Of a DNA stretch of 32,081 nt, positions 1-32,081 are shown piece by piece. Source of the stretch: Oscillospiraceae bacterium. GTDB lineage: Bacteria; Bacillota; Clostridia; Oscillospirales; CAG-272. How positions within the stretch are numbered: position 1 is the first letter of the stretch; each line of letters opens with the position of its first letter. Where the stretch lies: positions 1 to 32,081 of the forward strand of contig SVSC01000012.1 of NCBI GenBank assembly GCA_015064525.1, read 5' to 3'. The notes under the pieces are model-generated. The model did no database searches and was not told the DNA's origin. It saw nothing but the letters and a program-made list of their open reading frames with translations. Position numbers and translations under genes: made by a program.

Positions 1-504
1 TATTCCGATAAGTCGGTGTCCAAATGGGAGCGAGGAGAGGGGTTGCCCGACCTGAAGGTGCTGATACAACTGGCAGAGCTGTTCAACGTAACCTTGAATG
101 ACCTCGTCACCGAGAACGCAGCCGAACGCCTGGAGCCGGAGGTGGCTGCCGCCAAAAGCCAAAGAAACTACCGCTTTCTCATGGCGCTTCTTGCCGTGAG
201 CGCTGTGTGGATCACCGCAACCGTGATCTTCGCCTCCGCCGCAGTTTATTCCAAATGGGTTTGGATGTCCTTCATTTGGGCGGTTCCGGTGTCCTTCCTC
301 TTTCTTTCCGCCATGTTTCACCGATGGGGCTACCGCGTTACCACAACGGTGTTCCGCTCGGTTCTGTCATGGTCGCTGTTGGTGGCGGTTTACTTACAGC
401 TGCTGGTTTCCTGCAAAGCCAACATCTGGATGCTTTTTCTCATCGGCATCCCCACCCAAGCGGCGCTGATCCTTTGGGGACAGCTGAAGCAAACAAGAAA
501 ATAA
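1..504 (+). CDS. XRE-family transcriptional regulator with C-terminal membrane domain, 5' partial
   Basis: The reading frame is open from base 1, so the start lies outside the window. The first residues (YSDKSVSKWERG, then LPDLKVLIQLAELFNVTLNDL) are the second half of an HTH_XRE (Cro/C1-type) DNA-binding domain; the SxxxSKWERG pattern is the recognition-helix signature. A short linker follows, then a hydrophobic region of about 100 residues with four likely membrane segments (starting at FLMALLAVSAVWITATVIF and ending at IWMLFLIGIPTQAALILWG). This HTH-plus-membrane layout is common in Firmicutes regulators whose signal and target are unknown. The likely role is repression or activation of a neighbouring operon upstream of the window. 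The family call is secure; the function is not. Confidence 0.85.
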   Translation, partial: YSDKSVSKWERGEGLPDLKVLIQLAELFNVTLNDLVTENAAERLEPEVAAAKSQRNYRFLMALLAVSAVWITATVIFASAAVYSKWVWMSFIWAVPVSFLFLSAMFHRWGYRVTTTVFRSVLSWSLLVAVYLQLLVSCKANIWMLFLIGIPTQAALILWGQLKQTRK

Positions 505-512
505 TTCTCCCT

Positions 513-668
513 AAAAGGGCTGTGCAACAAATCCGCACCTTGTTCCGAAAAGATTTCGTTTCCGTTTACGGAACGCGGTTATTCAAACCGCGGGGAAGCT
601 TTCGGAGCGGCGCAAATTGAAATTCAATTCGCGCCAACCGTGCAGACTGCTCGCAACAGCCTTTTTTT
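513..668 (+). terminator. Multi-stem structured non-coding element ending in a T run
   Basis: The gap between the XRE regulator and the GT8 gene (505-888) has no gene. Its first part folds well. GGCTGT (518-523) pairs with ACAGCC (656-661), followed by seven T. Inside lie GTTCCG (542-547) with CGGAAC (569-574), GCGGTT (575-580) with AACCGC (586-591), and an 11-bp stem with one mismatch, 609-620 against 624-635. The closing stem plus T run would end the regulator transcript, but three or four internal helpers are more than a terminator needs. It could be a structured RNA or a small repeat. The pairing is read by eye; no covariation is available. Confidence 0.45.
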
Positions 669-727
669 GCGCCACGTATTGCGTTTTTCTCCAAAAAAAT
701 CCTCTCTACTCTCGGTAGAATTCCTTT

Positions 728-785
728 CCTACTCCCGCGGGAGTGATAGACTCCGAAGGGTAGACCCCCCGAACGGAGGAGTAGG
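728..785 (+). promoter_or_regulatory. Hairpin directly upstream of the GT8 promoter
   Basis: CCTACTCC (728-735) pairs with GGAGTAGG (778-785). Nested inside are CTCCG (751-755) with CGGAG (774-778) as an alternative, and a 14-bp palindrome at 731-744 (ACTCCCGCGGGAGT). The structure ends one base before the -35 box at 786, so it could be an operator for a dimeric regulator as easily as an RNA hairpin. Confidence 0.3.
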
Positions 786-814
786 TTGCTCTACCGCCCT
801 GTTTCTGCTATAAT
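786..814 (+). promoter_or_regulatory. Sigma-A promoter of the GT8/acyltransferase operon
   Basis: -35 TTGCTC (786-791), 17-bp spacer, -10 TATAAT (809-814). The start codon of the GT8 gene is about 75 bp downstream. Confidence 0.7.
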
Positions 815-888
815 AAGTCTGCGAGGCGACCCAAGCGGGGAAATGCGCCTCCATCACTCCATTCGGAAACAGCAAAGGAGAGAATTTC

Positions 889-1851
889 ATGCATTCCATT
901 CCCGTCTTTTTTTCCTGCGACAACAACTACCTGCCCTTTCTGGCGGTTTCCGTTCGCTCCCTGATTGATAACCTTGCCCCCGATACCGCCTGCGATATTC
1001 ACATTCTCAACACGGGCTTGGAGCGTTCGGGCGTGCGAGATATCCTCAACATGGCTACCGATCGCGTGACCATCCGCACCGTGGACGTGAGCAATCAATT
1101 GAAGCCGATTGCCGACCGTCTCGCTCTGCGGGATTACTACACAGCCTCTATTTATTTCCGACTTTTTATCCCCTCCCTTTTTCCGCAATACCACAAGGTA
1201 ATCTATCTGGACGCGGACATTGCCGTGAATGCCGATCTTTCGGGACTCTACCGTGTTCCCCTGGGGAACCGATTGGTTGCCGCAGCCTCAGACGAGGTGA
1301 TCGCAAGCTGCAAGGACTTTCAGCGCTACGCGGAGGAGGGGCTGGGAATTCCCTACCGCCGCTATTTCAACTCGGGCGTGCTGGTGATGAATCTGGATCA
1401 GTTCCGCATCCAAAAAATTGAGGAAAAGTTCATCCATCTGCTCACCACCCATCGGTTTGAAACCGTTTGTCCCGACCAGGATTATCTGAATATCCTTTGC
1501 CGCGACCGTGTGCTGTATCTGGATCAGGGCTGGAACAAAATGTCGGTAAACGAGGACTATAACGGCATCCCCATGCTGGTCCATTACAATATGTTCTACA
1601 AGCCCTGGCTCTACCGCAAAATCTCCTACGGCGACCTCTTTTGGCACTATGCCGCCCGCACCCCCTACCACAGCCGTCTGTGCGAGATTCTGCGGAGCTT
1701 CGGCTGGCAAGGCAAGCTCAAGCACGCAATCGCCAAGCGCCGCCTGCATCAGAGCGTGAAGCGCATCTGTCGCTCGAAGGAAAACTTTCGTCGGGTACTA
1801 ACGGGCGAGATCACCCTTCCCTCCGCCGATTCGGAGGAAAGCCATGCGTGA
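889..1851 (+). CDS. Glycosyltransferase family 8 (LPS/galactosyltransferase-like)
   Basis: A retaining GT-A fold glycosyltransferase of family GT8, expected to move a hexose from a UDP-sugar onto a cell-surface glycan or glycolipid at the cytoplasmic face. Visible family marks are the N-terminal IPVFFSCDNNYLPFLAVSVRSL, the metal-binding DxD at residues 108-110 (KVIYLDADIAVN), the YFNSGVLVMNLDQ segment, the CPDQDYLN motif and the C-terminal VHYN, which supplies the second metal ligand. At 320 aa it has the usual length. The ATG follows AAGGAGAG. It has its own promoter at 786-814 and overlaps the following acyltransferase by 8 bases, so the two are translated together; a shared role in glycolipid or surface-polymer synthesis is inferred. 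Acceptor and sugar cannot be told. Confidence 0.9.
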   Translation: MHSIPVFFSCDNNYLPFLAVSVRSLIDNLAPDTACDIHILNTGLERSGVRDILNMATDRVTIRTVDVSNQLKPIADRLALRDYYTASIYFRLFIPSLFPQYHKVIYLDADIAVNADLSGLYRVPLGNRLVAAASDEVIASCKDFQRYAEEGLGIPYRRYFNSGVLVMNLDQFRIQKIEEKFIHLLTTHRFETVCPDQDYLNILCRDRVLYLDQGWNKMSVNEDYNGIPMLVHYNMFYKPWLYRKISYGDLFWHYAARTPYHSRLCEILRSFGWQGKLKHAIAKRRLHQSVKRICRSKENFRRVLTGEITLPSADSEESHA

Positions 1852-2686
1852 AAAACAAAAAAAGCAGTCCGCAGAGCGACTGGAGGTGCTGGAAAGAATC
1901 CGTCTTTACGAAAAAGAGGGCGGTGACAGCTTTCACCGCGACGTGGAGCCCGACCCCGAAGGTCATCCCCTCACCCCCGATGAGGTAGACTATCTGCAGG
2001 TCAAATTTTCCTCCCGCTTTCACGCCTTTGTCACACGGATCCTTGCCGCCATCGCGCAGAGGATCCTGCGGCGGGATCTGCGGATCCGCGTGGTTGGCGA
2101 GGAGCATTTAGAGAACTTGAAGCGACAAGGAGGCGGCGCCATTCTCACCTCCAACCATTTCAGTAAATTTGAGAATCTGGCTGTCAAGGAGGTTGCCGAT
2201 CGGATCGGCGGCGGCAGACGGTTCTGGCGGGTGATCAAGGAGTTCAACTACTTTCAGCCCGGTATCGTTGGTTACCTGATGCGTCATTGCGACACTCTGC
2301 CTCTCAGTAAAAATCTGAAAACCATGCGGCTTTTTTCTCAGGCAATGGAGGAGCTTCTCGGCAGAGGAGACTTGGTGCTGGTTTACCCCGAGCAGGCAAT
2401 GTGGTGGAACTACCGCAAGCCCCGCCCCTTTAAGGAGGGCGCCTTCTTCTACGCCGCCAAGCACGGCGTTCCCATCGTTCCCATTTTCGTTACCATGGAG
2501 GATCAGGACACTCTCGACGGCGACGGCTTTCCCAAGCAAGCCTACACCGTTCACGTGATGCCCCTCATCTATCCCGACCCTTCCCTATCCCTGCGGGAAA
2601 ACGAGCGACGGATGCTGGAGGAAAACCAACGACTCTGCCACGAAAAATATAAGGAGGTCTACGGCTTCAACGTGACCTACGGATAA
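1844..2686 (+). CDS. 1-acyl-glycerol-3-phosphate acyltransferase-like (PlsC family)
   Basis: A PlsC/LPLAT-type acyltransferase, which normally acylates lysophosphatidate or a related acceptor at the inner membrane face. The 280 aa begin with a charged helical extension of about 55 residues. Motif I is at 104-111 (NHFSKFEN), so the catalytic pattern is His105-X4-Glu110 rather than the usual HX4D. A glycerol-phosphate-binding region (LPLSKNLK), motif III (VYPEQAMWWNYRKPRPFKEGA, 180-200) and the VPIVPIFV strand follow. No long membrane segment is obvious. The start overlaps the end of the GT8 gene (ATGCGTGA). The pairing with a glycosyltransferase suggests glycolipid assembly rather than bulk phospholipid synthesis, which is inference. 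The Glu substitution may mark a subfamily. Confidence 0.85.
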   Translation: MREKQKKQSAERLEVLERIRLYEKEGGDSFHRDVEPDPEGHPLTPDEVDYLQVKFSSRFHAFVTRILAAIAQRILRRDLRIRVVGEEHLENLKRQGGGAILTSNHFSKFENLAVKEVADRIGGGRRFWRVIKEFNYFQPGIVGYLMRHCDTLPLSKNLKTMRLFSQAMEELLGRGDLVLVYPEQAMWWNYRKPRPFKEGAFFYAAKHGVPIVPIFVTMEDQDTLDGDGFPKQAYTVHVMPLIYPDPSLSLRENERRMLEENQRLCHEKYKEVYGFNVTYG

Positions 2687-2691
2687 AAATA

Positions 2692-2722
2692 GCGCGCCCA
2701 CCGTAAACGACGGTGGGCGCGC
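2692..2722. terminator. Bidirectional terminator between acyltransferase and groEL
   Basis: A perfect 13-bp stem (2692-2704 with 2710-2722) with a 5-base loop. T-rich sequence follows on the plus strand (TTATTGATTTGTTT), and an A-rich flank upstream gives TATTTTTATCC on the minus strand, so it can end both converging transcripts. Confidence 0.85.
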
Positions 2723-2750
2723 CTGATTATTGATTTGTTTGGGATGCGGA

Positions 2751-4403
<1,653 letters not shown>

Positions 4404-4688
4404 TTACTCTACAATCGCGAGAATGTCGCTCTGCTTCACGATGGTGTATTCCGTACCGTCCATTTTCACTTCGGTTCCGGAATACTTACCGGTGATCACC
4501 TTATCGCCGATCTTCACCTCCATGGGGATCAGCTTGCCATCCTCATAAGCGCCGGGGCCAACTGCAACAACCTCAGCAACCTGGGGCTTTTCCTGCGCCG
4601 ACGCGGTGAGGAAAATACCGGTCTTTGTCTTTTCTTCGGCTTCCACGAGCTTTACCACAACGCGGTCTGCCAACGGTTTGATATTCAT
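4404..4688 (-). CDS. groES: Co-chaperonin GroES (Hsp10)
   Basis: The seven-subunit lid of the GroEL folding chamber. The protein is 94 aa, the standard length, starting [27 protein letters not shown]. The mobile loop ([19 protein letters not shown]) and the [16 protein letters not shown]-terminus are intact. The start is placed at 4688, although the frame stays open to 4736. AGGAGG lies 9 bases upstream of this ATG, and the longer version would run into the CIRCE operator and has no homology support. First gene of the groES-groEL operon. Confidence 0.98.
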
Positions 4689-4729
4689 ATTCAAATGCCT
4701 CCTGTGTTTCTCATCCAAGGATGAATCTG

Positions 4730-4756
4730 TTAGCACTCGAAAGAGTCAAGTGCTAA
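4730..4756 (-). promoter_or_regulatory. CIRCE operator (HrcA binding site) of groESL
   Basis: TTAGCACTC (4730-4738), 9-base spacer, AAGTGCTAA (4748-4756). This matches the CIRCE consensus TTAGCACTC-N9-GAGTGCTAA with a single mismatch. It lies just downstream of the groES promoter, where the HrcA repressor would block transcription until heat shock. hrcA itself is not in the window. Confidence 0.95.
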
Positions 4757-4767
4757 TCTATGCTAAT

Positions 4768-4795
4768 ATTGTACCCTTATTTCAGAAAAAATCAA
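4768..4795 (-). promoter_or_regulatory. Sigma-A promoter of groES-groEL
   Basis: Read on the minus strand: -35 TTGATT (4795-4790), 16-bp spacer, -10 TACAAT (4773-4768). The CIRCE element starts 11 bases beyond the -10 box, the standard arrangement for HrcA-controlled groESL. Confidence 0.75.
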
Positions 4796-4944
4796 GTCCT
4801 TTTTTTCATAATTCACACACTTTTAACATTTTATACCAAATTCGACGAAAGCAGAGTGACCGCTCACCAAGCATAGTTTTCTCTCTCCCCTCATATGCTG
4901 AAGCAGAATGCTAAAAAACGCGCTGTAACGCGCAGGAGGATGCC

Positions 4945-6267
4945 ATGACCAACGTTCTGCAGTTTCTTCTCCTCGGCGGTGCAACCCCGATCCTCTTACT
5001 ACTTTGCGGGGTGTTTCTGCTGATCTATCTGAAGGGCGCCCCCTTTCGCCACCCAAGAAAAATGCTGAAGGCGCTTGCCCGTCCCTCCGCCGAGGGAATC
5101 TCCCCCTTCCGCACCGTCACGCTCGCGCTGGCGGGAACCCTTGGCGTGGGCAACATTGTGGGAGTAGCAAACGCCTTGAGCGTTGGCGGCGCGGGAGCGA
5201 TTCTTTGGATGTGGGTCTCCGCCCTTGCCGCCATGCTTTTGAAGTATGCCGAGATCCTGCTTGCCGTGCGCCACCGTCACCCAAGCGGCGCGGGCTGGCG
5301 AGGAGGAGCGATCTACTACATCCGAGAGGGGCTGGAGCATCGGGGACATCCCCGCGCCGCCGCACTGGCGTCCGCAATTTTTGCCTGCCTTCTTCTGCTC
5401 AACGCCTTTTCCATGGGCTGTATCATCCAGACTCATGCCGTCACCTCCGCCCTGGAGGGAACGCTTGGAATCAAGCCCCTGCTCTGCGGATTTTTTTTGC
5501 TGATCGCAGCAATCCCCGTGATCGGAAGGGGGGCCTCGGGAATCTCCGCCCTCACCGAATATCTGGTTCCCATCATGGCGGCAGGCTATCTGATCCTTTC
5601 GGTTGCCGTTCTGCTACTGCGGGCGGAGCAGCTTCCCCAAGCCCTTGGCGCAATCTTTCGAGACGCCCTTCATCCAACAAGCGCCGCGGGAGGCGTGCTG
5701 GGCTTTCTCACCTCCCGCGCCCTGCGAACGGGAACCATGCGAGGTCTGCTTTCCAACGAGGGAGGCTGCGGAACCGCCCCCACAGCCCATGCCGCCGCCA
5801 ACACCGATTCTCCCGCCGCACAGGGCGTTTGGGGAATTGTTGAGGTGTTTGTGGACACAATCCTGCTCTGCACCCTCACGGCGCTCGTAATCCTGGTGTC
5901 CCCTATCTACCCCGCGGCGTTGGAGGGAGACGCCGTGATGCTAACAGTGGGTGCCTTCACCTCGGTGCTGGGAAAATGGTCGGGGATCTTTCTCGGCGCC
6001 GCCATCTTTTGCTTCGGCTACGCCACCGTGATTTGCTGGGCAGGCTACGGCACCGAAACACTGACCGCCGTGGGTCGAGGAAAGACCTGCCAACGGCTGT
6101 TTCTCCTCGCCTTTCTGCTCAGCATCCCTCTGGGAGGCACCATCGCGCCCAACCTGATCTGGCAGCTTTCCGACCTTGCCATTGCCGCCCTCACCACCGT
6201 AAATCTGGCGGCAATTCTGCTGATGCGTCGGGAGATTCGTAGGGAGACCTTTACTTTTTTTCATTGA
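4945..6267 (+). CDS. Sodium:alanine/glycine symporter, AGCS family
   Basis: A sodium- or proton-coupled importer of alanine, glycine or a similar small neutral amino acid in the cytoplasmic membrane. The 440 aa are almost entirely hydrophobic with about ten or eleven membrane segments. The family signature is clear at about residues 64-90 (LAGTLGVGNIVGVANALSVGGAGAILWMW); GGAIYYIREGL, ALTEYLVPIMAAGYL and SNEGGCGTAPTAHAAANTDSPAAQG also match the AGCS pattern. The ATG at 4945 follows GCAGGAGG, just after a small CGCG stem. No convincing promoter was found between groES and this gene. Its stop codon overlaps the -35 box of the next promoter. The substrate cannot be read from sequence. Confidence 0.92.
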   Translation: MTNVLQFLLLGGATPILLLLCGVFLLIYLKGAPFRHPRKMLKALARPSAEGISPFRTVTLALAGTLGVGNIVGVANALSVGGAGAILWMWVSALAAMLLKYAEILLAVRHRHPSGAGWRGGAIYYIREGLEHRGHPRAAALASAIFACLLLLNAFSMGCIIQTHAVTSALEGTLGIKPLLCGFFLLIAAIPVIGRGASGISALTEYLVPIMAAGYLILSVAVLLLRAEQLPQALGAIFRDALHPTSAAGGVLGFLTSRALRTGTMRGLLSNEGGCGTAPTAHAAANTDSPAAQGVWGIVEVFVDTILLCTLTALVILVSPIYPAALEGDAVMLTVGAFTSVLGKWSGIFLGAAIFCFGYATVICWAGYGTETLTAVGRGKTCQRLFLLAFLLSIPLGGTIAPNLIWQLSDLAIAALTTVNLAAILLMRREIRRETFTFFH

Positions 6268-6292
6268 CAAACCGCCCAAACCGTGATATAAT
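6264..6292 (+). promoter_or_regulatory. Consensus sigma-A promoter of the 6320 gene
   Basis: -35 TTGACA (6264-6269), 17-bp spacer, -10 TATAAT (6287-6292), all at consensus. The -35 hexamer overlaps the TGA stop of the upstream symporter, so the two genes are close but separately initiated. Confidence 0.9.
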
Positions 6293-6319
6293 GAGGGTAT
6301 CAAAAAAACGGAGGACGTT

Positions 6320-6880
6320 ATGGGACTGTTTCAAAAAATCAAGGAGCTTTTCTCCGCAAAGGCATTCATACAAAAAGCGATGGAGGAATACGACAAGCAG
6401 CTGGCGATCTATGCCGCCATGTCAACCGAGGAGCTGGCAACCCTTTCCGACGAGGATCTGCTGTCCGCCGCTGCGCACCGAGCGGAGAAAGCCATGACCG
6501 AAGCCCTGGGAGAGGATCGAAGCGGCACTCCCGCCGACTGGGTGCAGGTGCTTCCCAAGGAGATCGCCGCCATCTATACCCTGTGGGAATTTGACGCCGA
6601 AATGCTTTTGGGCGAGGGCTTGGCAGAGTTCTTTGAGGATGACAACCGTTGCTTTGCCCCCACCGTTGGAAACGCGCTGGCGCTGGTTGGCGCCGAGGAG
6701 CATCGCGCCCTCTACGAGGGATTTCTGATCGAGCATCAGGTGGATGTCTACAACACCGCCCACTTCCCCTCCCCCGCCACCGAAGCGGCGGTTCTCACAT
6801 TCAACAAGCGTTATCGCGCCCTGCCTCCGCTGGAAGGCTTTTTGGCTCGTTACGCGAGAGAAAACCTTGAAAAGATTTGA
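6320..6880 (+). CDS. DMP19/DUF4375-like protein
   Basis: A soluble acidic protein of 186 aa, mainly helical, with no signal peptide. The middle (residues 86-132: AIYTLWEFDAEMLLGEGLAEFFEDDNRCFAPTVGNALALVGAEEH) follows the pattern of the DMP19/DUF4375 family, in which an acidic 'E..NGGF.QFF.N' stretch precedes an ALxxIGA helix; the match is by eye and partial. Family members have no firmly established role. It is driven by the strong promoter at 6264-6292, has GGAGG before the ATG, and ends at a perfect hairpin shared with the converging ABC operon. It is probably monocistronic. Confidence 0.65.
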   Translation: MGLFQKIKELFSAKAFIQKAMEEYDKQLAIYAAMSTEELATLSDEDLLSAAAHRAEKAMTEALGEDRSGTPADWVQVLPKEIAAIYTLWEFDAEMLLGEGLAEFFEDDNRCFAPTVGNALALVGAEEHRALYEGFLIEHQVDVYNTAHFPSPATEAAVLTFNKRYRALPPLEGFLARYARENLEKI

Positions 6881-6969
6881 TCTGTTTTACAAGCTTAATT
6901 GACGAAACGGGCACAAGCCGTTCAATTTCAAAATGCGTTAGCCACTTTCTATTGACACCGTAAAAACCG

Positions 6970-7003
6970 AGGAGCGCCCGAGCCGAACGGCTCGGGCGCT
7001 CCT
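6970..7003. terminator. Perfect 15-bp bidirectional terminator
   Basis: AGGAGCGCCCGAGCC (6970-6984), loop GAAC, then the exact complement (6989-7003). TTTGTATGATTT follows on the plus strand. On the minus strand the hairpin is followed by GGTTTTTACGG. It separates the 6320 gene from the converging ABC operon. A second 8-bp hairpin (7062-7069 with 7080-7087) lies between the ABC stop codon and this terminator. Confidence 0.85.
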
Positions 7004-7103
7004 TTGTATGATTTGCGGTCGTTCCGCCCCGTACCCAAGGGTATGAGGGAGGGTGAGCGGTCTGCCGACCGTTGAAGCAGTCGGCAGTCTGCGCGATCGC
7101 GTA

Positions 7104-10091
7104 TCAAATGTCGTACTGCGCCAGGATCTGGCTGGGGGTTTTCCGCAGGAGAGAGAGGATGGGGAGCGTGCCGCAAAGGAGGCACACGCCGCCCAGCAGG
7201 ATGAGATCTGCCAGCGCGATCCAAACGGGGTAATAGAAAATGGTAGATACCAGCGACGAAGAGGAGAGCCACATGGTTAGCAAACCGCTTATCGCAAGAT
7301 AGCCCGGAAGCACCGTAAGGGAGGTTAGCACCAGCGCCTCAATGAAGAAGCGGAAAATCAGATTCCTTTTGGAAACACCGATGGCACGGTAAATTCCAAC
7401 CTCCTTCACCCGATTCATCAGAGCGGATCGCATGATGAAGTACATACAAACGCACAGCACGCCCAAAAGAATTCCAAGGGTGATCAGCGAAACCGTGACT
7501 GCCGATTTGTATTCATGCATATGCTCCTCGTAAATCGAGGTGGGGGTGATCAGAGGCTTCATGTAGGGAAAGGGTGCCTTCAGATCCGAAAAGGACTCCC
7601 GAAGCCATTGCTCGGTGCGGGCGGGATCGGTGGAATGAAGTGTGGTGTAGAGATCGTTTCCGTTTTCCACGGTTTCCACCAGCACGGTTTCCGAGCCAAT
7701 TCCCTTTTCCACCGCATATTCCTTCTCGTAGCCGCCGAAAAATCTTCCCATGGCGGTGCGGTGGGTGTCGCCGTATTGGCGGGAGAGAGCGGAATAATCC
7801 GCGTCGCTCACCAGATAAAGCCTCTGGAAGCTTTCCTTGGAGTTTCCGCGATAGAACTCCTCCTCATAGAGTCGGATATAGCTTTCGAAAAGCGGTTTCA
7901 AATCCTCGATACCACTGCTCTCGGCGCTGCACTCAAACTGCGTGGGATAGCGACCGTTTCGCTCATAGAACTTGGAGGCACGGTAGGCGTAGTCGTCACC
8001 GAGAATGTAGTAGAGAAGCTCCTTCGCGTTCTTTTCCCGATAGAGCCAGATTTCGATCTGATCGCCTCTCAAAAGAGAAACCTCCTCAAGAAAGGCGTCC
8101 GCCTGCGCGTAGTAGACCTCCAACAGGAAGCGGTAGTAGTCGGTTTCCATCAGATCGCCGATCGTTTCCTCCTGTTCCTTGGCGCTCAGCTCGGGGTAGC
8201 GCTCCGCAGCCAGCTGTTTGAAATAATCCTCTGCCAGCTGTTCGATGGAGGGGTGACCGTTGCTCACACGCCAGCCCTCATAGTCGTAGTTGAGAATCGA
8301 CACCCGCTCAACCAGGAAGGACATTCCGTGGATGGGAACGGTTGTGTTAACCTTGGGATTGCCCGAGTCGTCAATAAAGGTGTAGAACAGCGCCTTGCCG
8401 TTTTCCACGGTTTTTCCGTAGAGGGAGGCGGGCTTCACGTTCAGACCCGCGTTGCTCAGCGTCAGCTCGGCAATGGCGGGCTCGGTAAGATAGACCGCCG
8501 TTTCCTCCGACCGCACAACGCCCGCCAGACGCATGGTTCTGCCGTTCACCGTCAGATTGGTGAGAATCAGACCGATCAGGTCGTTATATTCCGAAAGATA
8601 GCCCAGGGAGGAGGTTTCCAGCAGCATATCGGCAACGGTGGAGGTGATCAGCACCTCGTCCGCGGCGAGATCGGTCTTTCTACCTGCCAGAAGCTCGGCA
8701 TTGGCAACGAGAGATACATCCAGCACCGCGCCGTTTGCGCGGAGCGTGCCGGAGGAGGTCATTTGAAAGCTTTCAAAGTACCCCGCCTGAAAGCGCAGAC
8801 CTCTGTCACCTCCCGGATTGCGAACGGGGGTGAGCCGCACCGAATCCACGCCGCTTTCGGGATTCTCAAGAGCGGCAAGCAGGCGGCTTGAGATTTCTCC
8901 GCTGGGAGTGTAAACGTAGAAGACGTTGTGGTTATATCCCCGTTGAATGCTTTCAACCTGCCCGAAGGCGGTACCGAAGATAGCTGTCATCAGAACAAAG
9001 ACGGCGGAAAACAGCACCATGCAGGAGAGCAAAAGCTTTTTTCCCTTGCGCCTCTTGTGGAAATTGGCGAGATAGCCGCTTTTCACCGAGCTGAGGAAGG
9101 AGAAGAGCTTGCCGCACCGCCCCGCCTCCAAGGGAGGAAGCGCGGTCATATCCACGGTGGTGTCACTATGGGCTTGGGGAGCGTTCTGCTTGAATTCTCC
9201 CTCGCAGAGCTTGATTTCGCTGGTTGCGTCAAGGATTTGAACCTCCTGATTTTCCAGCTTGAGGTAAAGCCTTCCGCCGTTGTTCACAATGCGGATCCGA
9301 ATGGGCTCCGAGGGCTTGGGGCCGAAATATTCGATTTCGGCGTTGGCGGCGGTGGCGTGGGTGCGCTCCAACTCTCCCAGATAGATGCGGTTCTTATCCT
9401 TGGCGAGATAGCCGCTCGCATTTTCGTTTTGTCGAACGCTTTCCACCTTACCGTCCCGCAATTCGATCACGGTGTCGCAGTAGTAGTCCACCAGATTTGC
9501 CTCATGGGTGACCAGCAGCACCAAACGGTCGCGGGCGATCTCCCGCAAAAGATTCATGATGTGCAGGGTGTTTGCCTCGTCCAGATTTCCCGTGGGCTCG
9601 TCGGCTAAAATAATGTGCGGATTTTTCACAATGGCGCGGGCAATGGCAATGCGCTGCTGCTGACCGCCCGAAAGGGTGTCGGGGGTGCGGGCGCGGTAGT
9701 TTGCCATATCCACGTTGCGAAGCGCCGCCATCACGCGGGCTTCGATTTCGGTTTTATCGGTGACACCGCAGAGCCGCAGGGCGTCGGCAACGTTTTCAAA
9801 GCAGGTTTCGGATTTGTTGAGATTGTAGTTCTGGAAGATATAGCCAACGTAGCGGTTGCGAAGCTCGTCGGTGTTTTCGGTGATCGACCGATCGTCCAGC
9901 GTCAGCGAGCCCCGATGGAAGCCGTCCAAGCCTCCGATCACGTTCAGCAGCGTGGTTTTGCCGCATCCGCTCTTGCCAAAAATGGCAACCATGCCTGTTT
10001 GGGGGAATTCCAGCGACACGTCATTCAGAACGTGAATTTCGTTGGAGCGTCCCTTGTTGAAAAATTTATGAATTCCTTGCAAGCGAATCAT
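7104..10091 (-). CDS. ABC transporter, ATPase fused to FtsX/MacB-type permease (995 aa)
   Basis: One polypeptide with an N-terminal ATPase (about 1-220) and a C-terminal FtsX-like permease. Walker A is at 39-46 (GKSGCGKT); the signature LSGGQQQR and Walker B IILADEPTGNLDE are intact, so the ATPase should work. A cytoplasmic linker leads to one membrane segment near 350-375 (LLLSCMVLFSAVFVLMTAIFG), a large extracytoplasmic region to about 860, and three C-terminal membrane segments with the RVKEVGIYRAIGVSKRN loop typical of FtsX domains. Such MacB-type machines do mechanical work on periplasmic or surface substrates (peptides, lipoproteins, toxins) rather than classic transport. Its ATG overlaps the stop of the upstream partner (ATGA), so the two are co-translated and may form a heterodimer. 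No two-component system lies beside them. Substrate unknown. Confidence 0.9.
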   Translation of the reverse strand: MIRLQGIHKFFNKGRSNEIHVLNDVSLEFPQTGMVAIFGKSGCGKTTLLNVIGGLDGFHRGSLTLDDRSITENTDELRNRYVGYIFQNYNLNKSETCFENVADALRLCGVTDKTEIEARVMAALRNVDMANYRARTPDTLSGGQQQRIAIARAIVKNPHIILADEPTGNLDEANTLHIMNLLREIARDRLVLLVTHEANLVDYYCDTVIELRDGKVESVRQNENASGYLAKDKNRIYLGELERTHATAANAEIEYFGPKPSEPIRIRIVNNGGRLYLKLENQEVQILDATSEIKLCEGEFKQNAPQAHSDTTVDMTALPPLEAGRCGKLFSFLSSVKSGYLANFHKRRKGKKLLLSCMVLFSAVFVLMTAIFGTAFGQVESIQRGYNHNVFYVYTPSGEISSRLLAALENPESGVDSVRLTPVRNPGGDRGLRFQAGYFESFQMTSSGTLRANGAVLDVSLVANAELLAGRKTDLAADEVLITSTVADMLLETSSLGYLSEYNDLIGLILTNLTVNGRTMRLAGVVRSEETAVYLTEPAIAELTLSNAGLNVKPASLYGKTVENGKALFYTFIDDSGNPKVNTTVPIHGMSFLVERVSILNYDYEGWRVSNGHPSIEQLAEDYFKQLAAERYPELSAKEQEETIGDLMETDYYRFLLEVYYAQADAFLEEVSLLRGDQIEIWLYREKNAKELLYYILGDDYAYRASKFYERNGRYPTQFECSAESSGIEDLKPLFESYIRLYEEEFYRGNSKESFQRLYLVSDADYSALSRQYGDTHRTAMGRFFGGYEKEYAVEKGIGSETVLVETVENGNDLYTTLHSTDPARTEQWLRESFSDLKAPFPYMKPLITPTSIYEEHMHEYKSAVTVSLITLGILLGVLCVCMYFIMRSALMNRVKEVGIYRAIGVSKRNLIFRFFIEALVLTSLTVLPGYLAISGLLTMWLSSSSLVSTIFYYPVWIALADLILLGGVCLLCGTLPILSLLRKTPSQILAQYDI

Positions 10092-12388
10092 GCCTCGGCG
10101 CCTCCTTTCAATGCCTTCTTCACGCTTTGGTGGAAGAGCTTTTTGATCTGCTTATGGGTAACTCTCGCCGTGAGGAGCAGCATTCCCAAAAAGATCAAGG
10201 CGTGCTGCCACGGGTAGAGGTAGGAAAATTGGGCGTTGAGATGAGGAGTGTGGAAAATATACACCGAAAGAGCTGTTACCAGCAGGTAGGCGGGGATCAG
10301 CGAAAGAAGCATCCGAACGTACATTCCGATACGGATCACCTTCACGGGGATGCCCATGGAGCGCATGATCGCCATATCTCCCTTAAAGGCGGAAAGCGAG
10401 CGGGAGGAGCAAAGATTGATGAAAAAGGCAATGAAAACAATCGCTGTCACCCAAAGGAACGCCATCATCAGCGCCTCCAGGGTATCGAGAATGGTTTCCA
10501 TGGGGTCGGGGGTGTAAACCTCGGAGGATATCACGGCAATGTAGCCAAGACTCCGAAGCTCCTCAATGGCGTTTTCCGCCACTTTGTCATCCGCGAAGAA
10601 AAGAGATGCCTGACGGTAGGACATAGCAAGAAACTCCTCGCCCAGCTCCAGCAGATAGTCGGCGCTAATGGCAAGATAGCTGTCGTAGATCTCGGTGTAG
10701 GCAATGTCGATGTCCACCATTGTATCCGTGTAGCTCATGAATCGGTTAGAGCCTGCGGGGGTACCCGGATCCTTGTCGGTCAGATAGTCTGCGGGGATCA
10801 CCCAGGAGTGGGATTTTGAGGAGGAAACGCCGTAGTTATCGTAGCGGTGGAAGGATGCGCTCAAGCCGATTTCGGTAACGGGGGTGACGTTGGGATCCTT
10901 GCGCTTCAGCTCTCGGATCGCCTCGTCGTATTCCTTGGAGGCGATATAAACCGAGCGCTCGGGCATATTGAAGAAGGGATAAACGTCGCGGAAGCTAAAG
11001 GTCATATTCCGATTGCTGTCGGGTACCTTGACCTCCACGTTCACGTTGAGATTGGAGCTGTTGAGAAGGCTGTAGGCTGCGGTGGCGATGCGGAAGCCAT
11101 CGGGATGGAACAGCACCTGCCCCAATTGGTTGTTGTCGATAAAATAGTGAATTCCAACAACGCGGAAAGGGAGACGCTCCAGCGTAATGGTATCAATGAG
11201 AATCTCGTCCTTTCCGAAATAGGTTTGACATCCCAAGGGAAGGGACAGAAAGACCTCGTCAGCGGCTTCGGGGAAGCGACCGATCATATCGCTTTCGCTG
11301 AAGCTGTTAACGTTGGTGTATTCCAACCTTACGAAAAAGCCGTCGAAGTAAGAGGAATATCTTCCCTGATCCAACAGAAGATCGTAGTGCAGATTGGACG
11401 TGGCGCCGATTTTCGAGGTGAGGTCGGTCAGCTCCTCCTGTGAGATCACCTCTCCGTTTTGCTTGGTGATCACCACCCTGCCCTCATAGGGTGTGAACAT
11501 GGTGGTATCCTCGAACAAGCTGCCCGCTTCGCTGACTGCGGAGGTCATGAAGAAGATGCCCAGATTTCCAACCAGCATCAGCAGGCAAAGAAAGATGGAA
11601 AGACGGGGGCGGGACTTGAAAATGGAAAGCCCCAGCGTAATGCCGTTTTTCACGGCGGAGGTCTTTTTTTCAACTTGGGGCGCAGGAGCGCCTTCGGGCT
11701 TTCTCGGTTGGGCGATCACGGTATCCGCCTCCACGGCGCCGTCGTAGATGCGAACGTGGCGCGTGGCGCAATGCTCCACCTGATCGAAATTGTGGGTGAC
11801 CATGATCAACAGCTTATCGCGGGACACCTCTTGGAGAAGATCAATAATCTCCTTGGAGGTTGCCGAATCCAGATTTCCCGTTGGCTCGTCGGCAAGAATG
11901 ATGGGACTGTCCTTTGCCAGCGCGCGAGCAATCACGGTGCGTTGCTTCTGACCGCCGGAAAGTCGGCTTCCCTTGTGGCGCACGTGCGCCTTCAAGCCCA
12001 CCCGCTCGATCAGCTCCATTGCTCTCCTTCTTCGCTGACGGGGGTCGGCAATGTGCATCAGCGCCAGCTCCACGTTCTGCAAAACCGTGAAGCTCTCAAT
12101 GATGTTGTAGTCCTGAAAAATAAAGGAGATGTACTGCTGGCGGTAATTCTCCCAGTCGGGCTGCAGATAGTGAGAGGTGGTTTGCCCCTCAATAAAAAGC
12201 TCACCCTCCTCGTAGGAATCCATACCGCTGATCACATTGAGAAGGGTGGATTTACCGCTTCCCGATTTACCCGTAACGGCAACGAATTCTCCACGGTCGA
12301 AGGAAAGGTTCACGCCGCGAATTCCCACCGCAACGTTCCCCTCCGAAACGTAGATTTTTCCGATATCCTTGAGCTTGAGTAGTGCCAT
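10088..12388 (-). CDS. ABC transporter, ATPase fused to FtsX/MacB-type permease (766 aa)
   Basis: Partner of the 995-aa protein with the same architecture. The N-terminal ATPase has GKSGSGKST (near residue 40), LSGGQKQR and IILADEPTGNLDS; a linker rich in Pro/Ala/Lys follows. The first membrane segment is LSIFLCLLMLVGNLGIFFM (about 265-285), then an extracytoplasmic domain of about 350 residues, and three C-terminal membrane segments with the FKGDMAIMRSMGIPVKVIRIG loop of FtsX domains. The start is ATG with GAAAGGAG upstream. It is first in a two-gene operon under a consensus promoter about 100 bases upstream. A role in antimicrobial-peptide resistance, lipoprotein handling or cell-wall work is possible but not shown by context. 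Confidence 0.9.
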   Translation of the reverse strand: MALLKLKDIGKIYVSEGNVAVGIRGVNLSFDRGEFVAVTGKSGSGKSTLLNVISGMDSYEEGELFIEGQTTSHYLQPDWENYRQQYISFIFQDYNIIESFTVLQNVELALMHIADPRQRRRRAMELIERVGLKAHVRHKGSRLSGGQKQRTVIARALAKDSPIILADEPTGNLDSATSKEIIDLLQEVSRDKLLIMVTHNFDQVEHCATRHVRIYDGAVEADTVIAQPRKPEGAPAPQVEKKTSAVKNGITLGLSIFKSRPRLSIFLCLLMLVGNLGIFFMTSAVSEAGSLFEDTTMFTPYEGRVVITKQNGEVISQEELTDLTSKIGATSNLHYDLLLDQGRYSSYFDGFFVRLEYTNVNSFSESDMIGRFPEAADEVFLSLPLGCQTYFGKDEILIDTITLERLPFRVVGIHYFIDNNQLGQVLFHPDGFRIATAAYSLLNSSNLNVNVEVKVPDSNRNMTFSFRDVYPFFNMPERSVYIASKEYDEAIRELKRKDPNVTPVTEIGLSASFHRYDNYGVSSSKSHSWVIPADYLTDKDPGTPAGSNRFMSYTDTMVDIDIAYTEIYDSYLAISADYLLELGEEFLAMSYRQASLFFADDKVAENAIEELRSLGYIAVISSEVYTPDPMETILDTLEALMMAFLWVTAIVFIAFFINLCSSRSLSAFKGDMAIMRSMGIPVKVIRIGMYVRMLLSLIPAYLLVTALSVYIFHTPHLNAQFSYLYPWQHALIFLGMLLLTARVTHKQIKKLFHQSVKKALKGGAEA

Positions 12389-12414
12389 TTGATGCTCCTT
12401 TCCCGAATTTTGGC

Positions 12415-12429
12415 GCGGTTCACAACCGC
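12415..12429 (-). promoter_or_regulatory. Small hairpin in the ABC operon leader
   Basis: A 6-bp stem with a 3-base loop (GCGGTT, loop GTG, AACCGC on the minus strand) lies between the promoter and the ribosome binding site. No T run follows. Function unclear. Confidence 0.25.
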
Positions 12430-12495
12430 TCTCATTTATAAAGTCGATAAAATCAACGAAAGGTTACGGAATTTACAAAAAAAGATGATACAATT

Positions 12496-12524
12496 ATTAT
12501 ACACGTCTTTCATGGGTTTGTCAA
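12496..12524 (-). promoter_or_regulatory. Consensus sigma-A promoter of the ABC operon
   Basis: On the minus strand: -35 TTGACA (12524-12519), 17-bp spacer, -10 TATAAT (12501-12496). The predicted leader to the ATG at 12388 is about 100 nt. Confidence 0.9.
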
Positions 12525-12562
12525 GAAATTTTCCGTGGCGGCGGCTTTTTCGCGGGACGCTC

Positions 12563-12591
12563 TTGCAAAAGCGGAAAAAATATGCTATCAT
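12563..12591 (+). promoter_or_regulatory. Sigma-A promoter of the DUF523 operon
   Basis: -35 TTGCAA (12563-12568), 17-bp spacer, -10 TATCAT (12586-12591). Divergent from the ABC promoter, with 38 bp between the two -35 boxes. Confidence 0.8.
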
Positions 12592-12619
12592 AAAGAAAAG
12601 CGAAGTTTGGAGGAACGGT

Positions 12620-13057
12620 ATGAAGATCCTTGTGAGCGCTTGCCTGCTGGGCGAGCCCTGCAGATATGACGGACAAAGCAAGCCCTGTGAGGCGGTTTTG
12701 AAATTACAGCGGGACCACACCCTGATCCCCGTTTGCCCCGAGGTGATGGGAGGGCTTTCCACGCCCCGTCCCCCCGCGGAGCTTCAATCCGATAGGCGTG
12801 TGGTGAATCGGTTGGGGCGGGACGTAACGGCGAATTACCGCGCGGGAGCAGAGGATGCTCTGCGGATCGCGCAGGCAGAGGGCTGCTCCTTGGCGATCCT
12901 CAAGGAAAAAAGCCCCTCCTGCGGAAAGGGAAAAATCTACGATGGCAGCTTCACGGGTACCCTTTGCCAAGGGAACGGCGTTTGCGCCGCGTTGCTTCTT
13001 GCCAACGGCATCCGTGTGCTGGGAGAAACAGAGGTACGTGAGGGGGCAATCGGGTGA
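12620..13057 (+). CDS. DUF523 family protein
   Basis: A 145-aa cytoplasmic protein of the DUF523 family, recognised from MKILVSACLLGEPCRYDGQSKPC at the start, CPEVMGGLSTPRPPAE, then LKEKSPSCGKGKIYDGSFTGTLCQGNGVCAALLLANGIRVLGE. Conserved cysteines in CLLGxxCRYDG, the CPE motif and SPSCG suggest a metal- or thiol-dependent function, but no biochemical role is established. The start is placed at 12620, where GGAGGAACGGT precedes ATG; the frame is open further upstream but would run through the promoter. It is first in a four-gene operon with overlapping or adjacent stops and starts. Confidence 0.9.
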   Translation: MKILVSACLLGEPCRYDGQSKPCEAVLKLQRDHTLIPVCPEVMGGLSTPRPPAELQSDRRVVNRLGRDVTANYRAGAEDALRIAQAEGCSLAILKEKSPSCGKGKIYDGSFTGTLCQGNGVCAALLLANGIRVLGETEVREGAIG

Positions 13058-13605
13058 TGGCGCCTTTGGAATACCGTGTGATCCGAAGCAGCCGCAAAAC
13101 CCTTTGCCTGCAATGGAAGAACAACGAGCTGTTGGTGCGGGCGCCGAAGCGCACAAGCGAGGAAACCATTGCGAAATTTGTGGAGCGGCACCGAGACTGG
13201 GTGGAAAAACGACTGCAAAAAAAGGATGCCCAAGGCGTTCCTCCCCCACTCACGGAGGCAGAGCTGGAGGCGCTTTACCGCCGCGCCCGCGAGGTGCTTC
13301 CCAAACGGGTTGCTTATTTTGCGCCACTGGTGGGCGTGACCTACGGAAGGGTGACGGTTCGGTGTCAGAAAACCAAATGGGGCAGCTGCAGTGGCAAGGG
13401 AAATCTGAATTTTAACTGTCTGCTGATGCTTACGCCCTCCGAGGTGATAGACTATTTGGTGGTGCATGAGCTTTGCCACCGCAAGGAAATGAACCATTCC
13501 TCCCGCTTTTACCGCTTGGTGGAGCGTGTGCTGCCCAACTACCGCGCCCCCAGGAAATGGCTGAAGGAGCATGGCGGCTCCATTATCGGCAGAAGACCGC
13601 AATAG
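13057..13605 (+). CDS. YgjP-like M48-type metallopeptidase domain protein
   Basis: A 182-aa soluble protein of the YgjP/WLM-related zincin group (DUF45). The zinc motif HELCH is at 137-141, with a further histidine in MNHSSRFYRLVERVLPNY as third ligand. Upstream, TKWGSCSGKGNLNFNCLLMLTPSEVIDYLVVHELCH is the standard family block, and the N-terminal beta-rich part (YRVIRSSRKTLCLQWKNNELLVRAPKR) also fits. Its stop-start junction with the DUF523 gene is TGATG; a GTG three bases earlier is an alternative. The family is suspected to be a protease, but its substrate is not known. Translationally coupled, second gene of the operon. Confidence 0.9.
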   Translation: MAPLEYRVIRSSRKTLCLQWKNNELLVRAPKRTSEETIAKFVERHRDWVEKRLQKKDAQGVPPPLTEAELEALYRRAREVLPKRVAYFAPLVGVTYGRVTVRCQKTKWGSCSGKGNLNFNCLLMLTPSEVIDYLVVHELCHRKEMNHSSRFYRLVERVLPNYRAPRKWLKEHGGSIIGRRPQ

Positions 13606-13629
13606 AAAAACGGCTTGAAGGAGAAGATT

Positions 13630-14145
13630 ATGAAGATAGATGCTTTGCGAGGGCGGGTGCGGATCCTGTTCGTTTGCCACGGCAACATTTGCCGCAGCCC
13701 CATGGCGGAATATATTTTCAAGCATTTGGCTGAGGAGCGCGGACTCACGGAGCGCTTTTTCGCGGAATCCCGCGCCACCAGCAGCGAGGAAATTTGGAAT
13801 GGCGTGGGCAATCCCGTATATCCGCAGGCAAGAGCCGAATTGGAGCGCCACGGAATTTTTTGCGGCAGGCGCCAAGCCACCCGTCTGGAGCCCCGCGACT
13901 ACGGCGCGTTTGATCTGATTCTCGGAATGGATCAAGCCAATCTGCGGAATATGCGCCGCATTCTTGGCGACGATCCCGAGGAAAAGCTGGGGCTGCTGAT
14001 GGAGTTTACCGAGCGCGGCGGCGAGGTTGCCGACCCATGGTATTCCAACCGCTTCGACGTTGCCTATCGGGATATATTTGACGGCTGTGAGGGGCTTTTG
14101 CGGGCGCTGACCGCCGAGGATGGAAAGGAGCGAAAAACGCCGTGA
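13630..14145 (+). CDS. Low-molecular-weight protein-tyrosine-phosphatase family
   Basis: A 171-aa LMW-PTP/arsenate-reductase fold enzyme that removes phosphate from protein tyrosine or arginine in the cytoplasm. The P-loop CX5R is at Cys16-Arg22 (VCHGNICRSPMAE), and the general-acid motif VADPWYSNRFDVAY holds the catalytic Asp. The Asn and Ser of the P-loop are present, so it should be active. The start at 13630 is chosen because AAGGAG lies 8 bases upstream; a TTG at 13615 in the same frame is unlikely. In this class one member acts on arginine phosphate (YwlE) and others on exopolysaccharide tyrosine kinases; neither partner is in the window. Its stop overlaps the next start (GTGA). Confidence 0.92.
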   Translation: MKIDALRGRVRILFVCHGNICRSPMAEYIFKHLAEERGLTERFFAESRATSSEEIWNGVGNPVYPQARAELERHGIFCGRRQATRLEPRDYGAFDLILGMDQANLRNMRRILGDDPEEKLGLLMEFTERGGEVADPWYSNRFDVAYRDIFDGCEGLLRALTAEDGKERKTP

Positions 14146-14921
14146 TCAAACGATACAACAAGCTGGTGCGGGATCGGATTCCCGAGATCATCCGAGCGGG
14201 AGGACAGCCCTGCGAAACCGAGGTGCTGAGCGAGGAGGACTATCTGAGGGCGCTGGACCGAAAGCTGTTTGAGGAGCTGGCGGAGTACAGAGCCGATGGA
14301 AATCCCGAGGAGCTTGCCGATCTATTGGAGGTTCTGCTGGCGGCGGCGCGGGCAAGAGGCGTGGATCGGGACACCTTGGAGACGATCCGTGACCAAAAGG
14401 CAAGGGAGCGAGGCGGCTTTGAAGGTCGGATCCTTTTGAAGTCGGTGGGAGAGGGTGAGGAAACGCCCGACACCGATTACGGCAGCATTTGCCGCGCGCT
14501 GGAATCGCTGATAGAAAACGTTCCCCACAAGGAGGCAAACCTTGCCAATGCGGCGGCGTTGCTGTTCGGCTGCCTGAAGGGCGTGAACTGGGCAGGCTTT
14601 TATTGGCTGCAAGGGGAAACGCTGGTGCTGGGAAGCTTTCAGGGGCGACCTGCCTGCATCGAGATCCCCGTTGGACGGGGCGTGTGCGGCACCGCTGTGG
14701 AGCGTCGGGAAACGCTGGTGGTGGAGGACGTTCACCGCTTTGCGGGACACATTGCCTGCGACGTCACCTCCAACAGCGAGATCGTGATCCCCATTCGCGT
14801 AAAGGGTGAGATCGTTGGTGTTCTGGATATCGACAGCCCAACGGTGGGACGCTTCACCGAGACAGACCGAAAAGGGCTGGAGCGATTCGTTGAAATTTTG
14901 GAGAAAATGCTGGAACAATAA
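14142..14921 (+). CDS. Fusion of all-alpha NTP pyrophosphohydrolase and GAF-type free methionine-R-sulfoxide reductase
   Basis: Two domains in 259 aa. Residues 1-105 (IKRYNKLVRDRIPEII, then FEELAEYRADGNPEELADLLEVL) are a MazG/phosphoribosyl-ATP-pyrophosphohydrolase-like all-alpha NTP pyrophosphatase, with the acidic set Glu44, Glu45, Glu48, Glu57 and Asp60 for magnesium. Residues about 113-259 are the GAF-domain free methionine-R-sulfoxide reductase (fRMsr), with GRPACIEIPVGRGVCGTA and DVHRFAGHIACDVTSNSEIVIPI; the three catalytic cysteines align with Cys172, Cys182 and Cys206. Both active sites look whole. fRMsr reduces free oxidised methionine; the other domain would hydrolyse a damaged or surplus nucleotide, so a housecleaning enzyme for oxidative stress is a reasonable inference. 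The start is GTG, overlapping the phosphatase stop (GTGA), with GAAAGGAG upstream. Last gene of the operon. Confidence 0.88.
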   Translation: MIKRYNKLVRDRIPEIIRAGGQPCETEVLSEEDYLRALDRKLFEELAEYRADGNPEELADLLEVLLAAARARGVDRDTLETIRDQKARERGGFEGRILLKSVGEGEETPDTDYGSICRALESLIENVPHKEANLANAAALLFGCLKGVNWAGFYWLQGETLVLGSFQGRPACIEIPVGRGVCGTAVERRETLVVEDVHRFAGHIACDVTSNSEIVIPIRVKGEIVGVLDIDSPTVGRFTETDRKGLERFVEILEKMLEQ

Positions 14922-14928
14922 AAATATA

Positions 14929-14960
14929 GGGGGCTGTTGCATCCGACTGCAACAGCCCCC
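14929..14960. terminator. Bidirectional terminator between the 14142 gene and guaB
   Basis: GGGGGCTGTTGCA (14929-14941), a 6-base loop, and its exact complement (14948-14960). TTCATTATG follows on plus. On minus the hairpin is followed by TATATTTTTATT. Confidence 0.88.
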
Positions 14961-14975
14961 TTCATTATGAGACGA

Positions 14976-16481
14976 TTATTTTACAGGCTGACCCTTTTCC
15001 TTCTGAATTACGTCGTGAGCGCCGCCCTCAACGATACTGGTGGCGGACACCAGCGTGAGAACCGCCTTTTCCTGCAGCTCGGGGATCGAAAGCGCGCCGC
15101 AGTTGCACATGGTGGACTTTACCTTCGCCAGGGACATCGCAACGTTATCCTTCAGGCTGCCGGCGTAGGGAACGTAGGAATCCACGCCCTCCTCGAAGGA
15201 AAGCTTCTTGTCGCCGCCCAGGTCATATCTCTGCCAGTTTCTGGCGCGCGCGGAGCCCTCGCCCCAGTATTCCTTGTAGTAGGTTCCTCCAATGCTCACG
15301 CGGTTGGAGGGGCTTTCATCAAATCTCGCAAAATATCTGCCCAGCATCACAAAATCCGCGCCCATGGCAAGCGCCAGCGTGATGTGGTGATCATACACGA
15401 TACCGCCATCGGAGCATACGGGAATGTAGATGCCCGTTTCCTCAAAATAGCGATCTCTTTCCTTGCAAACCTCAATCAGAGCGGTTGCCTGACCTCTGCC
15501 GATTCCCTTGGTTTCACGGGTAATGCAGATTGATCCGCCGCCGATACCAACCTTAATGAAGTCCGCGCCGCACTCCGCCAGGAAGCGGAAGCCCGCGCCA
15601 TCCACCACGTTTCCGGCTCCAACCTTCACGGAGTCGCCGTACTCGGCTCTGATCCATGCCAGCGTGCGCTTCTGCCATTCGGAAAAGCCCTCGGAGGAAT
15701 CAATGCAAAGCACGTCGGCACCCGCCTCAATCAGTGCGGGAACACGTTCGGCGTAGTCTCTGGTATTGATGCCCGCGCCAACAATATAGCGCTTGGAGGC
15801 ATCCAGCAGCTCGCCGGGGTTGCTCTTGTGGGTTTCATAGTCCTTGCGGAAAACCATGTAGCAAAGGTTGCCCTCGTCGCTGATAATGGGCAGCGAGTTC
15901 AGCTTATGCTCCCAAATAATATCGTTGGCTTCCTTGAGGGTGGTTCCCTCTCTTGCCCAAACCAGCTTTTCAAAGGGCGTCATGAACTGGGAAACCTTGG
16001 TTGCGGGATCCATGCGGCTCACGCGGTAATCTCTGCCGGTAACGATGCCCAAAAGCTTTCCGTTGGAGGTGCCGTCGTGCGTAACGGCAACGGTGGAGTG
16101 ACCGTTCTTTTCCTTCAGCGCCACGATATCCGCCATGGTAGCGTCGGGAGTGATGTTGGAATCGCTGATCACAAAGCCTGCCTTATGATTTTTTGCGCGG
16201 CGCACCATAGCCGCTTCATCCTCAACCGTCTGAGAACCATAGATGAACGCAACGCCGCCTTCCTTTGCCAGCGCCACAGCCAGAGCGTCACCCGATACCG
16301 ACTGCATGATGGCGGACACCATCGGAATATTCATCATAATCGCAGCTTCCTCACCCTTACGGTACTTCACCAAGGGCGTTCTGAGGCTGACATTTGCGGG
16401 AACACACTCGCTGGAAGAATAGCCCGGGATCAGAAGGTACTCGTTAAAGGTGTGAGAAGGGTCATTCAAAAATACTGCCAT
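14976..16481 (-). CDS. guaB: IMP dehydrogenase
   Basis: Converts IMP to XMP with NAD, the committed step of guanine nucleotide synthesis. The protein follows the Clostridia-type variant from [30 protein letters not shown] onward. Two CBS domains are inserted near residues 95-215 ([12 protein letters not shown] and [10 protein letters not shown]). The barrel has [29 protein letters not shown], the catalytic loop [12 protein letters not shown] with the active cysteine, and the flap region [17 protein letters not shown]. The start is uncertain among three in-frame ATGs. The first (16493) touches GGAGG with no spacing and the second (16490) has 3 bases. The third (16481) matches the family N-terminus but has a long 12-base spacing, and is used here. 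Regulation: consensus promoter and a leader hairpin, see 16508-16535. Confidence 0.95.
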
Positions 16482-16507
16482 GGTTTTCATCATCCTCCGT
16501 TTTTAAT

Positions 16508-16535
16508 AAAAAAGCCCTGTCGGATAGGACAAGAC
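16508..16535 (-). terminator. Terminator-like hairpin in the guaB leader (candidate attenuator)
   Basis: On the minus strand GTCTTGTC (16535-16528), loop CTATCC, GACAGGGC (16521-16514), then TTTTTTATT. The 8-bp stem has two G-U pairs. It lies after the promoter and about 12-25 bases before the start codon, so it would end transcription ahead of guaB. Upstream in the same leader, CGGAT pairs locally with ATCCG, and the same CGGAT could instead pair with ATCCG in the terminator loop, which would prevent the terminator. Confidence 0.5.
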
Positions 16536-16623
16536 TGTGTTTCGGATACCGATCCGCCGATTTGATTGGGAAAAGAACGTCCCGTTGATCAGCCGCATCA
16601 ACAAAACACCTTAAATTTGATAT

Positions 16624-16652
16624 ATTATATCACATCCAAGAGGCTTTGTCAA
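16624..16652 (-). promoter_or_regulatory. Consensus sigma-A promoter of guaB
   Basis: On minus: -35 TTGACA (16652-16647), 17-bp spacer, -10 TATAAT (16629-16624). It leaves a leader of about 125-135 nt before the start codon. Confidence 0.9.
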
Positions 16653-16668
16653 GAATTTTCCCCGTTTT

Positions 16669-16760
16669 TCCCTCGCGCTTTCCCGTTTTTTCTTCTTCGC
16701 TCAAAAACCATCCCATCACGAAGACAGAATGTAAGAAAAACACACAAAAAGCGCGAGGGA
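16669..16760. repeat. 13-bp inverted repeat with 66-bp spacer
   Basis: TCCCTCGCGCTTT (16669-16681) and its exact reverse complement (16748-16760). It lies between the guaB promoter and the 3' end of the protease gene. On the minus strand the protease transcript would meet CGCG-TTCCCT-CGCG followed by CTTTTT, a weak terminator formed by the first arm. Role otherwise unknown. Confidence 0.4.
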
Positions 16761-16771
16761 ACGCGGGCTCC

Positions 16772-17578
16772 TCAGAACCACTTTACCACCAGCTTAAGAA
16801 ACCTTACAACGGCGGCGATCGCCAGCCACACCATGGAAAAACCGATCACCAAAGCGAAAAGCGAAAGCAACCGCAGGTTCAGAACCAACAGGATCGACAA
16901 AAAAGGAGCGGCGGCAGGCGTCCAATAGGTGGCGCACGCCAAAATTCCAAGCAAAAACAGATAGAGAGGCAATGCGTTCATGCTGTTTTTCACGTCCTGC
17001 GGGCTGAGCGTGATATGCAGGGAGACCGGCAAAATGATCAGAAGCCCCAAAAGACTTTTCAGCCAGTCAACGCGGAACGCCTCGGGAATCCCCGCAAACA
17101 GCATCAAAACCCCCTCCGCAACCTCATGGAAGGGGATCTCCCCGCCAACAATGGCAACCGAGGAGGAATAGGCAAGATAGCCGCTCCAAAGCTCCGGATA
17201 GCAAAGCCACAGAACCAAAACGATCACGCCCAGCCCACTGAACAAGGGTCCCATGCCGATGAACAGATTTCCAAGCCTTGCCCACAAATTGCGGCGGGAG
17301 TAGCTATGCTCCACAAATCCGTACACACCGTTGGTGGGGCGCGGATTCCAGAGCTGCATCCGCGTAATCTTGTGGCCGAACAGCTTGCACATCACGGCGT
17401 GTCCCAGCTCATGAACGGGTGTTCCCACGGCGGCAGTTACGTCAAAGACCGCGCCCGAGCCGTGTCCCACCAGCCGCACGAACATACGGGAGATCATGTA
17501 GGCGATCAGACCGCAGGCAAAAAACACGCCCAGCGTTCCAACCAGAAGCATCAGATAATAAACGAAAAAATCAAGCAT
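16772..17578 (-). CDS. M50-like integral membrane metalloprotease
   Basis: A 268-aa polytopic membrane protein. An N-terminal membrane segment (about 5-30) is followed by VGTPVHELGHAVMCKLFGHKI, with the zinc motif HELGH at 56-60. Several further membrane helices follow (LFIGMGPLFSGLGVIVLVLWL; LLGLLIILPVSLHITL; the C-terminal third). HExxH inside a hydrophobic context near the N-terminus, with the following GPLFSGLG segment, resembles site-2 and other M50-type proteases, but the usual LDG/DP motif carrying the third ligand is not clear; LSPQD is a candidate. It could be an intramembrane protease or an inactive relative. Start ATG with AAAGGGA upstream. It is 20 bases downstream of the zinc-ribbon membrane gene, so the two form an operon. 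Confidence 0.7.
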   Translation of the reverse strand: MLDFFVYYLMLLVGTLGVFFACGLIAYMISRMFVRLVGHGSGAVFDVTAAVGTPVHELGHAVMCKLFGHKITRMQLWNPRPTNGVYGFVEHSYSRRNLWARLGNLFIGMGPLFSGLGVIVLVLWLCYPELWSGYLAYSSSVAIVGGEIPFHEVAEGVLMLFAGIPEAFRVDWLKSLLGLLIILPVSLHITLSPQDVKNSMNALPLYLFLLGILACATYWTPAAAPFLSILLVLNLRLLSLFALVIGFSMVWLAIAAVVRFLKLVVKWF

Positions 17579-17598
17579 ACCGTTCCCTTTCGTATTGT

Positions 17599-18279
17599 TT
17601 AGTCATCCTGGAAGCAGTCACCACCGAAAACCTCGGCGGGATCGATTACCGTAAGCCCGCAGTTGGCGCAGGGGACGTTTGTCCTATGATTCATCAGACC
17701 GCAGGCAACGCATACGCAGCCCCCCGAAGGATCGTCGAACGCATCGCTTGACCCGTGAACGGGGTTTCGTCGAGGTCGGGGCGAGCCAACGGGATCGCAA
17801 ACGGGATAGGGCAAGCCGCCAAAGCGGCAGAGACGGGTCCCGGGATAGTAGTAAAGATAGAAGCCGGGCTTCTGCTCAAAGCGAAGCCGCTTCGGTCGTC
17901 CCCTTCCCGTATCCACGGTCAACGCCGAGCGCACGCGAAAATCGTAGTCCGCTCCCTTCATGGCACCGGGATCCTCCGAGGAGGTGTAGCTGTGGGAAAG
18001 ACCCGATCGCAGGATCACGCCAACCACCGTTCTACCCGTGAACAGCTTCCACACCCGAAGCACCGCAAAGCCGCTGACAACACCAACCGCCAGCCAAAGC
18101 GCCAGCCGCCAGCCCAGAAGCCTTTCCTCGGGCGGATAGGTTTGGTGGGCATCGTTGTAGGCAAGCGCACTCAAGAAAAACGCCGCGATCCAAAGGAAAT
18201 ACCCCAAAAGCTTTGCCAGCCTGCGGGTCAGCACGTAGCGGCGCAGGTCCCGATACCGCTTCGGAATCCGCAATCTCAT
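17599..18279 (-). CDS. Membrane protein with C-terminal zinc ribbon, function unknown
   Basis: 226 aa. A basic N-terminus (RLRIPKRYRDLRRYVLTRR) leads into two membrane segments (LLGYFLWIAAFFLSALAY and LALWLAVGVVSGFAVLRVW). A cytoplasmic or soluble middle part with beta character follows (YDFRVRSALTVDTGRGRPKRLRFEQKPGFYLYYYPGTRLCRFGG). The tail CVCVACGLMNHRTNVPCANCGLTVID carries two CxxC pairs, a rubredoxin-like zinc ribbon. I do not recognise a named family. It is first in a two-gene operon with the M50-like protease and starts with a GAGAGGGGG ribosome binding site. The zinc ribbon may mediate protein contact. It could be a substrate or regulator of the protease, which is inference from position only. 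Confidence 0.7.
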   Translation of the reverse strand: MRLRIPKRYRDLRRYVLTRRLAKLLGYFLWIAAFFLSALAYNDAHQTYPPEERLLGWRLALWLAVGVVSGFAVLRVWKLFTGRTVVGVILRSGLSHSYTSSEDPGAMKGADYDFRVRSALTVDTGRGRPKRLRFEQKPGFYLYYYPGTRLCRFGGLPYPVCDPVGSPRPRRNPVHGSSDAFDDPSGGCVCVACGLMNHRTNVPCANCGLTVIDPAEVFGGDCFQDD

Positions 18280-18308
18280 ACGATCCCCCCTCTCTCATAC
18301 CATCTTCC

Positions 18309-18337
18309 ATTATACTATATTTTCTCCGATTTGTAAA
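18309..18337 (-). promoter_or_regulatory. Sigma-A promoter of the zinc-ribbon/protease operon
   Basis: On minus: -35 TTTACA (18337-18332), 17-bp spacer, -10 TATAAT (18314-18309). Confidence 0.85.
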
Positions 18338-18378
18338 GGGGCTTTTGCTCCTTTCCGATATGTTTTTTCAAAAATTGT

Positions 18379-18475
18379 AAATGTCGTATGTTTTGTCTCA
18401 TGCGACATTTTTCGGCTTTCCAACGACATTTCACAAGATATTGATGTTATTTTTTCATAAATATGCAAGATATTG
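18379..18475. promoter_or_regulatory. Repeated motifs between two divergent promoters (possible operators)
   Basis: AAATGTCGTATG (18379-18390) and CATGCGACATTT (18399-18410) form a 12-bp inverted repeat with one mismatch; a third CGACATTT is at 18424-18431. A separate 10-bp direct repeat CAAGATATTG occurs at 18434-18443 and 18466-18475, 32 bp apart or about three helical turns. All lie in the AT-rich stretch between the promoters at 18309 and 18499, where a regulator could control both. Confidence 0.35.
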
Positions 18476-18498
18476 TGAAGAAAAAGCCAAAAAATCTC

Positions 18499-18527
18499 TT
18501 GACAAAATGCAACAAGTTTGATACAAT
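18499..18527 (+). promoter_or_regulatory. Sigma-A promoter of the lipoprotein gene
   Basis: -35 TTGACA (18499-18504), 17-bp spacer, -10 TACAAT (18522-18527). Confidence 0.88.
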
Positions 18528-18562
18528 ATACTCGGGTTTGTTTGGATTTTTTGGGAGAGGAA

Positions 18563-19270
18563 GTGATCAAAACGGTTTATTATCGTCGCCGCAGACATCG
18601 GAGACGGGCAAAAAGCACCTTGATCCTTCTCTTTTTAATGCCTGTGGTTCTGCTGGTCTCCTGCACAGCCGGCAGCAACGCAAGCTGGTTTCGCGGGCTG
18701 ATCGGCGCCGATCTTTCCTCCTATCGGGAAGAATCCGTGATCGCCGAGCTTTCCGCCAACAGTGAGCAGGCAAGCACCCTTTGCGCCTCCCTGCACCTTT
18801 TGGTATCCAACAACGTGCATTTGCAGGAGTTCGATTCGGCATCGGAGGCGGTATCCCTCTACCGCGACGAAATTCTCAACTCCCTCATGGCGGATAATTA
18901 CGCCGCCTACGTTGGCAATCCCTCTCTTTCCGAGGCGGTGAGCGTGCAATATCCCCACCTCACGGCATCGGTGCTGATTCCCGACGCGGATTTTGAATCC
19001 GCCGTTAACCGTCATCTGGGGCTTTCCTCGGTATCCAACCGCAACGGAGACCTGTTCACCTATCTCTCAAGAGCCGCCTGCTACATCACCCCCCTGCAGG
19101 TGAAAAGCCGCACTGTTTCCATTTCGGTGCTGCAGCTTTCGGAGACCGAACACACCTACCGTCTCGGCTTCACTCTGTCGGATCCCGAAGGTCAGTCCGA
19201 AGCATACAACGCTCTGTTCGTCAAGCGTGACAACGGCAGTGCCTATCTGCGGGCATTGCAACGAGCATAG
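18563..19270 (+). CDS. Putative lipoprotein, function unknown
   Basis: 235 aa with an Arg-rich N-terminus (YYRRRRHRRRAKS), a hydrophobic stretch and the lipobox LVSC with the acceptor cysteine at residue 34, so it is probably lipid-anchored outside the membrane. The mature part is helical at first (SYREESVIAELSANSEQASTLCASLHLLVSNN) and then mixed, with a likely beta region near the C-terminus (SRTVSISVLQLSETEHTYRLGFTLSDPEG). No family is recognised. The start is a GTG at 18563 with GGGAGAGGA five bases upstream. An ATG further up in the same frame would begin before the -10 box at 18522-18527 and can be excluded. A long hairpin follows the stop, so it is probably a single-gene unit. Confidence 0.72.
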   Translation: MIKTVYYRRRRHRRRAKSTLILLFLMPVVLLVSCTAGSNASWFRGLIGADLSSYREESVIAELSANSEQASTLCASLHLLVSNNVHLQEFDSASEAVSLYRDEILNSLMADNYAAYVGNPSLSEAVSVQYPHLTASVLIPDADFESAVNRHLGLSSVSNRNGDLFTYLSRAACYITPLQVKSRTVSISVLQLSETEHTYRLGFTLSDPEGQSEAYNALFVKRDNGSAYLRALQRA

Positions 19271-19276
19271 CTCCTT

Positions 19277-19345
19277 GGGGATCTCCCTTCAGGAATCGGA
19301 TCGGTGGCAGAAGCCAACGCGATCCCTCTTGAAGGGGAGATCCCC
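19277..19345 (+). terminator. Extended three-level hairpin terminator
   Basis: GGGGATCTCCC (19277-19287) pairs with a GGGGAGATCCCC segment ending at 19345. Middle pairs GGATCG/CGATCC and inner TGGC-AGAA-GCCA stack in the same axis, followed by TTTTCCTGTTTCC. It ends the lipoprotein unit. At about 69 nt it is longer than other terminators here. Confidence 0.6.
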
Positions 19346-19361
19346 TTTTCCTGTTTCCCTA

Positions 19362-19390
19362 TTGATTTTCGGAAGGAAATCTGCTATAAT
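19362..19390 (+). promoter_or_regulatory. Sigma-A promoter of the GT2 / GH-like operon
   Basis: -35 TTGATT (19362-19367), 17-bp spacer, -10 TATAAT (19385-19390). Confidence 0.82.
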
Positions 19391-19418
19391 AACAGCAGTA
19401 CGATACAGGAGGTCTCTC

Positions 19419-20381
19419 ATGGAACCGAAAAGTCTTGCCATCCTGCTTGCCGTCTACGAGCCAAACGAGGCTTGGCTGGCAGAGCTTTTGCAATCGCTGA
19501 ACCAACAAACCTATCAAAATCTCTGCCTCTACGTCCGACACGACGCCTCCCCCACCTACACCGAGGAGCAGCTTCGCGCCGCGCTGGAGAAAAACGTGAC
19601 CGCCTTTCCGTGGGTGTTGAAGGAGAACGAACGGAACGTGGGCTCCAACAAAACCTTTGAGGCGCTTCTGCTGGATGCAAAGGAGCATTACGTCGCCTTC
19701 TGCGATCAGGACGACGTGTGGCTTCCCGAAAAGCTGAAGAACGGCGTTGCGCTGTTGGAAAGCAGTCCACTCTCCCCCACCCTGGTCTGCTCCGAAATGA
19801 AGGTGATCAACGGCAACGGCGAGGAGCTTGCGCCCGACATGGCGCACCACCGCCGCCGCCACGTGATGCTGCGGGGTGAGGGACTGGCAGGCGCGCTGTT
19901 CACCAGAAATTTTGTAACGGGCTGCACCCTGATCGCCGAGCGGGAGCGCCTGCTCACCTATCTCCCCTTTCCCGACGAGATCGTACACGATCATTATATC
20001 GCCTTCCGCGCGGCGCTGGAGGGCGCGCTGGACTATCTGCCTGAGCCGCAGCTGCTCTACCGTGTTTACGGCGGAAATCAGACCGGAGTACTGACCGGCG
20101 TTTCCACCAAGCAGGACTACTATGACCGCCGTATCGCGGTATTTGAGCGACGGCTGAACACCTTTGCCGCGTACGCGCCGAATCTTCCCGAGCTTGCCCG
20201 ATTGTCCGACTGGTGCCAAGCTCGAAAACAGAATTTTCAAAGAAAAAAAGGCGGATTCTCCGCCCTGTGGCGTCTCCGCCGCTGTAATATGCCCACCACG
20301 CTGTTTGAATTGGTGGCGCTCCGCCTGCCCACCCCCCTCTACCGCTTGGCGGTGAGGGCGGTGCAGAAACGGATCGTGTAA
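19419..20381 (+). CDS. Glycosyltransferase family 2 (rhamnosyltransferase-like)
   Basis: A 320-aa inverting GT-A glycosyltransferase acting at the cytoplasmic face, probably in cell-wall or surface polysaccharide synthesis. It begins with the GT2 nucleotide-binding strand KSLAILLAVYEPNEAWLAELLQSLNQQTYQNLCLYVRHDAS. The acidic metal motif is at 96-99 (VAFCDQDDVWLPEKL), the pattern seen in rhamnosyl- and related sugar transferases. IVHDHYIAFRAALEGALDYLPEPQLLYRVYGGNQTG is the acceptor-side block. The ATG at 19419 has CAGGAGGT upstream; the frame stays open to 19227 but that would cross the promoter and the terminator. It is 23 bases ahead of the glycoside-hydrolase-like gene and shares its promoter. 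Confidence 0.9.
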   Translation: MEPKSLAILLAVYEPNEAWLAELLQSLNQQTYQNLCLYVRHDASPTYTEEQLRAALEKNVTAFPWVLKENERNVGSNKTFEALLLDAKEHYVAFCDQDDVWLPEKLKNGVALLESSPLSPTLVCSEMKVINGNGEELAPDMAHHRRRHVMLRGEGLAGALFTRNFVTGCTLIAERERLLTYLPFPDEIVHDHYIAFRAALEGALDYLPEPQLLYRVYGGNQTGVLTGVSTKQDYYDRRIAVFERRLNTFAAYAPNLPELARLSDWCQARKQNFQRKKGGFSALWRLRRCNMPTTLFELVALRLPTPLYRLAVRAVQKRIV

Positions 20382-20404
20382 TTCCATCCGAGAGGAGAAG
20401 AGAA

Positions 20405-21877
20405 ATGTATCTGAATATCGACATTGATTCCATCAACCGTCCCTTTCTCAACACACTGATCAATTGCGGCGAATGCAACCGAGAGGCGCTTTACCCCTTT
20501 GTGGATCGGTTTGCCGACACGCGGATCACCGATCTGCTGTTCACAATTTTTTGCCAATACTCCGCCACCGACTCCAACGTTTGGATGTCCTACGCCGATA
20601 AGTATCTGCAAACCCATGAAAACGGAATCCCCGTAGATCACAGAAATTACCATCAAAGCTACTACGTGATGAACCGCGTGTTCGGGATCGACCCCTTTTC
20701 CGTTTGGATCGACCGCGCGTGGGAGCGAGGAATTCGCCCTTGGATCTCGATCCGCATGAACGATTGTCATGCCCCCGAGGCAGAAACACATTATCTGCGA
20801 GATGATTTTTTCTACGAGGCGCGTGAAAAGGGCATGATGAACGGAAAGCGCTACGGCTACTACCGCAACACCCTGAACTACCGCTTTGCCGAGGTGCGTG
20901 ATCGTTTTCTCCGATACATCGGGGAGCAGCTGGAGCGATATCACGTTTACGGCGTGGAATTGGATTTTATGAGAGAGATCCATTGCTTCGACTATGCGGG
21001 TGCCGACAAGGATCGGTGCGTTTCAATTATGAATGACTTCATGAGAAGCGTGAAGCAGACCGTGACCGCCGCAGAAAAGAAAAAGGGGCGGCGCATCCGC
21101 ATCGCGGTTCGATTGACCTGCGAGGTGGATAAATCGCTCGCTTTTGGATTTGACGCCCGCACTTGGGCGAAGGAGGGGCTGGTGGATCTGCTCATTCCCT
21201 CCCCACGCTTTCACGGAAGCCAAAGCGCCATTCCCGTGGAGGAATGGAAGGAGCGCTGTCCCGAGACGCAGATTCTTCCATGCGTGGAATCCCTGCTTTC
21301 CTCTGCGAGCGCCCACGCGAAAAACGGCGTTGCGTTAATGCCGTTGGAGGTTTTTCGTGGTCACGCCGCCTCCTTTCTGGCGCGAGGTGCCGACGGGATC
21401 TACTGCTACAATCTGTTCGGGCAGATGGATCCCACCCGCGACGCGTTAATCCACCGCACCCCCGACACGGCAGAGGAGCTGGCAAGGCTTCCCAGACGGT
21501 ACGTGACCGTGGGTGAGGATCCGGACGTTTGCCCCCAAGGGTTCCGCCCCTATCAGCCACTTCCGCTCTCCCCCGCAAAGGAGCCGTCGGCGCTGATTTT
21601 TCACACGGGTGAGATCCCCGCAGATCAAGCCGTCACTCTCAAAATCGGGCTCACCGAGGGAGAGATCGAATCCTTGACCGTTGCCGTGAACGGCATACCC
21701 GTGAACGCCTTTTCGCCCGTTCCCATGCCCACCCCAAAAAACGCCGCTCCCGTGAACACCCGCTGCTACGCCGCAAGAATCCAGCCATCGGGCAAGGCAC
21801 AAACAGTAACGTTTCAGCGCAACGGCAGCGCAAGCGCCACCGTTACCTGGTGTGAATTGGACGTTCAACCCCAATAA
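20405..21877 (+). CDS. Glycoside-hydrolase-like TIM-barrel protein
   Basis: A 490-aa protein without a signal peptide, so it should be cytoplasmic. The first 370 residues look like a (beta/alpha)8 barrel of the putative glycoside hydrolase type. Examples are WIDRAWERGIRPWISIRMND, the strand VYGVELDFMREIHCFD (185-195, with Glu185, Asp187 and Glu191 as candidate acids), IRIAVRLTCEVDKSLAFGFDARTWAKEGLVDLLIPS and LARGADGIYCYNLF. The last 100 residues look like a beta-sandwich accessory domain. I cannot assign a GH family number. The role may be intracellular breakdown or trimming of a glycan. Context (GT2 upstream, a FucU-type mutarotase converging downstream) fits sugar handling. Start ATG after GAGAGGAGAAG; second gene of the operon. 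Confidence 0.7.
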   Translation: MYLNIDIDSINRPFLNTLINCGECNREALYPFVDRFADTRITDLLFTIFCQYSATDSNVWMSYADKYLQTHENGIPVDHRNYHQSYYVMNRVFGIDPFSVWIDRAWERGIRPWISIRMNDCHAPEAETHYLRDDFFYEAREKGMMNGKRYGYYRNTLNYRFAEVRDRFLRYIGEQLERYHVYGVELDFMREIHCFDYAGADKDRCVSIMNDFMRSVKQTVTAAEKKKGRRIRIAVRLTCEVDKSLAFGFDARTWAKEGLVDLLIPSPRFHGSQSAIPVEEWKERCPETQILPCVESLLSSASAHAKNGVALMPLEVFRGHAASFLARGADGIYCYNLFGQMDPTRDALIHRTPDTAEELARLPRRYVTVGEDPDVCPQGFRPYQPLPLSPAKEPSALIFHTGEIPADQAVTLKIGLTEGEIESLTVAVNGIPVNAFSPVPMPTPKNAAPVNTRCYAARIQPSGKAQTVTFQRNGSASATVTWCELDVQPQ

Positions 21878-21931
21878 GAAAGATCGCCCCCCGAAACCGA
21901 TCCAACGATCGGTGCGGAGGGCGATCTTTCT
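21877..21931. terminator. Bidirectional terminator after the GH-like gene
   Basis: A 13-bp outer stem (21877-21889 with 21919-21931) and an inner 7-bp stem ACCGATC/GATCGGT (21896-21902 with 21907-21913). It sits between converging genes, its first base overlapping the stop codon of the GH-like gene. Confidence 0.75.
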
Positions 21932-21946
21932 ATATCAGCGATTCGG

Positions 21947-22381
21947 TTAAACAACTCCCTTTTGGAGCATGATGTTGGCATAGAGCGCCGATTCCCCCGT
22001 TGCGAGAATGGCATAGCAGGAACGGCTCGCCTCATAGAAGGCGTAACGCTCCAGCTCCTGCACGGTAGCGTCGCCGCGGGCGTCGTGCTTTCCGATCAGG
22101 CTTTTATATTCCTCCCAGATCGGCGTTTCCACGGGATCCCCGGGGGTCACCTGCATCAGCGAAACAGGCTTTTCCACATAGGTGTCCAGCGGGAAAACCG
22201 CGAGGATCGCATCCAAAAGCTCCGGCACGCCGTGACCGTCGCAACGAATCACCTTGGCGTTTTTGCCCATGGACTCAGCCGGAAAATTACCGTCCGCCAG
22301 CAAAATTCTGTCGCCGTGTCCCATTTCACACAGCACCTTCAAAAGCTCGGGAGATAAGATTTTCGGAATACCCTTCAGCAT
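21947..22381 (-). CDS. RbsD/FucU-family sugar mutarotase (L-fucose mutarotase-like)
   Basis: A 144-aa cytoplasmic protein that interconverts anomers of a reducing sugar. The N-terminus MLKGIPKILSPELLKVLCEMGHGDRILLADGNFPAES is the FucU signature, with the catalytic His22 in GHGD and Asp30 in ADGNFPA. Near the C-terminus EYKSLIG and YAFYEASRSCYAILATGESALYANIMLQKGV complete the family pattern. Similarity is closer to FucU than to RbsD, so fucose or a related sugar is the likely substrate. The start at 22381 has AAAGGAG upstream; a longer frame to 22417 would overlap the DUF4317 gene. It is last in a three-gene operon, which is an odd grouping. Confidence 0.88.
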   Translation of the reverse strand: MLKGIPKILSPELLKVLCEMGHGDRILLADGNFPAESMGKNAKVIRCDGHGVPELLDAILAVFPLDTYVEKPVSLMQVTPGDPVETPIWEEYKSLIGKHDARGDATVQELERYAFYEASRSCYAILATGESALYANIMLQKGVV

Positions 22382-22397
22382 AATTTTTTCTCCTTTT

Positions 22398-23540
22398 TCA
22401 GTTATCGTCCTCTTCAATGAGTACGTTCAAGCCATTCAGCTCCACACCGTCGTTGGCGCGGATGAGGATGTACTTGTTACCGTCGATCACGCGGGTTTCA
22501 ATCAGATCGCTTCTGCCGGGAGCAACCTTGATCACCACGTTGGGGGTACGAACCTCAAATTTTTTGGGATCCACAATGTTTTTGGGGGTTAATTCAGCAC
22601 CCGCGCCAAAGCTCTCGGAATACTGCCCCACAAACACGTCCAGCTTCTCCTCGGCAACTCCGCAGGACTCCAGAACCTCCTTCACGGTATATTTGGACAC
22701 CGTGTAGGGCTCCTCCTCGCGGGAAAGCTTATGCTCCTCCATACGGGCGCAAAGCTCCTGATGCAGCTGCTTGGCAACGCGGAAGCTGCAATCGTCGGTA
22801 AGGCTCTCCGCCAGCACCGTTCGGAAGGTTTCGCTCTGATCCTGCGCGGTCATGGAAATGGTCTTGGCAAACACCGCCTCGGTGAACGCCGCGTGATCCT
22901 CGGAGAGGCTGCGGGTGTAGAGCAAAGCGCTTGTAATATTGGTTCTGCGATCGTCGAAGGTGGGGTACAAAAAGCCCAGCTCGGGCATCTGAATGGCGTT
23001 CTCTCCGCTGTTGTGGCGAAAGCTCTTTTGCTGCGCCTCGTAGGTGAGGGCGGACTTGGTTGCCTTCACGGGGCAAATGCTGCAGAGCAGATAGGAATAA
23101 ACCTCGGTGCCGGCGTCGTCCATGCGGAAGCCGTCGGAGCCCTTGAAGGGAACGTCGTAGCGATTGAAGGTGAGCAGAATCACGTAATTCTCCTCGGACG
23201 CAATGCTTTTCGTCACACGGTCAAAGAATTTTCCAACCGCCTCCTCGTTTTTCAATTCACTGCTTCTCAAAAGCTGCAGGAGCGCGTACTCCTCCCCGCT
23301 CTCCACCTGACTGTTGTCAAACGGAATATCCAACAAATTTCTCTGAGGGGCTCCCGACAGCGTGCGGCGGAAGATGGTGAGATACTTTTCTGCCTCATCC
23401 TCACTCATAAGGGCGGGAGAGGCGTGGAAACGGGAAATGATCTCTCCCGTGGCGTTCACGTAGCAGCCGCAGATGGTGGTGATGGCGTTCTTCTCCGCCT
23501 TCAGCGATCTGCGAACCTCGGATATTTCTTTTTCGGTCAT
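22398..23540 (-). CDS. DUF4317 family protein
   Basis: A 380-aa soluble protein that I recognise as DUF4317, a family found mostly in gut Clostridia. Marks are MTEKEISEVRRSLKAEKNAITTICGCYVNATGEIISRF at the start, the middle block SYLLCSICPVKATKSALTYE, then PELGFLYPTFDDRRTNITSALLYTRS. A C-terminal block runs PYTVSKYTVKEVLESCGVAEEKLDVF to a NekD-like beta stretch VVIKVAPGRSDLIETRVIDGNKYILI. No biochemical function is known. It starts immediately after the stop of the cytidylate-kinase-like gene (TAAATG on the minus strand) with GGAGAAC upstream. Two cysteines near residue 23 and two near 153 are conserved-looking. Confidence 0.88.
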   Translation of the reverse strand: MTEKEISEVRRSLKAEKNAITTICGCYVNATGEIISRFHASPALMSEDEAEKYLTIFRRTLSGAPQRNLLDIPFDNSQVESGEEYALLQLLRSSELKNEEAVGKFFDRVTKSIASEENYVILLTFNRYDVPFKGSDGFRMDDAGTEVYSYLLCSICPVKATKSALTYEAQQKSFRHNSGENAIQMPELGFLYPTFDDRRTNITSALLYTRSLSEDHAAFTEAVFAKTISMTAQDQSETFRTVLAESLTDDCSFRVAKQLHQELCARMEEHKLSREEEPYTVSKYTVKEVLESCGVAEEKLDVFVGQYSESFGAGAELTPKNIVDPKKFEVRTPNVVIKVAPGRSDLIETRVIDGNKYILIRANDGVELNGLNVLIEEDDN

Positions 23541-24161
23541 TTACGCTTGTTCTCCTTTGATCATCATGGCAAGGGCGTGCGCCGCCGCCCGAATATCGGT
23601 GTTGGTGGTGTTGATGCAAACGTCGTAGTTGGCGCGGTCGCCCCAGATCTGCCCCGTGCAATAGCGGTAATATTTGGCGCGGGCGCGGTCAACGGCGCGG
23701 ATCTTCCGCTCCAACTGCTTCATGGTCAGATGCTCCTCCTCGGTTGCCTTGCGGGAGCAACGGTCGAGGCGGAAGGACATATCGGCATAAACGAAAATAC
23801 GGACGGGCTTCATCTCCTTGAGAATGCAGTCGGCGCATCGGCCAACGATCACACAATCCGACCGTTCCGCCATTTCCCGAAGGGTGTTCGTTTGCTCGGC
23901 ATAAACGGTTGCCAGCTGACGGAGCAGATAGTCGTTGGCAATGCCGCCGTGAAGGGTTCTGCCAACGGTGATGGGATAGCAGTAGCCGGGGCGCTGATCC
24001 ATAATCTGCTGAACGTAGCCCTCGGCAAGGCTTGTGCGCTTGGCGATTTCCTCCATGATCTCGCGGTCATAGTAAGGCACTCCAAGCTCCTGCGCCAGCC
24101 GTTTTCCAAGCTCTCGCCCACCGCTGCCAAACTGACGGCCAATGGTAATAATCCGATTCAT
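23541..24161 (-). CDS. Cytidylate kinase-like family protein (AAA_26)
   Basis: A 206-aa P-loop kinase of the cytidylate-kinase-like group. The nucleotide-binding loop is GRQFGSGGRELGKRLAQELG (8-27), followed by YYDREIMEEIAKRTSLAEGYV. A later block is CVIVGRCADCILKEMKPVRIFVYADMSFRLDR, and KYYRYCTGQIWGDRANYDVCINTTN at the C-terminus is typical. The family is related to Cmk, but most members are of unproven substrate; it is not the housekeeping cmk. The ATG has AGGAGG four bases upstream. First gene of the operon with DUF4317 and the mutarotase, under the promoter at 24218-24247. Confidence 0.9.
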   Translation of the reverse strand: MNRIITIGRQFGSGGRELGKRLAQELGVPYYDREIMEEIAKRTSLAEGYVQQIMDQRPGYCYPITVGRTLHGGIANDYLLRQLATVYAEQTNTLREMAERSDCVIVGRCADCILKEMKPVRIFVYADMSFRLDRCSRKATEEEHLTMKQLERKIRAVDRARAKYYRYCTGQIWGDRANYDVCINTTNTDIRAAAHALAMMIKGEQA

Positions 24162-24217
24162 AAAACCTCCTGACCCCCGCGCCGAGGCGGCGGGAAACCG
24201 TTTTTTCGTCCAAAAAT

Positions 24218-24247
24218 ATTATACCATGCCAACGGGGGAATTGTCAA
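24218..24247 (-). promoter_or_regulatory. Sigma-A promoter of the kinase/DUF4317/mutarotase operon
   Basis: On minus: -35 TTGACA (24247-24242), 18-bp spacer, -10 TATAAT (24223-24218). Confidence 0.85.
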
Positions 24248-24376
24248 GCGAGGGAACAAATTTTTCCAAGCGAAAATATGCCTCTGCGAGCCTTCACGGT
24301 TGCCCTTTTCGGCAAGCCTACACCGCGTATCCAAGGGGCGCAGGCTGAGCCATTCCGAAAAAAGAAGAGAAGGCTC

Positions 24377-24853
24377 TCACTCCTTCCCTTCCAAATATTC
24401 CCCGTAGTAGAGCGCCTCGGCTTCCCTTCTTGCCTTCACAGCATCGTTGAAGTTTTCGTAGGAACCGATATTCGTCATTTGCCCCCGAAATTTCAATCGG
24501 GCGCGCCATTTGTTGGAGCGTCGGTCGAAATACACCCCGCGCACACCGCTGGCATTGGAGGATTCGGACTTGATATTGCGGATACGGCTGATCTGCGTGC
24601 CGTCGGCAAAGCCCGCCATGCTTCTCGCCTTAGCGGCGTTTTGCGCCGCGCTGCAGGTGGCGCACATACACGTTCCCGTTCCAACCAGCGAATCGGTTGC
24701 GCGGTAGACTACCTCGCCTCAATCGCACACACATTCCCACAAGGGAACGGTGCGAGCCCCTCGCGAGCCCCGTTTCTCGGAACGACAGCGAACCGTCAGC
24801 CGCCCAAACCTTCGCCCCACAAGACTTTCACGGGTTGGTTTTGCTCGTGCCAT
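24377..24853 (-). pseudogene. AP2-domain DNA-binding protein interrupted by an in-frame TGA
   Basis: One frame runs from ATG 24853 (GGAGTGAAAGGG upstream) to the stop at 24377, broken only by a TGA at 24721-24719. Before it: MARAKPTRESLVGRRFGRLTVRC and PLWECVCD. After it: GEVVYRATDSLVGTGTCMCATC, then an AP2-type domain (SNASGVRGVYFDRRSNKWRARLKFRGQ, NIGSYENFNDAVKARREAEALYYGEYL). In this family the sequence at the break reads CxCDCG, so TGA stands exactly where Cys is expected and is one base from TGC or TGT. Full length would be 158 residues: an N-terminal Cys-rich zinc-binding module and a C-terminal AP2 DNA-binding domain, as in many phage- or mobile-linked proteins. The simplest reading is a recent nonsense mutation. 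The C-terminal half has an internal ATG (24667) and could still be made alone. Recoding is unlikely but not excluded. Confidence 0.75.
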
Positions 24854-24900
24854 CCCTTTCACTCCCCTCCAATATAAAATGTTTTCCGCTAAATCACCAT

Positions 24901-24930
24901 CCGCCCCCATTGCGTTCGCAACGGGGGCGG
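24901..24930. terminator. GC-rich hairpin downstream of the surface-protein gene
   Basis: CCGCCCCCATTGCG (24901-24914) pairs with CGCAACGGGGGCGG (24917-24930), about 13 bp with one G-U wobble. No clear T run on either side (GCGATTTGTATTT on plus), so termination is possible but unproven. Next to it is a 13-base palindrome, GTATTTCAAATAC. Confidence 0.5.
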
Positions 24931-24968
24931 GGCGATTTGTATTTCAAATACAGCTAATCAAGGTCAAA

Positions 24969-27335
24969 TCAGTTGCCAAAAGTGTTGCTATCTACCACAG
25001 TAGAATCAAAGGATACACCGTAGCTACTGTGATCCTGGAGATATGTTGCAGAAGCAAAGGTAGCATTCTTCACAAACGCATTGCCCTTTACAACAACGGG
25101 AGTGCTGCTCTGGTATTTGCCCAAATAAATGGGTCTATCCAAGCAATCGCTTGCAAAGGTGTTGCCCTCGATCACAAACTCACCGTATCCTGCATAGTAG
25201 GTGTAAATATCAACGTATCCGCCGGTTGTTTGGAAGGTGCAGCCCTTGATGGTGATATTACCGGACTGTCCGGAACCACGACCCTGATCGTTAAAAGCGA
25301 TCGTCGTACCGCCGTTAGCAAAAGCGCCGGTGAAGGTGCAGCCCTCAATCACAAGGTTGCGCGAGCCCGCGCCGTTTTTACCTGCATCGCCACTGAGGAT
25401 GTTTGCATAGAATCTCGCATTTCCTTTACCGTCATAAGCCATTCGAGCGCCTGCGGCATCGAAAACGATGTTCTTCAGGGTAACGTTGTTGGCGCCGTTC
25501 AGGTTGATGCAACCAACATTTTCACTACCGGTACCAACGAGCGTGATGTCACTTTTCATAACGATAGTGTTGTAGGTACCCTCGCCAAGCGCAATGATCG
25601 CGCCGGCAGAAGCGTTATTGATCAAATTCTGAACAGTTGCGGGAGTTGCCGTTACAAGCTCGTTGAGGTTGTTGGTGAGATTGTTAACGGTAACACCGGT
25701 CACATCGAAGTTGGGATTTACAGCACCGTTATATTCACTACCGTACAGCGTGTTGTAAGCACTGTAAGGCTTATGATAACCGTTCAGCGTTACGTTCTCA
25801 ACCACACCGGTCAGAGTGGTTGCCGCAGTTCCGCCATAGCAACCAACCAGAGCACCGATAGAGGGGTTTCCATCCGTACGGGTCTTGTTCAGAACCACGT
25901 TCTTAACAGAGCAGTTCACAATGGCATTGCTACCGGTTTGAATGATGCCGGCGATACCGCCCACAGCACCGTAACCGGAAATGGTCAAGCCCTCAACGGA
26001 GCAATCCTTAATGGTCTTTGCTTTGTTGCACTGATAGCCAACAATACCGCCAACGAAAGAGCCTGCGGAGCTGATCACACCGTTGTCTGCAATCACAGCG
26101 CAATTTTCGAAGTTTGCATGGTAGCCATAACCAACAATACCGCCGGCATAGCCGTCAGCGTTGGAACTGATAACGGATACGTTACCGCTCACCGTGATGT
26201 TAGAGAAGGTAGACTGAGAATTATAGCACATACCAAAAATAACACCGCAGTTGTCGCCAACAGATACGTTAGCGTTGTGCACGTTAACGTTCTTAACGGT
26301 TACGGCAACAGTAGTATAGCCAAACAGACCCTGACCCCAAGCAGTGGGATTATCAATATTCAGGTTGTAGATGGTGTAGCCGCAACCATCGAAAATGCCT
26401 GCAAAGCCAACATAGGTTTCAGACATAGGATCGGCGATAGGAGTCCAAGACAGATTGTTCAGATCAATGTTGGAAGCCAGCTTAATGGTCTTTCCTGCAA
26501 AATCATCCGCAACGGTAGCGTAGCCGTTGGTGATCGCAGCCAAGCCCGCCAGCTCCTCGGCGGTGCCGATCACGAACTCGGTGTCGGTGGTGTTGTACCA
26601 AGTGGTATCGACATCACCGTACCAAGGAGTAGCGCCGTCGTAGTACTTGTCGAAGCTGTCCTTTTCGCTTGCAACCTGAGTTGCGATCACGTTGATGCCG
26701 AGATTGATCTCGGGACGGTACTTATCGGGATTGGTAGCATCGTCGGAGGTCTTGTAGTTTGCAACGTTGCCAACAGAGGTGGGCATATAAACCACAAGAG
26801 CGAGGTACAGCTCGTCACCGGATGCCATGGAGGAAGCCTTGGTGTAGCCCGCGGAGATCTTCTTCGCGTTCGCGTTCACAGCGGCAACTGCATCCTCACG
26901 GGTTGCGTAGGTAGTGGGTACCTTGTTTGCGTCAACGGCAATTCCCTCAACCACGCCGAACTGGATGTAGTCGGAAAGCGTGAAGGTTACGTCCTCGGCG
27001 TTTACGCCCTTCTTCTCTTCGCCAACAATGTTGATACCCAGCTGATACTTGAGAGCGAGCGTGCCCGCGTTGGCAACTCTGAGGTAGGCAACCTCGGTTA
27101 CGCCGGGCTCCCAAAGCTTGTTGGTAAGGATTTCGGATACGTCCTCAACATCCTCCCACTTTTCGCCGTTCCAGTATTCAAGCTCAACATCCAGATTACC
27201 GGACTGAATGATATTGTTCGCAGAGCTTACGGAATCCGTAAACCATGCGTAGGTCGTCCCCATCAGCATGGTGAAGCACAGCAGCAGTGACATCACGCTG
27301 GTGAGAAGCGCCCGTTTGGTGTTCTTGTTAGTCAT
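24969..27335 (-). CDS. Large secreted surface protein: SipW/TasA-type signal, GLUG-like repeats, beta-helix
   Basis: 788 aa. The N-terminus (residues 1-50: TKRALLTSVMSLLLCFTMLMGTTYAWFTDSVSSANNIIQSGNLDVELEYWN) is the SipW-cognate signal with the TasA/CalY-like start of the mature protein. A beta-rich TasA-like region follows to about 230. From about 245 to 540, repeated GLUG-type units (FAGIFDGCGYTIYNLNID; YAGGIVGYGYHANFENCAV; FVGGIVGYQCNKAKTIKDCSV; AVGGIAGIIQTGSNAIVNCSV) stack Cys/Val strands. The last 230 residues look like a right-handed parallel beta-helix (NITIKGCTFQTTGGYVDIYTYYAGYGEFVIEGNTF). There is no LPxTG motif, C-terminal membrane helix or repeat-type wall anchor, so attachment is by fibre formation or unknown. 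Composition is AT-richer than its neighbours. Start ATG after AAGGAGG. No sigma-A promoter faces it in this orientation; see the invertible segment at 27440-27699. Confidence 0.85.
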   Translation of the reverse strand: MTNKNTKRALLTSVMSLLLCFTMLMGTTYAWFTDSVSSANNIIQSGNLDVELEYWNGEKWEDVEDVSEILTNKLWEPGVTEVAYLRVANAGTLALKYQLGINIVGEEKKGVNAEDVTFTLSDYIQFGVVEGIAVDANKVPTTYATREDAVAAVNANAKKISAGYTKASSMASGDELYLALVVYMPTSVGNVANYKTSDDATNPDKYRPEINLGINVIATQVASEKDSFDKYYDGATPWYGDVDTTWYNTTDTEFVIGTAEELAGLAAITNGYATVADDFAGKTIKLASNIDLNNLSWTPIADPMSETYVGFAGIFDGCGYTIYNLNIDNPTAWGQGLFGYTTVAVTVKNVNVHNANVSVGDNCGVIFGMCYNSQSTFSNITVSGNVSVISSNADGYAGGIVGYGYHANFENCAVIADNGVISSAGSFVGGIVGYQCNKAKTIKDCSVEGLTISGYGAVGGIAGIIQTGSNAIVNCSVKNVVLNKTRTDGNPSIGALVGCYGGTAATTLTGVVENVTLNGYHKPYSAYNTLYGSEYNGAVNPNFDVTGVTVNNLTNNLNELVTATPATVQNLINNASAGAIIALGEGTYNTIVMKSDITLVGTGSENVGCINLNGANNVTLKNIVFDAAGARMAYDGKGNARFYANILSGDAGKNGAGSRNLVIEGCTFTGAFANGGTTIAFNDQGRGSGQSGNITIKGCTFQTTGGYVDIYTYYAGYGEFVIEGNTFASDCLDRPIYLGKYQSSTPVVVKGNAFVKNATFASATYLQDHSSYGVSFDSTVVDSNTFGN

Positions 27336-27435
27336 GTTTTTTCCTCCTTATCGGTTTATTTTTTTTGAGACTAACCTTTATGTAAAGCGGTTCCTCCGCC
27401 GTACACCAATATCAAAATCCCGCCTGCCCCTTCCC

Positions 27436-27463
27436 TTGCAACGGAATGGGAGTTATGTTGCAA
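27436..27463 (+). repeat. Left recombination site with 7-bp arms
   Basis: TTGCAAC (27436-27442) and GTTGCAA (27457-27463) are exact inverted arms around 14 bases, overlapping the left 19-bp repeat. This is the layout of a tyrosine recombinase binding site, two inverted arms around the crossover spacer. The right copy lacks the outer bases of these arms. Confidence 0.5.
27440..27458 (+). repeat. Left inverted repeat of the invertible segment
   Basis: 19 bases, identical to the reverse complement of 27681-27699; the match ends exactly at both edges. Confidence 0.92.
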
Positions 27464-27497
27464 AGTCTCCCGTTGCCCACGCCGTTGGTGTATGCAT

Positions 27498-27575
27498 TGG
27501 CGCAAAAAAGAGCGCAACAAAGCCAACCCTTCCCGATTTTTCAAAATCAGAGGCGCGAAGGGCTTTTTGTTGCGC
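27498..27575 (-). terminator. Hairpin with minus-strand T run inside the invertible segment
   Basis: GCGCAAC (27512-27518) pairs with GTTGCGC (27569-27575); AAAGCC/GGCTTT extends the stem and GATTTT/AAAATC (27535-27540 with 27543-27548) forms the tip. Read on minus, the stem is followed by TCTTTTTTGCGCC. In the present orientation it would stop readthrough from the recombinase gene into the surface-protein gene. Confidence 0.55.
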
Positions 27576-27613
27576 AAAAAAACGGATTATTTTCTTTTTT
27601 TTTAAGATATGTA

Positions 27614-27642
27614 TTGACTTTTTCCGTTATCTGTGATACAAT
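27614..27642 (+). promoter_or_regulatory. Promoter inside the invertible segment, pointing away from the surface gene
   Basis: -35 TTGACT (27614-27619), 17-bp spacer, -10 TACAAT (27637-27642). A run of nine T (27595-27603) lies just upstream. Transcripts would start near 27649 and meet the terminator at 27707. Confidence 0.8.
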
Positions 27643-27680
27643 GATTCAAACAAATCGTTCCGTTTCCCTAATCCTTCATC

Positions 27681-27699
27681 ACATAACTCCCATTCCGTT
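27681..27699 (+). repeat. Right inverted repeat of the invertible segment
   Basis: ACATAACTCCCATTCCGTT, the exact reverse complement of 27440-27458. Confidence 0.92.
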
Positions 27700-27706
27700 T
27701 TTCTTC

Positions 27707-27738
27707 GCCCTCGGTGCCTTCCGCATCGGGCTTTTTTT
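27707..27738 (+). terminator. Fixed terminator between the switch and the recombinase gene
   Basis: GCCC (27707-27710) with GGGC (27728-27731) and inner GGTGC/GCATC, loop CTTCC, followed by seven T (27732-27738). It is outside the inverted repeats, so it stays in place. It would stop the OFF-state transcript before it runs antisense into the recombinase gene. Confidence 0.82.
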
Positions 27739-27741
27739 GTT

Positions 27742-28575
27742 TTAAATAATCAGGTGCAAATGCTCCAGCTTTCGCTTATGCTCCGCGCCCGTGGCAATTA
27801 TATAGATCCGCGTGGTGTTGATGCTGGAATGACCTAAAATATCCGCCAGCTTTGCAATGTCCTTTTCTCTTTCGTAGAAGCAACGGGCAAACAGATGCCG
27901 AAGATTATGGGGGAACACCTTATTGGGCAGCACGCCCGCCTGCAGGCAAAGCGCCTTCATTTCCCGCCACACCCAATGGCGGCTGACGGGATTTCCCCCT
28001 CTCGTGACAAAAATGACGCCGCTCACGATTCCACGCTCCCGCGCATAACGAAGAAGCCGCTCCCGCAATTTTGCCACCAAAAATACGTGGCGGTTCTTCC
28101 CCTTGCACCGCACAAACGCCTCTCCTCGCTCCGCTGCCTCAACGGTAACGTGCCGCAATTCACTCACGCGGATCCCCGTTCCGCAAATGGTTTGCAGAAT
28201 CAGCGCCAGCCTGCGGTCGCCCCTTTCTCTTGCCGCCCGCACCAGCCGCTCGTATTCCTCGCGGGTCAGCTCCTTTTCCTCGGATCGGTAGATCTGCCTT
28301 TGCAGGCGAAACTGCTTAACGCACCAATCATGCCGTCCGCAAAAGCGCAAGTAGGCATTCACCGCCGCGATCATGGAGTTCGCCCCCGACACGGCATAGC
28401 GCTCCCCCAGCATGGCTTTGTAGTCCAGAACCCCTTGTCGGCTGATCAACTCTCCCGCAAACGCGAGGAAGCAACGAACGTCACGCTGATATTTTTCAAC
28501 GGTGGCATTGCTTTTCTCCCGCTCTCTCAAATGGGCAACAAACGCTTCAACGGTCCTTGCTTTGATTCTTTTCAT
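27742..28575 (-). CDS. Tyrosine recombinase (site-specific integrase/invertase)
   Basis: 277 aa and apparently complete. The N-terminal SAM-like core-binding domain (1-95: TVEAFVAHLREREKSNATVEKYQRDVRCFLAFAG) is followed by the catalytic domain. That domain has arginine I in GTGIRVSELRHV, the beta-hairpin lysine in RCKGKNRHVFL, the H-x-x-R pair in FPHNLRHLFA, the second histidine in ILGHSSINTTRIYI and the nucleophile tyrosine in RIYI. All catalytic residues are present. Size and single-domain layout fit the small invertase/XerD-like group rather than long phage integrases. No phage, transposon or att-like tRNA end lies nearby. It sits 42 bases from a pair of 19-bp inverted repeats and is the natural candidate to flip them. 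Start ATG with GAGAGG upstream; no clear promoter of its own was found. Confidence 0.93.
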   Translation of the reverse strand: MKRIKARTVEAFVAHLREREKSNATVEKYQRDVRCFLAFAGELISRQGVLDYKAMLGERYAVSGANSMIAAVNAYLRFCGRHDWCVKQFRLQRQIYRSEEKELTREEYERLVRAARERGDRRLALILQTICGTGIRVSELRHVTVEAAERGEAFVRCKGKNRHVFLVAKLRERLLRYARERGIVSGVIFVTRGGNPVSRHWVWREMKALCLQAGVLPNKVFPHNLRHLFARCFYEREKDIAKLADILGHSSINTTRIYIIATGAEHKRKLEHLHLII

Positions 28576-28663
28576 GTGTTTTCCTCTCTTTCGGTTTTCT
28601 CCCTTATTATTCTACCAAACCGCGCGACCTTTTCGCGTCCCTCGCGCAATTTTTTCAAATCTC

Positions 28664-28692
28664 TTGATTTTTATCCTGCAATTTGGTATAAT
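28664..28692 (+). promoter_or_regulatory. Sigma-A promoter of the SCP2/aminotransferase operon
   Basis: -35 TTGATT (28664-28669), 17-bp spacer, -10 TATAAT (28687-28692). Confidence 0.85.
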
Positions 28693-28720
28693 AAGGTATC
28701 TCAATTGAAAGGAACGAATT

Positions 28721-29491
28721 ATGGGAAAAGATCAAACCGTACTGGCGCATTGCAATCTGTTTGGCGTTTTGGGCGCCATTCCCGAGCTTCTCCGCATCGA
28801 CGAGGAGGCTCGCGCGCTGGTGAAAGGCCAAAGGATCTCCATCGGATTTTCCGTGAAGAACGGCCCCCGCGCAACCCTGTTTTTTGAAAACGGCAACGCC
28901 GTTCTGCGGGAGGGCTGCGGCTCCTGCTCCATTAAGCTCTATTTCTCCTCCCCCGAAAAATTCAACGGCATGATCGACGGAACCGCCATGCCCCTGCCCG
29001 TGAGCGGCTTTTTCCGTCTGGGCTTTCTTCTGAAAAATTTCACGAAGCTCACCGACATTCTCTCCTCCTATCTTCGCCCCGCCGAGGGCGCCTTGGAGAA
29101 TCCCGAATTTCTCGTGAAGTCCACCAAGCTGATGCTCCACGTGATCGCAGGCTCGGTGGCACAGATTGGTTGCGTGGACCCCGTTGGTCGTTTTTCCGCC
29201 TCCAATATTGTGGACGGTGACATAAAAATCTCCATCGGCGACCCCAAGTCGGGAGGCGCGGCAATTGCCGTTTCCGCCAAGGATCACCGCCTGCAGGTGC
29301 TGGAGTCGGTTCCCGAGGTCAGCTTTTCCGAAATGTCCTTTGCCGACTACCAAACCGCCCGCGACCTCTTTGACGGAAAAATTAACGCCGTTGCCGCCGT
29401 TGGAACCGGCAAGGTGCGGATCTTCGGGATGATCTCTCAGATCGACAACGTGAATCGGATCCTCGATCGCGTATCTCTGTATTTGGCGTAA
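28721..29491 (+). CDS. SCP2-like sterol-carrier-domain protein
   Basis: 256 aa, no signal peptide. The C-terminal part resembles the SCP2 fold: SFADYQTARDLFDGKINAVAAVGTGKVRIFGMISQIDNVNRILDRVSLYL is the usual 'F......G+.....G.+++.G' ending of such lipid-binding pockets. The N-terminal half (VKGQRISIGFSVKNGPRATLFFENGNAVLREG, SCSIKLYFSSPEKFNGMIDGTAMPLP) looks like a second, diverged SCP2 unit, so it may be a tandem. In bacteria such proteins are thought to carry hydrophobic ligands. Ribosome binding site AAAGGAAC ahead of the ATG. It is 15 bases before the aminotransferase gene, in one operon. The lipid or substrate is not evident. The family call is by pattern and moderate. Confidence 0.65.
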   Translation: MGKDQTVLAHCNLFGVLGAIPELLRIDEEARALVKGQRISIGFSVKNGPRATLFFENGNAVLREGCGSCSIKLYFSSPEKFNGMIDGTAMPLPVSGFFRLGFLLKNFTKLTDILSSYLRPAEGALENPEFLVKSTKLMLHVIAGSVAQIGCVDPVGRFSASNIVDGDIKISIGDPKSGGAAIAVSAKDHRLQVLESVPEVSFSEMSFADYQTARDLFDGKINAVAAVGTGKVRIFGMISQIDNVNRILDRVSLYLA

Positions 29492-29506
29492 GAAAGGAGC
29501 CGACGT

Positions 29507-30763
29507 ATGCGAAAAATCAATGATTATTCCAAAAGCCACGCCGAATTTCTGCGGGCAGAGCGGGTGATTCCCTCGGGCATTTACGGGCATCAGGGCCCCG
29601 CCGAGGGCTGCTACGTTCCCGTTGAGGCATTCCCCCTCTTTTCCTCCCGCGCCAAGGGCTCCTATCTGTGGGACCTGGACGGCAATCGCCTCATCGACTA
29701 TATGTGCGCCTACGGCCCCAATATTCTGGGCTATCATGACCCCGACGTGGATGCCGCCGCCGCAAAGCAACGCGCCATTTCGGATTGCACCACCCTGCCA
29801 AACACCGTGATGATCGACTTTGCCGAATTGCTGGTGGAAACCGTTGCCACGGCGGATTGGGCGTTCTTTGCGAAAAACGGCAACGACGTTACCACCCTTG
29901 CCGTGATGGTTGCCCGCGCCTTCACCCACCGCAAAAAGATCGTTTTCTTCAAGGGCTATTACCACGGCGTTTCTCCCTGGACGCAAAAAATCGACTACGC
30001 CGGCGTGATCGAAGAGGACGTGATGCACAACATCTACGTGGATTGGAACGATTTCGACGCGCTGGAGCGGGTGTTTGCCGAAAACAGGGGAGAAATCGCC
30101 GCGGTGATCGGTCAGCCCTATATGCACGGCAACTTTGCCGACAACGCGCTTCCCGCCAAGGATTTTTGGCAGAAGGTTCGCCGCCTCTGCACCGCAGAGA
30201 GCAGCGTTCTGATCGTGGATGACGTGCGGGCGGGCTTCCGTCTGGATCTTGCGGGCTCGGATCATTATTTCGGCTTTGAGGCGGATCTGATCTGCTTCTG
30301 CAAGGCGCTGGCAAACGGCTACAACGTGAGCGCGCTGTGCGGCAAGGATTTCCTGAAAAACACCGTTTCCTCCATGTCCTACACAGGCTCCTATTGGCTC
30401 TCCGCGGTCCCCTTTGCGGCGGGCATCGCCTGCATTGAGAAGATGAAGCGGATCAATTGCCCCCGTCTCCTCAACGAAAAGGGAACGAAATTGAAGGAGG
30501 GCTTGATTGCCGCAGCAGAGAGCTTCGGTTTTGATCTCCACGTTACGGGCGCCCCTTCCCTTTTCTATCTGCGAATTGCGGACGATCCCTCTCTGCGGCT
30601 TCATCAGGAATGGATCGCTGAGTGCGTGAAGCGCGGAATCTTCTTCACCAACCATCACAATCATTTTATCAATGCCAGTCTTTCCGACGAGGATATTCGG
30701 GAGACGGTGGAGGTGGCGGCTGAGGTGTTTGAGGTTTTGCGCGCCCGCCATCCGAAGGGCTGA
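29507..30763 (+). CDS. Class-III PLP aminotransferase (glutamate-1-semialdehyde aminomutase-like)
   Basis: 418 aa, full length for the class-III family (HemL/BioA type). The PLP residues are visible: GNDVTT (125-130) for phosphate, YYHG (151-154) stacking over the ring, LIVDDVRAGFRL (235-246) with the Asp that binds the ring nitrogen, and Lys266 in FCKALANGYNVSALCG for the Schiff base. The early block SRAKGSYLWDLDGNRLIDYMCAYGPNILGYHDPDV is typical of HemL relatives. No other haem genes are near and the sequence is not strict HemL (FCKALANGY instead of GKVIGGG), so it is more likely an aminotransferase or aminomutase of unknown substrate working with the SCP2-like protein. Start ATG after GAAAGGAGC; the next gene follows 12 bases later. 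Confidence 0.88.
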   Translation: MRKINDYSKSHAEFLRAERVIPSGIYGHQGPAEGCYVPVEAFPLFSSRAKGSYLWDLDGNRLIDYMCAYGPNILGYHDPDVDAAAAKQRAISDCTTLPNTVMIDFAELLVETVATADWAFFAKNGNDVTTLAVMVARAFTHRKKIVFFKGYYHGVSPWTQKIDYAGVIEEDVMHNIYVDWNDFDALERVFAENRGEIAAVIGQPYMHGNFADNALPAKDFWQKVRRLCTAESSVLIVDDVRAGFRLDLAGSDHYFGFEADLICFCKALANGYNVSALCGKDFLKNTVSSMSYTGSYWLSAVPFAAGIACIEKMKRINCPRLLNEKGTKLKEGLIAAAESFGFDLHVTGAPSLFYLRIADDPSLRLHQEWIAECVKRGIFFTNHHNHFINASLSDEDIRETVEVAAEVFEVLRARHPKG

Positions 30764-30775
30764 GAGGAGAGCAAC

Positions 30776-31033
30776 ATGACAGTTTTGCTGATTTCCTATG
30801 CCGTTATGAGCCTTGTGGCATTTTTTCTCTACGGAGAGGACAAGCGCCGCGCGAAAAAGAAAAAGTGGAGAATCCGCGAGTCGGTGCTTCTCGGCGTTTC
30901 GCTGCTGGGCGGCGCTGTTGGAGCGCTGATCGCCATGAATTTCTTCCGCCACAAGACAAAGCATTGGTATTTTTGGGCGGTGGGCATCGTTGGTCTTGCC
31001 CTCCAAGCGGCGCTCCTTGTGCTGTTTTGGTAA
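30776..31033 (+). CDS. DUF1294 family small membrane protein
   Basis: 85 aa with two or three membrane segments (VLLISYAVMSLVAFFLY; LLGVSLLGGAVGALIAMNFF; WYFWAVGIVGLALQAALLVLFW). The intervening basic block GEDKRRAKKKKWRIRE and the motif HKTKHW are the DUF1294 signature. Function unknown in all bacteria known to me. Ribosome binding site GAGAGGAG; last gene of the SCP2/aminotransferase operon. Confidence 0.9.
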   Translation: MTVLLISYAVMSLVAFFLYGEDKRRAKKKKWRIRESVLLGVSLLGGAVGALIAMNFFRHKTKHWYFWAVGIVGLALQAALLVLFW

Positions 31034-31093
31034 AGTCCACTGTTTTTTTCTCAAAAAGAGGAAAAAATTCGTAAAGAAATTTTCAAAAAGCTA

Positions 31094-31122
31094 TTTACAA
31101 ATCAAGGGAAACGTGGTATAAT
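31094..31122 (+). promoter_or_regulatory. Sigma-A promoter of rpsO
   Basis: -35 TTTACA (31094-31099), 17-bp spacer, -10 TATAAT (31117-31122). A leader of about 105 nt precedes rpsO. Confidence 0.85.
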
Positions 31123-31154
31123 ATCGTATGACGTTCGCTCGGTTTTCGGATCAT

Positions 31155-31179
31155 GACCGCGAAAAGCATTTTCACGGTT
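31155..31179 (+). promoter_or_regulatory. Hairpin in the rpsO leader (possible S15 autoregulatory site)
   Basis: ACCG (31156-31159) pairs with CGGT (31175-31178) and GAAAA/TTTTC lies inside, separated by one mismatch. S15 represses its own mRNA by binding leader structures in several bacteria. Whether this hairpin serves that role cannot be told from the sequence. Confidence 0.35.
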
Positions 31180-31235
31180 CTTCACCCACCGATGGCTGAG
31201 TCAAACGCAAAATAAAAGAAAGGTGAAGTAAAACC

Positions 31236-31499
31236 ATGTTGAAGGACGAAAAGCAAAGCATTATTGAGCAGTACGCTACCCATGAGGGCGACACCGGCTC
31301 CCCCGAGGTTCAGATCGCGATCCTCTCCTACAGAATCGCGAGCCTCACCGAGCATCTGAAGGCCAACAAGAACGACTTCCACAGCCGTCGCGGTCTGCAG
31401 AAGATGATCGGTCACAGAAGAAACCTCCTCAACTACCTGCAGAACAACGACATCGAGCGTTACCGCGCGATCGTCAGCAAGCTGGGTCTGAGAAGATAA
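31236..31499 (+). CDS. rpsO: 30S ribosomal protein S15
   Basis: A four-helix protein of 87 aa that binds 16S rRNA early in assembly of the small-subunit platform. Sequence signature: [61 protein letters not shown]. This includes the conserved [11 protein letters not shown] and HSRRGLxxxxGxRRxLLxYL blocks that touch rRNA. Ribosome binding site AAAGGTGAAG. It is followed by a terminator and the pnp gene, the conserved rpsO-pnp order. Confidence 0.98.
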
Positions 31500-31505
31500 T
31501 GCTAT

Positions 31506-31559
31506 CGGGAGTGAGAGCCGCGGCGTTCGTTGCGGCTCGGCGCTCCCGTTGCCTTTTTT
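31506..31559 (+). terminator. Terminator after rpsO
   Basis: CGGGAG (31506-31511) with CTCCCG (31543-31548), inner GAGCCGC (31515-31521) with GCGGCTC (31532-31538), then TTGCCTTTTTT. Termination may be partial, with readthrough into pnp. Confidence 0.8.
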
Positions 31560-31606
31560 CAAACCAACCCCGAAAATCGGCGCATAGAAACGTCAAAAAA
31601 AGCATC

Positions 31607-31687
31607 TCTTGCGGGCGGATTAGCAGTTACTCATGCCCCCGAGCAAAGCGGTTCGGAGGCATGGCTAAGTGCTAAACCTCCGCGAGA
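31607..31687 (+). promoter_or_regulatory. Long leader stem upstream of pnp
   Basis: TTAGCA (31620-31625) pairs with TGCTAA (31670-31675). The outer arm TCTTGCGGG-GG (31607-31618, one bulge) pairs with CC-TCCGCGAGA (31677-31687). The inner hairpin CATGCC/GGCATG with CCGA/TCGG completes an extended double strand. In E. coli, pnp mRNA is cut by RNase III in a leader stem and then controlled by PNPase itself; a similar role here is inference. No separate promoter was seen between rpsO and pnp. Confidence 0.5.
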
Positions 31688-31724
31688 AGCAAATAAAAAT
31701 TGAATCTTGAATGGAGGAATCAAA

Positions 31725-32081
31725 ATGTCTAATCCTATCAGCAGTCCCATGAATTTCAGCAATTTCAAAACCTTCCGCTACACGCTGGCGGGAAGACCTC
31801 TGGTAATCGAAACCGGTAAAATGGCAGGTCTTGCCAACGGCTCGGTGCTTTGCCGCTACGGCGAAACCGCGGTTCTCTGCTGCGCCACCGCCTCCGAGAA
31901 GCCCCGCGACGGTATCGACTTCCTGCCCCTGTCGGTTGACTTCGACGAAAGAATGTACGCCGCAGGCAAGATCCCCGGCGGCTATCTGAAGAGAGAGGGT
32001 AAGCCCTCCGAAAAGGCAGTTCTCACCTCCCGCGTGATCGACCGCCCCATCCGTCCCCTCTTCCCCAAGGATCTCCGCAAC
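31725..32081 (+). CDS. pnp: Polyribonucleotide nucleotidyltransferase (PNPase), 3' partial
   Basis: Phosphorolytic 3'-5' exoribonuclease that degrades mRNA. The first 119 codons are in the window and the frame is open to the last base. The N-terminal RNase PH domain 1 is clear: [103 protein letters not shown], with the GKIPGG(Y/F)[27 protein letters not shown] hallmark. Start ATG with TGGAGG seven bases upstream. It follows rpsO as in most bacteria, with a long leader stem before it. Confidence 0.97.

Follow-up and report, generated by a model that had tools for sequence, protein, structure and literature searches.

The window analysed here is a stretch of 32,081 nt from an Oscillospiraceae bacterium (contig SVSC01000012.1, positions 1 to 32,081). 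It carries a gene for a secreted protein, a tyrosine recombinase gene on the same strand and, between the two, a short segment bracketed by inverted repeats (Table 1). The repeat described in a first-pass annotation of this DNA, 19 bp long and perfect around 222 bp, was recovered in full, with 19/19 complementary positions and 222 nt between the arms. No 19-bp perfect repeat with a spacing of 60–600 nt appeared in 100 first-order Markov sequences built from the window, and a perfect repeat of at least 15 bp at the same spacing appeared in one of 100; the 19-bp repeat is not explained by chance. When up to three mismatches are allowed, the arm sequence is found at only these two places in the genome, and the control pattern, read backwards, gave three matches. 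The division of the arms into half-sites and spacer is inferred from the core of a wider family described below, ACATAA-N6-TTATGT. From this core the window site differs at two of 12 bases, with ACGGAA instead of ACATAA in both arms; the ACGGAA half-site recurs in two relatives, L143 and L098, whose perfect repeats measure 23 and 18 bp. A scan of positions 27300–28700 against Rfam returned a single sub-threshold match (BsrG, 15.8 versus 55 bits), which we regard as chance.

Table 1. Features of the predicted switch, the recombinase gene and the genes on the other side of the segment (window coordinates; the ON and OFF states are predicted).
Feature	Position	Strand	Description or basis
Second gene, downstream of the surface gene	24380-24853	-	56% relative of a 163-aa AP2-like protein behind the C105 paralogue
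Controlled gene (predicted), 788-aa secreted protein	24969-27335	-	SipW-type signal, TasA/camelysin-like N-terminal domain, repeat-rich remainder
Ribosome-binding site of the surface gene, AAGGAGG	27343-27349	-	Sequence
Gene-side arm, proposed recombination site	27440-27458	+	19/19 complementary to the other arm
Half-site ACGGAA of the gene-side arm	27441-27446		
Spacer TGGGAG of the gene-side arm	27447-27452		6 bp
Half-site TTATGT of the gene-side arm	27453-27458		
Putative invertible segment, OFF orientation in the assembly	27459-27680		222 bp; aligns with the ON-state C105 segment only when inverted
Long hairpin in the segment	27512-27575		-30.7 kcal/mol on the strand read from the recombinase towards the surface gene, then UCUUUUUU
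Sigma-70-type promoter, TTGACT-17-TACAAT, TG before the -10	27614-27642	+	10/12 matches; faces away from the surface gene
Recombinase-side arm, same site in inverse orientation	27681-27699	-	Spacer at 27687-27692
Intrinsic-terminator-like site facing the recombinase	27710-27730	+	Folds at -12.4, z -2.6; terminator scans
Tyrosine recombinase, Xer-like, 277 aa	27742-28575	-	Pfam Phage_integrase, 88.9 bits; SAM-like N-terminal domain

One strong promoter facing away from the surface gene had been noted in the segment, and our scan confirmed it. Taken alone, this match is weak evidence, since the scan of a 3-kb stretch found three promoter-like matches where 1.8 are expected. Outside the segment, the only matches were one facing away at 28664–28692 and a weak one near the surface gene (TTTACA-17-AAAAAT, 9/12), which starts 51 bp before the ATG and which we judge not credible as a real promoter. 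The earlier statement that the surface gene lacks a promoter of its own stands in that no credible one was found, and is qualified by this 9/12 match. Inversion of the segment in silico places the promoter on the strand of the surface gene; the leader up to the ATG then measures about 155 nt (+1 set 7 nt past the -10), close to the previous estimate of about 154 nt. The in-segment hairpin folds with a z of -2.5, and three of 200 shuffles were as good; two simple terminator scans made no call on it. This long hairpin and the terminator facing the recombinase belong to the module, the original description of which is extended by both.

The recombinase gene had been listed as complete, and its frame is indeed intact and its product matches Phage_integrase. 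Six residues (R136, K160, H223, R226, H249, and Y258), which we take to be the catalytic residues of the recombinase family, are invariant in an alignment of 11 proteins that includes the window's own. Among solved structures, a XerC-like protein, XerA, and XerD score best. The protein falls under the NCBIfam cut-offs for XerA (138.1 versus 220), XerC (111.6 versus 335.15), and XerD (111.3 versus 329.6), under that for integron integrases, and under those of the models for tyrosine-type DNA invertases of the FimB/FimE type (33.1 and 27 bits versus cut-offs of 222 and 221).

The surface protein belongs to the SipW-type/TasA-type proteins by its signal and its camelysin/TasA domain. Peptidase_M73 (TasA/camelysin) matches at 24.1 bits against a cut-off of 22.5, while the cognate_SipW signal model scores 21.6 bits, above the cut-off, in the genome search and 18.3 against 19 in the protein scan. 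The middle of the protein resembles repeats of the GLUG type only weakly, the best stretch (residues 395–416) scoring 8.8 bits versus 20.5. The paralogue L192 scores 22.9 for GLUG, above the cut-off, and 17.6 for Beta_helix, below the 25.9 needed; the paralogue on contig C134 passes the GLUG cut-off. A search of solved structures with the surface protein gave no credible match (best E 0.22). The repeat-rich remainder is probably a beta-helix. The initial label of the whole protein as a beta-helix protein is to be qualified: only its TasA-type N-terminus passes a curated Pfam cut-off, GLUG is far under its own, and the beta-helix is no more than likely.

The AP2-like gene downstream of the surface gene has one in-frame stop and is probably broken in the window. 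Its 163-aa relative elsewhere in the genome matches AP2 at 18.4 versus 33.3 bits, under the Pfam cut-off. An AP2-like gene behind a TasA-type gene was observed in four cassettes (window 24380–24853, L005:3189–3680, L058:7578–8054, and L066:7880–8317), and the two genes may be switched together. At L119 and L223, a distant AP2-like relative is the first cargo itself.

The same genome holds a second cassette, on contig C105, where positions 1087–1345 correspond to 27440–27699 of the window. Its recombinase is 66–67% identical to that of the window, a 20-bp perfect repeat lies behind the recombinase stop codon, and a SipW-type gene is found beyond the repeat. Between the arms, a promoter (TTGCAT-17-TATAAT) is aimed at this SipW-type gene. 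The encoded protein is 43% identical to the window's surface protein over residues 1–235 and 32% identical over residues 561–767. The two segments align with a z of 11.2 when one of them is inverted and of 1.6 as they are, whereas the 200 bp behind the far arm, which run into the SipW-type genes, align directly (z 28.5) and not when inverted (z 0.8). Because the segments align only inverted and the flanks directly, the two cassettes are in opposite states.

The exact core ACATAA-N6-TTATGT occurs in the whole genome only at C105. A search with up to one mismatch retrieved the two C105 arms and a single near match on C86, which is at chance level, as the backwards control pattern matched more often (five forward and five reverse, versus three and three). 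The spacers of the two cassettes differ; control of the window site in trans from C105 was considered as a candidate and seems unlikely (TGGGAG versus TGAGCG).

We looked at 14 loci of this genome with a SipW-type signal, of which two are the window and C105 cassettes and seven have no clear reading frame. On C134 and C76, the SipW-type paralogue is preceded by a fixed promoter, 157 and 143 bp ahead of the ATG respectively (11/12 matches each), and neither a repeat nor a recombination site was found at these two loci; an ordinary promoter occupies the place of the switch in the cassettes. At three SipW-signal loci on C135, neither promoter nor repeat was found. The genome encodes three SipW-like signal peptidases, all under the curated cut-off of the Bacillus model, and ten SipW-type signals above cut-off.

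A repeat behind the recombinase proved to be a regular feature of related loci. Across 35 genomes of the genus, we inspected 14 loci that encode a close relative of the recombinase, among them the window and C105. All ten with enough sequence behind the recombinase carry a repeat of 16–24 bp with 186–255 bp between the arms, and in the remaining four the sequence stops at the recombinase or close to it. Public genomes, scanned with the alignment of recombinases, gave at least 596 stretches, and at least 585 of them encode a relative (E 1e-3 or better). Of these at least 585 relatives, the best 80 were kept; most are titled as Clostridia MAGs, many from ruminant gut. In total, 110 loci were collected and five were dropped, three as copies (L105, L073, and L139) and two lacking downstream sequence (L136 and L140). 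Sequence of at least 450 bp after the stop was available for 83 of the 105 loci in this wider set, the members of which were chosen for closeness (including the best 80 of at least 585). An inverted repeat of at least 13 bp within 700 bp after the stop is present in 77 of the 83, compared with three of 83 control stretches upstream (shorter than 700 bp in five of the 83 loci) and one of 72 far downstream. The repeat starts no more than 90 bp from the recombinase stop in 76 of the 77, and at 281 bp in L098. No repeat was found in this stretch at six loci (L079, L100, L114, L118, L125, and L129). The left arm contains the exact core in 64 of 77 cases, the spacers in these cores comprise 46 distinct sequences, none of them palindromic, and the distance from arm to arm ranges from 146 to 357 bp.

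Because the loci of the wider set had been picked for closeness, an order-wide sample was also checked. Recombinases at E 1e-50 or better were found in 54 of its 147 genomes, that of the window included. From this sample, 29 loci were considered. Of the 24 that extend 450 bp or more past the stop, 19 carry a repeat and five have none. Five of the 19 share recombinase DNA with the wider set, so that 14 are new. By its recombinase and its repeats, the window locus is one of a large family of predicted cassettes.

At E 1e-20, phage records contain three relatives of the recombinase and plasmid records 20. In IMG/VR, we detected 16 relatives (L133–L148) on contigs predicted to be viral, several of them with a switch. 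Large secondary replicons of named gut strains also carry relatives, namely Monoglobus pectinilyticus (L244), Subdoligranulum variabile (L245 and L246), and Pusillibacter faecalis (L243). A perfect core repeat lies behind L244, L245, and L246, and behind L243 only a repeat of different sequence. The recombinase of L123 is followed by a 65-bp arm in which the core stands twice in tandem, an arrangement that may permit alternative crossovers.

The best promoter-like match points towards the downstream gene in 22 of the 77 segments and away from it in 47, and eight segments have none above threshold. A rival match on the other strand exists for 11 of these 69 calls, which leaves an unambiguous single call in 58 of the 77 segments. 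In 47 of the 58 clear calls, the -35 element lies 49–82 bp from the exit arm, compared with approximately 17% expected for a random position. The ratio of 22 ON to 47 OFF is only a rough one, because calls with the -35 more than 200 bp from the exit arm are unsure (e.g., L078, L084, and L075); a strict set of 47 calls comprises 14 ON and 33 OFF.

Alignments of segments from related cassettes yielded both orientations as well. The same TetR-type gene stands behind the switch in L053, L056, L054, and L042; judged by sequence, L056 and L042 have it in a split or partly deleted form. The segments of L053 and L056 align directly (z 16.7, versus 4.5 inverted), as do those of L054 and L042 (z 21.3 versus 2.4), whereas all four cross pairs between these two groups align inverted (z 13.7–21.4, versus 3.3–5.2 as they are); the similarity of the flanks among the four is modest (z 0.3–9.4 direct). 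Nine of ten further pairs, with other cargo, have a clear better orientation, direct in some and inverted in others, and for the 17 segment pairs compared the figure is 16, L068–L109 being without one. The first-pass annotation had suggested looking for the flipped form in related genomes, and both orientations were found there, including a paralogue in the same genome aimed at its gene. This finding, together with the two switchless SipW-type paralogues that have fixed promoters, supports its interpretation of the locus as a phase switch. The ends of contigs are also unevenly placed: among the best 80 of at least 585 relatives, 13 of 80 records have a contig end no more than 350 bp after the recombinase, versus one of 80 before it (Fisher p 0.0012), and two more of these records end inside the 3′ end of the recombinase. 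Breaks at this location may reflect mixed orientations, to which they fit, or other causes.

Terminator-like hairpins that face the recombinase are found in the stretch from stop to first arm in 44 of 69 cassettes, against 16.9 expected from dinucleotide shuffles. Hairpins in the forward direction between stop and first arm number three of 69, counted over a somewhat shorter stretch that has no shuffle expectation. Inside the segments, terminator-like hairpins occur along the direction of the ON promoter in 24 of 69 (11.9 expected) and in the opposite direction in 36 of 69 (13.4 expected); the window segment is not among the cassettes with called in-segment terminators.

We consider it highly likely that the window locus is a self-contained phase-variation cassette, in which the recombinase would flip the segment and thereby switch the surface gene. 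The tyrosine recombinase would join two inverted sites, each consisting of a half-site, a 6-bp spacer and a second half-site, so that the 222-bp segment turns over. In the present orientation, the promoter would fire towards the 3′ end of the recombinase gene, and its transcript would be halted at the terminator-like site before an antisense run into that gene, which corresponds to OFF. The hairpin in the segment would, in this state, limit read-through from the recombinase into the surface gene. With the segment flipped, the promoter would drive the SipW/TasA-type gene through the leader given above, which corresponds to ON. That the window copy inverts, that the adjoining recombinase is responsible, and that expression follows orientation are inferences; the anatomy, the intact frames of recombinase and surface gene, both promoter orientations in homologous cassettes, and the family-wide link between this recombinase and such sites are direct observations.

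The window copy could also be a family cassette that is locked, no longer inverting owing to weakened outer half-sites or a silent recombinase, with the surface gene permanently off or dependent on a cryptic promoter. Such a state would be in keeping with the deviating outer half-site ACGGAA in both arms, with the weak match to a promoter that starts 51 bp ahead of the ATG, and with the interruption of the AP2-like gene that follows. We nevertheless think it unlikely, for the two arms agree at all 19 bp, the recombinase has an uninterrupted frame and keeps the residues that are invariant in the alignment, and the ACGGAA half-sites are shared with L143 and L098, the repeats of which are perfect.

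The strong hairpin of the window segment invites another reading, in which, as in cwpV, transcription arrives from upstream (from the recombinase operon), inversion makes or breaks a terminator, and the promoter in the segment is secondary. The enrichment of in-segment hairpins and their somewhat greater frequency in the direction that blocks OFF-state read-through (36 versus 24 of 69) would agree with it. They are, however, enriched both ways, so that a change of orientation would not by itself generally relieve them; a single promoter at a near-constant distance from the exit arm is seen more often, and the window promoter is inside the segment. A cwpV-like mode of action therefore seems very unlikely here. 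We attach almost no weight to the view that the enzyme is an ordinary Xer protein or integrase whose repeats serve attachment or replication and have no part in regulation. Its best-scoring solved relatives are indeed Xer proteins, but it stays under the NCBIfam cut-offs for these and for integron integrases, the paired sites bracket 146–357 bp that mostly include a promoter, and the segments are inverted between relatives.

If the family is read as phase-variation cassettes, their cargo is diverse. Cargo was defined by a simple rule as a reading frame of at least 100 aa behind the switch, and was found in 71 of 77 cases. Among these 71 proteins, Pfam identified LRR_5 in seven, SPFH Band_7_1 in seven, Peptidase_M73 (TasA/camelysin) in seven, TetR_N in six, and zinc ribbons in four, while NCBIfam at E 0.01 identified SipW-type signal peptidases in eight and SipW-type signals in six. 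On a quick-method recombinase tree of 102 rows, the cargo class changes at least 18 times among the 34 rows labelled by their N-termini, and the orientation changes 19 times among 67 rows (both raw counts). As the cargo classes are varied and change on the tree, the module is not tied to one kind of gene.

Several of these cargoes are of interest in their own right. The first cargo of L049, L057, L110, L113, and L132 resembles a SipW-type signal peptidase by sequence, and in the genome G014 (L049) SipW-type proteins are encoded a short way further along that contig; such cassettes may switch secretion itself. Restriction-like helicases are found behind the cassettes L099 (5188–7479) and L102 (5201–7384), with weak PADLOC matches to type IV restriction enzymes and PbeA, and these two loci could possibly represent phase-variable defence.

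The genome G065, from the same order, contains 15 recombinase relatives (L228–L242). Twelve of the 15 have readable switches, and the other three are at a contig edge. A long type IV pilin-like protein stands behind 11 of the 12 switches, with an N_methyl match in all six of those scanned, and the promoter scan places two switches towards the gene and ten away from it. The core is a variant, ACATTA-N6-TAATGT, with the spacer TTGATA in nine of 12. This set looks like a phase-variable pilin repertoire. Since its spacers are mostly shared, spacers are not always private to a copy.

We lean, if only slightly, towards a broader reading, that of a portable module of one recombinase, one switch and one gene that has spread through gut Clostridia with mostly private 6-bp spacers and unrelated cargo, and that sometimes builds a combinatorial repertoire. 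Its cargo would range over TasA-type surface proteins, SipW-type signal peptidases, SPFH, TetR and leucine-rich-repeat proteins, and restriction-like helicases. Most copies have a crossover spacer of their own and would therefore flip independently; if this is true, the window genome switches at least two TasA-type proteins independently. If spacers govern pairing, the cassettes would amount to a set of independent flip switches. As the recombinase gene marks its own switch, invertible promoters could be predicted from assembled genomes without reads. For uncultured gut Clostridia, such predictions suggest that surface proteins, pilins, and other genes are turned on and off, and that cells differ from one another in ways concealed by an assembly in a single orientation.

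Invertible promoters with a linked recombinase are already known as a kind. In the fim switch of E. coli, a promoter within a short invertible segment controls a surface structure, and the genes for FimB and FimE are adjacent. The window locus differs from it in having one recombinase rather than two, another kind of cargo, and a recombinase that scores under the cut-offs of the FimB/FimE-type models. The fim switch is mentioned in PMC2784873, which describes cwpV of C. difficile as having its promoter outside the segment, control by termination, and a recombinase gene, recV, that is not near the switch; cwpV and RecV were tested there in E. coli. The parallel with cwpV drawn in the first-pass annotation is consequently a poor one, as the window promoter is inside the segment and its recombinase is adjacent. 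In C. difficile strain R20291, a recombinase is reported nearby at only one of seven sites, Cdi7 (PMC2784873, PMC5903667).

The closest description is that of inverton group 139, which comprises 33 invertons, 32 of them from Clostridia and nearly all near a tyrosine-type recombinase (PMC11892184). The recombinase of this group (invertase group 35) is reported there to occur preferentially in the orientation that the segment is unable to drive, and segments of Clostridium sp. D5 and Intestinimonas butyriciproducens, with about 205 and 227 bp between the arms, to show orientation changes in reads (PMC11892184). The window resembles group 139 in its Clostridia origin, in an adjacent tyrosine recombinase that the segment promoter cannot drive, and in segment length. 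Going by its description, the family of the window cassette is probably identical with group 139 and invertase group 35 (PMC11892184). The main text of that article makes no mention of SipW (PMC11892184), and a literature search, covering titles and abstract openings among the matches listed, returned no SipW/TasA-type gene under an invertible promoter. Like the TasA/SipW surface proteins of Firmicutes, the window protein combines a SipW-type signal with a camelysin/TasA-like N-terminal domain; unlike them, it has a long repeat-rich C-terminal part, and its expression is apparently controlled by DNA inversion. What may be new, relative to these systems, is the breadth of the family, the swapping of cargo, and the existence of repertoires such as the 15 recombinase copies in one genome.
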